From positions 682,001-746,000 of the forward strand of contig NZ_JAJNKB010000001.1 of NCBI RefSeq assembly GCF_021533195.1: DNA of 64,000 nt. Direction: 5' to 3'. Below, piece after piece: positions 1 through 64,000 of the stretch. The position numbers and the translations under genes were made by a program. The stretch's first letter is position 1, and each line of letters opens with the position of its first letter. The notes under the pieces were generated by a model that did not search any database, was not told the origin of the DNA, and saw only the letters and a list, made by a program, of their open reading frames with translations. The DNA comes from Portibacter marinus. GTDB taxonomy: Bacteria; Bacteroidota; Bacteroidia; Chitinophagales; Saprospiraceae.

Positions 1-184
1 TATAAATATCTCCTCTCGTGGCGTGAACATCTACCCATTTCAGGTTTTGTTCCGCTTTTGCCCGCCACTTATCTCCTTCAATCACATTTATCTTCACAAT
101 TTTAAAAGCAATGACCAGAGCAAAAAGAATAAACATCAGCAATACCACATAAACTCTCAGCAGCAACTCATTCTTCTTATCCAT
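1..184 (-). CDS. ftsI: FtsI-like penicillin-binding protein, N-terminal fragment
   Basis: Only the first 61 codons are in the window; the gene runs off the left edge. The start is the ATG at 182-184. The fragment begins MDKKNELLLRVYVVLLMF, a short charged N-terminus followed by one transmembrane segment (about residues 8-26), then VDVHATRGDIY, which matches the 'ARGxIYDRxG' turn at the start of the PBP dimerisation domain of class B transpeptidases. It lies 7 bp after the FtsL-like gene in the order mraZ-rsmH-ftsL-ftsI, which is how septal transpeptidase genes are arranged. Its role would be septal peptidoglycan cross-linking in the inner membrane. The transpeptidase domain itself is not visible, so the identity rests on context and this N-terminus. 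Confidence 0.8.
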   Translation of the reverse strand, partial: MDKKNELLLRVYVVLLMFILFALVIAFKIVKINVIEGDKWRAKAEQNLKWVDVHATRGDIY

Positions 185-191
185 AGTCGCT

Positions 192-512
192 CTAACTTTT
201 AGAAGCTTCTATTTTCCTGGGAAGATTTTTACTTTCCAAACCTTCATAACCATCCAGCTTTCTAATAATTTCAGACCGGGTACTTTTCTGCATGATGTCC
301 GACTTGATAGACATATACTCCCATTTCGCCTCCCTGATCTTATTTTCCAACTTTTTGGTCTTTCTTAAATTCCCTTCTGCATAGTGCGAGTTAAAAATGT
401 AAACCAATCCCAGCAAACCAATGAACATTACATAGCTCATATTCTTTGCAATCGAAGGCAAGCCAAACAGCTTTCTTCGCTTATGCTTTGATTTCGGTTT
501 TTTCTCACTCAT
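192..512 (-). CDS. ftsL: FtsL-like cell-division membrane protein
   Basis: A 106-residue bitopic protein: basic cytoplasmic tail (residues 1-24, rich in Lys/Arg), one transmembrane segment (about 25-42, MSYVMFIGLLGLVYIF), then a coiled-coil-like stretch with leucine spacing (KKLENKIREAKWEYMSIKSD) and a short charged tail. FtsL proteins are recognised by this architecture rather than by sequence, and by position between rsmH and ftsI, exactly as here. It would form the FtsQLB-type divisome complex that activates septal wall synthesis. The gap to rsmH is 3 bp, so the genes are almost certainly co-transcribed. Low sequence conservation is normal for this family. Confidence 0.75.
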   Translation of the reverse strand: MSEKKPKSKHKRRKLFGLPSIAKNMSYVMFIGLLGLVYIFNSHYAEGNLRKTKKLENKIREAKWEYMSIKSDIMQKSTRSEIIRKLDGYEGLESKNLPRKIEASKS

Positions 513-515
513 AAC

Positions 516-1418
516 CTAAACTTTTACTGCGGCCCGTAGCTTCGCGCTACGGGCACGGTTGTTTTTTCTTATTTCCACACCAGTCGGCACTATTACTTTT
601 TTTGTCACACTCTTTAAGGGCTTTAAGATCTTTCCAAAGTCATCTTTGATCAATTCACCTTCAGCATTTCCCGATTTCATAAAATTCTTCACCATTCGAT
701 CCTCGAGAGAATGATAGGATATGATCACCAAACGACCATTGATCCTTAGTACCCTCACGCTTTGATTCAACAAAGACTCGAGCGTACCCATCTCATCATT
801 CAGAGCTATTCTAATGGCCTGAAAAACCTGAGCCAGATAGCGGTTGCGATTACCTCTGATAACGGGCTCAACCACTGAAAGCAAGTCTCCTACCATAATG
901 ATATCTCTGGAATTTCTGGCGCTTACAATTTCCGCTGCAAGCGTTTTAGAATTTCTGATTTCACCGTACTTGCTAAAGATGGCTACCAATTCCTCTTCAG
1001 AATAATTTCTGATCAGATCGATGGCCGTGTCTTCATACAAAGGATTCATCCTCATATCCAGCTTTACATCAGGATAGCGAAAAGAAAATCCTCGTTCGGG
1101 TGCATTCAAGTGAAAGGATGAAACTCCCAAGTCACCTAGAATTCCGTGAACATCATTAACCTTCAATAATTTTAGAAACCTTTCCAGGAAACAAAAATTA
1201 GAGTGTACCATTTCAATTCGATCATCTTCGATGCGATTGTTATGCGCATCCAGATCTTGATCGAAGGCTATTAAGCGACCTTTATCGCTGAGCCTTTTCA
1301 AAATTTCACGACTATGACCACCACCACCAAAGGTTACATCAACGTAAACTCCGTCGGGGTCAGTGACCAACTCATCGACACTCTCCTTAAGTAAAACTGG
1401 ATTATGATACTCCATCAT
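516..1418 (-). CDS. rsmH: 16S rRNA m4C1402 methyltransferase RsmH
   Basis: 300 residues, the usual length. It methylates N4 of C1402 in the 16S rRNA P site using S-adenosylmethionine. The SAM-binding loop VDVTFGGGGHSREIL is at residues 27-41, preceded by the conserved N-terminal YHNPVLLKE; the later LGDLGVSSFHL and RGFSFRYP blocks and the C-terminal ISYHSLEDRMVK block are also diagnostic of the MraW/RsmH family. Its ATG overlaps the mraZ stop codon by one base (TAATG), indicating translational coupling. Second gene of the division cluster, after mraZ. No unusual features. Confidence 0.97.
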   Translation of the reverse strand: MMEYHNPVLLKESVDELVTDPDGVYVDVTFGGGGHSREILKRLSDKGRLIAFDQDLDAHNNRIEDDRIEMVHSNFCFLERFLKLLKVNDVHGILGDLGVSSFHLNAPERGFSFRYPDVKLDMRMNPLYEDTAIDLIRNYSEEELVAIFSKYGEIRNSKTLAAEIVSARNSRDIIMVGDLLSVVEPVIRGNRNRYLAQVFQAIRIALNDEMGTLESLLNQSVRVLRINGRLVIISYHSLEDRMVKNFMKSGNAEGELIKDDFGKILKPLKSVTKKVIVPTGVEIRKNNRARSAKLRAAVKV

Positions 1419-1882
1419 TATACTTGATCATCAGCGTTGTTGTCATTGCCAAATATTTCATCTGCGATTTCCGCAAAGTTATCTGGTTCTGAATTCAACA
1501 TCTCGTCATATGCGTCCTTCGACCATATTTCGATCTGCTCATGATAAGCAAACAAAACAGCTTCTTTCTCTATGCCCGCATATTCCACCAAGCTTTTTGG
1601 CAACAATATTCTCTCAGCACTGTCCGTCGAAATCTTGGTTGCTCCTCTGTAGAAGTACCGCATCGCTCGACGCTGTTTTGTATTATAGATGTTGAGTTGG
1701 TTTATTTCTGTCGTCTTTTTTTCCCAAACATCGGAGGGATACATCATCAGATGCTTTTCAAATCCCCTATTCACCACAAAGTTTAAAGCTCCTTCCCCAA
1801 TTTGCTTCAATAGTGCTGACGGGAGACGAACTCTCCCTTTGGCATCTATTTTAACTTCGTACTCTCCAGTGAATGTGTACAT
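1418..1882 (-). CDS. mraZ: Division/cell-wall cluster regulator MraZ
   Basis: 154 residues; two AbrB-like beta-barrel repeats, each with the MraZ DxxGR signature form: GEYEVKIDAKGRVRLP (about residues 6-21) and STDSAERILLPKSL (about 85-98). The first DAKGR motif is intact; in the second the sequence is DSAERILLP, a common divergence. MraZ is a DNA-binding ring-forming protein that represses its own operon through short GTGG-type repeats, and such repeats lie just upstream (1916-1948). It is the first gene of the mraZ-rsmH-ftsL-ftsI operon. An acidic C-terminal tail (EIFGNDNNADD) follows the second repeat. Confidence 0.95.
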   Translation of the reverse strand: MYTFTGEYEVKIDAKGRVRLPSALLKQIGEGALNFVVNRGFEKHLMMYPSDVWEKKTTEINQLNIYNTKQRRAMRYFYRGATKISTDSAERILLPKSLVEYAGIEKEAVLFAYHEQIEIWSKDAYDEMLNSEPDNFAEIADEIFGNDNNADDQV

Positions 1883-1904
1883 TTTATCTCCGCGGTTGAT
1901 AATT

Positions 1905-1912
1905 CAAATATA
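1905..1912 (-). promoter_or_regulatory. Predicted mraZ promoter -7 element
   Basis: On the minus strand these bases read TATATTTG, an exact match to the Bacteroidota -7 box TAnnTTTG. It ends 22 bp before the mraZ ATG, leaving a short 5' leader. No TTG/TTTG -33 element is visible at 19-21 bp upstream; that position is occupied by the MraZ repeats, so a weak -33 may be compensated or simply be regulated there. Confidence 0.6.
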
Positions 1913-1915
1913 GAA

Positions 1916-1948
1916 TCACTTTCCCACTTTTTACCACTTTTTACCACA
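1916..1948 (-). promoter_or_regulatory. MraZ-box operator (GTGG repeats at 10-bp spacing)
   Basis: Read on the minus strand, GTGG cores preceded by A-runs occur at 1945, 1935 and 1925 (first base of each CAC on the plus strand), spaced exactly 10 bp, with a fourth, weaker GTGA at 1917, 8 bp further. Known MraZ sites are direct repeats with a GTGG core and a 10-bp period, bound by the two-repeat subunits of the MraZ ring. The array sits directly upstream of and next to the -7 box at 1905-1912, as expected for autorepression. Confidence 0.8.
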
Positions 1949-2343
1949 TTATTCATCAAAACATATGAAAAAAATGATAATCTGTAAGTGTGTATAATTA
2001 ATTTGATTACACTTCACAATCAATTTGATGACAAAGTGTGTCTTATACACTTTCCTGGAGTTTAAATGGCGAATATTTCCGTCATCTAAATACAGTTACA
2101 ATATTTCAAATAACATATTATAGAAAACAAATATATGTAAAGTATTGGAATTGTGATAATATTTATTAAGACAAATTTGTATTAAAAAAATCTATAATAT
2201 ATAGAACATCGATTTTCTGGTGCGAAATAGGTTACCAGTCAGCTCCTTATAGTTTAAAACAAAATGGATAAGTGCTATGATTCTGAGTGACTTAAGCATC
2301 AAAAAATTAAAGTTAGAAGAAAGGTAGAGTAAGCTAGGGACGT
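1949..2343. other. Long AT-rich intergenic region upstream of the division cluster
   Basis: About 395 bp without a recognisable gene between the GT2 gene and the MraZ boxes. It is strongly AT-rich. The only structure seen is a pair of direct repeats, AATTAATTTGAT (1996-2007) and AATCAATTTGAT (2018-2029), 22 bp apart, flanked by a loose inverted pair of AAGTGT/ACACTT words (1985-1997 and 2034-2053). No terminator for the GT2 gene was recognised. It may hold additional regulator sites for the division operon. Confidence 0.45.
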
Positions 2344-3078
2344 CTAAGAATCCCTCCTATAAGAATTGGAAAAACTATTGAGTTTCATTTTCAACACGCC
2401 CCACACTGCTTCCGAAATAATGCCGCTGCTCATTTTAGAAGTGCCTTCGATCCTGTCAGCAAAAGTAATGGGCACCTCTATGCTTTTAAAGCCCAATGAT
2501 CTTGCTGAAAACTTCATTTCTATTTGAAAAGCATATCCCACAAACTTGATCTTATCCAGATCAAGCGCTTCAAGAACTTCTCGCTTATAGCAAATGAAGC
2601 CGGCAGTCGGATCCATAATGGGCATCCAGGTAATCATTCTTACATAAAGCGAAGCCCCTCTTGATAGTATTTCACGATCTAAAGGCCAATTCTTGGTGGC
2701 GCCTCCTTTTACATATCGCGAACCCACACTGAAATCATACCCTTTTTCCAGAGGAGCATGCAATCGAGGTAAATCCTTTGGATTGTGACTAAAATCAGCA
2801 TCCATTTCGAAGAGAAAATCATAACCTCTTTCGAGACCGTATTTAAACCCTGTGATGTAGGCTGTTCCTAAACCGAGTTTACCGCTTCTTTCGATCAAAT
2901 GAATCCGATCCGGAAAATCTTTTTGTCTGCCCTTGACTATTTCTGCAGTGCCATCCGGAGAACCATCATCAACGACCAATAGATCGTAATCTGAACCTAC
3001 ATCAAGAACTGCTGTGATCATTTTCGAGATGTTTTCTTTCTCGTTGTAGGTCGGTATAATTACAAGTTTGTTACCCAA
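2344..3078 (-). CDS. Polyprenol-phosphate mannosyltransferase-like GT2
   Basis: 244 residues, the length of single-domain DPM1-type enzymes without membrane segments. GT-A fold glycosyltransferase family 2: nucleotide-binding IIPTYNEKENI (7-17), VVDDGSPDGT (35-44) and metal-binding MDADFSHNP (92-100), plus the family's typical GSRYVKGG and EVPITFADRIEGTSKM blocks. It would transfer a sugar from GDP- or UDP-sugar to a polyprenyl phosphate at the inner face of the membrane, giving a lipid-linked donor for glycosylation. The start codon is TTG at 3076-3078; no ATG is available near it and the family N-terminus begins here. Separated from neighbours; no clear operon partner. Confidence 0.85.
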   Translation of the reverse strand: MGNKLVIIPTYNEKENISKMITAVLDVGSDYDLLVVDDGSPDGTAEIVKGRQKDFPDRIHLIERSGKLGLGTAYITGFKYGLERGYDFLFEMDADFSHNPKDLPRLHAPLEKGYDFSVGSRYVKGGATKNWPLDREILSRGASLYVRMITWMPIMDPTAGFICYKREVLEALDLDKIKFVGYAFQIEMKFSARSLGFKSIEVPITFADRIEGTSKMSSGIISEAVWGVLKMKLNSFSNSYRRDS

Positions 3079-3121
3079 ATTATGATAATTGCGAAACCAA
3101 AGATATTATTTATCGCCACAT

Positions 3122-5548
3122 TTAAAAAGCAACGGGATAGGCTTCGGGATTAACTTCAGCAAGTAGCCGATAGATGGTTTCGAATATTTGTTCAGGATTT
3201 GGCTTGGTATAGTAATCACCATCGGAACCATAAGGAGGTCGATGTGCCTTTGCCGTCAGGGTCATCGGCTTCGAATCAAGATAAAAATATCCATTTTGTT
3301 TTTCCAGGATTTCTTGTAAAATATAGGCGCTGGCTCCACCAGGCACATCTTCATCCACAATCAGAAGCCTGTTGGTTTTCTTTAATGAGTTGCCAATGAT
3401 ACCTTCCAAGTCAAATGGCAGCAATGTTCTCACATCGATTAATTCGATATTGATGTCGAACTGCTCCAATAACGGTATTGCTTTTACTATTTCAGCGATA
3501 CAAGCACCATAACTAACCACCGTAACATCACTTCCTTCTTTCATCACTTCAGGAACTCCGATTGGTATGGTATATTCTCCAATGTTTTTTGGGACAGCCT
3601 CTCGTTTTCTATAACCATTGAGGGTCTCGATCACTATTGCGGGATCATCTCCCTGAATAAAGGTATTATAGAAGCCTGCAGCTTGCACCATGTTTCTGGG
3701 TACTGCGAGATACATTCCTCGTAAAGCGTTGATGATCATTCCGATGGGAGAACCTGAGTGCCAAACACCTTCGAGTCTGTGTCCCCTGGTTCTGACAATC
3801 AAAGGCGCCGATTGTAAGCCGTTGCTTCTATACCGCATAGAAGCCACATCATCAGTTAAAGGTGCAAGGCCATAGTATAAATAATCAAGATATTGAATTT
3901 CCATGATGGGTTTAAATCCTCTCATTGCCAGACCGATTGCTTGACCAACGATGGTCCATTCTCGTATCCCGGCATCAAATATCCTTTCTGCTCCATATTT
4001 CTCCTGCAAGCCTGCCATACCTTGGTTTACATCTCCAATTTTTCCTACATCTTCTCCGAACGCCAGTAAATGATCATACTTTTCAAAAGCTTTGTCGAAA
4101 AATCGATTGATGACCTTATAACCAGGCTCCAACGGAGGATGGTCCTCATATTCCATATGGACAACAGGTATCTTAATGGCTGCATGATCTGTATCAGAAT
4201 AGAGTTTCGTATTATAGGTCTGCTTTGATTTATTGTCTTTTTTGTCAATGTATGACTTAACTGAACGAACAGCTTCGTGATCGGTGAACATCCCCAGATA
4301 GAATGCCCTTTTGGCTATTTGAGTAATTTCACTATAATTGGGTTCAACAAGCCCATCCAGTTCTTTCTTTAATGCTAAGATTTCAGATTGAAAGGGTATG
4401 CCCTGAGCTAAATCCTGAAGCAGCTTGCTGACTTTGGTTCTTTCTTCCTTTATCGGGTGGCTGTATCGTTTCCAGGCCAAGTTTTTTCTTTCACGAGCAA
4501 AATTCTTAGCGCGCGACTTCATCTCACTGATGGTTTTCTTATCTGCGATACCGCTCTTCAGTATCCACTCCTCCATCTTTACATTGCAGTCCCAGTCTCG
4601 TTCCCAGCTGAGTCTTTGTTTCGACTTGTATCGTTCGTGCGATCCTGATGTTGAATGTCCCTGAGGCTGAGTACATTCTATCACATGTATCAAAGCAGGT
4701 GCCTGGTTCTTTCTAACTTTCTTGATGGCTTTTTCATACGTAGCAACTAACTTGGGGTAATTCCAGGCTTCCACACGGTATATATCAATTCCCGGTTTGT
4801 TTTCATCTGCCTGCATACCTGCCAAAGCTTCAGATATACTGGCCTTGGCGATTTGTTGCTCTACCGGCACAGAAATACCGTATCCATCATCCCAAACAGA
4901 AACGGCCAATGGAATCTGCATTGTTGCAGCGGCATTCATTGCTTCCCAGAATGGTCCCTCTGCACAACTCCCATCGCCGATTGTACAAAAGCATACCTCT
5001 CTTCCTTTCTTTGAAAATTGATTCTTCTTGCCTAATAAATTCTTTAGCTCTTTATATTTATTGGAAGCCATGGCCAGTCCGACAGCTCTTGCCATTTGCC
5101 CAGCTGTACAAGATATATCAGAGGATTGATTATATAAGTCAACTTGATTGGTGAAAGAACCATCTGTATCAAGATAGGGTGTAGCAAAATGAGCATTCAT
5201 TTGACGCCCTCCTGAGAATGGATCATTATTCGCGTCGGTATACATTTGTGCAAAAAAGTCCTCTATGGATGATACTCCAAGCGCAAACATGATCGTCTGA
5301 TCTCTGTAGTAACCTGCACGATGATCTCCCTTTCTAAATACTCTGGCCAATGCGACTTGTGGAACTTCCTTACCATCGCCGAACACTCCAAACTTACCTC
5401 TACCCGATAAAACCTCCTTTCGTCCTAATAAAGAAACTTCCCTACTGACCAGACAAGTCCAGAAGTCCTTTAAAACTTCATCTTTAAATGCTTGTCTTGG
5501 TGTAGTTTCTGAATCTGTTCTGATTTCTTCAATAGGAAAGTCTAGCAT
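3122..5548 (-). CDS. Fused alpha/beta 2-oxoacid dehydrogenase E1 component
   Basis: 808 residues: an E1-alpha-like half (about 30-370) and an E1-beta-like half (about 455-808) in one chain. The thiamine-diphosphate motif begins GDGSCAEG at 191-198 and continues to the conserved Asn/Gly region VWDDGYGIS. The beta half carries the family blocks FGEDVGKIGDVNQG, EIQYLDYLYYG and the C-terminal LIVDEDVPGGASA. It decarboxylates a 2-oxoacid (branched-chain 2-oxoacids are the usual assignment for this fused Bacteroidota type; pyruvate cannot be excluded) and acylates the lipoyl group of an E2. No E2 or E3 gene is adjacent. The two halves are joined by a linker of roughly 80 residues. Confidence 0.88.
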   Translation of the reverse strand: MLDFPIEEIRTDSETTPRQAFKDEVLKDFWTCLVSREVSLLGRKEVLSGRGKFGVFGDGKEVPQVALARVFRKGDHRAGYYRDQTIMFALGVSSIEDFFAQMYTDANNDPFSGGRQMNAHFATPYLDTDGSFTNQVDLYNQSSDISCTAGQMARAVGLAMASNKYKELKNLLGKKNQFSKKGREVCFCTIGDGSCAEGPFWEAMNAAATMQIPLAVSVWDDGYGISVPVEQQIAKASISEALAGMQADENKPGIDIYRVEAWNYPKLVATYEKAIKKVRKNQAPALIHVIECTQPQGHSTSGSHERYKSKQRLSWERDWDCNVKMEEWILKSGIADKKTISEMKSRAKNFARERKNLAWKRYSHPIKEERTKVSKLLQDLAQGIPFQSEILALKKELDGLVEPNYSEITQIAKRAFYLGMFTDHEAVRSVKSYIDKKDNKSKQTYNTKLYSDTDHAAIKIPVVHMEYEDHPPLEPGYKVINRFFDKAFEKYDHLLAFGEDVGKIGDVNQGMAGLQEKYGAERIFDAGIREWTIVGQAIGLAMRGFKPIMEIQYLDYLYYGLAPLTDDVASMRYRSNGLQSAPLIVRTRGHRLEGVWHSGSPIGMIINALRGMYLAVPRNMVQAAGFYNTFIQGDDPAIVIETLNGYRKREAVPKNIGEYTIPIGVPEVMKEGSDVTVVSYGACIAEIVKAIPLLEQFDINIELIDVRTLLPFDLEGIIGNSLKKTNRLLIVDEDVPGGASAYILQEILEKQNGYFYLDSKPMTLTAKAHRPPYGSDGDYYTKPNPEQIFETIYRLLAEVNPEAYPVAF

Positions 5549-5764
5549 ATTTTCGATACAGTGGTTTTTGTTAACAGCATTGCGTCACTACGGACAAAGT
5601 TGCTCTAAATCGGTACGCGAATTTAATAAAATTTACCAAAAAATCGTTAAGAAGAGGGTGGTCGTACTCATAAAAAACTTTGATTTTGAAGCATCAAACA
5701 TGGCGTTAACCCTACATTAACAGTATATTTGGAAACTTTGGTTTTCTTTTTGTAGTTAATTGTG

Positions 5765-5772
5765 TAGATTTG
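5765..5772 (+). promoter_or_regulatory. Predicted -7 promoter element of the DUF1573 gene
   Basis: TAGATTTG matches TAnnTTTG and ends 22 bp before the ATG at 5795. A second exact match, TATATTTG, lies at 5724-5731. A TTTG at 5737-5740 is 24 bp from the nearer box, slightly longer than the usual 19-21. Confidence 0.5.
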
Positions 5773-5794
5773 TAAGAAATAAAAAATTCGAGAA

Positions 5795-6277
5795 ATGAAA
5801 AATACTATTCTTTTTGTTTTAGCATTGTTTTGTGCGATTTCAGTAACTACTGCGCAAACAGTTCCCACTACTGAGGCAATAGAGCAAAATATTGAAAAAA
5901 GACAAAATGGAGAGGGACCACAAATGGTTTTTGAAAAAATGGTGGTTGACTATGGAGTGATAGAGCAACATTCTGAGCCATTAAGAAAATTAACTTTTGT
6001 CAATAAAGGCACAGAGCCTTTGGTCATAACCAATGCGAGAGGATCTTGTGGTTGTACAGTTCCTACTTATGCCAAGGAGCCAATTATGCCTGGTGAGTCA
6101 AGTGAAATAGAGGTAAGGTATGCCACCAACAGACTCGGTAAGTTTAGCAAAAAAGTGACCATTACTACTAACGAGGGTGGAGAGCCACACGTTATCAATG
6201 TAACGGGTGAGGTTTACGCAAAAGAAAAAGAAGAAGGTGTACCTGCATCTAAAGGAACTTTAGGCGGAGGTAAATAG
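5795..6277 (+). CDS. Exported DUF1573 domain protein
   Basis: 160 residues. A signal peptide (MKNTILFVLALFCAISVTTAQ, cleavage after about residue 21) is followed by one DUF1573 domain (about 45-145), an immunoglobulin-like fold: FVNKGTEPLVITNARGSCGC ... PIMPGESSEIEVRY ... ITTNEGGEPHVINVTGEV. The SCGC cysteine pair is the typical DUF1573 motif. These are abundant secreted or periplasmic proteins of Bacteroidota with no established biochemical role. Own promoter and terminator, so it is monocistronic. The Lys/Gly-rich tail (residues 146-160) is probably unstructured. Confidence 0.9.
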   Translation: MKNTILFVLALFCAISVTTAQTVPTTEAIEQNIEKRQNGEGPQMVFEKMVVDYGVIEQHSEPLRKLTFVNKGTEPLVITNARGSCGCTVPTYAKEPIMPGESSEIEVRYATNRLGKFSKKVTITTNEGGEPHVINVTGEVYAKEKEEGVPASKGTLGGGK

Positions 6278-6298
6278 ACCTTAAAAAGGATATCTTTT

Positions 6299-6332
6299 AA
6301 AGCTCTGGATTAAACAATTCAGGGCTTTTTTA
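6299..6332 (+). terminator. Rho-independent terminator after the DUF1573 gene
   Basis: The stem AAAGCTCTGGAT / ATTCAGGGCTTT pairs across a 7-nt loop with two G-U wobbles, followed by a run of T (6326-6331). It lies 22 bp after the stop codon. Confidence 0.75.
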
Positions 6333-6384
6333 ATTTAATTGGTGGACAGATTTTACACCATAGCAATTCAAATAATTTTCAACA

Positions 6385-7146
6385 ATGATTACTTTACTAT
6401 CACCAGCTAAAACATTGGACTATTCTGAAGATGGAAAATTCGGTCACACTATGCCGCGACTCTTGGATCATTCACTTCGGTTAGTGGATAACCTCAAGAA
6501 GAAGAATAGCAAAAAGTTACAAGATTTGATGAACATCAGTAAGGACCTTGCAGATCTTAATGTGGATCGCTATGAACAATTTTCATCTGATTTTAAAGAA
6601 GAGAATAGCAAACCTTCCATTTTGGCATTCAAAGGTGATGTTTATGTTGGACTTGAGGCTGAATCCTTCACAGAGAATGAAATGGAATTTGCTCAGGAAC
6701 ACATCAGAATACTTTCCGGTCTTTACGGATTACTCAGACCGCTTGATCTGATGCAACCCTACCGTCTTGAAATGGGAACATCCTTAAAAACCACCCGAGG
6801 TAGAAACTTATACGAGTTTTGGAAATCTAGAATTACAGACTTACTGAACGAAGATCTGGAAAATCAGGACAATAAAACCATACTGAATCTTGCTTCCAAT
6901 GAATATTTCAAAGCAATTAAAAAGAAAAAGCTCAATGGAAATATACTGGAGGTTAATTTTAAAGAAGACAGAGAAGGAGAATTAAAATTTATTTCTTTTA
7001 ATGCCAAGAAAGCTAGAGGTTTAATGTCTAGATACATTGTGAAAAATAGAATCGACAATCCTGAAGATCTAAAGGGGTTTGACTATGAAGGTTATTATTA
7101 TAGTGCAGACCATAGTCAGGATGATGAATGGTTATTCATCAGGTGA
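6385..7146 (+). CDS. yaaA: Peroxide stress protein YaaA
   Basis: 253 residues, the full length of the YaaA/DUF328 family. The N-terminus MITLLSPAKTLDYS is the family signature, and the blocks AFKGDVYVGL (about 70-79), ILSGLYGLLRPLD (about 108-120), PYRLEMGT (about 124-131) and the C-terminal AKKARGLMSRYIV, GFDYEGYYY are all present. In E. coli YaaA lowers free iron and limits Fenton damage under peroxide; a DNA-binding fold has been described. Its last 15 bp overlap the convergent membrane-protein gene. Confidence 0.93.
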   Translation: MITLLSPAKTLDYSEDGKFGHTMPRLLDHSLRLVDNLKKKNSKKLQDLMNISKDLADLNVDRYEQFSSDFKEENSKPSILAFKGDVYVGLEAESFTENEMEFAQEHIRILSGLYGLLRPLDLMQPYRLEMGTSLKTTRGRNLYEFWKSRITDLLNEDLENQDNKTILNLASNEYFKAIKKKKLNGNILEVNFKEDREGELKFISFNAKKARGLMSRYIVKNRIDNPEDLKGFDYEGYYYSADHSQDDEWLFIR

Positions 7147-7491
7147 TGCACTGAATGACTTATTGAGGGATGCGCCCAACATAGAGCCTAGCATGCACAA
7201 AAGGCCTCCTATTAAAGCGGTAAAAATGACTGGTATAATATTGGATACCCCTCCGAAAAGTACACCGATTCTATTCGCTAAAAGATGTTGATTTTCGATG
7301 TCTATGTACATGGCATACCCTCCCCACAATACAAAACCTGCAAGAAAACCAAACATTCCGATCAGCCAAAAATCAGATCTTAACAGAAAAGCACTGACAG
7401 CAGCCACCATCGAAACAACCCACCAGGGCAACCATTGACATAAAATAAAACCTACTAAAAAGATAACTGCTACGTGAATCCAATACTTCAT
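7132..7491 (-). CDS. Small four-helix membrane protein, unknown function
   Basis: 119 residues, almost all hydrophobic, with about four transmembrane segments (roughly 5-20, 26-40, 44-66, 80-108) and a short polar C-terminus. I do not recognise a family. Its ATG overlaps the stop of the penicillin acylase gene by 4 bp (ATGA), so it is co-translated with it and may be a helper or simply downstream. Its 3' end runs 15 bp into the convergent yaaA gene. Confidence 0.7.
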   Translation of the reverse strand: MKYWIHVAVIFLVGFILCQWLPWWVVSMVAAVSAFLLRSDFWLIGMFGFLAGFVLWGGYAMYIDIENQHLLANRIGVLFGGVSNIIPVIFTALIGGLLCMLGSMLGASLNKSFSASPDE

Positions 7492-9884
7492 TGTTTGGGT
7501 TTCAATGTGACCATTTGTTTTACATCAATTTCCTCCATCTTTCTAGTATTGTTCAACCGGTAGTAATTTCCTTTGTCCCAGTCCTCCACGAAATGTTCAT
7601 AATATGGACTTCCCGGATTACCGCTGATACCACCTGGGTATATACCATAACCTCTTACAGGATCACTCATCTCTACGACCATTCTCCACGAAGGTCCAGC
7701 ATGCCTACTAATGGCATTAGGAGTATTCGGATGTCCTGGTGAATTAATATCGTTATAACCAAAAGCAGGGATTTCAGTCAAGTGATCAATCGTGGTATTT
7801 CTGCGCTCACTCCACACATCCACATCAATCGAATCAAATTGACATGCTTTAAAACTGCTATAAATGATGTCACTCATCGATTCTCTGATGACCGTACTAT
7901 CTATATCAAATATTTCGTGCTCCTCTTCCTCTTCCATCATTTCGATCAGTCTAAATGCCTCCACATATGGAATATCCAACTCTTTTCTGGCTTCACTAAT
8001 TTCATCGAATACCATATCATAAAATTGATTCCAAAAAATCTCAAAGTAACTCGCGGCCTTCGATTGTGATGTGTAGACATAATCCCAATTTTGCAGACTT
8101 TGTAAAACTCCAGACTCTTTTAACGACAGTGCCTTGTCATCAATGTGCTCCAGTAGAATAGGTAAAGCTTCTTCAGCTTTCAGACTATACGCATCCAGTT
8201 GCAAATTCATTAAATCCTGAATGCTGACCTGGTCCATGGATTCAAGTCGTCTGTTAATATATCGACCCCGAAAATCTTCAAATCCTCCATTATAGTAGTA
8301 AGGATAACTCTCATCGGTCGAATGCTGATTAGCGGAAGAGACATAGTTCCTTATGGGATTTTTTTCTCGTGGCAGTTCATCGAAAGGTATAAATCCTTTC
8401 CAGGCAGACGCGGAAACTGACCCATCTTGTATGAAGCGCCCTTGTTGATTTTGCTTCACAGGGAATTTTCCGGTGACAGTCATAGCAATGTCGCCATCTT
8501 TAGATCCGAAAATAAAGTTTTGAGCAGGAGTGGAAAAACTTTGCAGTGCCTGCTGAAATTCATCGTAATTTTTTGCTCGATTGATGTTTATATACAAATC
8601 TATTTCTCCGGGTGCAGGTGCATCTAAAGAAACCCACCTCTGAGCTAAGTCCAGGCCACTGATAGGATCTTCAAGAACTGGCCCCCAATGAGTATAAAAT
8701 ACTGTGTCCTTAACAGCATCCTGGCCCTTAACCCGAAATTCCTCAATTTTCCATTCTGATTGCTGGTAAGTACTATCCAGCAAGTATTCCCGTTTACTAT
8801 CATCTTTCCATTTGATCTGATAAAGATCTAAGACATCATGACCCACGTTGGTTTGCCCCCAACTGATATTTTCATTAAATCCCAGAATGATACCCGGCAT
8901 TCCGGGTAACGATACACCGTAGGCGTTAAACTCTGGACAGACCAAGTGCATTTCTATCCAAATGGACGGAAGTGTTAATTTTAGATGAGGATCATTAGCG
9001 AGAATCACATGGCCTGTAGAGGATTTCTCTTTGCTCACTGCAAAATTATTACTGCCTATAAATTGCTCTTGATCAGAACGTTCATTAAAATTTAAAAACT
9101 GATCCATGGCTTGATTGACACGATCCTCAAATGACAAACTGGGAGGTAAATATTTCACATCCTGAATAATAGGACTTTGTTTCTTATTTCTATCAGGGTA
9201 TAAGTCATTAAATCTATTCTCCCCAAATAAATTCAAGGCGTTGGTAGTAGCCACATCGATATTTCTTGAATTGAGTGTGATGGCCATTGCTTTCACAAAA
9301 AGAGCAGTTCGATAGGGAGACCAATCTTCTGGTTGGTAATCTAAAAGCTTAAATTCCAATGGCAAATCAGCAGAGCTGAGCTGTCCGATATAATGATTAA
9401 TACCATCGCAAAAGCTTTGTATGAGTTGAAATCCCTCTTTGCTTTGACCCCAGGCTTCGGCAGCCAACTTTGCGGCACGAGGCAAGCCTTTTCTTCTAGC
9501 TCCCTGGTCGCGATTCAACGCTGAGATACCTAGTATTTCTGCATTTCTTCCCTCTACTGCTCTCGTGGTGATATCCATTTGCCAGAGCCGTTCTTTAGCA
9601 ATGACATAACCTTGAGCAAACAATAAATCTTCTGTATTTTGCGCAAAAATATGAGGAACATGCCGTTCATCATAAACGATGCTTACTTCTTCCTTTAGTT
9701 TTTCGGATGTCAGGTCAATGTTTTTATGTGTTCCAGATTCCGCATTGCTCCAAAATCCTGTAAATGGATTCATAAATTCACCAATCGGAGGAAGGACTGA
9801 ACCACCCATATTAATCGGCACGCTCAATCCCAATATGAGCATAATCAAAAGAAGGAAAGAAACTATGGGACGGACATAACTCAT
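7488..9884 (-). CDS. Penicillin acylase family Ntn-hydrolase
   Basis: 798 residues: an N-terminal membrane anchor or signal (about 7-25), alpha chain, linker and beta chain of the self-processing Ntn-hydrolase fold. The new N-terminal nucleophile is Ser278 in IGSNNFAVS (276-284), following a linker with no other candidate, and the beta chain continues with ILANDPHLKLTLPSIWIEMHL and GFNENISWGQTNVGHDVLDL, typical of the family. It hydrolyses amide bonds, in this family penicillins or N-acyl-homoserine lactones and other acyl amides; the substrate here is not predictable. It acts in the periplasm. Co-translated with the small membrane protein downstream. Confidence 0.92.
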   Translation of the reverse strand: MSYVRPIVSFLLLIMLILGLSVPINMGGSVLPPIGEFMNPFTGFWSNAESGTHKNIDLTSEKLKEEVSIVYDERHVPHIFAQNTEDLLFAQGYVIAKERLWQMDITTRAVEGRNAEILGISALNRDQGARRKGLPRAAKLAAEAWGQSKEGFQLIQSFCDGINHYIGQLSSADLPLEFKLLDYQPEDWSPYRTALFVKAMAITLNSRNIDVATTNALNLFGENRFNDLYPDRNKKQSPIIQDVKYLPPSLSFEDRVNQAMDQFLNFNERSDQEQFIGSNNFAVSKEKSSTGHVILANDPHLKLTLPSIWIEMHLVCPEFNAYGVSLPGMPGIILGFNENISWGQTNVGHDVLDLYQIKWKDDSKREYLLDSTYQQSEWKIEEFRVKGQDAVKDTVFYTHWGPVLEDPISGLDLAQRWVSLDAPAPGEIDLYININRAKNYDEFQQALQSFSTPAQNFIFGSKDGDIAMTVTGKFPVKQNQQGRFIQDGSVSASAWKGFIPFDELPREKNPIRNYVSSANQHSTDESYPYYYNGGFEDFRGRYINRRLESMDQVSIQDLMNLQLDAYSLKAEEALPILLEHIDDKALSLKESGVLQSLQNWDYVYTSQSKAASYFEIFWNQFYDMVFDEISEARKELDIPYVEAFRLIEMMEEEEEHEIFDIDSTVIRESMSDIIYSSFKACQFDSIDVDVWSERRNTTIDHLTEIPAFGYNDINSPGHPNTPNAISRHAGPSWRMVVEMSDPVRGYGIYPGGISGNPGSPYYEHFVEDWDKGNYYRLNNTRKMEEIDVKQMVTLKPKQ

Positions 9885-9934
9885 GAGCTCAATTTATGTT
9901 ATATATTGGTAATCTTCAAGCATATACTCATTTT

Positions 9935-10951
9935 ATGAAACTTCTCGGTAAAATATTCCTGGTCTTCATTTCACTAATAGCTATTCTTCTGGCCATTTAC
10001 CTCCTAGGACCACAGGTGAAATATAAAACCTATGATAATGCACCTTTGAGGGGTGATTATACTTTTAATGAGATAGCTCAGATTTTAAGAGAAAGAAATC
10101 AGACGAAAAGTTTGAAAGAAGGTAATCAGGAACTGATCATTTGGGCCAATGATACCTTAAAGACGGAATATTCTTTCGTTTATATCCATGGATTTTCAGC
10201 GAGTCATGGAGAAGGCGCGCCACTTCATCAGAACATTGCTCAAAGGTATGGAGCAAATTTATTTTTAAGTCGCTTGCCACAGCACGGTTTGATGGATGAA
10301 GATGCGTTTGTTTCTTTGACACCAGGGGCTATGGTGGATTATGCTAAAGAAGCTGTGAAGATTGGAAAATCGATTGGAAAAAAGGTGATTTTGATTTCAT
10401 GCTCAACAGGTAGTACCCTAAGTACTTATTTAGCCTCTGCCGATCCAGATATTGAGGCCCTAATTATGTTTTCTCCCAATTTCGAAATGCATGATCAAAA
10501 CACTAAAATTTTGACCAAGCCATGGGGATTGACACTTGCCAGGCGTATCAAGGGGGGCGATTATCACGAATGGAACGCGCCACAGAGGGCAAGGCCTTTT
10601 TGGTATCACAAATATCGACTGGAAGGAATTGCGGCCTTGCAGTCACTTATCGAAACCACGATGAAAAAGGATGTGTTTGAATTGGTGGAACAACCGGTAT
10701 TTGTAGGATACTATTATAAAGACGAATCGACACGTGATTTCACCATCTCTACTGAAAAAATAATGGAGGTTGAAAATTTGATTGGAACAGCTGAGGAAGA
10801 AAAGGTTTTCAAGCAGTATTCTGATGGAAACGCTCATGTTTTTATATCCCCTTTATTTAATCCATCATGGCAAAAAGTGGAAAGTGATGTTTATCTTTTT
10901 CTAGAAGAAGTTCTAAATATGTCACCCAAGCTGGAGGAGGTCCTAGAATAA
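9935..10951 (+). CDS. Membrane-anchored alpha/beta hydrolase
   Basis: 338 residues from the ATG at 9935, chosen because MKLLGKIFLVFISLIAILL is a proper signal anchor; an in-frame ATG at 9896 would add 13 residues and nearly abut the divergent acylase gene. The fold is indicated by the oxyanion strand FVYIHGFSASHGEG and the nucleophile elbow ISCSTGS (Ser in the centre of S-x-S-x-G), with a likely acid/His pair late in the protein (SDGNAHVFISPLFN). Carboxylesterase/thioesterase or lysophospholipase-like activity is likely, the substrate unknown. The gene is divergent from the penicillin acylase, with a 50-bp shared control region. Confidence 0.82.
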   Translation: MKLLGKIFLVFISLIAILLAIYLLGPQVKYKTYDNAPLRGDYTFNEIAQILRERNQTKSLKEGNQELIIWANDTLKTEYSFVYIHGFSASHGEGAPLHQNIAQRYGANLFLSRLPQHGLMDEDAFVSLTPGAMVDYAKEAVKIGKSIGKKVILISCSTGSTLSTYLASADPDIEALIMFSPNFEMHDQNTKILTKPWGLTLARRIKGGDYHEWNAPQRARPFWYHKYRLEGIAALQSLIETTMKKDVFELVEQPVFVGYYYKDESTRDFTISTEKIMEVENLIGTAEEEKVFKQYSDGNAHVFISPLFNPSWQKVESDVYLFLEEVLNMSPKLEEVLE

Positions 10952-10953
10952 AA

Positions 10954-10980
10954 GAGGGTACCACTAGTAGTGGCACCCTC
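10954..10980. terminator. Bidirectional terminator hairpin between convergent genes
   Basis: GAGGGT and CCACT arms pair with AGTGG and ACCCTC around an AGT loop, one A/C bulge pair, 11 pairs in total. It sits 2 bp after the hydrolase stop and 27 bp from the stop of the convergent M56 gene. On the minus strand it is followed by TTTTATT, on the plus strand by only weak T content, so it probably serves the minus-strand gene best. Confidence 0.7.
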
Positions 10981-11006
10981 GACGTCTTTCGACTTAGTTA
11001 TGTATC

Positions 11007-13724
11007 TTAATTCAAAATTATCTTTTCAGAAAACACTTTGTCACCTTGTGTAATTCTAAGAATCAACATTTGAGTATCCGCATTGTCGATACGTATGTTC
11101 TCATCAAAAGACCCTTTAAATAACGGGAAATCCCGTGCGACTACTTCTTTTCCCTGAACGTCGAATAACTGAAGTTTTAAAGGTTTTGCTTCTCCTTTAA
11201 ACTTAATATTGATCTGTTCCTTAGCCGGATTAGGAAAAACTTGCACGTTTTCAAGTTCTAATGAACGAAGCTCTGTATTGGTCACTTTTTCATCCTTCTT
11301 AGCCTCCGGTAATTTGAATCTAATAGGTAAATTCAATTCCATAGCCACCGGTTTTCCGTCTTTCATTGCAGGTTCCCAAGTGGTTTCATCCGCCATTTTA
11401 GCAACTGTTTCAAGAGCAGATCCACTTAATCCGTCTAATTCCCGTTTAAGTGAAATATTTCTAATTTTACCATCTTTGCTGATAATGAATGAGGTGACTA
11501 CCATTCCTTCCTGACCTTTTGCAGCAGCTTGCTTGGGATACTTGAGGTTGGTATAGATATATTCCAAAAGTTTTTGCTTAGAACATTGTTCTTTAGATGC
11601 GGAATCTTCCAGATCACTGCAACCAGGGAAGTAAGCTGGAGTATCGAAGTCAGCAACAGCTTTTTCTGCGTGATCTTTAGTCACCACCTCAACAATGCCT
11701 CTAACCTTTCCAACTCCAAATTTATCGTCAGCCTTCTCCCCTTTATAAACATTTACACTAGCGATATTATCTTTATCAATATCCCTCATTTCACCTTCGA
11801 AAATTTTACCATTTAGGTAGATGATAGGATTGTCCATTTCTTGATCTACTTGATCTTCAGTAACAGTATGGTCTTTAGTTGTAATTTGAACAACACCGTA
11901 CTTTCCTTCCTCACCGTAAATTTCCATCGCTACCTGACCTTTCATTACGTTGATGGACTCAATTTCAGTCGGATCTAATTTTGAAATAATGTCAGCTTTG
12001 CTTTTTTCTCCATTTAATATCATTAATACCGGCCCTTCAGACGCGAGTCCATTAAAAATCAATTTGGAATCTGAAGTGACATTAGCAATATCTTTTATTG
12101 CGATATTTTCTTCATCTTTTTTTGATACATCGGAATTTTTATCCTCTTGCAATTTAAACCTCACGGGTAAAGTGTACAATACATTGACCGGCTTCCCTCT
12201 CTGCAGACCTGGTTTCCACTTTTCATCCATACTATTAACTACCTCTAATACAGACTTGTTGGTCCCTTCACTTATAGAGCGCACTACTTTAGCATTGGCG
12301 ACCTTGCCTTCTTTAGTGACCACGAATTGCACCACCGACATCCCTTCTATACCTGCTTCACGATCTTTTTTTGGATACTTTAAATTAGTATAGATAAACT
12401 CTAACATTTTTTGCTTGGCACATTGCTCCTTATCTTTTTCTGTGCCTTCTATATCTTCACAACCGGGAAAACGGGGCATTTCTTCCACGATTTTAAAGAT
12501 TTCCATAGGGAGCTCACCATCAGTGGTTACTTCAGGTTTTTCTTTTCTATCTTGCCTCTTGCCATAACCAACCACCACAACCTCGTCCAGATCACTTCCG
12601 ACACCCATAGTGACGTTGATCACTTTATCCGTATTGGGGACCATTTTTTCGACACTGTTTCTGCCCGTATAAGAGAATAATAGTTTTGAACCCGCGGTTG
12701 CTTTGAGAGAAAAAGAACCATCAACATCTGTAACTGTCCCATTCTCTGAAAATTTCTCTACAACGTTGACTCCGATCAGTGGTTCCCCGCTTTCTTCTGC
12801 CGTAACCGTCCCGGATATGGAGACTTTCTCAACAAGTTCTGTCTTATTTAATGCAGCTTCATCACCATTAAATGAGAAAGTAAAAGCGAATAAGAGTAAC
12901 AATAACACCGGAATTCCAAGTGCATACATAACTATAGTCGGACGTCCTGAGCGTTTTTGATTAATCATCTTAATTCTGTTTTTTAAATGTGAATTGAAAA
13001 ATTGATGGGTCAATCCCATCTGTAGATTGTTGTTGGTTTGTGCCAATAACAAACTCTTATATGTCTTTTTACTGGAGTTTTTAATGACCACTTGATCAGC
13101 CAAGTATTCATGGACTTCCTTCAATGCGTTTTTGTAAAAGTAAATCATCGGACTGCACCAAAAAACCACCTTTAAGATCTCGGTGATGATGATATCATAA
13201 CTATGTCTTCCCTTAATGTGCTCTATTTCGTGCTCCAGAATTCTATTGATCTCCTTAGACATCTCAATTTTCTTGCTGAAAAATATCCACTTAAAAAAAG
13301 AGAATGGCAAGTGAACCTGATCCGTTAGAAGTAATGTATATCCAGCTTGCACTTTCTTTTCTGCACCGTGATAGATTTCAACAATCTTTCGAATTCCAAT
13401 CATCAAGCGCGTCAAACTTATAATTAACCCTATAGCATAGATGAAGTACAAAATAGTATACCAAGCAAATTGATCTTTTTTCTGTGTTGCAACAACCGCC
13501 TCAAGGTCATCGATTTCCATCAGTACCGGATAGATGACATAAGCAACATTCGATTCATTTTTCCATGGTATAAATTCTAACAAGGGAAGTAAAATTCCTG
13601 TGACCAGAGTAATAAGCAAGTAAGATCGATTAGCAGTAAAGAAGGTCTTTTTCTTTAAGAATAACTCATAGATTCCATAGAAAAAAAGCCAACAGAGCGT
13701 AACTTTAAGTAAATATGCAATCAT
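11007..13724 (-). CDS. M56 (BlaR1-like) metalloprotease fused to two TonB C-terminal domains and a T9SS tail
   Basis: 905 residues. Residues 1-285: BlaR1/MecR1-type M56 membrane protease with four transmembrane segments and zinc motif HEIEH (165-169), with EVHEYLAD (203-210) giving the third ligand. About 300-376: carboxypeptidase-like regulatory domain (ISGTVTAEESGEPLIGVNV), then the VVVVGYG motif (383-389) that normally opens a TonB receptor plug. About 405-520 and 705-820: two TonB C-terminal domains, each ending a PGC...EQC...EYIYTNLKYP block. Between them are two plug-like segments (GPVLMILNGEKS and PIIYLNGKIFEGEM). 830-905: a Por-type T9SS sorting domain (VFPNPAKEQINIKF). Paired with BlaI by a 4-bp overlap. 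A fusion of this order is unusual; see findings. Confidence 0.9.
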   Translation of the reverse strand: MIAYLLKVTLCWLFFYGIYELFLKKKTFFTANRSYLLITLVTGILLPLLEFIPWKNESNVAYVIYPVLMEIDDLEAVVATQKKDQFAWYTILYFIYAIGLIISLTRLMIGIRKIVEIYHGAEKKVQAGYTLLLTDQVHLPFSFFKWIFFSKKIEMSKEINRILEHEIEHIKGRHSYDIIITEILKVVFWCSPMIYFYKNALKEVHEYLADQVVIKNSSKKTYKSLLLAQTNNNLQMGLTHQFFNSHLKNRIKMINQKRSGRPTIVMYALGIPVLLLLLFAFTFSFNGDEAALNKTELVEKVSISGTVTAEESGEPLIGVNVVEKFSENGTVTDVDGSFSLKATAGSKLLFSYTGRNSVEKMVPNTDKVINVTMGVGSDLDEVVVVGYGKRQDRKEKPEVTTDGELPMEIFKIVEEMPRFPGCEDIEGTEKDKEQCAKQKMLEFIYTNLKYPKKDREAGIEGMSVVQFVVTKEGKVANAKVVRSISEGTNKSVLEVVNSMDEKWKPGLQRGKPVNVLYTLPVRFKLQEDKNSDVSKKDEENIAIKDIANVTSDSKLIFNGLASEGPVLMILNGEKSKADIISKLDPTEIESINVMKGQVAMEIYGEEGKYGVVQITTKDHTVTEDQVDQEMDNPIIYLNGKIFEGEMRDIDKDNIASVNVYKGEKADDKFGVGKVRGIVEVVTKDHAEKAVADFDTPAYFPGCSDLEDSASKEQCSKQKLLEYIYTNLKYPKQAAAKGQEGMVVTSFIISKDGKIRNISLKRELDGLSGSALETVAKMADETTWEPAMKDGKPVAMELNLPIRFKLPEAKKDEKVTNTELRSLELENVQVFPNPAKEQINIKFKGEAKPLKLQLFDVQGKEVVARDFPLFKGSFDENIRIDNADTQMLILRITQGDKVFSEKIILN

Positions 13725-14083
13725 TGTTCTTCGTCTTTTAGGTCGTTAATAATATTACTCAGGTCTTTAAGGCTTAAATCTTCCTCCTTCACCAGGAAGG
13801 AAACCAGAGAGTTTAATGAGCCATCAAAATAATTGCCTACCAATTTCTTCAGGCTGAATTTTGAGTATTCATTTTTCATGACCAGAGGAAAATACTCATA
13901 AGTTCGGCCATATGCCTTATGGTCCACAAAGTTTTTCTTCTCTAAGATGCGGACAAAGGTAGAAATGGTGGAATGCGGTGGCTTGGGATCCGGCATTTTT
14001 TCTATCAACTGGCTGACTGTACTGGGACCATGTTCCCAAAAAAGCTGCATGATCTCCTCTTCTGTTTTTGTTAATTTATCCAT
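13721..14083 (-). CDS. BlaI/MecI/CopY-family transcriptional repressor
   Basis: 120 residues, standard length. Winged helix-turn-helix of the penicillinase-repressor family: TKTEEEIMQLFWEHGPSTVSQL at the N-terminus (helices 1-2), PPHSTISTFVRILEKKNFVDHK as the recognition helix, then a C-terminal dimerisation helix pair. In this family the membrane protease cleaves the repressor when it senses a ligand, releasing the operator. The start ATG is at 14081-14083; the stop overlaps the M56 gene by 4 bp, so both proteins are made from one mRNA. The operator at 14096-14113 fits autoregulation. Confidence 0.94.
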   Translation of the reverse strand: MDKLTKTEEEIMQLFWEHGPSTVSQLIEKMPDPKPPHSTISTFVRILEKKNFVDHKAYGRTYEYFPLVMKNEYSKFSLKKLVGNYFDGSLNSLVSFLVKEEDLSLKDLSNIINDLKDEEQ

Positions 14084-14087
14084 AATT

Positions 14088-14118
14088 CAAATATATAACT
14101 AATTTTTTAGTTATGCAA
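14088..14118 (-). promoter_or_regulatory. BlaI promoter with a palindromic operator in the spacer
   Basis: Read on the minus strand: -33 TTG (14116-14118), a 20-bp spacer, and -7 TATATTTG (14088-14095), a textbook Bacteroidota promoter. The spacer carries the perfect inverted repeat TAACTAA-TTTT-TTAGTTA (14096-14113), with another ACTAAAT half-site just upstream (14118-14124). A palindrome between the two promoter boxes is where a BlaI-type repressor blocks RNA polymerase. The -7 box ends only 4 bp before the ATG, so the transcript would start at or within a few bases of the start codon. Confidence 0.8.
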
Positions 14119-14241
14119 CTAAATATTTAAATACACCTGTAAATTTCAAAAAGCTGATCCTGTCAGGTCACATTATTACAGTCGTTTTCCTCTTCATTAC
14201 AACGCCCGCATATTTATTTCGTAACCACTAAACCATTAAGC

Positions 14242-14562
14242 ATGAAAAACAATGCTATTTTTCACATCAACCTTCAAGGGCTGGATCTCAGCGAGGACCA
14301 AACACGAGAACTGGAGCAAAAACTAACCGATACCACTATGGAATATCTCGGTAGTTTTAAAGCAGGAAAGGACTTTATTTCTAATGCTGTTGCCTACACT
14401 CCTCATCCTGATGATCCGTATCCATGGCCGTTTCCTTGGCCCGGACCTTGGGGACCTATCCTGGGACCCATTGGACCATATCCTTTTCCAAGACCTTTCC
14501 CTGGCTTCTTTCCGATTAATAGAAAAATATTGGACAGAACACTGGTCAGTTTAAAGAAGTGA
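14242..14562 (+). CDS. Pro/aromatic-rich small protein, possible exported or modified peptide precursor
   Basis: 106 residues, no family recognised. Residues 1-50 look like a leader: a beta-like opening (AIFHINLQGLDL) and an amphipathic helix rich in Glu/Gln/Lys (SEDQTRELEQKLTDTTMEYL). Residues 51-92 are a low-complexity core of alternating Pro with Trp, Phe, Tyr, Gly (for example PYPWPFPWPGPWGP at 59-72, then PYPFPRPFPGFFP at 79-91). A short charged tail NRKILDRTLVSLKK ends it. There is no signal peptide and no cysteine. The next gene starts 1 bp after its stop and a NisT-like exporter follows. It could instead be a structural repeat protein; precursor status is inference from context. Confidence 0.7.
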   Translation: MKNNAIFHINLQGLDLSEDQTRELEQKLTDTTMEYLGSFKAGKDFISNAVAYTPHPDDPYPWPFPWPGPWGPILGPIGPYPFPRPFPGFFPINRKILDRTLVSLKK

Positions 14563-14563
14563 T

Positions 14564-14920
14564 ATGGATACTAAAAAGTCTTGTCCGAGTGCTCCTTACA
14601 AAAAGGGGCATTCGGTTTTCGGAAAATTTGAAGGAAATACATTGCAATATCTGGAAGAACTGGATGTTATTGAGTCTGGAGATCTTGAATTTGGCAAACA
14701 TGAAAACGTAAGAGCAACCATGCCATGCGTCACGAAGGGTTGCATTAACTGGAACGGCAATAAATGCACTGTTCCGGATCAAATGTCCCATTATTTTAAT
14801 CCTGTCCAAGATTTATCTGCCGTTGAAAACTGTCCCATTAGAAGCAGTTGCAGATGGTATGCTCAGGATGGTGATCGCGCCTGTAGCATCTGCCCATTGA
14901 TCCAAACGAAGTTTTTCTAA
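14564..14920 (+). CDS. Cys-rich small protein (probable metal or Fe-S binding)
   Basis: 118 residues, no signal peptide, no family I can name with confidence. Eight cysteines: C7, then a C-x4-C-x7-C group (C55, C60, C68) and a C-x5-C-x10-C-x2-C group (C90, C96, C107, C110), with the block CPIRSSCRWYAQDGD at 90-104. Cysteine spacing of this kind suggests two metal or iron-sulfur sites. It starts 1 bp after the Pro-rich gene, so the two are co-expressed, and it ends 125 bp before the exporter gene. A role as a maturation partner of the preceding peptide is an inference from order only. Confidence 0.7.
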   Translation: MDTKKSCPSAPYKKGHSVFGKFEGNTLQYLEELDVIESGDLEFGKHENVRATMPCVTKGCINWNGNKCTVPDQMSHYFNPVQDLSAVENCPIRSSCRWYAQDGDRACSICPLIQTKFF

Positions 14921-15012
14921 CTACCCATATCTATGTCGCACCCTGACTTTATAACTTTCTCAAAACCATGATCGCTTAGGTTTGAATTAGGCCCGTTGAA
15001 ACAAAACTTTAT

Positions 15013-15020
15013 TACATTTG
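15013..15020 (+). promoter_or_regulatory. Predicted -7 element upstream of the exporter gene
   Basis: TACATTTG matches TAnnTTTG and ends 25 bp before the GTG start at 15046. A -33 element at the ideal distance is not visible, so the exporter may also be read through from the preceding small genes. Confidence 0.4.
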
Positions 15021-15045
15021 GTTAATAGGTCTAGAAACTTAATTT

Positions 15046-16887
15046 GTGGCAAGAAATTTAACCAGTTTACAGAAGGCGAACAAAAAGACGGATCTTAAAA
15101 CCTCCTTCAAGGCCCTTAAATACATTCCACGTTTTTTTAAGGAGATATGGTTAATCAATCCTGGAATGTTTTTGGCCAATGGCAGCTTGAGGCTCATCAA
15201 TGCCTTTGCTCCTGTAATCATTTTATGGGTCGGTAAGATCATCATTGACCTTATCATAGACCAAACCAAACTTACTGCAGCAGAACAGGATTATAGTCAG
15301 ATATGGAAGTTTGTAGCGATCGAATTGGGTATTTTCATTGTTTCTGACGTCATCAACAGGCTCATCACTTTAACTGATGGTCTTATGGGAGACCTGTATT
15401 CAAACAGCTCTTCTGTCACCATCATTAACAAGACGAAAGAATTAGGCATTGCTCAGTTAGAAGACCCTGACTTCTATGATAAACTTGAACGAGCCAGAAC
15501 ACAGACCAACAGTCGTGTAAATCTCCTTTCCAATTCACTCAGTCAAGTTCAAAGTGTCATCTCTATCATCACACTAATGGCCGGACTTATTTTCTTTGAA
15601 CCTCTACTTATTATATTGTTGGTGCTAAGCATCATACCCTCATTTATAAACGAAGTCAAATTTAGCAATAAGAGTTACTCTCTGGCCAGGTCATGGACTG
15701 CAGAAAGACGTGAATTGGATTATTTAAGATATATAGGTGCTAATTCTAATACAGCTAAGGAAATCAAGCTCTTCGGACTTACCGGCTTTGTAGCTGACCG
15801 TTTTAAAACCTTGTCTGATAAGTACTATGAGCTGAATAAAAACATTGTCATTAAGAAAACAGGCTATGGTATCATATTCAACATCCTCGGTGTGCTTTCG
15901 TATTATGGTGCCTATGTATATATTATACTTAGGGTGCTGACAGGAGTGCTGACCATAGGTGAATTGACCTTTCTTTCCGGTTCCTTTAATCGCTTGAGAA
16001 ATAATCTGCAACAGTTCTTCTCTAGATTTACCAGAATTGCAGAAAGCGCGTTGTATCTGAAGGATTACTTTGACTTTATTGACTTAAAAGTACCTGAACA
16101 TGAGGGGGAATATTTACCCTTACCCAAAGAAATCCAAGAAGGATTCTTTATAAAAGACCTCTATTTCAGATATCCGGGTGGTGAAGATGACGTTTTAAAG
16201 GGCGTAAACTTCCGAATCAATGCAGGAGAAAAAATGGCCTTCGTGGGTCAAAACGGTGCTGGCAAAACGACATTGATAAAATTAATCTTACGCTTTTATG
16301 AGCCCACCTCGGGCGAAATTCTGCTTGACGGTGTCAATATCAATCAGTATGATCCTCTGGAATATCAGGCGATGTTCGGCGTTATTTTCCAGGACTTCTT
16401 TAAGTATGAATTCACTTTAAAAGAAAATATAGCAGTCGGAAATATCGATGAATTAGAAAATCAGGAAAGGATAGAAACGGCCGCAAGTCTCAGTCTGGCT
16501 GATGAGGTTGTATCAGCCATGCCGGAAGGATATGAACAGCAGTTAGGCCGAAGGTTCGTACGTGGCCAGGAACTCTCCGGTGGTCAATGGCAGAAAGTTG
16601 CCCTTGCCAGAGCATATATGAAAGACGCCAATGTCTTGATTCTGGATGAACCCACGAGCGCGCTGGATGCTAAAGCAGAATTTGATGTTTTTGAGCGATT
16701 TATCAATCTGACCACGGGTAAAACAAGCATCATCATTTCGCACAGATTCTCTACCGTCAGAATGGCGGATCGTATCATAGTCATTGAAGATGGTAAAATT
16801 TCCAGCATTGGCACCCACGAAGAATTGATGCAAGATGAAGGTTTGTATGCTGAATTATTTGAACTACAGGCAGCTGGTTATCAATAG
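15046..16887 (+). CDS. NisT-like ABC exporter (fused membrane and ATPase domains)
   Basis: 613 residues. Membrane domain about 1-330 with the usual helices; nucleotide-binding domain about 350-605: Walker A GQNGAGKTT (about 400-408), signature LSGGQWQKVALARA (about 509-522), Walker B ILILDEP-like VLILDEPTSALD. The signature LSGGQWQK is the form found in NisT-type lanthipeptide and related bacteriocin exporters, rather than the lipid exporter form. There is no N-terminal C39 peptidase, so any leader removal must be done elsewhere. It would work as a homodimer in the inner membrane, exporting a peptide. Start is GTG; no better start is visible before the conserved region. Ends 1 bp from the convergent thioredoxin-like gene. 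Confidence 0.88.
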   Translation: MARNLTSLQKANKKTDLKTSFKALKYIPRFFKEIWLINPGMFLANGSLRLINAFAPVIILWVGKIIIDLIIDQTKLTAAEQDYSQIWKFVAIELGIFIVSDVINRLITLTDGLMGDLYSNSSSVTIINKTKELGIAQLEDPDFYDKLERARTQTNSRVNLLSNSLSQVQSVISIITLMAGLIFFEPLLIILLVLSIIPSFINEVKFSNKSYSLARSWTAERRELDYLRYIGANSNTAKEIKLFGLTGFVADRFKTLSDKYYELNKNIVIKKTGYGIIFNILGVLSYYGAYVYIILRVLTGVLTIGELTFLSGSFNRLRNNLQQFFSRFTRIAESALYLKDYFDFIDLKVPEHEGEYLPLPKEIQEGFFIKDLYFRYPGGEDDVLKGVNFRINAGEKMAFVGQNGAGKTTLIKLILRFYEPTSGEILLDGVNINQYDPLEYQAMFGVIFQDFFKYEFTLKENIAVGNIDELENQERIETAASLSLADEVVSAMPEGYEQQLGRRFVRGQELSGGQWQKVALARAYMKDANVLILDEPTSALDAKAEFDVFERFINLTTGKTSIIISHRFSTVRMADRIIVIEDGKISSIGTHEELMQDEGLYAELFELQAAGYQ

Positions 16888-16888
16888 T

Positions 16889-18573
16889 CTAACCTTCTGA
16901 TAGCAAGACATCGATATCGACATCTTTAATAGAAAATATTTTATAGGGTAAATAGTTTGAATTCTTGTCAAAGTACAAGTAACAAGGTACCGGTGGTAGC
17001 TGAAAATATTCATAAATTTCAGAACTAAGCTTTTTATCGAGGTAAACATGTTCTCCCTGCGCATAGGTATCTATTAAACTCTTCTTCCATAGTTGCTGAG
17101 AGCTTTTATAGTCCAGGGCCAAAGTAACCAGACCCAAAGGTTGTTTCGCCAGTTTATCATATGTTCTTCCTGACATGGTTAGTTCATCAACACACTCTTC
17201 GCATCTGGTATGCCATATATATATATCATGATATCTTTTTCAGCATAAAATGATTTGATTTGACCCAATAACTCAGGTACTGATTGGGCAGTGCTGATCC
17301 AGACTCTGGCACCCGTATTCATATGTTCCAGGAATTTTCCTAACTCAGGTTCAGTAGTTGATGCAACGGCATTCCTAACATCTTCGCTGATATCATCAAC
17401 TCTGGCTTTAAAAATTTCTAACTCGTTCATTGCCAATTTCTTCTGCCAATCACTTGCTAATACGGGAACAATGTTCGTCAGATACTTAGTCCTGTCTGGC
17501 AGATCTAATGGTTGACCTTTAATGGCTACCAAACCTTTTTTATTTTCAGGTAAATTATTCAGCTTGCTGATGAAAAGATCAAGTTTCGCTTTCTCTACTA
17601 ATTCATCATATTTCCTGATATAGATTTCTAAGCCTTCTGCGTAGACTTCCGTGTCGTAAGCCAAGCCTGCCTTTTTCTTATCCTGTTCCGCCAGGAAGCG
17701 ATCTACATTCTTTTTATCTTCCGGGTCACTGCTATCGCCATTATAAATGATTCTCGATAGAGACCGAATCTCTTTTTCTTCGTGACTCAAAAGTTTCAAT
17801 GCCAGCATACTATAATATCTGATGCTATTTTCACTGATGACAGCTGGAATATGACCAGTAATTTCTGCCCATAAATCATCTTTCATGGTTTTGCCGACAT
17901 ATACGTAGGCAAAATCAGCATACATCTCTGTGGATCTTTCATTTTCTAAAATCCAGGCATAAGATCTATCATGCTTCTTCAAGAACTGTTTTTCGATCTT
18001 AATCAAATCGTCATAAAGTGATCTGATCTGTTTGACTTTGTATTCTTTCTGTGAAGTCCTGTTCATGATGGTGCTGTATTTCAGTCCCTTAAACTCGTTC
18101 TTCTTATCTACTTTGAAATCTAAATAAGCATTATAAAACGAGTTCAATTCAGCATCGCTACCCTCAAATTGAATCGCTTTGTTTTCAAACTGATCGTATT
18201 TCCCTTCCAGTGCCTTTAGGTCAATGATAATTTTCAAATCATGGTTAGAAATGATCGCACCAGCGTAAATGTCACTGATTTTAAATAAAACTTTTTGATA
18301 GGGGTACTTATGATCCAAAGTAAGTTTAAAACTACCATCTTCATGGATTGCTGCAGTCTTTTGTACAAAACCTCTAAAATCAGGAGATAAGATCGTATAC
18401 TGAATAAACACATCCTGGTGATTATGTGCTGAATAGCCTGTTAATTTACCTTCGATATTGGGAAGGCTATCTAAAAATTGGCCATTTTCTATGTTGAAAT
18501 CAGCTTGTGCATTGGTAAAGGCGGACCAACCAAGGAAAAGGATGAGGAGGGTAATCTTATTCATTTTTCGCAT
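16889..18573 (-). pseudogene. Periplasmic thioredoxin-like protein, frameshifted at an (AT)6 repeat
   Basis: Read as two frames: 464 residues (17179-18573, ending after VLMN and a TAA) and 95 residues (16889-17176). Deleting one AT unit from the repeat at 17215-17226 joins them into one 560-residue protein in which the junction reads IYIWHTRCEECVDEL, giving a thioredoxin active site C457-E-E-C460 with the preceding Trp, followed by LDYKSSQQLW and a cis-Pro segment VPCYLYF. That is the length and layout of the intact paralog immediately upstream (562 residues). Signal peptide MRKMNKITLLILFLGWSAFTNAQ, then a DUF4369-like domain. Could be a pseudogene, a phase-variable switch or an assembly error; the second fragment alone has no active site. 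Confidence 0.85.
17215..17226 (+). repeat. (AT)6 dinucleotide repeat inside the thioredoxin-like gene
   Basis: Twelve bases of perfect AT repeat at the exact place where the reading frame is lost. With five units the gene is intact and the active-site CEEC is encoded; with six, as here, translation stops about 15 codons later. Confidence 0.9.
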
Positions 18574-18616
18574 TAATTACCCAATATGGTACCAATTCTA
18601 TGCCAATAAGCCCCTT

Positions 18617-20305
18617 CTAAATGCCAGCTTGTTCACGCACTTCTTTTCTCATGTCTTCCAGGTTAAAATCATCTAAATTTTGGATTACATAAGGGTCAAA
18701 GTAACCGGTTGAATCAATAAACAAGTAGGAAGGAAAAGTTCGCAGATCTAATAATTCCATAATGTCAGCGGAAAGTTTTTCAGAAAGAAAAATATGCTCA
18801 CCTTCCCATGGAAAATCGAGGATAGACTCCATCCAATATTCTCTCTGCACATCGATCCCACTGCATAAGTAGACCATTTTGACCGACATGGTATCTATTG
18901 CTAATTGTAATGACTTACTATTGATAAGGTCGCTTTTACATCGATCCATCCAGGGTACCCAGAGATCTATGATGATCGGTTGATTTTCATATCGCTTCCT
19001 AATACCAGATATCAACGCATAAATATCTTCTGTTGCGGATAGGAAAGCATTTTCTAAATCTGGCAGAGGAGCTAACACTGTAGCACTAGCCTTCCTTTCT
19101 GTAATTTCAGAATTGATTTGGTCCATCCACTCAAGATCCCTCGTCATGTCTTCATCTCCTATATGTTTTGCCCAATTGCTGAATTTGGCAGCATTTACTT
19201 CCGACAAGTAGACACTCCTTTCTTGTAAAGACTGAGGCTGGCTTACCAACATGACATAATCAGATTTATTTTTTGGAAGTTGGGCCATTTTCTTGATATG
19301 AAAGGCTGTTTTCGCTCGAAAAAGTTCTTTTTTATAAGGGTCAAGGAAATACTCCTTTCCTACTGTATAGATGTCCTCATCGTATCGTCTGAAGTCTGTC
19401 TTTTTATTAAATTCTCTTAGAAAAATGTCTAGGTCTGCCGAACTGTAAGCTTCATTTAAATGATTGTGGAGCGTTTTCTCAGTAATCATTTTTGTTTCTA
19501 ATCTGTTAGGCACCCCAAGGAAAAATCCCAGAAAGTCATAATACTGAACGGTTGCATTGGACGTTAGGATAGGATTAAAACTGGTGCATTCCGCAAACAA
19601 ATCCTGGTTCATTCCCTTTCCCCAATGTACCGTCAGAATATCTGCATACATCGATGCCATTCTATCATTGCTCAAGACCCATTCCAGAGCTTTACCGTTT
19701 TTTTTCACATACTTTTTCTCCAGAGAGGCGAGTTTCTTATTGATCTTTCGAATTTCTTCGACTTTGTCATTCTTATCCAGGTCCTGACTCAGAATAAGTG
19801 CCAATTTCTCCTCTTGTAATTCCTTCTTACTTTCTACTTTAAAATCTTCATAGCCATTTACAAACAGCGAAATTTCCGCGTCTTTACCTTGCATTGCTAC
19901 ACCGGGGCCCAGGTGATAAACCGGCTGATTTTTCAAAACCTCCAGGTCGAATTGAAGATGTATTCCATCATTGACCATCAACTTACCATAATACAAGTCT
20001 CCGAGAGCTATCCAAATCTCCGTGTATGGAAAACACTGCAATCCCATTTCAAATGAACCATCATTCTCAATTTCGAATGCACCTGCAATTTGCCTTCTGA
20101 AAGTCGGAGTAGAAATGGTATATCTTAAAATAAGTCCGCTGTCCTTGAGAGGATCAAAGTTGACCAGTTGTCCTGTAATTTTAACTTCTGATGTTTTATC
20201 GCAAAGTTGATTTATCTTATTGTGGGATTCAAGTTGCTTTGTGTTTTGGCCGTACAAACACAGCATATAAAGGAGCAGAATGCCGGTGAGTGTTGATTTT
20301 CGCAA
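18617..20305 (-). CDS. Periplasmic thioredoxin-like protein with a DUF4369-like domain
   Basis: 562 residues: signal peptide (MRKSTLTGILLLYMLCLYG), a DUF4369-like domain (about 40-165, ITGQLVNFDPLKDS ... GDLYYGKLMVNDGI), a long helical middle region, and a C-terminal thioredoxin fold. The active-site position reads PWMDRCKSD (451-459): the first cysteine (C456) is kept but the second is replaced by Asp459, so disulfide exchange by the usual CxxC route is not possible. The cis-Pro loop TFPSYLF is kept. TTG start; no ATG is available. First gene of a two-gene operon whose second member, 43 bp downstream, is its frameshifted paralog. Anchoring of a family in Bacteroidota periplasm and cell envelope is inferred. 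Confidence 0.82.
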   Translation of the reverse strand: MRKSTLTGILLLYMLCLYGQNTKQLESHNKINQLCDKTSEVKITGQLVNFDPLKDSGLILRYTISTPTFRRQIAGAFEIENDGSFEMGLQCFPYTEIWIALGDLYYGKLMVNDGIHLQFDLEVLKNQPVYHLGPGVAMQGKDAEISLFVNGYEDFKVESKKELQEEKLALILSQDLDKNDKVEEIRKINKKLASLEKKYVKKNGKALEWVLSNDRMASMYADILTVHWGKGMNQDLFAECTSFNPILTSNATVQYYDFLGFFLGVPNRLETKMITEKTLHNHLNEAYSSADLDIFLREFNKKTDFRRYDEDIYTVGKEYFLDPYKKELFRAKTAFHIKKMAQLPKNKSDYVMLVSQPQSLQERSVYLSEVNAAKFSNWAKHIGDEDMTRDLEWMDQINSEITERKASATVLAPLPDLENAFLSATEDIYALISGIRKRYENQPIIIDLWVPWMDRCKSDLINSKSLQLAIDTMSVKMVYLCSGIDVQREYWMESILDFPWEGEHIFLSEKLSADIMELLDLRTFPSYLFIDSTGYFDPYVIQNLDDFNLEDMRKEVREQAGI

Positions 20306-20434
20306 GATGGATTAGTTTTAGTTTAGAGTTAAAATTAATAATCTTGTTTCCAAAGGTACAATTTAGCCATCCGCTAATATGTAAAATCGTCTTGATCAAC
20401 ATAATAAGCCCCACTTTTTAGTAGTTTTGCGACT

Positions 20435-21748
20435 ATGCAAGACACAAGTTTTGAAGATTTGAACCTTAACAATAGCCTTCGGAAGGCTATAAATGAGCTT
20501 GGACTGATCCATCCTACTACCATACAAAAGGAAGCTTTTGCGCCGATTATGTCTGGAAGAGATGTCATAGGCCTTGCGCAGACTGGGACGGGCAAAACCT
20601 TTGCTTACCTGTTACCGGCTTTGCGTCAGTGGAAGTATTCTAAAGATAGATTTCCACAGATCCTAATTGTTGTCCCTACCAGGGAGTTAGTAGTTCAGGT
20701 ATTTGAGGAAGTTGAAAAATTAGCTGCCTATATGTCCCTGGAGGCAGTTGCAGTATATGGAGGTGCCAATATTAAACCACAGATCGTAGCGGTGGAAAGT
20801 GGTTGTGATCTGGTGGTTGCAACGCCAGGCAGATTATTAGATTTATGTCTTAAGGGTGCTCTTAAACTCAGAGCTGTCAAGAAATTCATTATTGATGAAG
20901 TAGATGAAATGCTTAACCTGGGCTTTCTACATCAACTGAAGAGGGTTATCGAATTTCTTCCTAAAAAGCGTCAAAATCTTCTTTTTAGTGCTACCATGAC
21001 CGAAGATGTGGAGGAAATCATCAAAGCGTATTTCAATAGTCCTATAAAGATTGAGGCCGCACCGATGGGGACACCCTTGGAAAATATAGAACAAACCGTT
21101 TATTATGCTAGAAATTACAATACCAAGTTCAACCTTTTAGTCCACTTACTCAAGGCCAATGATGAGTATGAAAAGGTTTTGATCTTCATGAGTACCAAGC
21201 GTATGGCGGATCGTCTGTATGAATCACTGGATGGTATATTTCCGGAACAGGTAAGTGTTATTCATTCTAACAAATCGCAGAATTTCCGCTTTAATGCAGT
21301 AGATCAATTTACCAACGGAACGATACGCATACTGATCGCTACTGATATTGTTGCCAGGGGAATAGATGTTTCCGAAGTATCACACGTCATCAACTTTGAT
21401 GTACCAGAACAGCCGGAAAACTATGTCCATCGAATAGGAAGAACAGGTAGGGCAGATAAGAAGGGTGTATCCATAACGCTTTCTTCAGAAAGTGAATCAG
21501 AAGCACTCGCAGCAGTCGAAAAGCTAATGAATTATAATATTCCGCTACAGTCCGTTCCAGAAGAAGTTGAAATCAGCGATGAACTGATCCCCGAGGAATT
21601 ACCTGAGATTAAAATCAAGAATGTCGTTATACCTAGAGCTAACAAAGGTAGACCCAAAGGCGCTTTCCATGAAAAAAAGCTGAAGAATCAAAAAGTGAAT
21701 CAGAAGAGGACACGGAAAAAGAAAACGAAAAATAAAAAACGAAGGTGA
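20435..21748 (+). CDS. DEAD-box RNA helicase
   Basis: 437 residues. All core motifs: Q motif (F5, HPTTIQ at 26-31), I AQTGTGKT (48-55), Ia VPTRELV (81-87), GG (110-111), Ib TPGRLLD (131-137), II DEVD (155-158, a variant of DEAD), III SAT, then the second RecA domain with HRIGRTGR. A basic Lys/Arg-rich C-terminal tail (about 405-437) typical of RhlE-like proteins follows. Function: ATP-dependent unwinding of RNA duplexes in ribosome assembly or mRNA decay. The DEVD form of motif II is seen in a subset of bacterial members. A TAGTTTTG box (20422-20429) lies only 5 bp before the ATG; no good -33. Confidence 0.92.
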   Translation: MQDTSFEDLNLNNSLRKAINELGLIHPTTIQKEAFAPIMSGRDVIGLAQTGTGKTFAYLLPALRQWKYSKDRFPQILIVVPTRELVVQVFEEVEKLAAYMSLEAVAVYGGANIKPQIVAVESGCDLVVATPGRLLDLCLKGALKLRAVKKFIIDEVDEMLNLGFLHQLKRVIEFLPKKRQNLLFSATMTEDVEEIIKAYFNSPIKIEAAPMGTPLENIEQTVYYARNYNTKFNLLVHLLKANDEYEKVLIFMSTKRMADRLYESLDGIFPEQVSVIHSNKSQNFRFNAVDQFTNGTIRILIATDIVARGIDVSEVSHVINFDVPEQPENYVHRIGRTGRADKKGVSITLSSESESEALAAVEKLMNYNIPLQSVPEEVEISDELIPEELPEIKIKNVVIPRANKGRPKGAFHEKKLKNQKVNQKRTRKKKTKNKKRR

Positions 21749-21797
21749 CTTGAGCAGTTACTGAATAGGGTCACTAAACTGCCATTGGCATGAAGCC

Positions 21798-22556
21798 TTA
21801 CCAGATAAAATAGAGGAAAACGAGTAGAATGAAACCAAAAAGATAGGCTCCTAGTCTAAATGGTGTACTAGCCAGTCGCAATGCCTTTTTAATTAAGGTC
21901 GAAGATCCAGTTTTTGTTTTATCTATGGCTGTGACATAACGAGTGATAAACTTAGATTTCCCATCTACTTTTACCATATTTTCATCCACTTTGTCAGGAT
22001 TAAATGAAATTCTCTTGGCCATAATCGCAAGCGATCCACCTAAAATAAGCTTTAGCAATCCTTTGCCTACAGGGACTTTTTTGTCAATGGCCTTTTTTAA
22101 CATCGGAATGGTTACCACGAAAACGATGCCTTTGAATAGCATCCCCAGTACATCTTTAATATTCGATTTATTGACTCTACTGCCCATATCATCAATGTCT
22201 AAAACACTATTCTTCATTAATCCCAAAGAGTACTCAGAAATACTGGACAGGTCCTGCCCCAATTTTCTAGTCAAAAAAATGACACCCGTCAAGAAACCTA
22301 AAATCAAAAAAAGAATGCATCCAGCGATCGCATATATGATGTATTCCACATGCACTAAATCAATGACAAAAAAACCAACGAAATACAATAGCAAACAGAT
22401 AAGGATTGGTCTGCCTATCCACTTTAGAATATATTTAGGAAAGAGTAGTAAATCCATTAGATTCTCTGCTACCTCCTCATTCTGATATTTTAGGATATCA
22501 ATGCCCAGTTCCGATTGAATGGTACTCTTCAGTTGTTCTGTGTCTTTCTTTTTCAT
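21798..22556 (-). CDS. Predicted membrane protein, unknown function
   Basis: 252 residues, no family recognised. Two transmembrane segments near residues 46-66 and 72-96 (LICLLLYFVGFFVIDL, IYAIAGCILFLILGFLTGVI), an intervening polar region with IDDMGSRVNKSNIKDVLG, then two to three further hydrophobic segments (about 138-152, 163-180 and 235-252). The N-terminal 40 residues are cytoplasmic and acidic. Lies 5 bp downstream of ribBA on the same strand, so it is likely co-transcribed with it. Confidence 0.7.
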   Translation of the reverse strand: MKKKDTEQLKSTIQSELGIDILKYQNEEVAENLMDLLLFPKYILKWIGRPILICLLLYFVGFFVIDLVHVEYIIYAIAGCILFLILGFLTGVIFLTRKLGQDLSSISEYSLGLMKNSVLDIDDMGSRVNKSNIKDVLGMLFKGIVFVVTIPMLKKAIDKKVPVGKGLLKLILGGSLAIMAKRISFNPDKVDENMVKVDGKSKFITRYVTAIDKTKTGSSTLIKKALRLASTPFRLGAYLFGFILLVFLYFIW

Positions 22557-22561
22557 AATTA

Positions 22562-23674
22562 TTAGTCCAATGGAACATTTTCTACGATTTCAAGTCCGTA
22601 GCCTATTAAACCGATACGTTTTTTAGGATGGTTACTTATCAGCTTTATTTTTTCAACACCTAAGTCTCTCAATATTTGTGCTCCAACGCCGAAGTCTCGT
22701 TGTTCCTCTTTCTTCAGTGGATCATTAGTCGGATTATTGTCTAGCTCTTTAAGCTTGGAAATGATAGAATCTCCTTTTTCGCCATGCCGCATGTAAAGGA
22801 GCACACCTACTCCCGCATCTTCTATTAATTTTAGTGATGATTGAAGCTGGGTTCCATACTCTCCGAATAAGGTACCCAAAATATCTCCTGTTTCAGTTTG
22901 AGAATGCACCCGGACTAAAACTGAATCCTCAGCCTGGATATTTCCTTTGTAAATAGCCAAATGGCGATCACCAGTTGTCAGTTGTGAATAGACGGCCACT
23001 TTAAAGGTTCCAAGTTTTGATGGAACATCCAATTCAATTTCTTTTTTTATGATCCTTTCTGTTCTCATTCGGTATTCGACGAGATCTTTAATGGAAATGA
23101 TCTTAAGGCCATGCCGTTCAGCTATTTTGAGCAATTGGGGAAGCCTTGCCATGGTTCCATCTTCATTTAAAATTTCCACCAGTACTCCGGCAGGGGCAAA
23201 TCCTGCCATTCTGGCCAGATCGATGGCCGCTTCAGTATGTCCGGTTCTTCTCAGCACTCCACCTTTCTTGGCTCTTAAGGGAAATATATGTCCCGGTCTG
23301 GCAAAATCTGAAGCTTTGGTATCCGGGTGGATCAAGGCTTTAATACCGGTCGCCCTATCGTAAGAAGAAATTCCGGTAGTACAACCTTGCCCTATCAGGT
23401 CTATCGATACAGTAAAAGCCGTTTCATGCAATGCCGTATTGGTCCCCACCATCATATTCAGCTCCAGCTCCTCAGCCCTATCTTCATCTATCGGCGTACA
23501 AATCAAACCTCTACCGTGAGTGGCCATAAAAGTAATGATCTCGGGGGTTACTGTTTCTGCTGCACATATAAAATCACCTTCATTTTCCCTATCTTCATCA
23601 TCGACGACAATCACCACTTTACCAGCTTTAATATCTTGTACTGCTTCCTCGATGGTGTTCAATTTATCCTTCAT
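22562..23674 (-). CDS. ribBA: DHBP synthase with degenerate GTP cyclohydrolase II domain (RibBA-like)
   Basis: 370 residues from the ATG at 23672-23674, chosen because it follows a GGAAAAGAG Shine-Dalgarno and starts 1 bp after the upstream stop; the ATG at 23710 would overlap the glycosyltransferase gene. The RibB half (1-210) is intact: VDDEDRENEGDF, HGRGLICTP, SSYDRATGIKALI, and GGVLRRTGHTEAAIDLA, so it should make 3,4-dihydroxy-2-butanone-4-phosphate for riboflavin synthesis. In the RibA half (212-370), the zinc-binding region aligning to E. coli C54, C65 and C67 reads HSQTETGDILGTLFGEYG, with no cysteine, so GTP cyclohydrolase II activity is probably lost. Co-transcribed with the upstream glycosyltransferase. 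Confidence 0.88.
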   Translation of the reverse strand: MKDKLNTIEEAVQDIKAGKVVIVVDDEDRENEGDFICAAETVTPEIITFMATHGRGLICTPIDEDRAEELELNMMVGTNTALHETAFTVSIDLIGQGCTTGISSYDRATGIKALIHPDTKASDFARPGHIFPLRAKKGGVLRRTGHTEAAIDLARMAGFAPAGVLVEILNEDGTMARLPQLLKIAERHGLKIISIKDLVEYRMRTERIIKKEIELDVPSKLGTFKVAVYSQLTTGDRHLAIYKGNIQAEDSVLVRVHSQTETGDILGTLFGEYGTQLQSSLKLIEDAGVGVLLYMRHGEKGDSIISKLKELDNNPTNDPLKKEEQRDFGVGAQILRDLGVEKIKLISNHPKKRIGLIGYGLEIVENVPLD

Positions 23675-23675
23675 T

Positions 23676-24836
23676 TCATTTCTCTTTTCCTGCTTTAATA
23701 ATAAGTTCATTCAGTTTATTGTTTTCTTTCTTCCACGAAAAATGCTGCAAAACAAATTGCCTGGCGTTTTCTTTAATCTCTTTATACTTTTTCTTGTTCT
23801 GCAATACTTCAGTGATTCTAAGCGCAAATTCTGCAGCTGAGTCTGCGATGAACAAATGCTGACCATGATTTGCTCCTATAGCATCATTGACGTTGCTAGT
23901 AGTGATACAGATCTTCTCCATAGCCATGGCTTCGAGTATTTTATTCTGTTGACCTGCGCCACTAAAGATGGGAGCAACGAAAATTTCAGCGCCCGCATAA
24001 GCCTCCCTAATGTCTTCGATCCAGCCTGTGACCTCTATACCTTTACGATTCAGTTTTTTCACTCTGTTGGTTGGCCTCGCACCTGCAATTCGTATTCGAT
24101 AATTTGTTCGAAGCGCCGGCTTAATTTCCCTGGCAATAAATTCCGCTGCGAGTACATTGGGATGATATCCCATATTCCCAACAAATAAAATATCGCAATT
24201 CATCTCTTTGTTGATGGGATGAAAATAATCAATGTCGATTCCATTTGAAATCACGATAATTTCTGAGCTAGCATCTATTTCATTTTTATCTCTTTCCGAA
24301 ATGATGGTCAACCTATCGAAGTTGGCCGCCACCTCTCGCTCATATGATCGAAGTCTTTTCGCCTCTTGACTGGAAATCAATCTGGCTGGAAAGGATTCGA
24401 AGTTTTGTCTTTTGAGATAATTCATGGAAAAGCAATCCATGTAATCTAATACTTTAGGCTCTTTCCGATATCTTACGTATTCAGACATACGTATTAATTG
24501 ACAATAAATAACATCAGGTTGAATTTGATCAATCGTTTGATTGACTTCAAAATTCACTTTCCTGGAAAAAAAATAATGGACCTGGAAAGGCTTTTTGCTG
24601 ATCAAAGCTTTCGCAGTTCTGGACAGGGCCGACTTACGAGAAATTTTTATAATCTTAATGGACTCCGTAATGGCTTTAATCGTCTCAATCGACTGATCAG
24701 ATACTTCTTCGTCAGACAGTGAAATAAGGTGTAATTCGTGATGGTTTGCCAAATCCTTCATCTGATGGTACAACCTTAACTTGTCCCCTTTTTCCAGGGG
24801 ATACGGAAATCTTGATGAAAGAATTACTAATTTCAA
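23676..24836 (-). CDS. Glycosyltransferase family 4
   Basis: 386 residues, GT-B fold. N-terminal domain begins MKLVILSSRFPYPLEKGDKLR; C-terminal donor-binding domain holds ILFVGNMGYHPN, IRIAGARPTNRV, VTGWIEDIREAYAGAEIFVAP and the E-x7-E-type motif FSGAGQQNKILEAMAMEKICITT. The order resembles the glycosyltransferase of PEP-CTERM/exosortase loci, but no exosortase is seen here. Start codon is TTG at 24834-24836. Ends one base before the ribBA start. Acceptor unknown; probably capsular, lipopolysaccharide or S-layer glycan. Confidence 0.86.
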   Translation of the reverse strand: MKLVILSSRFPYPLEKGDKLRLYHQMKDLANHHELHLISLSDEEVSDQSIETIKAITESIKIIKISRKSALSRTAKALISKKPFQVHYFFSRKVNFEVNQTIDQIQPDVIYCQLIRMSEYVRYRKEPKVLDYMDCFSMNYLKRQNFESFPARLISSQEAKRLRSYEREVAANFDRLTIISERDKNEIDASSEIIVISNGIDIDYFHPINKEMNCDILFVGNMGYHPNVLAAEFIAREIKPALRTNYRIRIAGARPTNRVKKLNRKGIEVTGWIEDIREAYAGAEIFVAPIFSGAGQQNKILEAMAMEKICITTSNVNDAIGANHGQHLFIADSAAEFALRITEVLQNKKKYKEIKENARQFVLQHFSWKKENNKLNELIIKAGKEK

Positions 24837-24885
24837 GCCTGCCTTTTCTGAATTTTGGGCGCTAAAATAAGCTTTAATTTTTGTT

Positions 24886-26310
24886 ATGTTTACTCGTATG
24901 AAAGTTTACCCTTTTCTTTTACTCATAGTTTTACTCATTTCTTGTAAAAAAGAGACGTCTGAACAACCCAACATTGTCATCATTCTTGCAGACGATCTGG
25001 GATTTGGGGATCTGGCATGTTATGGTTCAGAGAAAAATAGCACACCGCATTTAGATCAAATGGCCGCGGAAGGTGTAAAGTTTACCAGTTATTATGCTGC
25101 ACAAGCCGTATGTTCAGCTTCCAGAGCAGCACTTCTCACCGGATGTTATCCAAATCGGATCGGAATTCATAATGCATTGATGCCCAATTCCACCATTGGC
25201 TTAAGCACCTCAGAAACCACCATTGCAGAAATGTTGAAAGGGCTAGGGTATCAAACAGCAATCTACGGAAAGTGGCATTTGGGCGATCACCCGAATTTCT
25301 TACCTACTAACCACGGCTTTGATGAATATGTGGGCATTCCGTACTCTAACGACATGTGGCCACTCCATCCTCAACAAGGACCTGTTTTCAATTTCGGACC
25401 ACTACCCTTAATCAAGAATGAAACCATCATTGATACAATTACAGATCAAACTAATCTCACAGTAGACCTTACGCATTACGCTACTGATTTTATCAAACAA
25501 AATAATGATCGACCCTTTTTTCTTTATCTGGCGCACCCCCAACCTCACGTACCACTCTATGTTTCGGACCAATTTAAAGGTAAATCTGACAATGGGTTAT
25601 ACGGTGACGTCATCATGGAAATCGACTGGAGTGTCGGTGAAATTTTAAAAACACTCAGGGAGGAAAACTTAGACCAAAACACCCTGGTCATATTTACCTC
25701 TGATAATGGCCCCTGGTTAGCCTATGGCAACCATGCAGGTAGTGCCGGCTATTTCCGTGAGGGCAAAGGGACAGCATGGGAAGGAGGTCAGCGAGAACCA
25801 TTTATAGCCTGGTATCCTGGTACACTTCCAGCAAAAAGCAGCATTTCAACACCTCTGTATGCCATTGATATCATGCCGACCATCGCTGAAATCACGGGCG
25901 GTCAATTGCCTTATAATAAAATAGATGGTAAGAATACCTGGGAGATATGGAAAGGTGAAAAAAATGAAAGTCCACATGAGGCATTCTATTATTACTATAA
26001 AACCAATGAATTACACGCCATCCGATATGGAGACTGGAAGATGGTGTTTCCTCATCGTTACCGAACCATGTTTGGCCAAAAGCCAGGCCGCGATGGACTT
26101 CCTGGAAACTACGCTCAGGTAGACCTTGAAAAACCAGAATTGTACCATTTAAAAAGAGATCCTGAAGAGAAAGAAAACGTATATCGAGATCATCTCAATA
26201 TTGTTGCAGAGATGGAAAAGCTGGCTGAACAAGCTCGTTTAGAATTAGGTGATCAGCTAACGGGCAGAGAAGGGAAAAATGTAAGAGAACCGGGGCGGGT
26301 TTCAGATTAG
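24886..26310 (+). CDS. Lipoprotein sulfatase, arylsulfatase type I
   Basis: 474 residues. Lipobox LISC with the cysteine at residue 20, so it is anchored by lipid. Sulfatase family alkaline-phosphatase fold: metal-binding ADDLGFGDL (D36, D37), the formylglycine-generating motif CSASRAALLTG with C76 and R80 and GKWHLG around residue 130. It hydrolyses sulfate esters of polysaccharides or other sulfated compounds. Maturation needs a formylglycine-generating enzyme; none with catalytic cysteines is in this window. Its end overlaps the convergent glycosyltransferase by 4 bp. In marine Bacteroidota such enzymes usually act on algal polysaccharide sulfates. Confidence 0.92.
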   Translation: MFTRMKVYPFLLLIVLLISCKKETSEQPNIVIILADDLGFGDLACYGSEKNSTPHLDQMAAEGVKFTSYYAAQAVCSASRAALLTGCYPNRIGIHNALMPNSTIGLSTSETTIAEMLKGLGYQTAIYGKWHLGDHPNFLPTNHGFDEYVGIPYSNDMWPLHPQQGPVFNFGPLPLIKNETIIDTITDQTNLTVDLTHYATDFIKQNNDRPFFLYLAHPQPHVPLYVSDQFKGKSDNGLYGDVIMEIDWSVGEILKTLREENLDQNTLVIFTSDNGPWLAYGNHAGSAGYFREGKGTAWEGGQREPFIAWYPGTLPAKSSISTPLYAIDIMPTIAEITGGQLPYNKIDGKNTWEIWKGEKNESPHEAFYYYYKTNELHAIRYGDWKMVFPHRYRTMFGQKPGRDGLPGNYAQVDLEKPELYHLKRDPEEKENVYRDHLNIVAEMEKLAEQARLELGDQLTGREGKNVREPGRVSD

Positions 26311-27521
26311 GCGTACTTAATCATCAATTCCTTATAGGTATCGAGTAATTCCTTGGCATTATCTATGTTGTCGTAGGTGTCGGCAACAAAGTCCTTGGCA
26401 TTTTCAGAAATCTGCTTGACAAATTCCGGGCTTTCGGCACACTTTTCTACGCATTCAATAAACTGTTCGGGAGTATCTGCGATTAAAACTTCTTTTTCGT
26501 GCTTGGCATCGATTCCCTCTAGTCCCAGTCTCGTGGTGATGACTACATTCCCAAGTGCCATTCCCTCAAGAATCTTAACCCTCATACCAGAACCACTAAA
26601 AAGAGGTACCACTAAAGCTGAATGTTGACCTAAAAATTCAATAGCACTGTCGACTTCTCCATGAACGATGACGTTGGGCATGCGAAGTGACATGATATTA
26701 TAAGGTGTGTTTCGACCTGCTATATGTAACTTAAGATGAGGGAACTTGATGTGCATGCTTGGCCAAACTTCCTGCAAGAACCAATCCAGTCCTTCCGTAT
26801 TGGGACGCCAATCTAAAGAGCCTATAAAACAAAGCGAAAATGATTCATTCTTGTGTACTTTAGGTTGCAACTTGTATGACTTGGTTTCTATTCCAATGGG
26901 TGATGCGATCGCACCATTTTTATAACCAAGATCTTTAAATGTCTTTAGATCTTTTTTAGTGACAGCTATCAAATAGTCATACGCATTGAGGTTCTCAAGT
27001 TCGAACTTCTTCAATTTCTTGGTAAGATAATTCAGATATAATTTTTTAGGAAAGAAGGTGGTATTCTTCGTAATTCTCTCCCAAATTTCATGCTCTACAT
27101 TGTGTGCCCTCATGGTTATGATAGCATCCGAATGTTCTCTGATTAACTCTACATAAGGCGCCAGATATAAGGTTTCTAGTTGAATCACATCGAAGTGTTC
27201 TTTCTTTAACAACTCCACGATGGCCTCCTTAAACTCACTGCTGATAAATCTACTGACATGGTAAGATTCCTTCCTGAATAGATTAGAGAATGCACCCATG
27301 GGGGTAATGGCATTATCGATATCCACGAAATGAATATCCTTATAATGGTCATAATCATCAGGAATATTGGCTACATCTGTATGATGCTTGCTAGTGTTCA
27401 TACAGAGCAAAGTTATCTCACATCCAAGTTCAGCTAACGCTCTGCTTAAGTAAGTAACAGCAATTGTTTCTCCATCCTTTAGTGGATAAGGAAATTTCTT
27501 ACAGAGTTGAAGTATCTTCAT
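26307..27521 (-). CDS. Glycosyltransferase family 4
   Basis: 404 residues, GT-B fold, with KFPYPLKDGETIA near the start and C-terminal CFIGSLDWRPNTEGLDWFL, LHIAGRNTPYN and the donor motif VPLFSGSGMRVKILEGMALGNVVITT. Related to the glycosyltransferase at 23.7-24.8 kb in layout (both begin with a PYP motif) but not an obvious recent duplicate. Function probably cell-surface polysaccharide or lipid-linked glycan assembly. Its promoter region is 240 bp long; a TATTTTTG -7-like box lies at 27563-27570. Confidence 0.86.
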   Translation of the reverse strand: MKILQLCKKFPYPLKDGETIAVTYLSRALAELGCEITLLCMNTSKHHTDVANIPDDYDHYKDIHFVDIDNAITPMGAFSNLFRKESYHVSRFISSEFKEAIVELLKKEHFDVIQLETLYLAPYVELIREHSDAIITMRAHNVEHEIWERITKNTTFFPKKLYLNYLTKKLKKFELENLNAYDYLIAVTKKDLKTFKDLGYKNGAIASPIGIETKSYKLQPKVHKNESFSLCFIGSLDWRPNTEGLDWFLQEVWPSMHIKFPHLKLHIAGRNTPYNIMSLRMPNVIVHGEVDSAIEFLGQHSALVVPLFSGSGMRVKILEGMALGNVVITTRLGLEGIDAKHEKEVLIADTPEQFIECVEKCAESPEFVKQISENAKDFVADTYDNIDNAKELLDTYKELMIKYA

Positions 27522-27562
27522 ATAGGTCGATAAAAACTAAAAGTTTTCTCTAATTAGATGCT

Positions 27563-27570
27563 CAAAAATA
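27563..27570 (-). promoter_or_regulatory. Possible -7 element of the glycosyltransferase gene
   Basis: TATTTTTG on the minus strand, about 40 bp before the start at 27521. No TTG at the usual -33 distance. The rest of 27522-27760 shows nothing further. Confidence 0.35.
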
Positions 27571-27760
27571 AGAGAATAATTGTTAATTCCGAATTCTGAT
27601 CATTTAATTAGTGGGTAATATTACTCGTTTCAGGCTGTTACAATAACGTGTATAAATTAATTTATATTCAAAAAAACTTCATTCTTTACGCAATTAGGAC
27701 GAAGCTGCCTATATTTCGCATTTTATAATCTAACTGTTTTTTGTTATCGGAACTCCTGCC

Positions 27761-28411
27761 ATGCTTACTGCGAAGAATATCCACAAATCTTTTGGAGATC
27801 TAGATGTATTAAAAGGCATTGATTTAGAAATTAAAAAAGGTGAAGTCGTTAGTATAGTAGGGAAGTCAGGAACCGGTAAAAGCACTTTACTTCATATTTT
27901 AGGGACTTTAGATCACGCTGATAAAGGTGAGCTTCACATTGCTGATCAATTGATAAGAAAACTCAATCCCAAGCAACTTTCTAAGTTTAGAAATGAAAAA
28001 TTGGGCTTCATTTTTCAATTTCACCATCTACTCAATGAATTTACGGCATTAGAAAATGTCATGATTCCTGGAATGATTGCAAAAAGAAACAAGAAAGCAC
28101 TAAAATCTAAAGCACAGGATCTATTGGATTATTTTGGATTGTCAGATCGACTTCAGCACAAGCCCAATCAAATGTCTGGTGGAGAACAGCAAAGAGTAGC
28201 TGTTGCCAGAGCATTGATTAATGATCCCGAGATCATCTTTGCCGATGAACCTTCCGGTAATCTTGACAATGTGACATCAGAGGAGCTACATCATTTGATT
28301 TTCAAGCTGCGAACAGACTTTAATCAAAGCTTCGTCATCGTCACTCACAATAACGAACTGGCGGCAATGAGTGATAGAAGCTTGACCATGGAAGACGGCC
28401 TTATTAAATAA
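27761..28411 (+). CDS. LolD-type ABC transporter ATP-binding protein
   Basis: 216 residues, single ATPase domain: Walker A VGKSGTGKSTL (34-44), Q-loop FQFHHLL, signature MSGGEQQRVAVARA, Walker B IIFADEPSGNLD. The closest family match is LolD/MacB, which pairs with LolC/LolE or a MacB-type permease to extract lipoproteins or export substrates. No permease is next to it; the following gene is DUF389, so it may act with a distant partner. The DUF389 gene begins 5 bp downstream. Confidence 0.85.
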   Translation: MLTAKNIHKSFGDLDVLKGIDLEIKKGEVVSIVGKSGTGKSTLLHILGTLDHADKGELHIADQLIRKLNPKQLSKFRNEKLGFIFQFHHLLNEFTALENVMIPGMIAKRNKKALKSKAQDLLDYFGLSDRLQHKPNQMSGGEQQRVAVARALINDPEIIFADEPSGNLDNVTSEELHHLIFKLRTDFNQSFVIVTHNNELAAMSDRSLTMEDGLIK

Positions 28412-28416
28412 TATTT

Positions 28417-29850
28417 ATGTCGACCAATGATAAAAATGGGCCCATAAAGCAAAGCGATGAACCCCAGATCGAATTTGCTCATGTCAGGTCTTTTTTCAAG
28501 AATATCATTAAGGACATTCTGGATCTCAAACATGGCGTAAATAAGAAGGCGACCATAGAAGAGATCAATAATAAGAAAAGTCTTTCAGGTGCCAATGCCT
28601 GGATGTTGATCTGCTCTATCATGATTGCCTCGATCGGTCTTGATAGAAATTCACCTGCTGTGATCATCGGCGCCATGCTCATTTCACCCTTGATGGCCCC
28701 TATTCTGGGAATAGGGCTAGGAGTAGGGATTAATGACAGACGAGTGATCAAAACCTCCTTAATGCATTTTTCTGTCGCCATATTAATAGCGATTGTGGTC
28801 AGTACCATCTACTTTCTAATCACTCCTCTTGGAACCTTTGGCAGTGAAATCAGAGCCAGAACTGAGCCCACAATTTTAGATGTTCTCATTGCACTTTTTG
28901 GGGGTGTAGCGGGTATCATCTCTATTGCCAGAAAAGACATCAGCACCACCATTCCCGGTGTGGCCATCGCTACCGCATTAATGCCACCACTTTGCGTAAC
29001 GGGATTTGGCATCGCCAATTGGGAAACCAACATCATACTATCGTCCTTTTATTTATTCCTTACCAATACATTTTTCATTTGCTTGTCCACATATATCATT
29101 GTGCGCTTACTAAGATTCCCTTTCAGGAAGTATCCAAATAAGAAAGAAAAGCGACGCAATATGATCTACGTTATCCTTTTTTCCTTGATCGTTATTATAC
29201 CAAGTATTTTGATCTTAAATAAGGTGATTTTGAAAATCGACACCTTTAGTAACATTGAAAAAATGCTGGTCCAGAACTTCGGTAAGGATATGGAATATCT
29301 GGATGATTACAAATTGATCCAAAATGATACTACTAACCTCCTCATTTTGAAGGTCTACAGCAATTCCAAGAATCCTTCGTTAGAGGCGGAATGCAAAAGC
29401 AAATTAGATTCTCTAGGACTGAAAAACATGGAAGTTAAGGTTTTATATACGTCCGAAGTGAATTTGAATCAATTTGATCGGCTCCAACAAAAATTAAATT
29501 CGTTCGATAAGTTTGAAAAGTTTTCTGATTCTTTAGTGGCCGTGCAAAATGAAAGGGCGATTGAAATAGAAAATCTAAAGTCAAGACTTCAGAAAAATGT
29601 GCTGGATTCTATGGAACTAAATCCACTCTATAGAATAGCAAAGAATCGCTTTCCATATATTCAAAAGATCAGTGTAGCCAAGGCAAAGGGTCAGCAATTG
29701 ACGACCGGTCAATCTATCTCAGAAATTTTGGTTTACATTGAGTGGAACGAGGACATTCGACAGGACCAACGCGATTCTACGCAAGCTTATTTGCAACCCT
29801 TCTTAGAAGGTTACTTCAGAAAAAAAGAAATATTAATCGTCAGTAAATGA
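28417..29850 (+). CDS. DUF389 membrane protein
   Basis: 477 residues. An N-terminal cytoplasmic part (about 1-65), then DUF389 with about six transmembrane segments: AWMLICSIMIASIGLDRNSP, VIIGAMLISPLMAPILGIGLG and TTIPGVAIATALMPPLCVTGFG are the family's hallmark. The C-terminal 200 residues carry a coiled-coil/OmpA-like soluble region after a final segment near residue 250-265. Function unknown; family members are proposed transport or signalling proteins. Between lolD (5-bp gap) and a GH3 enzyme (4-bp overlap, ATGA), so these three genes form an operon. Confidence 0.85.
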   Translation: MSTNDKNGPIKQSDEPQIEFAHVRSFFKNIIKDILDLKHGVNKKATIEEINNKKSLSGANAWMLICSIMIASIGLDRNSPAVIIGAMLISPLMAPILGIGLGVGINDRRVIKTSLMHFSVAILIAIVVSTIYFLITPLGTFGSEIRARTEPTILDVLIALFGGVAGIISIARKDISTTIPGVAIATALMPPLCVTGFGIANWETNIILSSFYLFLTNTFFICLSTYIIVRLLRFPFRKYPNKKEKRRNMIYVILFSLIVIIPSILILNKVILKIDTFSNIEKMLVQNFGKDMEYLDDYKLIQNDTTNLLILKVYSNSKNPSLEAECKSKLDSLGLKNMEVKVLYTSEVNLNQFDRLQQKLNSFDKFEKFSDSLVAVQNERAIEIENLKSRLQKNVLDSMELNPLYRIAKNRFPYIQKISVAKAKGQQLTTGQSISEILVYIEWNEDIRQDQRDSTQAYLQPFLEGYFRKKEILIVSK

Positions 29851-30971
29851 AATACAGAATAATCACCGTCCTACTCCTGCTCGCATTGATAGCTTGCAAC
29901 AATGAAAGAAGCGACAAGGAATCTACAAATATAAAAGGCCATCCCACGCTAGAGGAAATGATCGGTCAGATGATTATGATTGGGTTTCGTGGCTTTGATA
30001 TCGCCGAGGTAAGCGATACCATCCTTGCACATATTGAAAATCAGAGGGTGGGTGGCCTGGTATTATTCGATTATGATGTAGTTAAAAAGGAAGCGAAAAG
30101 AAATATTAAAAATCCTGAACAGCTTGAAAAGTTGATAACTGATCTTCAGAACCATAGTGAAGACCATCTCTTTATTGCCATTGATCAGGAAGGAGGCAGG
30201 GTCAACCGACTAAAAGCAACCTATGGATTTCCAGCCAGCGTCAGCAATCAATATCTTGGTCAACTGAACAACCTGGACAGCACAAAATTCTATGCAAGTC
30301 AAAATGCTGCTACACTGAGTCAAATGGGCATAAATGTCAATTTTGCTCCGGATGTTGACCTAAATATCAATCCTGAAAATCCGGTCATTGGAAAAATCGG
30401 AAGAAGTTACGGTGCAGACACATCTACTGTAATCGCTCATGCTTCGGTCTGGATAGCAGCCCATCAGAAAGAGAAAATTATATCCACGCTTAAACATTTT
30501 CCAGGACATGGAAGCTCGCACGCAGACTCACACTATGGCTTAACTGACATCACTGATTACTGGCAACCGCAGGAGCTCATTCCTTTCAAAACATTGGCCC
30601 AGAAAGATCTGGTAGGGATTATGACTGCACATGTGGTAAACAATCAATTAGACACCGTACCTGCTACTCTTTCCAAAAAAATCATTAAAGAAATAATTAG
30701 AGATGACTGGAAATTTGATGGACTGCTATTTTCAGATGACCTACATATGGGAGCTGTCAATGATTTATATGATTTTGAGACCATTTTAAAGAAATCCATT
30801 GACGCCGGGGTGGACATACTGCTTTTCGGAAACAACCTTAGGTATGATGAAGAAATTCCGCGAAAAATTATTGCGAGTGTAGCCAAAATGGTTGAAACTG
30901 GAGAAATCTCTAAAGAGCGAATCCTACAATCTTACAACAGAATTATCAAAGCCAAAAGTCAGATCCAGTGA
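29847..30971 (+). CDS. Lipoprotein family 3 glycoside hydrolase, NagZ-like
   Basis: 374 residues with lipobox LIACN (C17). GH3 (beta/alpha)8 barrel: IAIDQEGGRVNRL, NFAPDVDLNINPENPVIG, KHFPGHGSSHADSHYG (with the Asp-His dyad loop of beta-N-acetylhexosaminidases), and nucleophile motif LFSDDLHMGAV. The single-barrel length fits NagZ-type beta-N-acetylglucosaminidase, used in peptidoglycan recycling, here as a lipoprotein rather than cytoplasmic. Starts inside the DUF389 stop (ATGA), ends 13 bp inside the convergent cryptochrome gene. Confidence 0.9.
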   Translation: MKYRIITVLLLLALIACNNERSDKESTNIKGHPTLEEMIGQMIMIGFRGFDIAEVSDTILAHIENQRVGGLVLFDYDVVKKEAKRNIKNPEQLEKLITDLQNHSEDHLFIAIDQEGGRVNRLKATYGFPASVSNQYLGQLNNLDSTKFYASQNAATLSQMGINVNFAPDVDLNINPENPVIGKIGRSYGADTSTVIAHASVWIAAHQKEKIISTLKHFPGHGSSHADSHYGLTDITDYWQPQELIPFKTLAQKDLVGIMTAHVVNNQLDTVPATLSKKIIKEIIRDDWKFDGLLFSDDLHMGAVNDLYDFETILKKSIDAGVDILLFGNNLRYDEEIPRKIIASVAKMVETGEISKERILQSYNRIIKAKSQIQ

Positions 30972-32254
30972 TCCACGAATTCACCTTCAGGATCATACCG
31001 CTTCGCTTGGTTTTCAATGTTAAAGTAACGATCGGATCGCGGATCATTTCCCACTCCTGCAATGTAATTCCAGTTGCCATAGTTGCTGCAAGGATCATAG
31101 TCAATTAAAAGCGATTCGAAATATTGAGCGCCCAATAACCAATTGAGATTAAGATCGTTCACCAAATAACTGGCAACGTTCTGCCGACCTCTGTTAGACA
31201 TAAACCCGGTCGCATTAATCTCTTTCATATTGGCATCCACAAATGGCACACCTGTTTCTCCGGCTGCCCATTTAGAAAACAAATCCATATCTTCCTTGTC
31301 GCTAACATCACTGGATTGTTGAATACCTCCCAATTGAAAAATGGCGTTACCATACTTTTTTCCCATCAATCTGAAAAAATCTCTCCACATCAGTTCAAAT
31401 ATTAACCAATAGGTTGATTCATTCTTGGTTCTTTCTTTTTCGTATTTGAAAATCTGATGAGCAATTAATTTTGGAGAGAGGCATCCTTGCGCCAGGTAGG
31501 CTGAAAACTTTGAGGAATAATCCCTGCCCAGCAGTCCATTGCGAGTCTCTTTATAAGTCTGTACCAAATCAGACTCCCATAAATAGTAATTCATTTCCTT
31601 CAGACCGGCAGACTCACCTCCCAACAAAATGGGCGTAAAATCGGCTTCTTCTTCACTGAATCCAAAATCTGTCAAATTGGGAATGTCACCTTCCTCAATC
31701 TTAAAAGTGGAATCTGGAAGTTCAATGTCGTCTGTGGGCAGTGGCTTTCTAATGGGTACAAACTTCTCTACTTCTTTTCGAAAACTGGTGAATGTATCTG
31801 GAGTCTGGGTGATAGGAAAAGGAAGATCGCCTGTGTAATACAACATTTTTCCTCTGGAAAACCTTACTTCTCGTCCAATACTCCAAAGATTTTTTTCAAG
31901 GGCATCCTGTACCTCTATTTCTTCCTGGGTGCGCTCCCGATTACAAAAGATCCAACTGGCCTTACTTTCATTACATATATCAAAAAGGATTTCTTCAGGT
32001 TTTCCTGTTCTTACAATAAGCCTGCAACCCTTCTCTTTCAAATTATTTCGAAGATCTTGTATGCTCTCAATGATGAACCTCGCTCGGTATTTGTCTGTTT
32101 TTCGAAATCCAAAACCTGTTTTCCCTTTAAATACTCTTTCGTCGAAAATATAGACATAGATTAATTCGTCGACTTGACTTTTTGCATCATAAATAGCTTC
32201 GTTATCGTGCAGTCTGAGATCTGCTCTAAACCAAACAATACCTCTTTTATTCAT
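30959..32254 (-). CDS. Cryptochrome DASH / photolyase-family flavoprotein
   Basis: 431 residues. N-terminal photolyase alpha/beta domain (about 1-130, IVWFRADLRLHDNEAI), C-terminal FAD domain with WLIFELMWRDFF, GETGVPFVDANMKE, TGFMSNRGRQNVASYL and the DASH hallmark GVGNDPRSDRYFNIENQAKRYDPEG at the C-terminus. Binds FAD and likely an MTHF antenna; DASH proteins repair cyclobutane pyrimidine dimers in single-stranded DNA. The C-terminus runs to HWI, shorter than eukaryotic versions but normal in bacteria. Convergent overlap with the GH3 gene. Confidence 0.93.
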   Translation of the reverse strand: MNKRGIVWFRADLRLHDNEAIYDAKSQVDELIYVYIFDERVFKGKTGFGFRKTDKYRARFIIESIQDLRNNLKEKGCRLIVRTGKPEEILFDICNESKASWIFCNRERTQEEIEVQDALEKNLWSIGREVRFSRGKMLYYTGDLPFPITQTPDTFTSFRKEVEKFVPIRKPLPTDDIELPDSTFKIEEGDIPNLTDFGFSEEEADFTPILLGGESAGLKEMNYYLWESDLVQTYKETRNGLLGRDYSSKFSAYLAQGCLSPKLIAHQIFKYEKERTKNESTYWLIFELMWRDFFRLMGKKYGNAIFQLGGIQQSSDVSDKEDMDLFSKWAAGETGVPFVDANMKEINATGFMSNRGRQNVASYLVNDLNLNWLLGAQYFESLLIDYDPCSNYGNWNYIAGVGNDPRSDRYFNIENQAKRYDPEGEFVDHWI

Positions 32255-32326
32255 TCTGTTATATTTGCTTTTATAACATGACTAAAACTGATTTAGTTTA
32301 TACATTTACACTCTTAAATCATAGAT

Positions 32327-32689
32327 ATGAAACACTATTTGATTTTATCGGTTTTAATTATATGCTGCAAGCCAGCCGCCAATAATTTAGAACAGCAAAG
32401 AGCAGAAGTCATGAAAATCCACGATGACGCAATGGCCAGAATGGGTGAGATTCAAAATGCTGTAAAGGACTTAAAAGAAATGCCTGTGGACAGTGCTGAA
32501 CAGAAACAGGTCGATGGCTTGATTCTGGCTCTGGAAGATGCTGAAGAAGGAATGATGTTATGGATGGAACGATACAGTGAACCGAAAACAGAAATTGAGC
32601 AGTTTTATAGAGATCAAAAAGAAAAAATACAAATAGTAGCAGATGACATTGATGAAAGTATTGCGCGTGCAAAAAAATATATGGAATAA
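32327..32689 (+). CDS. Small coiled-coil lipoprotein
   Basis: 120 residues: lipobox IICCK (C13 or C14), then a Glu/Gln/Asp-rich helical domain (about 24-118) with heptad-like spacing (MKIHDDAMARMGEIQNAVKD, DQKEKIQIVADDIDESIA). No known catalytic family; Bacteroidota proteins of this kind are often named 'viral A-type inclusion protein'. It precedes the SCO and cytochrome c genes and its 3' end overlaps the SCO start, suggesting a shared operon. Metal or haem handling is possible but not shown. Confidence 0.78.
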   Translation: MKHYLILSVLIICCKPAANNLEQQRAEVMKIHDDAMARMGEIQNAVKDLKEMPVDSAEQKQVDGLILALEDAEEGMMLWMERYSEPKTEIEQFYRDQKEKIQIVADDIDESIARAKKYME

Positions 32690-33290
32690 GTTGACTTATA
32701 CGTTAGTGGGGATGCTCATTTTAATATCGTGCACAAATGAAGATAAATCCTTACCTATTTTGGGAGAAAAAGAAATGGTAGAGGGGCAAGAGGTACCCCA
32801 TTCCATACCGGATTTTTCATTTGTCAATCAGGATAGCACGATTATAACCAACGATCAGCTGAATTCCGGACCTTATGTGGCAGATTTCTTTTTTACTCAC
32901 TGTCCGTCTATTTGCCCGATCGTGACAAAGCAGATGTTGAGAATTCACGATGCCTTTAAAGAAGAAAATTTAAAGTTGGTTTCATTCACAATGGATCCCA
33001 AACGAGACACTCCTGAAAGGCTGAAAGATTATGCTTCGAAATTAGAGGTCGATGCCCCCAAATGGCACTTTTTAACTGGCGACAAAGAAGAATTGCATGA
33101 CATCGCCACCGATTTTTTTAATGTAGTCATCGAGGACGATGAAGCACCAGGAGGATTTAATCATAGCGGAAAAATCATTCTTGTAGATAAAAATAGGCAT
33201 ATTCGTGCGTTCTGTGAAGGTACTGATGAAGAGGATGTGGACGATTTTATAAAAGATATTAAAATTTTACTTTCTGAAAATGAAGACTAG
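32652..33290 (+). CDS. SCO1/SenC family copper chaperone lipoprotein
   Basis: 212 residues from the ATG at 32652, chosen because residues 5-24 form a lipoprotein signal (LTYTLVGMLILISC) after a basic start; an ATG 9 bp upstream is also possible. Thioredoxin fold with the SCO copper motif FFTHCPSICPIV (CxxxC), FTMDPKRDTPERL, and the conserved His in GGFNHSGKII. SCO proteins deliver copper to the CuA centre of cytochrome c oxidase. It overlaps the lipoprotein gene before and the cytochrome c gene after (11 bp). No oxidase gene is in the window. Confidence 0.9.
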   Translation: MKVLRVQKNIWNKLTYTLVGMLILISCTNEDKSLPILGEKEMVEGQEVPHSIPDFSFVNQDSTIITNDQLNSGPYVADFFFTHCPSICPIVTKQMLRIHDAFKEENLKLVSFTMDPKRDTPERLKDYASKLEVDAPKWHFLTGDKEELHDIATDFFNVVIEDDEAPGGFNHSGKIILVDKNRHIRAFCEGTDEEDVDDFIKDIKILLSENED

Positions 33291-33669
33291 CATACTACTG
33301 CTCATGATGTTGATGAGCTTCTTTTTCTGCCAGAACAAAGTCTATGTGCAGGGAGAACGTTTATATAATACCTATTGCTCGAATTGCCATGGAAAAGACG
33401 GAATGGGTCTCAAGAATTTGTATCCGCCCTTAAACAACAGTGATTATTATGAGGAGAATCAGGACATGATCGCTTGCATTATCTTAAAGGGACTGGAGGA
33501 AGAAATAGTCGTTAACGGCAAAGATTACATGATGCCCATGGTGGGTTTTGATAATCTCACCGACGTGGATATCACTAATATCATCAACTATGTTAATACG
33601 GCATGGGACAATGATATCGAAGAAACTACCATCCAGCAAGTGAAGAAAGATCTGGAGAAATGTAATTAA
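33280..33669 (+). CDS. Small c-type cytochrome
   Basis: 129 residues, probable lipoprotein (FFFCQN at about residue 14-19). One haem motif CSNCH with GKDGMGLKNLYPPLNNSDYY, and a likely methionine ligand in the later MMPMVGF segment (about residue 87). Overlaps the SCO gene by 11 bp. In this context it is a periplasmic electron carrier, likely for a terminal oxidase or a nitrous-oxide or copper enzyme encoded elsewhere. Confidence 0.9.
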   Translation: MKTSILLLMMLMSFFFCQNKVYVQGERLYNTYCSNCHGKDGMGLKNLYPPLNNSDYYEENQDMIACIILKGLEEEIVVNGKDYMMPMVGFDNLTDVDITNIINYVNTAWDNDIEETTIQQVKKDLEKCN

Positions 33670-33733
33670 ATTTATTTCTGTATTTTGTCGAATTATAGCT
33701 CGTTGAATTATTAAATTATTGCTTCTGAAATTT

Positions 33734-36700
33734 ATGAAGAACTGGATACTACTTATTCTTATATGCTGTTCAACCTCCCTATATGCTCAGGTCTTAAACG
33801 ATGAATGTGCAGGAACGGTTAATCTTGGCACCGCCCCGATTTGTACTGACATGGTTTATTCAAACGCAGGGGCAACAGCTTCTGATCTGGGAGCAAATAA
33901 CGATCCCGATTGCTTTGTAGACGCTCCTGCCAGAGATGTATGGTTCAGTTTTATTGCAGATTCGGAGATCACTAATTATGTCATTGAAATAGAAGCATCA
34001 GAGGAAAATTCTAATCCAATTCAAAATATACAAGCAGGCTTATACAGAGGGTTTTGTCCAGATAATGTTTTTGCTATTAATACTTGTGCGGCTTCGGATA
34101 TCAATGCAACCACGCTAGAATTTGAAGTATCAGGTCTGACACCTAACGACCTGTATTATATAAGAGTTGACAATTTCGGAGGAGAATCTTTCTCGGGAGA
34201 TTTCACAATTTGTGTTACAGCTCAGGATCAGGAATTCACACTGAATGAAGTAGGTTCTACAGAATGTTCTGGTATACTTTACGATTCGGGAGGGCCTAAT
34301 GGTGACTATTCAAACGGAGAAAACAATACCTTTACCATATGTCCAGGAGTGGTTAATCAATGCATCGAATTTAATTTAGAATACTATAATATAGAGGGTA
34401 CACTTTCAGGTGCCAATGGTGATGTTCTAAATTTTTATAATGGTGAAGACACTGATGCTCCTTTAATTGTCTCACTGGAAGGTGCCAATGGTACTTTTCC
34501 TAGCGGTAATAGTGGAGTTTGTTACACCGTTTATGCTGAAAATTGTCTGACAGTTCAGATGATCACGGACGGTTCCACCACTTTTGAAGGTTTTAAAGGA
34601 AGATGGTCCTGTAGCAGTCAAAAATGCGATAAACCGGAATCCATTGCCATCGATACCAACGCATTGGAACAAGATTTAATCAATAGCCTGTCTTCATCTT
34701 TGGTCGACATTACCATTACAAATATAGACTGCCCTAATGCCGCATATGGAACCTTTGATGCAGGAGAAAATTCTGATCTTGGCATTGAAAAAGGCATTAT
34801 ATTGACATCAGGAAGTGCAGCCTATGCAAGAGGACCAAATGAGTCAGATGGCAATCCGGGATTTAGCTACATCGGTCAGGGTGATGAAGATCTGGATGCA
34901 TTATCAGAACTGTATGGAACAAGTTTAGCGTCTAACGACGCTTGTGTGATCGAGGTCGAGGCTTTTGTAAATTCATCTGAATTAAGCTTTCAATTTTTAT
35001 TTGGTTCGGAAGAGTATCCTGAGTTTTCGCAAGGTGACTTTAACGATATTTTCGCATTACTCATAGAAGGTCCGGGAATCGAAGGCTTGCCAGAATTAGG
35101 TGGGAAAAAGAATTTGGCATTAATACCAAACACAGATATTCCAATCCAGATCAAAAGTGTTAATAGCGAAACCAATTCTGACTATTTTAGAAATAATGTC
35201 CAAGGACTAAGTACAGAATATGATGGGCTAATTATAGATTATCAAGGCCGTCAAAAAAGCTTGACTGCTACTTCTTCGGTCATCCCTTGCAATACTTATA
35301 AATTAAAGTTTGCCATAGCAGACAGAGTAGACTTTCTATATGACTCAGGAGTATTTATTTCTGAATTGACCAATACGGTACCGGAAGTAACGCTTATTTC
35401 GTCGTATGGATTTGACTATTTACTGGAAAACTGTTCTGATGGTCAGGATCAAATCGCCATACAGTTGAGTGAACCTCAAGAAATGGATTTGAAATTTGCG
35501 CCAGTCATCAAAGGTACGGCAACTCTTGGAAGTGATTATCAAATTAATTTACCAGACACCATTGTGATTCAGGCTGGTCAAACCCTCGTGACTTTTCCTA
35601 TCACCGTTCGTTCTGACAATTTGATGGAAGGGACAGAAATCATAGAAATAATTTTTCAGAATGATTTTGGATGCGGCACAGTAGAAATTGCCACTTTACA
35701 GATTGAATTAAGAGAAGCCATTGAGGTTGTTGCGGAAGGTGGTGTCGATAGTATTTACATATGTGCAGGGCAGGATTATATATTGTCGGCAGACGGTGCT
35801 ACCTCTTTTACCTGGGAGCCTGCTGGTGATTTAAGTGACGCAACCGCTCAAAACCCAACATTTATCAATCCCTCACAACCAACGATTTTTACAGTTTCAG
35901 GAAACATCTCACCATTTGACTCTCCTGAATGCACGAGCAGTGACATGGTGATGGTCTTCCCCGTCGAGCCAGAATTAGAACTAATACCGGATGGTGAACT
36001 TACGCTTTGTTTAGGCGATAGCATCGGTGTGCAAATCGTAAGTAATGTAGAGGGAGGCGGTGTCATCTGGGAAAATCCTGACTTGGGAGTATTGTCTCCG
36101 AATACCGATTTTACTTTTATAAAACCTGTTGCTGCCTCCTTTACCCCAATTCCTTTTGTGGCTACATTGGAATTAGATGGATGTTCAGTCTCTGATACCC
36201 TTTTTCTACAAGTGGATGCTTTTGAGCTTCCAGAAGCTCTCGTTCAGGATTCACTTATATGCCAGGGGTATGAGGTGCAATTGGCCACAGATCCCGGCAA
36301 TGAAGGTGTGACCTATCAATGGACACCTTCAGACTATCTCAATAATGACACTATAGCCAATCCGATTGCGACTGCTACGGAAGACATCACTTACACGTTG
36401 GTTGCAACTTCTTTTACTGGTGCCTGTTCAGATTCGCTTGAGATCAACATCAGGGTTCAGGAAAGTGAATTAAATATAGCGGCACCTGATTCTGTATTCC
36501 TATGTTTTCCTGATTCGATTTTACTTTCTGCCAATGGCACAGCAAATGGTGCAGACATTGTATGGCAACCAACCAATATACTTACTCCAGCTTCCGGTCC
36601 GGAAGTATTGGTGAAGCCGGAGGTATCTGGCTACGTTATTGCATCTGCAGAGTTTAATGGGTGTACAGCTGTTGATTCTGTGTGGATCGAAACAGATTCT

Positions 36701-38005
36701 CTCCCATCCATGGAATTTGAGATTATTCAAGAAAAAGACATGTACTGCCTGGGAGAAGTAATAACAGTCGTTTCTGCAGGATACGATCCGCTTGATTTTC
36801 CGGATATTTCATTTGCATGGGACCCGGCTCCGGGAATTAACTCTCCTTTAGATGAAAGAAATTTAGCGGTCATAGCCGCTGATACAGCTCTTTTAAGAAG
36901 AGTGACCGTAAATGGTGCTTGTAGAGACACCATTGAAAAAGAAATTTTCGTGTTAGATCCTATTGTAGGAATCATCGTATCTGATACTTCAGCACTTTGT
37001 CCGGGTACCCCTGTACGATTGATGTTGGAATCAGAACATAAACTGGAAGATATCATGTGGGATCCGGGCACACCCGATCTGTCTTGTGATGATTGTATAG
37101 ATCCCATTGCAGCTTTTAATGAAACAACTGTTGTTACGGCTATGATGGACGCAGATGGTTGTCCTGCGACAGCTTCTGCACAGATAAGAGTGAAAGATGT
37201 TCGACTCAATATTGTTTTTAGCCAGAATAATATTTGCCCTGGCACTCCAGTTCAGCTGTCGTTGCAAGGTAGTGGTCCGATCACCGATATCAATTGGAGC
37301 CCATCAGGTCTGCTAAGTTGTGATGACTGCCCTACCCCAATTGCTTCCGTTGATCAGAATACAACCTTTGAAGTAGAGGCCACTGTGGACGGATGTATCA
37401 TTTCGACCACAGGTACATTGACTATAGATGAAAGCATTAGATCGGCTACGGTTCTGGTTTCTCCTAATGATACTGTTCCTGCAGGTGCGGAAATAACGCT
37501 CTCTGTTCAAAATGAACCTACTTTCGGTCCAAATACAACCTATGAATGGTTTATTGATGGTGAATCACAGGGTGAAGGTGGACCAACTTTTACTACAACT
37601 CAGGCAGATACCGTTTTTACAAACTATCAAGTCAGAATCGTTGATGAGAATGGATGCTCCTGGGAAGGAAGTACTCAGGCAATAGGGGTGTTTCCTAAAT
37701 TCCGATTACCTAATGCCTTTACTCCAGGGGGAGGAACCGATGAGATCAACGATGTATTCAGACTCATTCAAACACCTGCAGTTGCTTTAGACAATTGGCA
37801 AATCACCAGGTTTGAGATATTCAATAGATGGGGGCAGAGGGTTTTTGAATGTGAAGACCGCCAATGTGCAGTTGTTACAGGATGGGATGGTCGACTAGGC
37901 AATAATAGCCTGGCACCTGCGGATGTCTATATTTATGCCATCCAGGTCGAGATTGATAACGGAGATACGATTGATTTCAAAGGAGATGTGACACTTCTGA
38001 GATAA
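33734..38005 (+). CDS. Large T9SS-exported adhesin-like protein with choice-of-anchor L domain
   Basis: 1423 residues from the ATG at 33734 (a TTG 15 bp upstream is less likely; MKNWILLILICCSTSLYAQ is a normal signal peptide). Order: N-terminal Ig-like segment, a CUB-like domain (about 170-300), choice-of-anchor L domain (about 302-545), Calx-beta-like (about 555-660), then Ig/PKD-like repeats with conserved Cys (two share SCDDC in DPGTPDLSCDDCI and SPSGLLSCDDCP), and a gliding-motility-type C-terminal sorting domain (about 1324-1423, PNAFTPGGGTDEINDVFR ... NRWGQRVFEC). It is exported by T9SS and displayed on the cell surface. Likely adhesion or gliding, with calcium binding in the Calx-like part. 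Confidence 0.88.
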   Translation: MKNWILLILICCSTSLYAQVLNDECAGTVNLGTAPICTDMVYSNAGATASDLGANNDPDCFVDAPARDVWFSFIADSEITNYVIEIEASEENSNPIQNIQAGLYRGFCPDNVFAINTCAASDINATTLEFEVSGLTPNDLYYIRVDNFGGESFSGDFTICVTAQDQEFTLNEVGSTECSGILYDSGGPNGDYSNGENNTFTICPGVVNQCIEFNLEYYNIEGTLSGANGDVLNFYNGEDTDAPLIVSLEGANGTFPSGNSGVCYTVYAENCLTVQMITDGSTTFEGFKGRWSCSSQKCDKPESIAIDTNALEQDLINSLSSSLVDITITNIDCPNAAYGTFDAGENSDLGIEKGIILTSGSAAYARGPNESDGNPGFSYIGQGDEDLDALSELYGTSLASNDACVIEVEAFVNSSELSFQFLFGSEEYPEFSQGDFNDIFALLIEGPGIEGLPELGGKKNLALIPNTDIPIQIKSVNSETNSDYFRNNVQGLSTEYDGLIIDYQGRQKSLTATSSVIPCNTYKLKFAIADRVDFLYDSGVFISELTNTVPEVTLISSYGFDYLLENCSDGQDQIAIQLSEPQEMDLKFAPVIKGTATLGSDYQINLPDTIVIQAGQTLVTFPITVRSDNLMEGTEIIEIIFQNDFGCGTVEIATLQIELREAIEVVAEGGVDSIYICAGQDYILSADGATSFTWEPAGDLSDATAQNPTFINPSQPTIFTVSGNISPFDSPECTSSDMVMVFPVEPELELIPDGELTLCLGDSIGVQIVSNVEGGGVIWENPDLGVLSPNTDFTFIKPVAASFTPIPFVATLELDGCSVSDTLFLQVDAFELPEALVQDSLICQGYEVQLATDPGNEGVTYQWTPSDYLNNDTIANPIATATEDITYTLVATSFTGACSDSLEINIRVQESELNIAAPDSVFLCFPDSILLSANGTANGADIVWQPTNILTPASGPEVLVKPEVSGYVIASAEFNGCTAVDSVWIETDSLPSMEFEIIQEKDMYCLGEVITVVSAGYDPLDFPDISFAWDPAPGINSPLDERNLAVIAADTALLRRVTVNGACRDTIEKEIFVLDPIVGIIVSDTSALCPGTPVRLMLESEHKLEDIMWDPGTPDLSCDDCIDPIAAFNETTVVTAMMDADGCPATASAQIRVKDVRLNIVFSQNNICPGTPVQLSLQGSGPITDINWSPSGLLSCDDCPTPIASVDQNTTFEVEATVDGCIISTTGTLTIDESIRSATVLVSPNDTVPAGAEITLSVQNEPTFGPNTTYEWFIDGESQGEGGPTFTTTQADTVFTNYQVRIVDENGCSWEGSTQAIGVFPKFRLPNAFTPGGGTDEINDVFRLIQTPAVALDNWQITRFEIFNRWGQRVFECEDRQCAVVTGWDGRLGNNSLAPADVYIYAIQVEIDNGDTIDFKGDVTLLR

Positions 38006-38015
38006 AAATTCTTCT

Positions 38016-40529
38016 TTAGATTTCTATTTTAAACCTTAGATTGATTCTTCTGGAGGTCAGGGCGTTGGGAATGGCGAACTGTCTGTTATTGATCGCTTTG
38101 ATCCAGGTATAGGAAGCAACATTTCTGATTTGTAACATGTTTAAAACATCCAGGCTTACCCAGGATTTCCTAAAGAATCTTAGTGGATGATTAGGCTGTT
38201 TCGTAATTCTGGAACGGTCCCAAAGCATGTAGGCGAATCCAAGATCCACGCGCTGATAAATCGGGAATCTGTAAGTATTTCTATAAATTTTATTATTGCC
38301 CCGAACTCCGAAAGGCAATCCACTGGCAATACCCAGATTTAAATTCATCCTGAAATTCTCGTTTTTAGGAAGATAATCCTGAAAAAACATATTGAGAGTC
38401 ATAAGCTGGTCCGTCGGTCGAGGCACCCAATTGACACGAGTTGCTACAGAATCTCCAATTTCACGCTGAAGATGCTCCACGCCTATAATTTGCTCTCTTG
38501 TTTGTAAAAATGAAAGATTTACCCAGGATTCTGCTCCCGGAACAAATTCACCATTGACCCTTATATCCAATCCCATTGCATAAGCATTCGCATCATTTTC
38601 TCCTGAATACCTAATCCGAACGTTGTCGATTTCATAGCTCACAACATCTCTCATCTGCTTGTAGTAAATTTCTGTTATCAACCTGAACTTTTTAGGACTG
38701 ACTGTCCTCCAATAAAAGTCATAACCTAAACCACCTACCAGATGTGTTGATTTCTGAGAAAGCAGATCGGTATTCAATGTACCGTCAAGTCTGCGCATCT
38801 CTCTGTAAAATGGAGGCTGATTATAAACTCCCCCAGAAAGTTTGAAAGTAAGATCATTCCTATTATTAATAGGCTTATACAATATCTGAGCTCGAGGACT
38901 GACGAAGAATTCCCGGTTCAAGTCCCAGTAAGATAGCCTCACTCCACCAGTAAATCGCCATTCAGCCAGGCCAGTATAAAGAGAATATGAATCTTGCAAA
39001 TAAGCGGTCAATCTATTAGACAAAAGTGTATTATTGGTCTGATAGCTAAAATTCAACGGAATACTTTCACCCGTATACGGTATAGAGTACAATGCAGAAT
39101 CCAGACGTTCCCATTCATTAATCTTATCAAAGATATATTCCGATTGATATTTCAAACTCCATTCGACAAAGTGGTTTGAGCCGCTTCCATTATCAGATTG
39201 TAACTCAATCCCGCCTTTATGTTGAAAGTTGTAAACATTGGCGAACAAGAAATTCCTGGTAAACTCATGCTGGGTTCCTACCCCTAGTACAGCAATTTCC
39301 TGTCCGGCATTATCATTAAAATTTGTTTCTATTTCACTGAGTCTGTATGCTCCGATGATATCAAAGGTTTCAGATTCCTGACTGGTGTATGTAGAAGCCA
39401 GAAATTTCATGTAAATGGGATTCTTATCGCGTTCAGGCAGATAGGTTAAAGACAGACCGGTCATGCCATTGGTAAATCTATCTTCTTCACGACCCTCATA
39501 AAAAGTAGTCAACTGCAGCGCAAAGTCAATGAAACCCGTTCCTTGCACACCTGAAACGGGCCTGAAATTGTAAACAGAACTGTTAAAATTAGCCAACAAT
39601 CCGACCTGCCATGACTTATTGATGTCATAACTTAAATAAGTTTGTAGATCCGTAAAGTTAGGCAGGTACTCTCCTGCAATGTCAAGAGATCCCAATAAAT
39701 ATCTTGTGGTTTTGTACCTGGTCCCAACTAAATATCTGAATTTATTATAGGGCCGCTTGCCAAGCTGTCTGGAACCTTCGATGTGAGCAGACGCTCCTAA
39801 AAGTGAGGCTGAGGCTGACGCGCGAAACTCCTCAGGCCGCTTGTAGCTGATATCCAAAACAGAAGATAATTTGTCTCCATACTTAGCCTGAAATCCACCA
39901 CTTGAAAACTGGAGATCTCGAATAAGGTCAATATTGGGAAAGGACAATCCTTCCTGCTGTGAACTCCTAATTAATTGAGGACGATAAATTTCGAAATCAT
40001 TGACATAAACCAAATTCTCATCATAATTACCACCTCTCACATTATATTGAGAAGTTAATTCTCCACCAGTACCACTGTTTACACCCAGCGCAATACTGGG
40101 TAAAACACTTTCAAAGTTTCCAGATGCAGTAGGCAGATAAACCAAATCCTCTACTTCTTCTCTAATAATGCCTAAATCCTCTATCCGTGATTCTGTGATT
40201 ACCACATCAAGTTCTGAAGTTTTGGGTACCAGCGCTGCATTGATGTTCCGTGAGGCTCCGGTTCTGGTTTTTTCAACAAAAACTCTTGCCTCAACATATC
40301 CAATTCTGGAATATATTAAGAACAAGTTCTCGTTAGCAGGTACTTCTAAGACGTAAAGACCTTCTGGATTGGTTTCAGTAGAATAAGTACTACCTTCCAT
40401 ATAAACCGTTACAAAATCTATGGGCTCACCTGATTCAATGTCAGTGACTTTCCCAATAATTTCGATGTTCTGTGCAGAAAGATCTAGACTACAAAATAAA
40501 AGAAGTAAGAGAGTAAGTGCTTTCCCCAT
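38016..40529 (-). CDS. TonB-dependent outer-membrane receptor
   Basis: 837 residues from the ATG at 40527-40529, chosen because it begins a signal peptide (MGKALTLLLLLFCSLDLSAQ) and leaves a 19-bp gap to rpe. N-terminal carboxypeptidase-like regulatory domain (about 22-105, IIGKVTDIESGEPIDFV), plug domain (about 130-250, VNDFEIYRPQLI), then a 22-strand barrel with alternating hydrophobic beta-strands ending RRINLRFKIEI. It imports a siderophore, vitamin or oligosaccharide using TonB. No SusD-like partner is adjacent, so a carbohydrate-utilisation locus is not supported. It reaches to within 10 bp of the convergent T9SS gene. Confidence 0.9.
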   Translation of the reverse strand: MGKALTLLLLLFCSLDLSAQNIEIIGKVTDIESGEPIDFVTVYMEGSTYSTETNPEGLYVLEVPANENLFLIYSRIGYVEARVFVEKTRTGASRNINAALVPKTSELDVVITESRIEDLGIIREEVEDLVYLPTASGNFESVLPSIALGVNSGTGGELTSQYNVRGGNYDENLVYVNDFEIYRPQLIRSSQQEGLSFPNIDLIRDLQFSSGGFQAKYGDKLSSVLDISYKRPEEFRASASASLLGASAHIEGSRQLGKRPYNKFRYLVGTRYKTTRYLLGSLDIAGEYLPNFTDLQTYLSYDINKSWQVGLLANFNSSVYNFRPVSGVQGTGFIDFALQLTTFYEGREEDRFTNGMTGLSLTYLPERDKNPIYMKFLASTYTSQESETFDIIGAYRLSEIETNFNDNAGQEIAVLGVGTQHEFTRNFLFANVYNFQHKGGIELQSDNGSGSNHFVEWSLKYQSEYIFDKINEWERLDSALYSIPYTGESIPLNFSYQTNNTLLSNRLTAYLQDSYSLYTGLAEWRFTGGVRLSYWDLNREFFVSPRAQILYKPINNRNDLTFKLSGGVYNQPPFYREMRRLDGTLNTDLLSQKSTHLVGGLGYDFYWRTVSPKKFRLITEIYYKQMRDVVSYEIDNVRIRYSGENDANAYAMGLDIRVNGEFVPGAESWVNLSFLQTREQIIGVEHLQREIGDSVATRVNWVPRPTDQLMTLNMFFQDYLPKNENFRMNLNLGIASGLPFGVRGNNKIYRNTYRFPIYQRVDLGFAYMLWDRSRITKQPNHPLRFFRKSWVSLDVLNMLQIRNVASYTWIKAINNRQFAIPNALTSRRINLRFKIEI

Positions 40530-40548
40530 GCTATGTTCCGAACGAATT

Positions 40549-41220
40549 TTAATCAGAGAAAGTATACTGCTTCTCGATTGCTTTAAAACGCTTGATGGTT
40601 TCCTTCGGATTATCAGACTTAAAAACACTGGATCCCGCTACCAATACATCAGCACCAGCTTCCAAAATCTTCTCCGCATTCTGAAGGCCTACACCGCCAT
40701 CTATCTCTATTAATGTAGGTAAATTTCTATCAGTGATCTCTTTCTTTAGTGTCCTTATCTTCGCTAAAGTATTGTATATGAACTTCTGCCCTCCAAAACC
40801 AGGATTAACACTCATGATCAAAACATGATTCAGGTCTTCTAAAACATCATGTAAAAGACTGACATTGGTATGGGGATTTATGGCAACTCCCGCCTTGACA
40901 TGGTGCTCCTTTATCAATTGAATGGATCGGTGCAGGTGATCGCAAGCCTCAAAATGAACATAGATATGATCTGCTCCTGCATCTGCAAATTCACCAATAT
41001 AACGGTCTGGCTGAGTTATCATTAAATGTACGTCTACCGGTTTTTTGCTGTAGGCCGCCATTTTTTTAACTATAGCCTGTCCAAAGCTTATATTTGGGAC
41101 AAACACACCATCCATAACATCCACATGCAACCAGTCAGCCTCACTTTCATTAACCATTTCAATTTCTTCCTGGATCCTACCAAAATCTGCGGCCAGTATG
41201 GATGGAGCAATTATAGGCAT
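40549..41220 (-). CDS. rpe: Ribulose-phosphate 3-epimerase
   Basis: 223 residues. TIM barrel with N-terminal IAPSILAADF, DWLHVDVMDGVFVPNIS, DVHLMI, and late VNPGFGGQKF and EIDGGV. It interconverts ribulose-5-phosphate and xylulose-5-phosphate in the pentose phosphate pathway using a metal at His/Asp of the VDVMDG and VHLMI strands. The TonB receptor gene follows 19 bp downstream on the same strand. It has its own -7 box at 41237-41244. Confidence 0.96.
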   Translation of the reverse strand: MPIIAPSILAADFGRIQEEIEMVNESEADWLHVDVMDGVFVPNISFGQAIVKKMAAYSKKPVDVHLMITQPDRYIGEFADAGADHIYVHFEACDHLHRSIQLIKEHHVKAGVAINPHTNVSLLHDVLEDLNHVLIMSVNPGFGGQKFIYNTLAKIRTLKKEITDRNLPTLIEIDGGVGLQNAEKILEAGADVLVAGSSVFKSDNPKETIKRFKAIEKQYTFSD

Positions 41221-41236
41221 ACTTTTATTTTTGCTG

Positions 41237-41244
41237 CAAAATTA
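41237..41244 (-). promoter_or_regulatory. Predicted rpe -7 element
   Basis: TAATTTTG on the minus strand, an exact TAnnTTTG match ending 16 bp before the ATG at 41220. No TTG at the usual -33 spacing. Confidence 0.5.
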
Positions 41245-41414
41245 ATATTTTTTTTGGCTTTGATGAAGAAGTCCATTTTTTCACGGCCTTATAAAATTAT
41301 TTGAAAATAAATTGTCAGGCACGACAAATTTTTTACTTTTTTTTAGTGGTCAAGTAATTTTCATTCGTCTTGTAGCCGTTAATGCCCTATTCAAATAATT
41401 AATTTTAAAATAAT

Positions 41415-42395
41415 ATGACAACAACTAAATCAAAGCAGACCACAATAGCATGGTTAATCACAGGTATGATCATTTTTGCTGGTCTTGCAGGCTATCTATG
41501 GTTTGACAGGTCTCAACTTGCGAAAGCAAATGTTGAGCAACAGGAGCAAATAGCAGAAAAAGAGAGAGTTCAGGCTGAATTAGAAATTCAATATGAAGAA
41601 GCTATGACCAATCTGGATGCTATGAAGACTGATAATGTACAATTAAATGAGTTGATAGAAGAACAAAAATTAGAACTAGCGGACCAGAAAAAGAAAATCA
41701 GCGGATTGCTTTGGACACAAGGAAAGCTTAAAGAAGCAAGAGAAGAAATTGCTAATTTAACCGCACTTTCCGAACAATATGTCGCTGAGATTCAAACACT
41801 TAAGGACGAGAATGTTCAGCTGAATGCTAAAAATGTGAAGCTGGAAGAAGACAAGACGATGCTCATTGATAATCTCAATGTAGCAAAAGAGGACAATGAA
41901 GAGCTTCAGGTTGCTCAGGCAAAACTAATGAGTGAAAAAGAAGAACTAGAGGAAGTGAAATCAGAATTGGAAGCAAAGGTGAATGTAGCTTCTGTGATCA
42001 ATGTGGAAAATGTAGTTGCACAGGGATTGAAGACCAAGAACAATGGAAAAGAAGTTGCGAGACAGTATGCTAAGCAAGTAGAGAAAATGAGAATTTGCTT
42101 TGATACTGAAGAAAATATGGTAGCTGAAAAAGGTCAGGAAATATTTTACGTAAGAATCATTGACCCACAAGGTGAGACCATGGCCATTGAGTCAGCTGGT
42201 TCTGGCGTATTAACCAATGATGCCAGTGGAGAAGATGTTAGATTCTCTAAAAAAGGTGTCCTTAATTATGAAAATAAGGAAGTGACCGCTTGTGTTGACT
42301 GGGCTCCGGGTACAGCTTTTCCTAAAGGAAACTATGAAGTAGAGGTATATAATAAAGGCTACCTTGCTGGAAAGGGAGCTGTCCAATTAAAATAA
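41415..42395 (+). CDS. Membrane-anchored coiled-coil protein
   Basis: 326 residues: cytoplasmic or periplasmic short N-terminus, one transmembrane segment (about 11-29, IAWLITGMIIFAGLAGYLW), then a continuous coiled coil (about 35-195) rich in Glu/Lys/Gln, and a C-terminal globular domain (about 195-326) with VARQYAKQVEKMRICFD, GQEIFYVRIIDPQGETM and FPKGNYEVEVYNKGYLAG, which looks like a small beta-sandwich. Family not identified. It has its own terminator and no operon partners. Could be an envelope-spanning or cytoskeletal-type organiser; that is inference. Confidence 0.75.
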   Translation: MTTTKSKQTTIAWLITGMIIFAGLAGYLWFDRSQLAKANVEQQEQIAEKERVQAELEIQYEEAMTNLDAMKTDNVQLNELIEEQKLELADQKKKISGLLWTQGKLKEAREEIANLTALSEQYVAEIQTLKDENVQLNAKNVKLEEDKTMLIDNLNVAKEDNEELQVAQAKLMSEKEELEEVKSELEAKVNVASVINVENVVAQGLKTKNNGKEVARQYAKQVEKMRICFDTEENMVAEKGQEIFYVRIIDPQGETMAIESAGSGVLTNDASGEDVRFSKKGVLNYENKEVTACVDWAPGTAFPKGNYEVEVYNKGYLAGKGAVQLK

Positions 42396-42420
42396 TCCAA
42401 TTTCATACATGGTATGAGGT

Positions 42421-42453
42421 GAGCCGATGGATCGTTGATTCATCGGCTTTTTC
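42421..42453 (+). terminator. Rho-independent terminator after the coiled-coil gene
   Basis: AGCCGATGGATC pairs with GATTCATCGGCT (one wobble) around a GTT loop, followed by TTTTTC. Located 26 bp after the stop. Confidence 0.85.
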
Positions 42454-42552
42454 TTTATATATTCATTTTTTTTTAAGATCATCGCAACTTATTATGAGGG
42501 GATCTGAAGGTCTTTGTATGTCAATGTCTGAATTTAGCGTGAAGGAGATATT

Positions 42553-43689
42553 ATGAAAATAACATTTATTGGACCTGCACACCCATTTAGAGGCGGGATT
42601 GCTGCCTACAATGAACGTCTGGCGAGAGGACTTCAGAATCATGGACACGAGGTCAAAATTTACACCTTCACCGTCCAGTATCCAAATATCCTCTTTCCTG
42701 GAAAAACTCAATATTCATCGGAGCCTCCACCTACAGATTTAGATATACATAGACTGATTAATTCTACCCTACCTTTTAATTGGTTTAAAGCAGGTCAACA
42801 AATCAAGAATGAAAGACCGGATTTGGTAGTGATGAGATACTGGTTGCCATTTATGGGACCATGCCTTGGAACCATCGCCAGGATCATTAAAAAAAATGGT
42901 CACACCAAGATCATTACCCTATTAGACAATGTCATACCACATGAAAGCAGACCAGGAGACAAAGTTTTTACGCAGTATTTTGTAAAACCGGTCGATGCGT
43001 TCATCGCCATGTCGAAAACCGTACTCAAAGACATCACACAATTCGATACGCTAAAACCGAAGGTGCTCACGCCTCATCCACTCTATGATAATTTCGGTGA
43101 AAAAGTGAGCAAACAGCAGGCGCTCAACAAGCTGAAGCTGAGTCCGGATTTTCAGTATATTCTATTTTTTGGATTTATCAGAAAATACAAAGGTCTCGAC
43201 TTACTATTGGAGGCCATGGCTGATCCCAGACTTAAAAATAGTAATATCAAACTTCTCATTGCTGGAGAATACTATGACCATAAAGACATTTACCAGGACC
43301 AAATTAAAAGACTTGCAATAGAAGATCAAGTGATTGGATTTGACGAATTCATACCTGACTCTGATGTAAAGTATTTCTTTAACGCCTCCGATTTAGTGGT
43401 ACAGACCTACAGAAGTGCAACCCAAAGCGGTGTGACGCAAATTGCCTATCACTTTGATAAACCCATGATCGTAACAGATGTGGGAGGTCTTGCGGAAATA
43501 TGCCCGCATGAAAAAGTCGGGTATGTGGTGCCTGTTGATGTCGAGGCAATTGCTGATGCCATTCATCGATTTTTTAACGACGCAGATCAGGAGAAGATGA
43601 TTGAAAATGTAAAGAAGGAAAAGAAGAAGTACAGTTGGGATATCTTGATTGATAAAATGATGGGCCTCTATCATAAGATTCAATCTTAA
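42553..43689 (+). CDS. Glycosyltransferase family 4
   Basis: 378 residues, GT-B: N-terminal ITFIGPAHPFRGGIAAYN, donor domain with YILFFGFIRKYKGLDLLLEAM, LLIAGEYY, IGFDEFIPDSDVKYFFNASDLVV and TYRSATQSGVTQIAYHFDKPMIVTDVGGL. A good Shine-Dalgarno (GGAG, 7 bp before the ATG) supports the start. Followed by gmhA 90 bp downstream, which fits heptose-containing lipopolysaccharide or glycan assembly, although gmhA also stands alone in many genomes. Substrate unknown. Confidence 0.85.
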   Translation: MKITFIGPAHPFRGGIAAYNERLARGLQNHGHEVKIYTFTVQYPNILFPGKTQYSSEPPPTDLDIHRLINSTLPFNWFKAGQQIKNERPDLVVMRYWLPFMGPCLGTIARIIKKNGHTKIITLLDNVIPHESRPGDKVFTQYFVKPVDAFIAMSKTVLKDITQFDTLKPKVLTPHPLYDNFGEKVSKQQALNKLKLSPDFQYILFFGFIRKYKGLDLLLEAMADPRLKNSNIKLLIAGEYYDHKDIYQDQIKRLAIEDQVIGFDEFIPDSDVKYFFNASDLVVQTYRSATQSGVTQIAYHFDKPMIVTDVGGLAEICPHEKVGYVVPVDVEAIADAIHRFFNDADQEKMIENVKKEKKKYSWDILIDKMMGLYHKIQS

Positions 43690-43753
43690 TACACTTGCAG
43701 TGCATATGATCATCTATTCAAAAGTAAATGTTAATCCTGGGCAATGAAATTCC

Positions 43754-43761
43754 TATATTTG
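43754..43761 (+). promoter_or_regulatory. Predicted gmhA -7 element
   Basis: TATATTTG, an exact TAnnTTTG, ending 18 bp before the ATG at 43780. No clear -33. Confidence 0.5.
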
Positions 43762-43779
43762 AGCGATTAGCAAGAAAGC

Positions 43780-44373
43780 ATGGATCAAATCTCAATAGTA
43801 AAACGCAATTTTCAGGAAGCCATCGCTCTTCGTGAGCAAATATTAGAAAATGAAGAGCTGCATCTCAAGATCAAGCGTTTATCCGAAGAAATTGTAAAAC
43901 TTTTCGAAAATGATGGCAAGCTTTTGTTTTGTGGAAATGGAGGAAGTGCATCCGATGCTCAGCACTTAGCTGCGGAATTTTCAGGTAGATATTACTACGA
44001 CCGTCCCCCATTGTATTCTGAAGCATTGCACATCAATACGTCGTACTTAACTGCGGTAGGTAATGACTACTCTTTCGAGCAAATTTATGCCCGAATGGTA
44101 GAAGCTATGGGCAAGAAGAATGATATTCTAATAGGCTTATCCACCTCCGGAAACTCATTGAACATTGTTAATGCGTTGGCAAAAGCGAAACAACTGGGAA
44201 TGTTCACCGCGGCATTCACTGGGTCAGGAGGGGGCAAAGTAAAAGAACATTGTGACTTATTGATCGAAATTCCAAGCTCTAACACCCCAAGAATACAGGA
44301 ATGTCATATGTTAATTGGACACTCTATTTGCGAATATGTAGAAAAGTCACTTTTCCCTATAAAAGGGAAATAA
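43780..44373 (+). CDS. gmhA: Sedoheptulose-7-phosphate isomerase (SIS domain)
   Basis: 197 residues. SIS fold with GNGGSASDAQHLAAEFSGR, VGNDYSFEQIYARMVEA, LIGLSTSGNSLNIVNAL and AFTGSGGGKVKEHCDLLIEI, all characteristic of GmhA. It converts sedoheptulose-7-phosphate to D-glycero-D-manno-heptose-7-phosphate, the first committed step to ADP-heptose for lipopolysaccharide inner core. It may also make a sugar for surface glycans here. The preceding glycosyltransferase is on the same strand. Confidence 0.9.
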   Translation: MDQISIVKRNFQEAIALREQILENEELHLKIKRLSEEIVKLFENDGKLLFCGNGGSASDAQHLAAEFSGRYYYDRPPLYSEALHINTSYLTAVGNDYSFEQIYARMVEAMGKKNDILIGLSTSGNSLNIVNALAKAKQLGMFTAAFTGSGGGKVKEHCDLLIEIPSSNTPRIQECHMLIGHSICEYVEKSLFPIKGK

Positions 44374-44413
44374 AAGACATCATTGACTTAAGAACATTAA
44401 TGAAAGTATACGA

Positions 44414-45187
44414 ATGAAATATTTACTGATAATCGTGGCGCTGGTCTTTATGGGTTGTACTTTATGGGCTCAGGATGTGCTGAAAGACACCATTCCAGGC
44501 TCGGAGGTTACTTTTGAATTAAAATTAATAGAAGGAAACGATAGTATTGCAGACTTCTATATCGGTACTCACGAAGTCACTTACGATATGTTTGCGCTTT
44601 TCAAAAGAAAAGAATTTGACACCCCGGAAAGCGATCTCGATGATGATTATTCACCTGATGCCATTACCCGACCTACGCCACCTTATGAAGATATGACCTG
44701 GGGGATGGGAACAGAAGGTGGATTTCCTGCTGTAAGCATGACCCAGAAGGCAGCCATGAGATATTGTGAGTGGCTGTATCAAAAAACGGGGAGATTTTAC
44801 AGACTACCAACTGCAAGGGAATGGACTTATGTGGCAAAAAAACAGCCCTCTACCAAAGGTTGGTTTTATGAAAATAGTGGCGACAAATATCATCAGACTG
44901 GTACATTCCAATCTGATGTCGATATTTATGACCTCTATGGAAATGTGATGGAGTGGACCTTGGACAAAAGAGTACTGAAGGGAGGTTCTTATATTGACAA
45001 TGAAAGCGATATTACGGCAGATACCAATATTAAATATGACCGAAAGTGGCAACAACGTGATCCTCAAATTCCAAAGAGTATCTGGTGGTTGACGGACGGT
45101 CCATTTGTCGGATTCAGACTACATTCACCTGTGGAACAACCGACGAATGAAGAGGTTGAATCATTTTTTAAAGCATATTTTGAATAG
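44414..45187 (+). CDS. FGE-sulfatase-fold protein lacking catalytic cysteines
   Basis: 257 residues: signal or lipobox MKYLLIIVALVFMGCTLWAQ, then a formylglycine-generating-enzyme fold (TYDMFALFKRKEF ... GGFPAVSMTQKAAMRYCEWL ... RLPTAREWTYVA ... DLYGNVMEWTL ... VLKGGSY ... FVGFRLHSP). Catalytic FGEs have a cysteine pair near the end in the GFRCA block; here that reads VGFRLHS, so it is not a sulfatase-maturing enzyme of the known kind. Similar folds act as lipoproteins in T9SS (GldJ/GldK) or as binding modules. It overlaps the lysoplasmalogenase gene by about 40 bp. Confidence 0.82.
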   Translation: MKYLLIIVALVFMGCTLWAQDVLKDTIPGSEVTFELKLIEGNDSIADFYIGTHEVTYDMFALFKRKEFDTPESDLDDDYSPDAITRPTPPYEDMTWGMGTEGGFPAVSMTQKAAMRYCEWLYQKTGRFYRLPTAREWTYVAKKQPSTKGWFYENSGDKYHQTGTFQSDVDIYDLYGNVMEWTLDKRVLKGGSYIDNESDITADTNIKYDRKWQQRDPQIPKSIWWLTDGPFVGFRLHSPVEQPTNEEVESFFKAYFE

Positions 45188-45836
45188 ACTCCTTCAATCC
45201 CGGAAAGCTTTCCTTTTATTGTTTTTTACTGCAGCGACAATATCTATATCTGCACTATACTTAGATTTTTTTGTGATCTATACTTTAATGAAGCCAATTA
45301 CTACAAGTATAGCCATCATATATGCCATGTTGTTGGGTAGCTCTAAATTTCAGAAATATAGGTTATACGTCATCTTTGGCCTCATTTTTTGCCTTGTTGG
45401 TGATACTTTTTTATTAAATCCCAGATATTTTATTTTTGGACTTTTAAGTTTTCTCATTGCTCACCTATTTTTTATCATAGCTTTTTTGGCCATTCAAGGG
45501 TTGAACAAATCACCCTTGATTGCTGCTGCAATTCTAATCCCTGGCTTATTATTTTATCTATATATCATGCCCTATCTAGAAACTCTGAAGTACCCAGTAT
45601 TGATATATGTTATGGTCATTTTAGTCATGTGCTGGCAGGGAACTGCTTTGTTTGATAAATTGAGAAGCAGAAGGTTTCTATATGTCAATGTTGCTGTCTG
45701 CCTCTTCGTCATTTCCGATACCATACTGGCTTATAATAAATTTGTGACAGCTTTTCACGAAGCATCCCTGCTCATACTACTGACATATTGGTCATCCATA
45801 TTCTTGCTCTCATTATCTACTTTGAAAGATCACTAA
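45147..45836 (+). CDS. YhhN/TMEM86 family lysoplasmalogenase
   Basis: 229 residues from the ATG at 45147 (an earlier ATG at 45105 would add 14 residues inside the FGE-fold gene; a TTG at 45180 is a third option). About eight transmembrane segments, with family-typical LMKPITTSIAIIYAM, FGLIFCLVGDTFLLN and LLIAHLFFIIAFL patterns, the conserved Gly-Asp in CLVGDTFLL and the later SDTILAYNKF. Human TMEM86 hydrolyses the vinyl-ether lysolipid to a fatty aldehyde. Function in bacteria is uncertain. It overlaps the preceding gene, so co-transcribed. Confidence 0.8.
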   Translation: MKRLNHFLKHILNRLLQSRKAFLLLFFTAATISISALYLDFFVIYTLMKPITTSIAIIYAMLLGSSKFQKYRLYVIFGLIFCLVGDTFLLNPRYFIFGLLSFLIAHLFFIIAFLAIQGLNKSPLIAAAILIPGLLFYLYIMPYLETLKYPVLIYVMVILVMCWQGTALFDKLRSRRFLYVNVAVCLFVISDTILAYNKFVTAFHEASLLILLTYWSSIFLLSLSTLKDH

Positions 45837-45989
45837 GGTTTGTTTACCTTACCTCGAATCTACCTTTCAAACAACCTACATCTTTTCTGGAATTATGTTT
45901 TGACCTACTATTCTTCGTTGACCATCGATAAAGAATAAATATTATTCCTTAACTTCCGACTGAAATTAAATGAACACAAAATAATAAAA

Positions 45990-47303
45990 ATGAAAAAGGA
46001 CAGGAGGACATTCGTAAAAGCCGGTGCATTGATCACAGGTGGGATAGCTTTAAATCCATTGAATATATCAGCAAGATCGTTCATAAGTGCAGATGATACC
46101 ATTAGAGTGGGACTGATTGGTTGCGGAGGACGAGGAACCGGTGCTGCTTTCCAGGCACTCTCTACAGCCCAAAATGTAAAATTAGTGGCAATGGCTGACG
46201 CCTTTCAGGACAATGCTGAAAAATGTCTAAAAAATCTAAAAGAATCGCTTGAAGAAGATGATATGGATGCCGCAAGGTTGGTGGTTACGCCAGAGACCAT
46301 TTTTGCTGGATTTGACGGATACAAAAAAGTGATTCCCATGTGCGATGTGGTCTTAATAGCCACCCCTCCTGGATTTAGACCGATTCATTTTGAAGAGGCT
46401 ATCAATGCTGGCAAACACGTTTTTATGGAAAAACCTGTGGCAACAGATGCCAATGGTGTTCGTAAAGTCCTCGAAGTTGCAGAAAAAGCAAAAGCCAATA
46501 AGTTAAATGTTGTAGTTGGATTACAAAGACATTATCAGACTAAATATATAAAATGGGTTGAGGCACTGCAACAAGGAGCTATCGGAGATATTATTGCATC
46601 CAGAGTATATTGGAATAGTGACGGAGTCTGGGTTCGGGAAAGAAAACCTGAGCAGACAGAGATGGAATATCAAATGAGAAATTGGTATTACTTCAATTGG
46701 CTGTGCGGAGATCATATTGCAGAACAGCACATTCATAACCTGGATGTAGGCAACTGGGTTAAGCAGGCCTATCCTATAAAAGCTTACGGAATGGGAGGTC
46801 GAGAGGTCAGAACCGGGCCGGATCACGGACAGATTTTTGATCACCATGTGGTACAGTTTGAGTATGAAGATGGCTCAATGATGTTTAGTCAATGTCGACA
46901 TCAACCAGGTTGCGAATCAAGAGTAACTGAAATGTTCCATGGTTCTTCAGGTACAGCACCGTCGCCTGGTAAGATCATTGGAAAAAATGGCAATATCATT
47001 ATGGATCATAATGATCGCCAAGATCCAAATCCTTATCAAGTGGAACATGATTTATTGTTTGCTGCCGTGGCCAATGGTGATTTTAAATATATGGATGCCG
47101 AAAATGGAGCGAAGAGTACCATGACGTCACTCTTAGGAAGAGCCGCCACTTACAGTGGGAAAACAGTCACTTGGGATGAAGCAATGAATTCTACAAAGAG
47201 TTTAATGCCAAAAAAATACTCCTTTGATGCTGATCCACCAGTGATGCCGGATGAAAATGGTAGATACCCTGTTCCTGTTCCTGGGAAAACAGAGGTGTTG
47301 TAA
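45990..47303 (+). CDS. Tat-exported Gfo/Idh/MocA-family oxidoreductase
   Basis: 437 residues. Tat signal with twin Arg (MKKDRRTFVKAGALITGG, residues 5-6), then a Rossmann NAD(P) fold VGLIGCGGRGTGAAF and MEKPVATDANGVRKVL (the EKP sugar-binding motif), and a C-terminal domain typical of secreted Gfo/Idh/MocA enzymes acting on sugars. It would be exported already folded with its bound cofactor. The following gene (ApbE, 3 bp away) installs FMN on proteins, so the two may be co-expressed by chance or functionally linked. Substrate unknown. Confidence 0.9.
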   Translation: MKKDRRTFVKAGALITGGIALNPLNISARSFISADDTIRVGLIGCGGRGTGAAFQALSTAQNVKLVAMADAFQDNAEKCLKNLKESLEEDDMDAARLVVTPETIFAGFDGYKKVIPMCDVVLIATPPGFRPIHFEEAINAGKHVFMEKPVATDANGVRKVLEVAEKAKANKLNVVVGLQRHYQTKYIKWVEALQQGAIGDIIASRVYWNSDGVWVRERKPEQTEMEYQMRNWYYFNWLCGDHIAEQHIHNLDVGNWVKQAYPIKAYGMGGREVRTGPDHGQIFDHHVVQFEYEDGSMMFSQCRHQPGCESRVTEMFHGSSGTAPSPGKIIGKNGNIIMDHNDRQDPNPYQVEHDLLFAAVANGDFKYMDAENGAKSTMTSLLGRAATYSGKTVTWDEAMNSTKSLMPKKYSFDADPPVMPDENGRYPVPVPGKTEVL

Positions 47304-47306
47304 TCA

Positions 47307-48206
47307 ATGAAAAACATATTAATCTTTTTTTTACTTCTTTTAAGTGGATTTTTGAATGCCCAGAACATCTATGGCTATTGGGCTATGGGCACAATTTGGA
47401 GTTTTACTATAAAAGACGATAACATTACTTCGCAAATCGCTGATCAGGTATTTCAGGAAGTAAAAAGGATTGAAAAAATCTTCTCTAACTATGACGAGTA
47501 CAGCGAGCTTGCTGAACTTAATCAAACTGAAAACTGGATGCCGGTCTCACCGGAAATGCTGGAAGTAATCAAATTTGCTGAGGAATTGCGGGAGCGATCC
47601 AACGGAGCTTTTGATATCAGGATTGGCCAAAGTATAGACCTTTGGAAAAAAGGAATAAAGGAAGGTGATGCACCAAAATCATCTGCCTTGAACTCAAAAC
47701 TAACCGAAGACCTTGAACTCCAAGTCGATTATAATCTGGTGAAAACCAATGCCCATACCAAATTGGATTTTGGAGGAATTGCCAAAGGATATGCTATCGA
47801 TAAAGTATTTGAGATGTTCATTAATATGGGCTACGATACCATTTTAATTGACGGCGGAGGCGATATGCGCATGGGCTCCTCTCCCACCGGAAAAGGATGG
47901 AAAATTGCACAATTTTATGAAAAAGGGAAGATCTTATGGCTGGAAAATACTGCTATAGCCACTTCGGGTTCATACTATCAATACTTAGAGCAAGATAGTT
48001 TGAGGTATAGTCATATTATTGACCCTGCAGATCAGCAAGCTGTTAGTATAGATCGAGGGATCACTGTGAAGGCACCCACTTGTATGGAAGCAGATGCACT
48101 GGCCACCGCTATCTCTGTCAGTGGTCATTACGAAACACTTCAGAACTTTTATGAATTCCAGGTAAATATTTTGGAAAATGGGGAATGGACAACCAAGCAA
48201 TTCTAA
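47307..48206 (+). CDS. apbE: FAD:protein FMN transferase (ApbE)
   Basis: 299 residues with a signal peptide (MKNILIFFLLLLSGFLNAQ). ApbE fold: GYWAMGTIWSFTI, FSNYDEYSELAELN, DFGGIAKGYAIDKVFE and ILIDGGGDMRMGSSP, all typical, with the metal-binding DALATAISV region (PTCMEADALATAIS). It transfers FMN from FAD to a Ser/Thr of target flavoproteins, usually NQR or RNF subunits, in the periplasm. None of those is in this window. Starts 3 bp after the Gfo/Idh gene, so co-transcribed with it. Confidence 0.92.
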   Translation: MKNILIFFLLLLSGFLNAQNIYGYWAMGTIWSFTIKDDNITSQIADQVFQEVKRIEKIFSNYDEYSELAELNQTENWMPVSPEMLEVIKFAEELRERSNGAFDIRIGQSIDLWKKGIKEGDAPKSSALNSKLTEDLELQVDYNLVKTNAHTKLDFGGIAKGYAIDKVFEMFINMGYDTILIDGGGDMRMGSSPTGKGWKIAQFYEKGKILWLENTAIATSGSYYQYLEQDSLRYSHIIDPADQQAVSIDRGITVKAPTCMEADALATAISVSGHYETLQNFYEFQVNILENGEWTTKQF

Positions 48207-48362
48207 TCTGGCAGATCATATACTGGGAATGCCGTGATCCGTAGTGTAGTGCAACCATAAGGAATGAGCGTGATTTCCTGAATAAGCGAAGGGGCTTTGT
48301 GTACATATTTTTCAATTCAATAATCACTAGAACATTTGACCGATAGAAGCGTTAAATATGTA

Positions 48363-48782
48363 ATGGAAAAAAACCCAATAGATAAAGACAAAATTGCAAA
48401 AAATCCGCATTCGCTGGAGTACGCACACAATGTCGGAAGTGCTGTCATTAAGCCAATTGATAAAGGCAGGATAAAAGGATTGGCAGTCAAGGCAATGTAT
48501 GAGCAAACAGATCTTCAGCTCAGCCAAATCAAAGAGCAAATTGATTTACTTGCACATCAAGCTCCTGCAATTCAAGATCGGGTATACATCTCCGAGAAAA
48601 TTTACCAGGCTGAATGCAGATTTAAACCTCTAATAGGTAAGACGTATCATCTGTATGAAACTGGTGAGAACCAATGGCTCTTGAGTATGATCGCTCCTGA
48701 GGAATGGAAGAATTGTCCACATTCTTTTGTAAATAGTGCCAAATTACTTGCTGATCATACCTGGGACGTCGTAAAAGAATAG
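48363..48782 (+). CDS. DUF2452 protein
   Basis: 139 residues from the ATG at 48363 (the upstream TTG at 48336 would add nine). DUF2452 signature: PHSLEYAHNVGSAVIKPIDKGRIKGLAVKAM ... YISEKIYQAECRFKPLIGKTYHLYETGENQWLLSMIAPEEW. A small cytoplasmic protein, function unknown, common in Bacteroidota. A non-coding stretch of about 150 bp precedes it. The VWA gene follows 98 bp downstream. Confidence 0.88.
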   Translation: MEKNPIDKDKIAKNPHSLEYAHNVGSAVIKPIDKGRIKGLAVKAMYEQTDLQLSQIKEQIDLLAHQAPAIQDRVYISEKIYQAECRFKPLIGKTYHLYETGENQWLLSMIAPEEWKNCPHSFVNSAKLLADHTWDVVKE

Positions 48783-48880
48783 TGATTTCAAGTCAATCTT
48801 GCTGGGGTATCCAGATTTTACAAAACATTATGATCTGACAAGGTGTTATAAATATTCGCTATAATGAGCAATTAAACTTA

Positions 48881-49984
48881 ATGATAGGATATCTCTTTTC
48901 AGAAGCTAAAGAAAAAGGACCACAAGATCCTTTCGAGAGGCTTTTAAAAATTTTCAAAGACTTGTTACTTTACACATCCGGAGATGTCAATGAAGCCATT
49001 TCATGGTTGACTGAATTAGACAAGCAATACAACCTAACGACACCTGATTACGGTATCGCTGACTTTGTTCAGGATCTCGTCGAAAAGGGTTATATTTCTG
49101 ATCCTGAAAAATCAAGGACTGGTGGCGGTAGCGTTCCCACTAAGAAAATGGAAGGAGAGCTAAGAAAGAAAGCATTGGATGATGTTTTCGATCAATTAAA
49201 AAAATCAAAACGTGGAAATCATAATACCAACTTTACAGGTCAGGGAGATGAGTATACCGCAGAATTCAGACCATACAATTTCGGAGACAACCTCGATAAA
49301 ATTGCGATATCCGAGTCTATTAAGAACTCTCAGATCAATCATGGAATCGACGACTTTAAACTAACTGAACAAGATCTCCAGGTTCATGAAAGTTATTATA
49401 AAAGTCAGACCAGTACGGTTTTGATGATTGATATTTCTCACTCCATGATTTTATATGGTGAAGATCGCATCACTCCGGCAAAAAGGGTGGCGATGGCACT
49501 TTCAGAATTAATAACTACAAGATATCCTAAAGATACATTAGACATCATCGTTTTTGGAAATGATGCATGGCAGATTCAAATTAAGGATTTGCCATACCTG
49601 CAAGTAGGACCCTATCATACCAATACTGTGGCTGGACTAGAATTGGCCATGGATTTATTGAGGAAAAGAAAAAATCCCAATAAGCAGATCATGATGATCA
49701 CAGACGGAAAACCCACATGTATTAAGAAAGGCAAAAAGTACTATAAAAACAGTATGGGCCTGGATAAGACCATTTTAAATAGGACATTGGGCCTGGCTGT
49801 CAAATGCAGAAAATTGCAGATTCCAATTACCACTTTTATGATTGCGAGGGACCCATATCTGGTCAATTTCGTCGATCAATTTACAAAGGCTAATAACGGG
49901 AAGGCATTTTATAGTTCATTACAGGGTTTGGGTGAATTTATATTTATGGATTATAAACAGAATAAACGGAGAAGAAAGAAATGA
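48881..49984 (+). CDS. VWA-domain protein partner of an AAA ATPase
   Basis: 367 residues. N-terminal helical region (1-120) with a basic linker, then a von Willebrand A domain (about 180-360) with an intact metal-ion-dependent adhesion motif DISHS (about 184-188), TNTVAGLELAM giving the T, and MITDGKPTC giving the D. No signal peptide; cytoplasmic. Overlaps the ATPase gene by 4 bp (ATGA). Pairs of this kind (MoxR/CoxE-like) act as metal-chelatase-like remodellers of target enzymes. Target unknown. Confidence 0.9.
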   Translation: MIGYLFSEAKEKGPQDPFERLLKIFKDLLLYTSGDVNEAISWLTELDKQYNLTTPDYGIADFVQDLVEKGYISDPEKSRTGGGSVPTKKMEGELRKKALDDVFDQLKKSKRGNHNTNFTGQGDEYTAEFRPYNFGDNLDKIAISESIKNSQINHGIDDFKLTEQDLQVHESYYKSQTSTVLMIDISHSMILYGEDRITPAKRVAMALSELITTRYPKDTLDIIVFGNDAWQIQIKDLPYLQVGPYHTNTVAGLELAMDLLRKRKNPNKQIMMITDGKPTCIKKGKKYYKNSMGLDKTILNRTLGLAVKCRKLQIPITTFMIARDPYLVNFVDQFTKANNGKAFYSSLQGLGEFIFMDYKQNKRRRKK

Positions 49985-51456
49985 CAAAATTAACAGACAT
50001 AAAAACATTGGGAGCCCTAAAAAAGAGCGGTTATGTGAGCAGAACGCTTAAGGAGGAATTAAGGGATAACTTGATCACAGCACTTCAAAATGGCAAGGAG
50101 GTTTTCACAGGCATCCGGGGATTTGAAGACACTGTAATACCTGACATAGAAAGAGCGATTTTATCAAAGCACAATATATTATTGCTTGGACTGAGAGGTC
50201 AGGCCAAAACTAAGATTGCCCGACTTTTGGTGAGACTTATGGATGAGTACATTCCCGTCATTAAAGGAAATGAATTAAATGATGATCCACTCAAACCCAT
50301 TACCAGTCAAGGAAAAACGACTGTTGCAGAAAGTGGAGATGATACAGAGATAGATTGGATGCACAGAGATGAAAGATATGTAGAGAAGCTCGCCACCCCG
50401 GATGTTAGCATTTCAGATCTAATAGGTGATGTGGATCCCATAAAAGCAGCCGCTTTGAAGCTACCTTATTCGGATGAAAGGGTGATCCATTTCGGTCTCG
50501 TCCCAAGATCTCATCGTTCGATTTTCGTAATCAATGAATTACCTGATCTTCAACCAAGGATTCAGGTGTCTTTATTCAACATTCTTCAGGAGGGCGATCT
50601 GCAGATCAGGGGATTTAAACTACGATTGCCTTTAGACATCCAATTTGTTTTTACGGCGAATCCTGAAGACTATACCAATCGGGGAAGTATCATTACTCCA
50701 CTTAAAGACCGGATTGAATCACAGATCCTGACCCACTATCCCAGAGAAATTGAAACAGCAATGGCTATTACAGCGCAGGAAGCAGGCGTTACTAATAATC
50801 AGAAGGAGAAAATTACTTTTCCTGAGCCGCTGAAAATGTTGTTGGAAATGGTCTCATTTAAGGCCAGAGAGTCAGAATTGATAGATGATAAGTCAGGGGT
50901 ATCGGCAAGATTGAGTATTTCAGCTTATGAAAACCTATACAGTACTGCAGAAAGGCGGATGCTGATTTCTGGTGACAATCAAACACAAATACGCGTGACT
51001 GATTTCTGGGGAATTATTCCCGCAATTACAGGAAAGGTGGAATTGGTTTACGAAGGGGAACAAGAAGGACCTTATGCTGTGGCACTTGGACTCATTGGTT
51101 CTGCCATCAAAGATATGTTTCAGACTCATTTTCCCAATCCAGAAAAAAGGACAAGAGGTGAAGAACGTGATCCTTATGGGGTCATTAAAGAATGGTTTGG
51201 GGCTGGCAACCATCTAGAATTGCTCAACGATGCTTCTAATGCAGAATTTGAAGCCTCTTTAGATCGGGTAGCTGGACTCAAAAAGTTTGTGATGGACATG
51301 TCGATCAATAAAAAAGACGAGTTATTGTATAAAGAACTACTCATTCACGGCCTTTCCGAGTATGATGTCATCGCGAAGGATTTTCTCGACAGAAGCATGG
51401 AATTTTCAGACCCACTTTCAGAAATGTTCGGTGAATTTGACGATGATGATTATTAA
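49981..51456 (+). CDS. MoxR/ChlI-like AAA+ ATPase with an unusual Walker A
   Basis: 491 residues. AAA+ domain: Walker A LLGLRGQAKTK (about 68-78), in which the Gly normally before Lys (GxxGxGKT) is Ala (GQAKT); Walker B IFVINELPD; FTANPEDY (sensor 1) and a later arginine-rich helix. The family is Mg-chelatase/MoxR-like, working with the co-translated VWA protein at its 5' end (ATGA overlap). The C-terminal lid and an extra helical region (about 400-491) are present. Together they likely activate or remodel a metalloenzyme or envelope protein; specific target unknown. Confidence 0.88.
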   Translation: MTKLTDIKTLGALKKSGYVSRTLKEELRDNLITALQNGKEVFTGIRGFEDTVIPDIERAILSKHNILLLGLRGQAKTKIARLLVRLMDEYIPVIKGNELNDDPLKPITSQGKTTVAESGDDTEIDWMHRDERYVEKLATPDVSISDLIGDVDPIKAAALKLPYSDERVIHFGLVPRSHRSIFVINELPDLQPRIQVSLFNILQEGDLQIRGFKLRLPLDIQFVFTANPEDYTNRGSIITPLKDRIESQILTHYPREIETAMAITAQEAGVTNNQKEKITFPEPLKMLLEMVSFKARESELIDDKSGVSARLSISAYENLYSTAERRMLISGDNQTQIRVTDFWGIIPAITGKVELVYEGEQEGPYAVALGLIGSAIKDMFQTHFPNPEKRTRGEERDPYGVIKEWFGAGNHLELLNDASNAEFEASLDRVAGLKKFVMDMSINKKDELLYKELLIHGLSEYDVIAKDFLDRSMEFSDPLSEMFGEFDDDDY

Positions 51457-51462
51457 GCTCTA

Positions 51463-51478
51463 CTAAACACTTGTTTAG
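51463..51478 (+). repeat. Short perfect palindrome after the ATPase gene
   Basis: CTAAACA-CT-TGTTTAG, 7-bp arms with a 2-bp spacer, 7 bp after the stop. No T tract, so it is not a classical terminator; could be an operator or a mRNA end structure. Confidence 0.4.
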
Positions 51479-51622
51479 ATAGACGAAAACATCTTCACCA
51501 TTTACACCTTCAGCTGTGGCACTTCATCCATGCAGTGTACTGCTTGGTCTATATTTAACCTTACCCACTTGCAGCGCTTTTAGATTTTAAATTATCTTTG
51601 CAGCGATTTAAAAAAAGAACAG

Positions 51623-53392
51623 GTGAGCATATTAATATTTTTGATCATTTCCTATATTCTCTTGAGCATCAGCCTTTATTTCGTTTTCAAGAAAGCAGGT
51701 GTAGAGGCTATAAAAGGTTTAATTCCGGGAGTGAATTTTGTAGAATGGTGCAAGTTGATCGGCAGACAACCCATCTACGCGCTATGGCTACTATTTCCAA
51801 TTGTCAATATTTTTATTTTTTGTGGTATGGCAGTGGATTTGGTAAGATCTTTTCGTAAGTACAAGTTTATTCATACCGCAATAGCTGTACTCTATGCGCC
51901 AGCCATCTTTTTCTATATAGGTCTAAAAGAAGAGGAGCAGTACGATGCCCCAACCCTTCCGAAGGAAAAAGCTTATGCTGAAAAATTGGAAGAAGCGAAA
52001 CGTAACAATGACAACCTGGCTTATAACAGATTGATGAAAGATAATCCTTACAAGAAATCGGCTCCAAGGGAATGGGTAGAATCTATCTTCTTTGCTGTTT
52101 TCGCTGCTGCATTTATAAGAATGTTTCTAATCGAAGCCTATGTTATTCCCACACCTTCCATGGAAGGAACACAGATGGTAGGTGATTTCCTTTTCGTTTC
52201 CAAAGCGCATTATGGTATCAGAACCCCTATGACCATTGCGATGGTCCCCTTATTGCACAATGTCATACCTGGATTAGGAACGGAATCCTATTTGGAAAAA
52301 CCTCAGCTTCCCTATTACAGGCTCCCGGCACTGGAAGAAATCGACCGAATGGAACCCATCGTATTTAATTGGCCGGTGGGAGATTCCATTTTCCTGACCA
52401 GTAGATCTTATTCATATGCTATGGTTCAGGATATCGCTAAGAACAACTTCAGGGCTGATCCCGCGTTAAAGCCATTATGGGAGCGTCAGGAATTTCGTAC
52501 AAGGCCCGTTGACAAGAAAGATCACTATATCAAACGTTGTGTGGCTATTCCCGGAGATACCCTACAAATAATCAATAGTCAGATTTATATCAACGGAGAA
52601 AAGCAGCCTAACCCGCCTTTTATGCAACTTCGAACCTTGATTTTACTTCCGGAAGGCATGCTGGCATCCGATGTCCTAAAACTAGATCTTTTTGACCTGG
52701 ACACAAAAGTAGCAGATCGATCTTCTAATTATATCATTGCTTATCTTAATGAATCAGAACGTGAAGAAGTGAAAGCGTTAAACCCTGAACTCAAGGTTTT
52801 CCCATACATGGAACAACTTGTAAAGATGAAGGAGTTTGAAGCCACAGGACTAAGAGATTCCCTTAAATTGGGCAGACAGATTATTCCTGTTTCACCAACA
52901 CTTTATAATATCAGGCTTAGCGATGATCAATATGATGCATTATATGATCATCCTATGGCAGAGACTTTTATTGACAAGACCTATTCCAGAGACCTTTTTC
53001 CACAAAATACAGAGATATCTAGAGACTGGACGGTCGATAATTACGGGCCGATATACATTCCAAAGGCTGGGGATGAAGTGGTCATCACCCCACAAAATCT
53101 CGGCTTTTATCAAAGAATCATCAATGTATATGAGAACAATGACCTGAAGGTGGAAAGAGGTCGAGTTTACATCAATGGTGAACAGACATCCAAGTATACT
53201 TTCAAGCAGAATTATTACTGGGCCATGGGAGACAATAGGCATAACTCTGAAGATTCGAGAGTGTGGGGCTATGTTCCTGAAGATCACATTGTCGGAAAAC
53301 CATTATTCATTTGGTTTTCACTCAAAAATGGAAGATTGTTTGACGGTATAAGATTTAACAGAATTTTCAGGGGGGCAGATGCAGGAAGATAG
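51623..53392 (+). CDS. lepB: Signal peptidase I, long Bacteroidota type
   Basis: 589 residues. An N-terminal DUF5684-like part with about four membrane segments (1-100), a soluble linker, then the S26 domain with catalytic Ser179 in PTPSMEGT and Lys304 in YIKRCVAIPGD (box D), and the C-terminal YYWAMGDNRHNSEDSRVWGYVP. A large insert of about 180 residues lies between the two catalytic boxes, typical of these enzymes. It removes signal peptides at the outer face of the inner membrane. Start is GTG at 51623; no ATG fits, and the first residues form a membrane segment. Confidence 0.92.
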   Translation: MSILIFLIISYILLSISLYFVFKKAGVEAIKGLIPGVNFVEWCKLIGRQPIYALWLLFPIVNIFIFCGMAVDLVRSFRKYKFIHTAIAVLYAPAIFFYIGLKEEEQYDAPTLPKEKAYAEKLEEAKRNNDNLAYNRLMKDNPYKKSAPREWVESIFFAVFAAAFIRMFLIEAYVIPTPSMEGTQMVGDFLFVSKAHYGIRTPMTIAMVPLLHNVIPGLGTESYLEKPQLPYYRLPALEEIDRMEPIVFNWPVGDSIFLTSRSYSYAMVQDIAKNNFRADPALKPLWERQEFRTRPVDKKDHYIKRCVAIPGDTLQIINSQIYINGEKQPNPPFMQLRTLILLPEGMLASDVLKLDLFDLDTKVADRSSNYIIAYLNESEREEVKALNPELKVFPYMEQLVKMKEFEATGLRDSLKLGRQIIPVSPTLYNIRLSDDQYDALYDHPMAETFIDKTYSRDLFPQNTEISRDWTVDNYGPIYIPKAGDEVVITPQNLGFYQRIINVYENNDLKVERGRVYINGEQTSKYTFKQNYYWAMGDNRHNSEDSRVWGYVPEDHIVGKPLFIWFSLKNGRLFDGIRFNRIFRGADAGR

Positions 53393-53424
53393 AATTGTTA
53401 ACCTTTTTCCTTGAAAAGTTATTA

Positions 53425-53488
53425 AGCCCTTAAAGAGCTTTAAGCTCTTTAAGGGCTAGGAGGGCTAGGCTCTAAAGACTAGGGCTAG
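53425..53488. repeat. 33-bp perfect palindrome followed by AGGGCTAG direct repeats
   Basis: 53425-53457 is a perfect inverted repeat, AGCCCTTAAAGAGCTT and its complement flanking one T. It is followed by AGGGCTAGG at 53452-53460 and 53461-53469 and AGGGCTAG at 53481-53488. Both arms pair as a 16-bp stem with almost no loop, unusual for a terminator, and no T tract follows. It could be a REP-like element or a terminator of lepB. Confidence 0.7.
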
Positions 53489-53560
53489 CAGATGCCTGGC
53501 TGAGGTATTCTATTAAGCGGACTGCTCAGTAAATTGCTTCTTTTTTAAGCAGATTCCTGC

Positions 53561-53568
53561 TAACTTTG
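53561..53568 (+). promoter_or_regulatory. Predicted -7 element for the beta-propeller gene
   Basis: TAACTTTG, an exact TAnnTTTG, ending 17 bp before the ATG at 53586. A TTG at 53534-53536 is 24 bp upstream, slightly long. Confidence 0.5.
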
Positions 53569-53585
53569 GATCTCAAACCTAATTC

Positions 53586-54479
53586 ATGATTAACATGTCT
53601 ATTCTAAAGCGGTGGGGCCTGGCTTTTTTCTTTATTTCTGCCACATTTGCCAGCTTTGCACAACTACCAGCATCTGATTTAATACTGTTTGATTTTAAGA
53701 AAGTCAATTCAGAGTATTTTATCACCAATGGTAAGATGTTGAATAAATTCAATAAAGGCTTTTACAACAACCAGCCAAGCTTTTTCGATGCACAGATGCT
53801 TTACTTTTCAGCGCAAACGCCCGGAAAGGAACAAACTGATATCTACGCCATTGACCTCTTGCGTCAAAAATATTGGCAAGTAACCGATACTCCGGATGGA
53901 GAATATTCTCCTACGTTAATGCCCACCAAGCGGCACTTTTCAGTCATAGTGCAAGAGGACAAAACCAATGTACAGAAACTATGGCAGTTTCCTGTGGACC
54001 AATCTAATTTGGGAAGTGACATCTTTCCCGGAATTACAGGTGTGGGGTATCATTGTTGGATCGATCGAGAACATGTAGCCATGTTTATAGTTGGTGAACC
54101 GCATAAAATGGTTATTGCTAATCGCATCACAAAGTCTCAAAAAGTGGTGATAGAAGATATCGGCCGGGGAATGAAAGCTAATCGTCAGGGGCTTCTTTAT
54201 TTTATCCATAAAATTGGAGATGATAACTGGCTCTTAAAAAGATACGATTCAAGTAATAATACCATAATTACCATCGTTCAAACACCTGGACAATCTGAGG
54301 ATTTTGAGCTCATGCCTGACGAAACGATCATCATGGGTAGTGGATCTGATCTATTAGCTTTTAATCCGGATTTTTCCAAAGAATGGAAAAAAATAGGTTC
54401 TCTGGCTGACGTGGGGATTCAGGAAATTACCAGACTGTCGATAATTGGCCAGAAATTAGTAGTAGTAAGTAAAAAGTAA
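53586..54479 (+). CDS. Exported TolB-like beta-propeller protein
   Basis: 297 residues, signal peptide (MINMSILKRWGLAFFFISATFASFAQ), then WD-like/PD40-like repeats (FDAQMLYFSAQTPGKEQTDIYAIDL, DGEYSPTLMPTKRHFSVIVQ and others), the pattern of TolB/DPP6-type propellers. It probably binds a protein or glycan in the periplasm or outer membrane; no catalytic residues seen. Three genes (this, DUF1684, the subtilase) run in the same direction with gaps of 7 and 42 bp and may form an operon. Confidence 0.78.
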   Translation: MINMSILKRWGLAFFFISATFASFAQLPASDLILFDFKKVNSEYFITNGKMLNKFNKGFYNNQPSFFDAQMLYFSAQTPGKEQTDIYAIDLLRQKYWQVTDTPDGEYSPTLMPTKRHFSVIVQEDKTNVQKLWQFPVDQSNLGSDIFPGITGVGYHCWIDREHVAMFIVGEPHKMVIANRITKSQKVVIEDIGRGMKANRQGLLYFIHKIGDDNWLLKRYDSSNNTIITIVQTPGQSEDFELMPDETIIMGSGSDLLAFNPDFSKEWKKIGSLADVGIQEITRLSIIGQKLVVVSKK

Positions 54480-54486
54480 TTGGTTT

Positions 54487-55128
54487 ATGAGAGTGTTATT
54501 ATGGATGTTTGTGTTGGTAGTATTGGGTTTGGGCTATGCCAATGGTCAGGATGAAATTGCATCTGATTATGACAAGACCTTAAAAAAGCACAGAAAAGAT
54601 TATAAAAAGGCATTACTTGTTGACGATCGAGCACCGATTGATGATAAGAAAGACTTGAAAAATGTGGATTTCTACCCACCAGATAAATCTTTCATTGTTA
54701 AGTGTCTCTTTATTGGCAATACAGAGCCAAGACCATTCGAAATGGCTACTTATTCCGGTGAAACCAAGCCTTATATCAAATATGGAGAGGTATTATTCGA
54801 GTTGCCTGGAAAGGGCACTCAAAGACTGAGTGTGTACCAAAGTTTAAAAGCACTCACCATTCCATTGTATAAGGATCACCTTTTCATACCATTTAAAGAT
54901 TTGACTACAGGTGACTCCACATATGGAGGTGGAAGATATATAGATATAAAAGTTTCAGATATTAAACAGGGTATTGTTTTTCTTGATTTTAATAAAGCGT
55001 ATAACCCTTGGTGTGCTTATAGCGATGGATTCAGTTGTCCTATTCCACCGGAAGAAAACCATTTAAAGGTTGCAATTGAAGCTGGTGAATTAGCATTTAA
55101 GGAGGAAATCAACTATCAAAAATCCTGA
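54487..55128 (+). CDS. Exported DUF1684 protein
   Basis: 213 residues, signal peptide (MRVLLWMFVLVVLGLGYANGQ), then a DUF1684 domain: VDFYPPDKSFIVKCLF, EMATYSGETKPYIKYGEVLFEL, LFIPFKDLTTGDSTYGGGRYID and FDFNKAYNPWCAYSDGFSCPIPPEENHL. The last block is the family's hallmark. No known enzyme activity. Lies 7 bp after the beta-propeller gene. Confidence 0.92.
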   Translation: MRVLLWMFVLVVLGLGYANGQDEIASDYDKTLKKHRKDYKKALLVDDRAPIDDKKDLKNVDFYPPDKSFIVKCLFIGNTEPRPFEMATYSGETKPYIKYGEVLFELPGKGTQRLSVYQSLKALTIPLYKDHLFIPFKDLTTGDSTYGGGRYIDIKVSDIKQGIVFLDFNKAYNPWCAYSDGFSCPIPPEENHLKVAIEAGELAFKEEINYQKS

Positions 55129-55170
55129 TAAATCTGGAAACTTATTCAGTAAATTTAAGGTTTTACAACC

Positions 55171-56907
55171 ATGATTCGCCTACTAACACTACTTGTTCTA
55201 TTTTTCTATTTCATCACAACGCAGGCACAGAATCGTGATGTTATCGCAGGTGAGGTGATAGTCCAGCTAGAGCCTGGTTACAGTCTAGATGTCCATTTAC
55301 TTTCAAGAGGTAAAGTCGACTGGAATCCACCGAAACTCATTAGCAAATCTTTAAACATATATCTGGTAAAACATGCTCCGGAGCTTAGTTTTGAAGAAGT
55401 TGCAAAAAGCATAAGCGCTTCTCATAAAGTAGTAGCAATCCAACCTAATTTGAAAACAACTTTACGTAGAGCTCCCAATGATAAACATTACTCTAAGCAA
55501 GCAAATTTTCAAAAAATTGACATTGAGAGAGCATGGGGCGTTACGACCGGTGGAACCACCATATTAGGCGATCGAATCGTCGTAGCGGTCATGGATTCCG
55601 GCTATGGCTTAAACTTGATAGATTTGAGCGAAAACCATTATCAAAACACTGATGAATCGCCTGGAGATGCAAATGGAGATGGTTGTCCCGGTATTTGTGG
55701 CGTAGATGATGATATGGATGGCCTTATTGATGAGGATGCAGAAAACAGACTTCCTTCTCATCCTTTATATAATCCGAATAGTGCTAACGACGATGATGAA
55801 AATGGATATGTAGACGATATTTGGGGGCTTAATTTGCAAACTTACACGGACACCCACCCCGCTGATAAACATGGTACTTCCGTTGCCGGCATCATTGGAG
55901 CGGTAGGTAATAATGCTGAAGGAGTCAGCGGTGTGAATTGGGATGTTGAAATGATGTTGTTTTCTGAGGTGAGCAACATTAGCCAAATTATCGAGGCCTA
56001 CGAATATATTTATAATCAAAGAAGATTGTATAACGAATCAGGCGGAGAAAAAGGGGCATATATTGTCGTTACGAATTTTTCTTCCGGTATTGATCAAAGA
56101 TTTGGTCACGAGTTTCCAAGTTGGTGTAACATGTACGATAAACTTGGTTCTGTAGGCGTATTATCTGTGGGAGCAACGACTAATGTAACAAGAGATGTAG
56201 ATGCTGAGGGTGACTTACCCACTACTTGTTCCAGTCCGTATTTGATTTCGGTGACCAATCTTAATATAGCAAGAGAAGAACAACCTGTGATTAATGGTGG
56301 CTATGGTGCGGTGAACATAGATTTAAGTGCGCCGGGAACTGGCACGTTCACAACTGACTTGACAAACACTGACAACGTGGGTACCTTCTCTGGAACCAGT
56401 GCAGCTACACCGCATGTTGCAGGAGCGGTCGCCTTAATTCACAGTATTCCATGCGAAAATTTTGCAGCCTATTATAAAGAGCAGCCTGAAAAAGTGGTTG
56501 AAATTAAAGACTATATTTTAGGAGCTGTGGACCCTGAACCTGGATTGGTTGGAAAATCTATTTCAGAGGGAAACCTCAATATTTATAGTACGATGGTAGC
56601 GCTAAAGGACTTTTGTCCCACTCCAGAAGGTGGAGATTTAGCCTTTAAGAAAGTATATCCGAATCCGACCAGCACTCGTGATGAGATTACCATAGAATAC
56701 GATGGGCCAGATGGAATTGGCGCTTATGAATTTGGCGTTTTTAATATGCAGGGACAGCTGATGTATACAAAGGCCATTCAGCCGCCCCTTTATGGTGTTA
56801 AGGAAGAAAAAATCAGAATTCCTACTTTGGCACCCGGGGTTTATTATTTTGTTATGAATGGAGCCGATCAGATCATAAGCCACAGGCAAGTCATTTTACC
56901 ATATTAG
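55171..56907 (+). CDS. S8 subtilisin-like protease with T9SS sorting tail
   Basis: 578 residues. Signal peptide 1-20, propeptide about 21-105, catalytic domain about 115-440: Asp142 (VVAVMDSGYG), His234 (ADKHGTSVAGIIG), oxyanion Asn302 (TNFSSG), Ser410 (GTSAATPHVAG). A calcium-type insertion DANGDGCPG ... DDDMDGLIDEDAEN lies at about 167-190. The C-terminal 90 residues (about 490-578, VYPNPTSTRDEITIEYDG) are a T9SS type A sorting domain, so the protease is secreted through the outer membrane and probably anchored on the surface. Follows DUF1684 by 42 bp. Confidence 0.93.
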   Translation: MIRLLTLLVLFFYFITTQAQNRDVIAGEVIVQLEPGYSLDVHLLSRGKVDWNPPKLISKSLNIYLVKHAPELSFEEVAKSISASHKVVAIQPNLKTTLRRAPNDKHYSKQANFQKIDIERAWGVTTGGTTILGDRIVVAVMDSGYGLNLIDLSENHYQNTDESPGDANGDGCPGICGVDDDMDGLIDEDAENRLPSHPLYNPNSANDDDENGYVDDIWGLNLQTYTDTHPADKHGTSVAGIIGAVGNNAEGVSGVNWDVEMMLFSEVSNISQIIEAYEYIYNQRRLYNESGGEKGAYIVVTNFSSGIDQRFGHEFPSWCNMYDKLGSVGVLSVGATTNVTRDVDAEGDLPTTCSSPYLISVTNLNIAREEQPVINGGYGAVNIDLSAPGTGTFTTDLTNTDNVGTFSGTSAATPHVAGAVALIHSIPCENFAAYYKEQPEKVVEIKDYILGAVDPEPGLVGKSISEGNLNIYSTMVALKDFCPTPEGGDLAFKKVYPNPTSTRDEITIEYDGPDGIGAYEFGVFNMQGQLMYTKAIQPPLYGVKEEKIRIPTLAPGVYYFVMNGADQIISHRQVILPY

Positions 56908-56944
56908 AATTTATTACATATGTAATATTTTTGGGATGGCTTGC

Positions 56945-56974
56945 TTGGTAATTTGATTAAATAAACTATCTTTG
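56945..56974 (+). promoter_or_regulatory. Promoter of tRNA-Arg (and probably rpmB operon)
   Basis: -33 TTG (56945-56947), 19-bp spacer, -7 TATCTTTG (56967-56974), an exact Bacteroidota promoter; the tRNA begins 20 bp downstream. Confidence 0.75.
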
Positions 56975-56993
56975 CACCCTATTTTGAAATTTT

Positions 56994-57067
56994 GGCTCCG
57001 TAGCTCAACTGGATAGAGTACCTGACTACGGATCAGGAGGTTGAAGGTTCGAACCCTTCCGGAGTCA
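56994..57067 (+). tRNA. tRNA-Arg(ACG)
   Basis: 74 nt, full cloverleaf: acceptor GGCTCCG with CGGAGTC (one G-U), D arm AGCTC, anticodon stem CCTGA/TCAGG around loop CTACGGA giving anticodon ACG, T arm GAAGG TTCGAAC CCTTC, discriminator A. The 3' CCA is not encoded. Position 34 is A, normally deaminated to inosine to read CGN codons. Directly upstream of rpmB. Confidence 0.97.
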
Positions 57068-57138
57068 CAAAGGCTTTTGTGGAGGTGATTTAGAAACTTA
57101 GATTATTTAAACAGGAGACTGATAAAAAGAACGATAAG

Positions 57139-57387
57139 ATGTCTAGAGTTTGTCAATTAACAGGAAAAAGACCTATTTCAGGTAATAATGTTTCGCACTC
57201 CAATGCGAAGACTAAGCGGAGATTTTTACCGAATCTTCACAAGAAGAGATTTTATATTCCTGAAACGAAGGAGTGGGTTACTCTTAAAGTTTCTAGCAAA
57301 GCTTTAAGAACCATCAATAAGTTAGGAATTTATGCTTACATCAAGGAGGTAGATCCTACTGGTGAAAAAACAGGCATTAAATTATAA
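57139..57387 (+). CDS. rpmB: 50S ribosomal protein bL28
   Basis: 82 residues, with the L28 N-terminus SRVCQLTGKRPISGNNVSHSN and LRTINKLGIYAYIKEVDPTG. A single Cys and no CxxC pair, so the zinc-free form. Start of rpmB-rpmG-DUF4295-ftsY. Confidence 0.97.
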   Translation: MSRVCQLTGKRPISGNNVSHSNAKTKRRFLPNLHKKRFYIPETKEWVTLKVSSKALRTINKLGIYAYIKEVDPTGEKTGIKL

Positions 57388-57408
57388 TTTTTTTAAATTA
57401 GCGATATC

Positions 57409-57597
57409 ATGGCAAAAAAGTCAAAAGGAAATAGAATTCAAGTAATACTGGAGTGCACAGAGCTTAAAGCTACAGGTCAGCCGGGTACTTCTAGATATGT
57501 TACTCAGAAAAATAGAAAAAATACTCCGGATAGGTTGGAATTGAAAAAATACAATCCTATCTTGAAGAAAATGACTGTTCACAAAGAAATTAAATAA
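57409..57597 (+). CDS. rpmG: 50S ribosomal protein bL33
   Basis: 62 residues. Typical [32 protein letters not shown] and [15 protein letters not shown]. One Cys, so the zinc-free form. 21 bp after rpmB. Confidence 0.97.
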
Positions 57598-57599
57598 AA

Positions 57600-57773
57600 A
57601 TGGCTAAAGTATCTAAAAACTCAAGAGTAGGACAAAGAGCCGCGAATGCCGGTTCCGGAAGAGACTTTGTAAAAGTTGTTAAAAGCGTAAAAGATCCTGC
57701 TACCGGTAAGTACACCTATAAAGAGCTTATGATCCACAAGGACAAAGTGAAGGAATACTTTGCACAGAAATAA
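57600..57773 (+). CDS. DUF4295 ribosome-associated small protein (bL38)
   Basis: 57 residues, a short ORF 2 bp after the rpmG stop: MAKVSKNSRVGQRAANAGSG ... KSVKDPATGKYTYKELMIHK. This is the Bacteroidota-specific DUF4295 family, which has been described as ribosomal protein bL38 in a Flavobacterium ribosome structure. Highly basic and co-transcribed with bL28 and bL33, as expected. It is too short to be seen in many gene scans. Confidence 0.9.
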   Translation: MAKVSKNSRVGQRAANAGSGRDFVKVVKSVKDPATGKYTYKELMIHKDKVKEYFAQK

Positions 57774-57808
57774 TATTATTTTACAGAAAGATAGTATAGA
57801 TATTTAAG

Positions 57809-57840
57809 GGCTTTTCTTACCATAAGAAAAGCCTTTTTTA
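57809..57840 (+). terminator. Rho-independent terminator after DUF4295
   Basis: Arms GGCTTTTCTTA and TAAGAAAAGCC around loop CCA, then TTTTTT (57834-57839). It separates the ribosomal genes from ftsY. Confidence 0.9.
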
Positions 57841-57868
57841 TTACTTTCCGCACCTAAATTATTAAGCT

Positions 57869-58837
57869 ATGGGTTTTTTCGATAAATTTTTCACCAAGGA
57901 AAAAGAGGAAGACCTCGATAAAGGCCTGGAGAAAACTAAGACTAATATATTTGGTAAAATCTCCAGAGCTGTCGCTGGTAAGTCCACCGTGGATATAGAA
58001 GTCCTGGATGAGTTGGAACATATTCTGATCAGTTCTGATGTAGGCCTGGACACGACCATTAAGATCATCGAAAGAATTGAAGAGAGAATTGCCAGAGATA
58101 AGTATATCAATACCAAAGAGCTCAATGACATTTTAAGAGATGAAATAGTTCAGCTGCTTTCAGAGAACAATACGGCAGACCTGGAGCAATTTGCTCCCGT
58201 CACTGATAAGAACCCTTATGTTATCCTTGTGGTTGGGGTCAATGGTGTAGGCAAAACTACGACGATTGGTAAGCTGGCTCACCAATTCAAAAAAGCAGGT
58301 AAGAAGGTGGTGTTGGGTGCAGGTGACACTTTCAGAGCAGCAGCGGTAGATCAATTGGGTATATGGGCCGAACGCGTCGGTTGTGATTTTTACAGTAAGG
58401 GCATGAATACCGATCCGGCTGCCGTGGCCTATGAGACCGTTCAGTATGCCATGAATAATGACTGTGACATTGCGATTATCGATACAGCTGGAAGACTACA
58501 TACCAAGTTGAATCTGATGAAGGAGTTAACCAAGATTAAAAATTCTATCGATAAGAAAATGCCGGGAGCGCCACACGATGTAATGTTGGTGTTGGATGCT
58601 ACTACAGGCCAAAATGCCATTGAACAAGCAACCAAGTTTACCTTGGCAACCGAGGTAAAGTCTCTGGCTCTTACTAAGCTAGATGGGACGGCTAAAGGTG
58701 GTGTAGCAATCGGTATCTCTGACCAATTTAAAATACCCATCAAGTATATCGGTGTGGGTGAAGGTATTGAGCAACTACAGATTTTTAATAAGCGTGCATT
58801 TGTAGATTCACTTTTTAAAGGAAGTGACACTTTGTAA
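57869..58837 (+). CDS. ftsY: Signal recognition particle receptor FtsY
   Basis: 322 residues. N-terminal four-helix N domain, then G domain with GVNGVGKTTTIGKLA (G1), GAGDTFRAAAVDQL, DTAGRLHTKLNLMKEL (G3) and TKLDGTAKGGVAIG (G4/closing loop). The acidic A region is short. It docks SRP-ribosome complexes at the membrane translocon. Follows the terminator at 57840, so probably separately transcribed. Confidence 0.97.
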   Translation: MGFFDKFFTKEKEEDLDKGLEKTKTNIFGKISRAVAGKSTVDIEVLDELEHILISSDVGLDTTIKIIERIEERIARDKYINTKELNDILRDEIVQLLSENNTADLEQFAPVTDKNPYVILVVGVNGVGKTTTIGKLAHQFKKAGKKVVLGAGDTFRAAAVDQLGIWAERVGCDFYSKGMNTDPAAVAYETVQYAMNNDCDIAIIDTAGRLHTKLNLMKELTKIKNSIDKKMPGAPHDVMLVLDATTGQNAIEQATKFTLATEVKSLALTKLDGTAKGGVAIGISDQFKIPIKYIGVGEGIEQLQIFNKRAFVDSLFKGSDTL

Positions 58838-58846
58838 TAATTGATC

Positions 58847-59203
58847 ATGCTTAAAACATTGACACCTCAGCTTTACACCCTTAAAGTAGAAAAAACACTT
58901 GCGTTTTATGTAGAAAAATTACGCTTTAGCTGTATAGCTAAAGATGCGAAAGAGGGCTGGGCACATATTAGACTGGATAACGTCAATATCATAATCTGTG
59001 AACCCAATAATCATCTTAAATTTAAACAGCCGCTGTTTACAGGTTCATTTTACATCGAATGCGATAATGTCGATGACCTTTGGAATCAATACAATATCAA
59101 TTCCCAGATTGCATATCCTATAGAGAATTTTGATTACGGCATGAGAGAATTTGCCATTTATGACAACAATGGGTATATGCTGCAATTTGGTCAACCTTTC
59201 TAG
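58847..59203 (+). CDS. VOC/glyoxalase-fold protein
   Basis: 118 residues from the ATG at 58847 (a TTG at 58841 would add two). Single VOC half: TPQLYTLKVEKTLAFYVEKLRF, WAHIRLDNVNIIICEPN, GSFYIECDNVDDLWNQY and MREFAIYDNNGYMLQFGQP. The metal ligand pattern is that of bleomycin-resistance or glyoxalase-type proteins that dimerise for one site. Substrate unknown. 9 bp after ftsY. Confidence 0.88.
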   Translation: MLKTLTPQLYTLKVEKTLAFYVEKLRFSCIAKDAKEGWAHIRLDNVNIIICEPNNHLKFKQPLFTGSFYIECDNVDDLWNQYNINSQIAYPIENFDYGMREFAIYDNNGYMLQFGQPF

Positions 59204-59365
59204 AAAGCTATTTATTTGTAGATATCTACCTCTGATTACTCCTCTCTTGCTCACTGGAAGAGCAACACTGCATACTCATGGCCAGCTAAAACGTTTTTAT
59301 CCAAATTTCTTTTTTTAGAAAATATGTCTTAGTATTTTAATGTTACTATAACACAACCTAAGCGT

Positions 59366-59737
59366 ATGGCAGATAAAAACTATGTAAAGGCACTTCGCAG
59401 AGCAAAAGCAAAGAAAGCTTTCTATTCATCCCTTATAGCCTTCGTCCCCATTGGTTTTATGCTTTTTATCCTTAATGTAAGCCTCATTGCCCCTAATGTT
59501 CCATGGAGCCTCTTTCCCATTTTGGGATTTATTGTCATCCTTGTCATCCAAAGGTTGATGATGTTCAAACGTCCACAAAAAACAATTTTTTCTGATGACT
59601 ATCTGGAATACCAAACTGAAAAGGAAATGAGGTTGATTGAGTTTGAGGACGACATGGACGATTTAGAGGCCGAAAAATTACAATTGAAGAATTTAGAATT
59701 GCACCCACTTTCCAGAAAGGATAATGAGTTGGTTTGA
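59366..59737 (+). CDS. 2TM-like small membrane protein
   Basis: 123 residues. A basic N-terminus (ALRRAKAKKAFYSS), two transmembrane segments (about 22-42 and 48-66), and an acidic C-terminus with a coiled-coil flavour (MRLIEFEDDMDDLEAEKLQLKNLE). Resembles the 2TM domain of Bacteroidota sensor kinases, without the kinase. Function unknown. Confidence 0.75.
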   Translation: MADKNYVKALRRAKAKKAFYSSLIAFVPIGFMLFILNVSLIAPNVPWSLFPILGFIVILVIQRLMMFKRPQKTIFSDDYLEYQTEKEMRLIEFEDDMDDLEAEKLQLKNLELHPLSRKDNELV

Positions 59738-59792
59738 AAATGATGTAAAATGATCATCATTTCCTAATTTGGCAAATGCTAAATAATCAGTA

Positions 59793-60896
59793 TTGAAACC
59801 ACTTACAAAGCTTGGCTTTATTATTACGCTTCTCTTGCCTTCCATTCTAGGTCATACCCAATACCAAATAAAAGGACAGTTTCTAGATTCAGAGCACAAA
59901 TACTCAAGAATCATTCTACAATACGTTCCGTCTCTTACCCAATTATCCCGATTGGATATGAACAATTATGTGAACGTTGCCGCAGTAGATTCACAGGGTT
60001 ACTTCACCTTAAATGGCAATGATATTCCACTAGAGCCCATGGTTTACCAATTGATGCTCTCTTCTGGTAAGAACCATAACAGTATATTTAGCGGCAGAAG
60101 CAAAAATTACATTCAAGTAGTTTTAGACAGAAATACTCGTATGATCATCTATGATTGTATGGACATATCAAGTACATTCGCTGGCTGTAATGTTGAAGGT
60201 AGCATTGAGAGTCACCTATTGCAAAAATTCGCAGATGAATTTCTTCCATCAATAAAATCAAAAACCAACGTTCAAGGTGAAATGGACTCTGAATTAAAAG
60301 ACCAATTTGCCTATAGATACCACAGTGATGCCATTAAAAAGTACATGGATACCAGTCAATTCCAAATCCCCGCACTTTATGCCTACCATCACCTTAAAGA
60401 TGCTGAGTTCGAAATTAAAAGTGATCCCAATTTCTTCAGGAACTTTCTAAGCAGAATGGAAAGCTTAAATGGCGCATCACGATATTATTTGGAAGCTAAA
60501 ATTGAAATTCAATCCATCCTTGAATTAGTAAATCTAGATGACGAAGAAGCTAAACTTGATCCGACCATCATTATTTTCATCACGCTTTCAATTATCATTA
60601 TTGTTTTAGGGTTTCTGACCATATACTATCGTGTAAAATGGAAAAACTTGTTGAAAGATAAAGGTGAACTTGATATGGATGAGTTACTCCACTCGGTAAC
60701 GGAGAAAGAGCAAGAGATTATCGAGCTTATCTTAGCAGGTCATTCCAATAAAGAGATTGCAAGCCAGTTGTTTGTCAGCTTGTCAACTGTCAAGACCCAC
60801 ATCACCAATATTTATGCTAAACTTCATGTAAGTTCAAGAAAACAATTAAAAAGACTCTTAGCCAGTGTGTCACAAGATAAATGGCCACATAAGTAA
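59793..60896 (+). CDS. Membrane-bound LuxR-family regulator with a periplasmic sensor
   Basis: 367 residues from a TTG start; no ATG is available and residues 1-23 form a signal peptide (MKPLTKLGFIITLLLPSILGHT). Residues about 24-250 are periplasmic and resemble a DUF4369-like fold (YQIKGQFLDSEHKYSRIILQY ... MNNYVNVAAVDSQGYFTL); one membrane helix at about 262-286, and a cytoplasmic LuxR-type HTH at about 300-362 (EKEQEIIELILAGHSNKEIASQLF, SLSTVKTHITNIYAKL). No phosphoreceiver domain, so it senses directly through the membrane. It is a one-component regulator. Neighbour to a small exported protein at 61.0 kb. Confidence 0.82.
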   Translation: MKPLTKLGFIITLLLPSILGHTQYQIKGQFLDSEHKYSRIILQYVPSLTQLSRLDMNNYVNVAAVDSQGYFTLNGNDIPLEPMVYQLMLSSGKNHNSIFSGRSKNYIQVVLDRNTRMIIYDCMDISSTFAGCNVEGSIESHLLQKFADEFLPSIKSKTNVQGEMDSELKDQFAYRYHSDAIKKYMDTSQFQIPALYAYHHLKDAEFEIKSDPNFFRNFLSRMESLNGASRYYLEAKIEIQSILELVNLDDEEAKLDPTIIIFITLSIIIIVLGFLTIYYRVKWKNLLKDKGELDMDELLHSVTEKEQEIIELILAGHSNKEIASQLFVSLSTVKTHITNIYAKLHVSSRKQLKRLLASVSQDKWPHK

Positions 60897-60997
60897 GATT
60901 CAGACTGGTACTAGTACTCATTTCCCACCCTACTTATTGAGATTATCTGGTTATGATCGTTAAATTAGGTGCATTACTAAATCAAATACATACGATC

Positions 60998-61387
60998 ATG
61001 CAAAATTTATGTTTTATACTATTGATGACTTTATCTTCATTCTGCCTTCATGCTCAAACCAAAACCGATGTCATTATATCTGAAGAGGTCATACTGGTTA
61101 ATTATCATTCAGAAATGAGTATTTATGAAGCACTTGCTATCAGTACCTTGCTGAAAAAGCGTGGGATTGAACTGACTTACAACGAATATAAGTTAGATGA
61201 AAAAGGAAAACTGATTGCGGTTGATTTTGATATTGACTTCAATAATGGTAATAGTGGATCAGCATCCTGTAGCCAAATGCAATTTTTGGGGACCTCTTGT
61301 GGATTTTTCATTGACAATAGACCTGATGCACGAAATTACTGGGACAGGTTCTCTGAATATCAAACTGGAGGAGTTAAAGCATGCTGA
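60998..61387 (+). CDS. Small exported protein, unknown function
   Basis: 129 residues from the ATG at 60998, which gives a signal peptide (MQNLCFILLMTLSSFCLHAQ); an ATG at 60953 would add 15. The mature part has a VNYHSEMSIYEALAISTLLKKRG segment, a DFDIDFNNGNSGSASCSQMQF stretch, and three cysteines (in CSQMQ, CGFF and the terminal AC), suggesting one disulfide. No family known. Directly after the LuxR-type regulator (101 bp), so it may be its target or partner, unproven. Confidence 0.65.
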   Translation: MQNLCFILLMTLSSFCLHAQTKTDVIISEEVILVNYHSEMSIYEALAISTLLKKRGIELTYNEYKLDEKGKLIAVDFDIDFNNGNSGSASCSQMQFLGTSCGFFIDNRPDARNYWDRFSEYQTGGVKAC

Positions 61388-61412
61388 ATAACACCCACGT
61401 CAACTTATGATG

Positions 61413-61454
61413 GATCCCTCCATCCTCAATTTGGCCTCTTCGAAAGGAGGGATC
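61413..61454. repeat. Inverted repeat between convergent genes
   Basis: GATCCCTCC and GGAGGGATC pair over a 24-nt loop; no T tract. Possible weak bidirectional terminator. Confidence 0.4.
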
Positions 61455-61466
61455 AATCCTTGGTGA

Positions 61467-63962
61467 TCAATAAGCCCATTTGCCTGTAAAGGCATTGTAG
61501 ACATTGACCCCAACTTTCCAGGAAATACTTGCGGCCTCTATAGTATTATCTCTCGTCGCCGCATAGATTGCAAATTGCAATTGTTCACCCAAAATCTTCA
61601 CCTTTCTGCCCAGCCCGAGATAGAGTTCACCATGATAAAATTTTTGATCTGGAATCGAAAGTGCTGCTGCACCTGCAATTACTTCTAATTGTAAGTAATT
61701 GATTAAAGGTATTTTATCCATGATGAAACCATTGAAATGATGAATGGCCATCGCTTGGAGAAAAGTTTTATTGGTAGATAAAGTAGGTCCTAAGAGTTGA
61801 TAATCTCTGAGAGGATCTGCAAAAAGGTAAGGCGTCGAACCTCTGAAATACTTATACTCTATAAACCTCAAACTCCTGGTATTCAGGAAGCTTCCTCCAA
61901 GTAGCAACCAATTGGTATTTCCAAACTTCGTCAATGGCATTTCCTGAGACAGCCGCAGTTCAATGTAATCAAAATCAACCTCTGATAGACCCACACCTGG
62001 AAATCCCTTGTGGTACCTCAAATTCAATGTAGGGTAATGATTACCAATTACTATTTTCTTTCGTCCTCGTGTGATGTACTTTTGACCAAACTTATATAGT
62101 AAGTCCAATTCGAAAATAAAAGATCTGTATCGTTCAAATTCCGCTGGAGTATTGGCCTCGCCAAAAACAAAGTCCGTCCAGCCTGCTAAATTTAGATCTT
62201 CAATTGATCGCTTATCGGCATACTTAAATTCACCGGTAGCATAAAGACCATTGACCAACTCCATCACATGCCCCACACTGAAACGTTGATTTCTGATATA
62301 GTTACCACGACTAATGATATTCTGTAGAGACTCATATATAGTAATCAAATCATAGGTATCACCAACAGAAGCAAATACCCGCCCAAACCTGCGAGGCATA
62401 TAGGTATACCCTACTCTTAAACTCCCTTTCCAGTCATTATTCGTATATCCATAATCGACACTGTATCTGAATCCCAGGGCATTATTGTTTGAAAATTCTT
62501 TCTCGACATTTCCTGCTAACTCATGACGATAACCACCTACTCCTAAGGGTCTTACAGATTGTGCAATGGACTGAAATCCCAGAGTCAGACCTTTAGATCT
62601 ATTCCTGTAATTGACTCCGGACCATAGCACATCTAAAAAAGTAATTTTATTATAATCTGAATCCTGCGCCATATAATATTCCTCACTGTGCTCATAATTC
62701 CACACTGAATCCTGTTTTAAAATAAAGGCCCGTGCTTCAGCTTCCACCACGATATTTTTAGGCCGCAGTTTTTGCCATATAGCCGTATCTCTTTCTAAAG
62801 CTTGCTCAGAATATTTGATGATTTCATTACCGAAAAAATTCCTCTCAAAGACAGGCTCCAGGTCAAATTCTGTATCAATTACCTGAGTTTCTACCTTGTA
62901 TAAATTACTTCCGATTTTAGATTGATAGGCAAAGGTCTTTTCTGTAGCTCTATATTGATCCAGAGCTACCTCCGTGTAAGCAACTTCAAATTCAAAATCC
63001 TTAAATAGTGTGATGACCTGGTTGTCCAGCGAAAGCCTTGCAGATGATATTATCCAGTTTGACCCATCCACTATAATTTCACCATTGAATAATGGTGCTT
63101 GTTTGAAAATAGGTTCGACGGCAACGGTGAACATACTATCACCCTCTATGACATCAATAGCTTGGACCTTAAACCTATAATTAACAAATGCGCCTGCACC
63201 TATGGGCGAAGTGATGGGACGATCCGATAGCGTGGAATTGTCAATAACATTGGAATACAACTCAATATTGGCCTCCCTTGGATTTCTGAAAAACTCTATG
63301 GGATTGTATTCGACCCCTTGACCACTTCCTCTAAATCCTCGATCAATATCCATTCTGGTGAAGCGATTCATTTTGTCATCATCTGAATTCTTTAATTCGC
63401 CTAATATTTCAGCCTTGTATTGGCCGTTCGAAAAATGCTGACGTGAGGCCGTCTCACTTAAATATACGATGTCGAAGCCTTCTTCCACAACTATGGTATC
63501 TTCCGGTTCTGAAGCAGGTCTGAAACGCTCAACCTGGGTTTTGATGTAGTTACTATTGCTAAATGTCGAGCGATCGGTCAAAATCTTATCCTGATTTTCT
63601 CGTACCATCCGTATGACTCTATTGCCAATCTTTGTTCTTTTCGCTTCAACCGTTACAGCTCCGATTTCGATATCGGTCGGAACCATATACACTTCTACAA
63701 AGGTATCTTTGCGAATATCCAGTTCTAAGACTTTAGTTTCATAAGTAAGGATACTAAAGTAGTATTCATTTCTACCCCGTGGAGGCGCCAGTTCAAATGC
63801 ACCGTTTTCGTCGGTATGGGTACCAAAGGATGAATTCGGGATATAAACATTTACATAGGAAATGACTTGTCCTGAAACAGAATCCAAAACCACACCGCTC
63901 AATTTCTGAGCACTTAAGCCTGTAAAAAATAAAAAGAAGATTGCAAAAAGGATGTGTTTCAT
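61467..63962 (-). CDS. DUF5686 outer-membrane protein with carboxypeptidase-like N-domain
   Basis: 831 residues. Signal peptide (1-18), carboxypeptidase-like regulatory domain (about 20-100, LSGVVLDSVSGQVISYVNVYIPNSS), then DUF5686 (about 130-831), a beta-rich C-terminal barrel-like region with strands such as IKYSEQALERDTAIWQKL, KGLTLGFQSIAQSVRPL and VGYTYMPRRFGRVF. Similar to TonB receptors in layout but with no plug. Proposed as an outer-membrane assembly or transport protein; not established. Its start is 38 bp from the right edge. Confidence 0.88.
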   Translation of the reverse strand: MKHILFAIFFLFFTGLSAQKLSGVVLDSVSGQVISYVNVYIPNSSFGTHTDENGAFELAPPRGRNEYYFSILTYETKVLELDIRKDTFVEVYMVPTDIEIGAVTVEAKRTKIGNRVIRMVRENQDKILTDRSTFSNSNYIKTQVERFRPASEPEDTIVVEEGFDIVYLSETASRQHFSNGQYKAEILGELKNSDDDKMNRFTRMDIDRGFRGSGQGVEYNPIEFFRNPREANIELYSNVIDNSTLSDRPITSPIGAGAFVNYRFKVQAIDVIEGDSMFTVAVEPIFKQAPLFNGEIIVDGSNWIISSARLSLDNQVITLFKDFEFEVAYTEVALDQYRATEKTFAYQSKIGSNLYKVETQVIDTEFDLEPVFERNFFGNEIIKYSEQALERDTAIWQKLRPKNIVVEAEARAFILKQDSVWNYEHSEEYYMAQDSDYNKITFLDVLWSGVNYRNRSKGLTLGFQSIAQSVRPLGVGGYRHELAGNVEKEFSNNNALGFRYSVDYGYTNNDWKGSLRVGYTYMPRRFGRVFASVGDTYDLITIYESLQNIISRGNYIRNQRFSVGHVMELVNGLYATGEFKYADKRSIEDLNLAGWTDFVFGEANTPAEFERYRSFIFELDLLYKFGQKYITRGRKKIVIGNHYPTLNLRYHKGFPGVGLSEVDFDYIELRLSQEMPLTKFGNTNWLLLGGSFLNTRSLRFIEYKYFRGSTPYLFADPLRDYQLLGPTLSTNKTFLQAMAIHHFNGFIMDKIPLINYLQLEVIAGAAALSIPDQKFYHGELYLGLGRKVKILGEQLQFAIYAATRDNTIEAASISWKVGVNVYNAFTGKWAY

Positions 63963-64000
63963 TCGGATGGCAAAGTTGCAGAATAATTACTGAACTTCAA

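Follow-up and report, generated by a model that had tools for sequence, protein, structure and literature searches.

Two small genes of Portibacter marinus, encoding a 106-residue peptide with a proline- and aromatic-rich tail and a 118-residue protein with eight cysteines, are a conserved unit that recurs across the phylum. We consider it reasonably probable that they constitute a two-gene RiPP-type module, in which the cysteine-rich protein binds or modifies the peptide. The features lie within a window of 64,000 nucleotides, the whole stretch of DNA that was analyzed:

14242–14562, forward strand: 106-residue precursor-like peptide, based on the ORF, its homologues, a modelled helical leader (residues 18–47) and a Pro/aromatic tail (residues 51–92)
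14392–14517, forward strand: tail residues 51–92 with the putative core PWGPIL, based on the invariant G71, an eight-residue motif and composition
14564–14920, forward strand: 118-residue eight-cysteine partner protein, based on a 51-sequence alignment, family and fold searches and a structure model
15046–16887, forward strand: 613-residue MsbA-like ABC exporter without C39 and with a GTG start, based on a family profile match and judged to lie outside the unit

Layout and distribution of the gene pair

The peptide gene ends at 14562 and the ATG of the cysteine gene follows at 14564, leaving a single base between them. This spacing, as well as the eight cysteines at residues 7, 55, 60, 68, 90, 96, 107 and 110, agrees with the original prediction, as does the next gene, whose 613-residue ORF is an ABC exporter with the signature LSGGQWQK and no C39 peptidase. 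The second genome of the window's genus shows the same gene order, with the peptide gene 71% and the cysteine gene 62% identical. Together with the recurrence across the phylum, this order indicates that the pair is more than a chance arrangement.

Homologues of the cysteine-rich protein were found in 7 of 395 sampled Bacteroidota genomes and in 58 of 222 in one family, the 58 including two weak partial matches (G647, G676); a separate homologue count of 27 includes one with stops (G898). Homologues were also present on plasmids of Nostoc, Streptomyces, Agrobacterium and Polymorphobacter. Relatives were additionally seen on three IMG/VR contigs and in one phage-labelled record.

Using a mechanical rule, we observed a leader-type peptide gene just upstream of the cysteine gene at 69 of 76 loci, with L035 counted once and many of the loci from genus g16 being near copies. 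At one locus (L087) the rule chose the wrong ORF, a leader-type peptide being present at −9. This constancy corroborates the proposal that the cysteine-rich protein is the partner of a precursor. Sixty-five of the 69 peptides follow one or other of two explicit leader patterns, the remaining four only a looser GG rule, and in 52 of the 65 pattern-fitting loci the peptide stop lies at most 20 nt from the partner start. A peptide profile (A4), which many of these peptides had helped to build, matched 18 times in 16 of 26 genomes; 17 of these matches are at cysteine-gene loci, and the eight genomes lacking the cysteine gene gave none.

The Streptomyces upstream ORFs are unlike the leaders, and at three of the four Streptomyces loci an HTH gene precedes both the small ORF and the cysteine gene. 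Such an arrangement, as well as the many pairs standing alone and the low dN/dS in core and leader described below, would suit a pair that acts on its own inside the cell in a regulatory or structural role, e.g. a sensor of metal or redox state together with a small ligand protein, and that makes no secreted product. We regard this as improbable, since several genera combine GG and NHLP leaders with C39 and NHLP exporters.

The peptide and its eight-cysteine partner

Residues 51–92 of the peptide contain 16 prolines and 16 W, F, Y or G residues among 42, and residues 1–50 contain no proline. The AlphaFold2 model, calculated from 19 sequences with a mean pLDDT of 62, comprises a single confident helix (residues 18–47), followed by tail blocks with a pLDDT of 45–49. 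ORF, composition and modelled helix confirm the anticipated helix-leader and Pro/aromatic-tail protein, which thus looks like a precursor with a helical leader and a predicted disordered tail. The small-gene test likewise indicated a conserved N-terminal leader and a separate C-terminal core, and G71 is a column kept in 19 of 19 peptide sequences (alignment A4).

The tail had been expected to be more variable than the leader. For 26 peptides of genus g16, the dN/dS was 0.052 for the core, almost as low as the 0.038 of the leader, with less constrained flanks at 0.12 and 0.19. The core is under purifying selection in g16, the one genus tested, and a hypervariable tail was rejected for this genus; by eye, the tail is also well kept between both genomes of the window's genus.

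A pooled core motif was strong at a width of eight residues, in a run on 37 of 38 non-redundant peptides that omitted the Streptomyces ORF L166, never included three more Streptomyces upstream ORFs, and used a shuffle control that ignores relatedness. At a width of six, the best pattern fell mostly inside the leader, not the core. Across leader classes, 38, 25, 206, 512, 45 and 637 of 2000 shuffles reached the observed score in the test we relied on, which omits two peptides picked partly by their core pattern and four later additions; including these six peptides resulted in 3 and 39 of 2000 shuffles. A core motif shared across leader classes is therefore only suggestive. Three dissimilar leader types were found with the one partner protein, a further point against the module.

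All eight cysteines of the 118-residue protein, together with P8, G20, R50, R97, W98 and Q101, are invariant in 51 Bacteroidota homologues (alignment A3, i.e. 51 of 54 non-redundant sequences, with three close g16 members omitted and the window protein replacing its duplicate). Its structure model reached a pLDDT of 85. No match was obtained in Pfam, NCBIfam (window member only), PHROGs, PADLOC, PDB or BFVD, and no trusted hit in PDB sequences, with Foldseek on PDB and BFVD, or with VIA-align. The best PDB sequence hits, to Interleukin-17A (E 0.04–0.1), were taken for cysteine-spacing noise. An anti-phage defence role was rejected, as PADLOC matched none of eight members, and likewise a phage gene, as PHROGs matched none of 51, although the IMG/VR contigs and the phage-labelled record mentioned above do carry relatives. 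Since no fold match was obtained, we only infer that the protein perhaps carries two Cys4 metal sites, either Fe–S or Zn. It looks soluble, and from sequence the invariant R50, R97, W98 and Q101 beside the eight cysteines appear catalytic or ligand-binding.

Neighbouring genes and the adjacent exporter

RiPP-type genes (LanB, LanC, C39 or NHLP exporters) lie near the unit in 14 of 42 neighbourhoods, and all 14 belong to family f10. LanB occurred in 7 of 42 neighbourhoods versus 0 of 40 control regions, fused ABC exporters in 10 of 42 versus 2 of 40 (8 of 40 neighbourhoods without the window genus), and LytTR and HisK each in 10 of 42 versus 1 of 40, an enrichment that is inflated by relatedness and whose query proteins came from the test set. 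LanC was present in two of the 42 neighbourhoods, and LanB and LanC together in none. The LanB, LanC, C39 and NHLP models were confirmed on one representative each. The one LanB tested was full-length; the LanB of L108 is divided between two ORFs, and the region end truncates that of L109. The L099 neighbourhood holds two GG-type ORFs with a cysteine, which means that its LanC may belong to other precursors.

The gene immediately 5' of the cysteine gene in Nostoc sp. C057 is annotated as an NHLP RiPP precursor, and genes for NHLP export, SagB and a TOMM leader-binding protein lie no more than 9 kb away. A Spirosoma oryzicola plasmid carries NHLP export genes (annotated as an NHLP trio), a GG-leader peptide and the cysteine gene, and the NHLP export trio of f10 member L107 scored above curated cut-offs.

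Outside f10, 10 of 12 neighbourhoods gave no exporter, LanB or LanC match. This would be consistent with a cysteine-rich protein that is no enzyme at all but a binder, chaperone or self-protection partner, keeping a hydrophobic, unmodified class II microcin-like peptide soluble or harmless in the cytoplasm. The C-terminal parts of 15 GG-leader peptides examined are hydrophobic and free of cysteine, and strict co-occurrence suits a binding pair. Immunity proteins of exported peptides, however, usually act at the membrane or in the periplasm, unlike the soluble-looking cysteine-rich protein, and its invariant polar and tryptophan residues beside the cysteines point to a catalytic or ligand-binding role. 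We consider this explanation rather unlikely.

For the window itself, the original prediction that no lanthipeptide, radical-SAM or YcaO enzyme lies nearby agrees with the searches, within their scope. The ten window proteins scanned included no known modifying enzyme, lanthipeptide synthetase or NHLP exporter, although LanB or LanC occurs near some relatives. LanB (PF04738) gave no match in the window genome, a weak search since it was also silent in all 14 control genomes; YcaO was unmatched there as well, with matches in 5 of 14 controls. The one SPASM radical-SAM protein of the window genome lies on another contig, and visual inspection of its neighbours revealed no obvious precursor. Searches for Rfam families and for simple patterns of promoters or terminators gave nothing above chance.

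The adjacent exporter had been proposed as a dedicated, NisT-like third component. TIGR01193, the C39-bearing peptide exporter profile, matched the 613-residue protein with 171 bits against a cut-off of 523.85; this match covers only the C-terminal part of the profile (472–707 of 708), hence no C39 domain was seen. In both genomes of the genus the exporter lies near the pair, at +482 and +1669 from the cysteine gene, with one gene in between at L076, and other types of ABC exporters occur near pairs in f10. Against a three-gene system, 37 of the 61 genomes in the family to which the window belongs carry close exporter homologues (50–66% identity), and 34 of these 37 lack the cysteine gene. The pair was absent within up to 1.5 kb at all 24 non-own exporter loci read, and G416 and G441 carry exporter and pair on separate contigs. 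LSGG(Q/E)WQK was present in all 25 sequences read, so that LSGGQWQK is not diagnostic. As its homologues are widespread without the pair, the three-gene system was rejected as very improbable and the transporter is probably a bystander. Although it shares with NisT-type lantibiotic exporters the lack of C39 and LSGGQWQK, which the original prediction gave as the NisT signature, its wide occurrence in the family without the pair sets it apart. An LSGGQWQK exporter next to a small gene is, by itself, no evidence for a dedicated peptide system.

Proposed mechanism and relation to known systems

For the favoured two-gene RiPP-type module, the N-terminal helix of the 106-residue precursor would serve as the leader, and the part recognized or changed would be a short hydrophobic core, around W-G-[IP]-[IW]-[IL], within the disordered tail. 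The 118-residue protein would act as a dedicated cytoplasmic partner, probably with two Cys4 sites (Fe–S or Zn). Its most likely role would be to bind the peptide and modify the core, or else to keep hold of the peptide until it is processed. General machinery would remove the leader and export the product in the window's genus; both steps would fall to C39 or NHLP exporters in relatives of the Spirosoma type.

Such a module resembles NHLP/Nif11 (proteusin-type) systems in its NHLP-associated members from Nostoc, S. oryzicola and f10, but the window peptide matched no NHLP or Nif11 leader model (window and nine relatives searched), such a leader being annotated only for the Nostoc relative, and has no NHLP exporter near. 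It shares LanB, LanC and, in several neighbourhoods, a C39 exporter, HlyD, TolC and LytTR/HisK with class I lanthipeptide clusters of Bacteroidota, from which it differs by the cysteine-free cores in the peptides examined, by the absence of neighbourhoods with both LanB and LanC, and by a window genome negative for LanB in a search whose controls were silent. Having no cysteine, the window peptide lacks the Ser/Thr plus Cys combination of a lanthipeptide core. Bacteroidetocins, which are class II bacteriocins, have a GG leader and use a C39-type transporter, a combination also seen in some f10 members; the part of their description consulted mentions no cysteine-rich partner, and the window leader has no GG (PMC10352776).

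More tentatively, the eight-cysteine protein might found a new class of peptide-modifying metalloproteins of about 120 residues, acting on a W/L-G-[ILM]-[IVW]-[LI] core behind at least three dissimilar leader types. This possible RiPP class would span Bacteroidota, Cyanobacteriota, Pseudomonadota and Actinomycetota and is unnamed in the family libraries used. The pair was not recognizable in the literature searched, a scope that leaves out most subscription journals and does not imply absence from print.

The 118-residue protein and its peptide, in a short gene pair, offer a testable handle on an apparently unnamed pathway in four phyla. Should the cysteine-rich protein prove to modify the peptide, it would rank as a very small maturase, one for which the family and fold libraries used contain no detectable relative, and the pair might help to explain RiPP-like clusters whose visible precursors are free of cysteine.

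A conserved two-gene unit

The open reading frames and a domain scan agreed with the original description of three consecutive genes:

14242-14562, forward strand, ORF for a 106-residue peptide
14564-14920, forward strand, ORF for a 118-residue protein with eight cysteines (Cys protein), one base after the peptide gene
15046-16887, forward strand, gene for a 613-residue ABC exporter with the signature LSGGQWQK and without a C39 domain, 125 bases past the Cys gene

Residues 1-50 of the peptide contain no proline, and residues 51-92 hold 16 prolines together with 16 Trp, Phe, Tyr or Gly residues. Neither small protein matched a Pfam or NCBIfam family. Two further features flank the three genes on the reverse strand. 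A 905-residue M56 (BlaR1-like) peptidase (11007-13724), adjoined by a penicillinase-repressor-type regulator, forms a fusion with a CarboxypepD_reg domain, a pair of TonB C-terminal domains and a Por secretion tail; its counterpart in the sister genome (locus L076) has 1228 residues. Tandem related proteins of 464 and 562 residues (17179-18573 and 18617-20305) form one similarity cluster with function unassigned, the shorter matching Imm70 weakly (E 2e-4, under the cut-off).

The second genome of the window's genus carries the pair in identical order, with identities of 71% for the peptide and 62% for the Cys protein. A profile built from eight Cys proteins matched 7 of 395 genomes in a phylum-wide sample, 5 of 100 in Saprospiraceae, 58 of 222 in the family containing Lacihabitans and Spirosoma (f10; two matches weak and partial) and 27 of 246 in a further Bacteroidota family, all from one genus (g16; one match weak, with stops). 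Together with named loci, the family and phylum searches yielded 76 loci, 69 of which, by a mechanical rule, have a small same-strand leader-type gene whose stop falls no more than 260 nt upstream of the Cys gene and no more than 40 nt inside it. Explicit leader patterns fit 65 loci (52 window-type, 13 GG-type), and in 52 of these the peptide stop is at most 20 nt from the Cys gene start. Among the seven loci failing the mechanical rule (L016, L038, L039, L045, L048, L086, L111), L016 and L038 do have a peptide gene next to the Cys gene, which the rule overlooked, L039 has its peptide gene at -583 relative to the Cys gene, and L045, L086 and L111 have it downstream. The reverse search, using a profile of 19 non-GG peptides in 26 genomes, gave 18 matches in 16 genomes; 17 were at known Cys loci and the sole other match (genome G441) was weak, with an E of 0.003. 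The same profile gave zero matches in the eight genomes without the Cys gene. The peptide gene and the Cys gene form a conserved unit. At three loci or genomes (the Leadbetterella MAG locus L009, 7989-8360; G637; L023) an in-frame stop divides the Cys gene into 83 residues and a remainder of about 40, indicating either a pseudogene or a sequence error.

The precursor-like peptide and its eight-cysteine partner

In the model of the window peptide, residues 18-47 form the single confident helix and the tail is disordered, the pattern expected of a leader and core. Three leader types are paired with the one partner family: the window type (F-x-V-x-L-x-G-x-x-L...), a GG type seen in f10 genomes, Spirosoma among them, and the NHLP type of Nostoc. 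When the C-terminal portions (residue 31 onwards) of 37 non-redundant peptides were searched for motifs, width 8 gave roughly [PFEW]-x-[LIWV]-G-[ILMYF]-[WIV]-[LI]-[DPKR], which exceeded 4 nats in 36 of the 37; its log-likelihood ratio was 178.8 vs a mean of 106 and a maximum of 110 in 12 shuffles. The top width-6 pattern fell mostly within the leader, and relatedness inflates both results. When one leader class was used for training and the other for testing, with unbiased sets at three widths in both directions, the observed value was attained in 38, 25, 206, 512, 45 and 637 of 2000 shuffles, so that a core motif common to the leader classes is only suggestive. In the peptide alignment, G71 of the window peptide is an invariant column within P-W-G-P-I-L.

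The expectation that the tail would be more variable than the leader was not borne out: for 26 genus-g16 peptides, with segment boundaries set by us, dN/dS was lowest in the leader (0.038) and the core (0.052) and higher in the spacer (0.12) and the end (0.19). At least in this genus, the peptide is a conserved product and not a diversifying toxin.

A 51-sequence Bacteroidota alignment of the Cys protein showed invariant columns at C7, P8, G20, R50, C55, C60, C68, C90, C96, R97, W98, Q101, C107 and C110, of which R97 is not kept in two Streptomyces relatives. The eight invariant cysteines may form two Cys4 metal sites. The AlphaFold2 model is confident (pLDDT 85.3, pTM 0.80), with strands in the first half and helices in the second. 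It had no Foldseek match in the PDB (best E 3.4) or among the viral predicted structures of BFVD (best E 2.2), and with VIA 0 of 94 chains reached Z ≥ 2.

Genomic context of the pair

The exporter is linked to the pair in both genomes of the window's genus, in the second with an intervening gene that appears serine hydrolase-like by eye. Of 61 genomes of the family, 37 encode close exporter homologues (50-66% identity), the window's own (G000) included, and only G000, G416 and G441 among these also have the Cys gene, on a separate contig from the exporter homologue in the latter two. Around 24 exporter loci other than the window's own, reading up to 1.5 kb outwards revealed no pair, and their neighbours differ; LSGG(Q/E)WQK was present in 25 of 25 exporters read. 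Because close homologues are widespread without the pair (34 genomes lack the Cys gene), the proposed dedicated NisT-like exporter did not hold by the refuting outcome named with the original description, and the window's exporter is probably only a neighbour. This result covers that exporter, not the idea of the pair in peptide pathways.

We compared 42 locus neighbourhoods (at most 20 kb, and less in several cases where a contig ended) with 40 control regions taken 70 kb to ~1.1 Mb away in 30 of these genomes. The P values (0.26 to 0.0045) serve as guides only, as the queries were drawn from the test set and relatives were counted singly.

Table. Genes in neighbourhoods of the pair and in control regions
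Fused ABC exporter: 10/42 vs 2/40 (the window's genus supplies two of the ten, and the one in L092 lies on the opposite strand)
LanB: 7/42 vs 0/40
LanC: 2/42 vs 0/40
HlyD: 7/42 vs 0/40
TolC: 7/42 vs 1/40
LytTR: 10/42 vs 1/40
HisK: 10/42 vs 1/40
DUF7005: 2/42 vs 0/40

With the window's genus and L092 excluded, a C39- or NHLP-type exporter, LanB or LanC was found in 14 of the 42 neighbourhoods, all in f10; outside f10, 10 of 12 neighbourhoods were without them. Representatives matched PF04738 (LanB, 2.6e-153) and PF05147 (LanC), those of the C39 exporter and the NHLP export trio scored above their cut-offs, and DUF7005 was likewise confirmed. The cores of 15 GG-leader peptides listed for these clusters, a set partly chosen by core pattern, are Cys-free; L099 has two additional GG-type ORFs with one Cys apiece. 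At L091 and L099, at least two GG-leader peptides precede one Cys gene, with a LanC-like gene in the cluster. A DUF7005 protein, perhaps of the same pathway, lies between NHLP exporter and GG peptide at L107 (8329-9462; model match), L100 (sequence similarity) and L159 (7463-8617; position only). Peptidases that could process the leader stand near many otherwise lone pairs: an M4 type accompanied by an emfourin-like gene (L080, by eye), caspase C14 (L087), M43 (L010), CHAT and M28 (L160), subtilase-like (L156, by eye) and papain-type (L162, L167).

Beyond Bacteroidota, searching plasmids by tblastn revealed relatives of the Cys protein in Agrobacterium vitis, three Streptomyces, Nostoc and Polymorphobacter, annotated as 'hypothetical protein' or not at all. 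In Nostoc sp. C057 an annotated NHLP RiPP precursor precedes the Cys gene, surrounded by SagB, TOMM leader-binding, nif11 radical-SAM and NHLP export genes. In Polymorphobacter the Cys gene is followed by a small leader-like ORF and, ~100 bases further on the opposite strand, an annotated radical-SAM gene. Four Streptomyces plasmid loci (L161, L162, L166, L167), mostly beside NRPS-type genes, have an ORF of 45-82 residues ending in Cys ahead of the relative, which is unannotated and degenerate-looking in L167; an HTH gene comes before in three of four. These loci may represent a divergent branch that has a different peptide or serves in regulation.

A candidate peptide pathway

The gene pair is conserved and, in relatives, stands in a RiPP-type context. 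That it comprises a precursor and a dedicated cytoplasmic partner is a reading we hold to be rather probable; the constant pairing and the helical leader uphold this part of the original prediction, while the exporter as third member fell away. The window genome gave no YcaO match and no LanB match (the control for the latter was also silent), and its single SPASM protein is located elsewhere without an obvious precursor; the Cys protein is therefore the leading candidate for any modification. We lean towards a metal-bearing protein that would modify the peptide core, the putative steps being metal binding, recognition, modification, cleavage and export. A pure chaperone or self-protection partner, which would fit the same constant pairing, seems to us unlikely. 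Within a partial coverage of the published literature, nothing recognisable as the pair was found. With a partner protein that matched no family in the libraries searched, the system is RiPP-like by anatomy and context.
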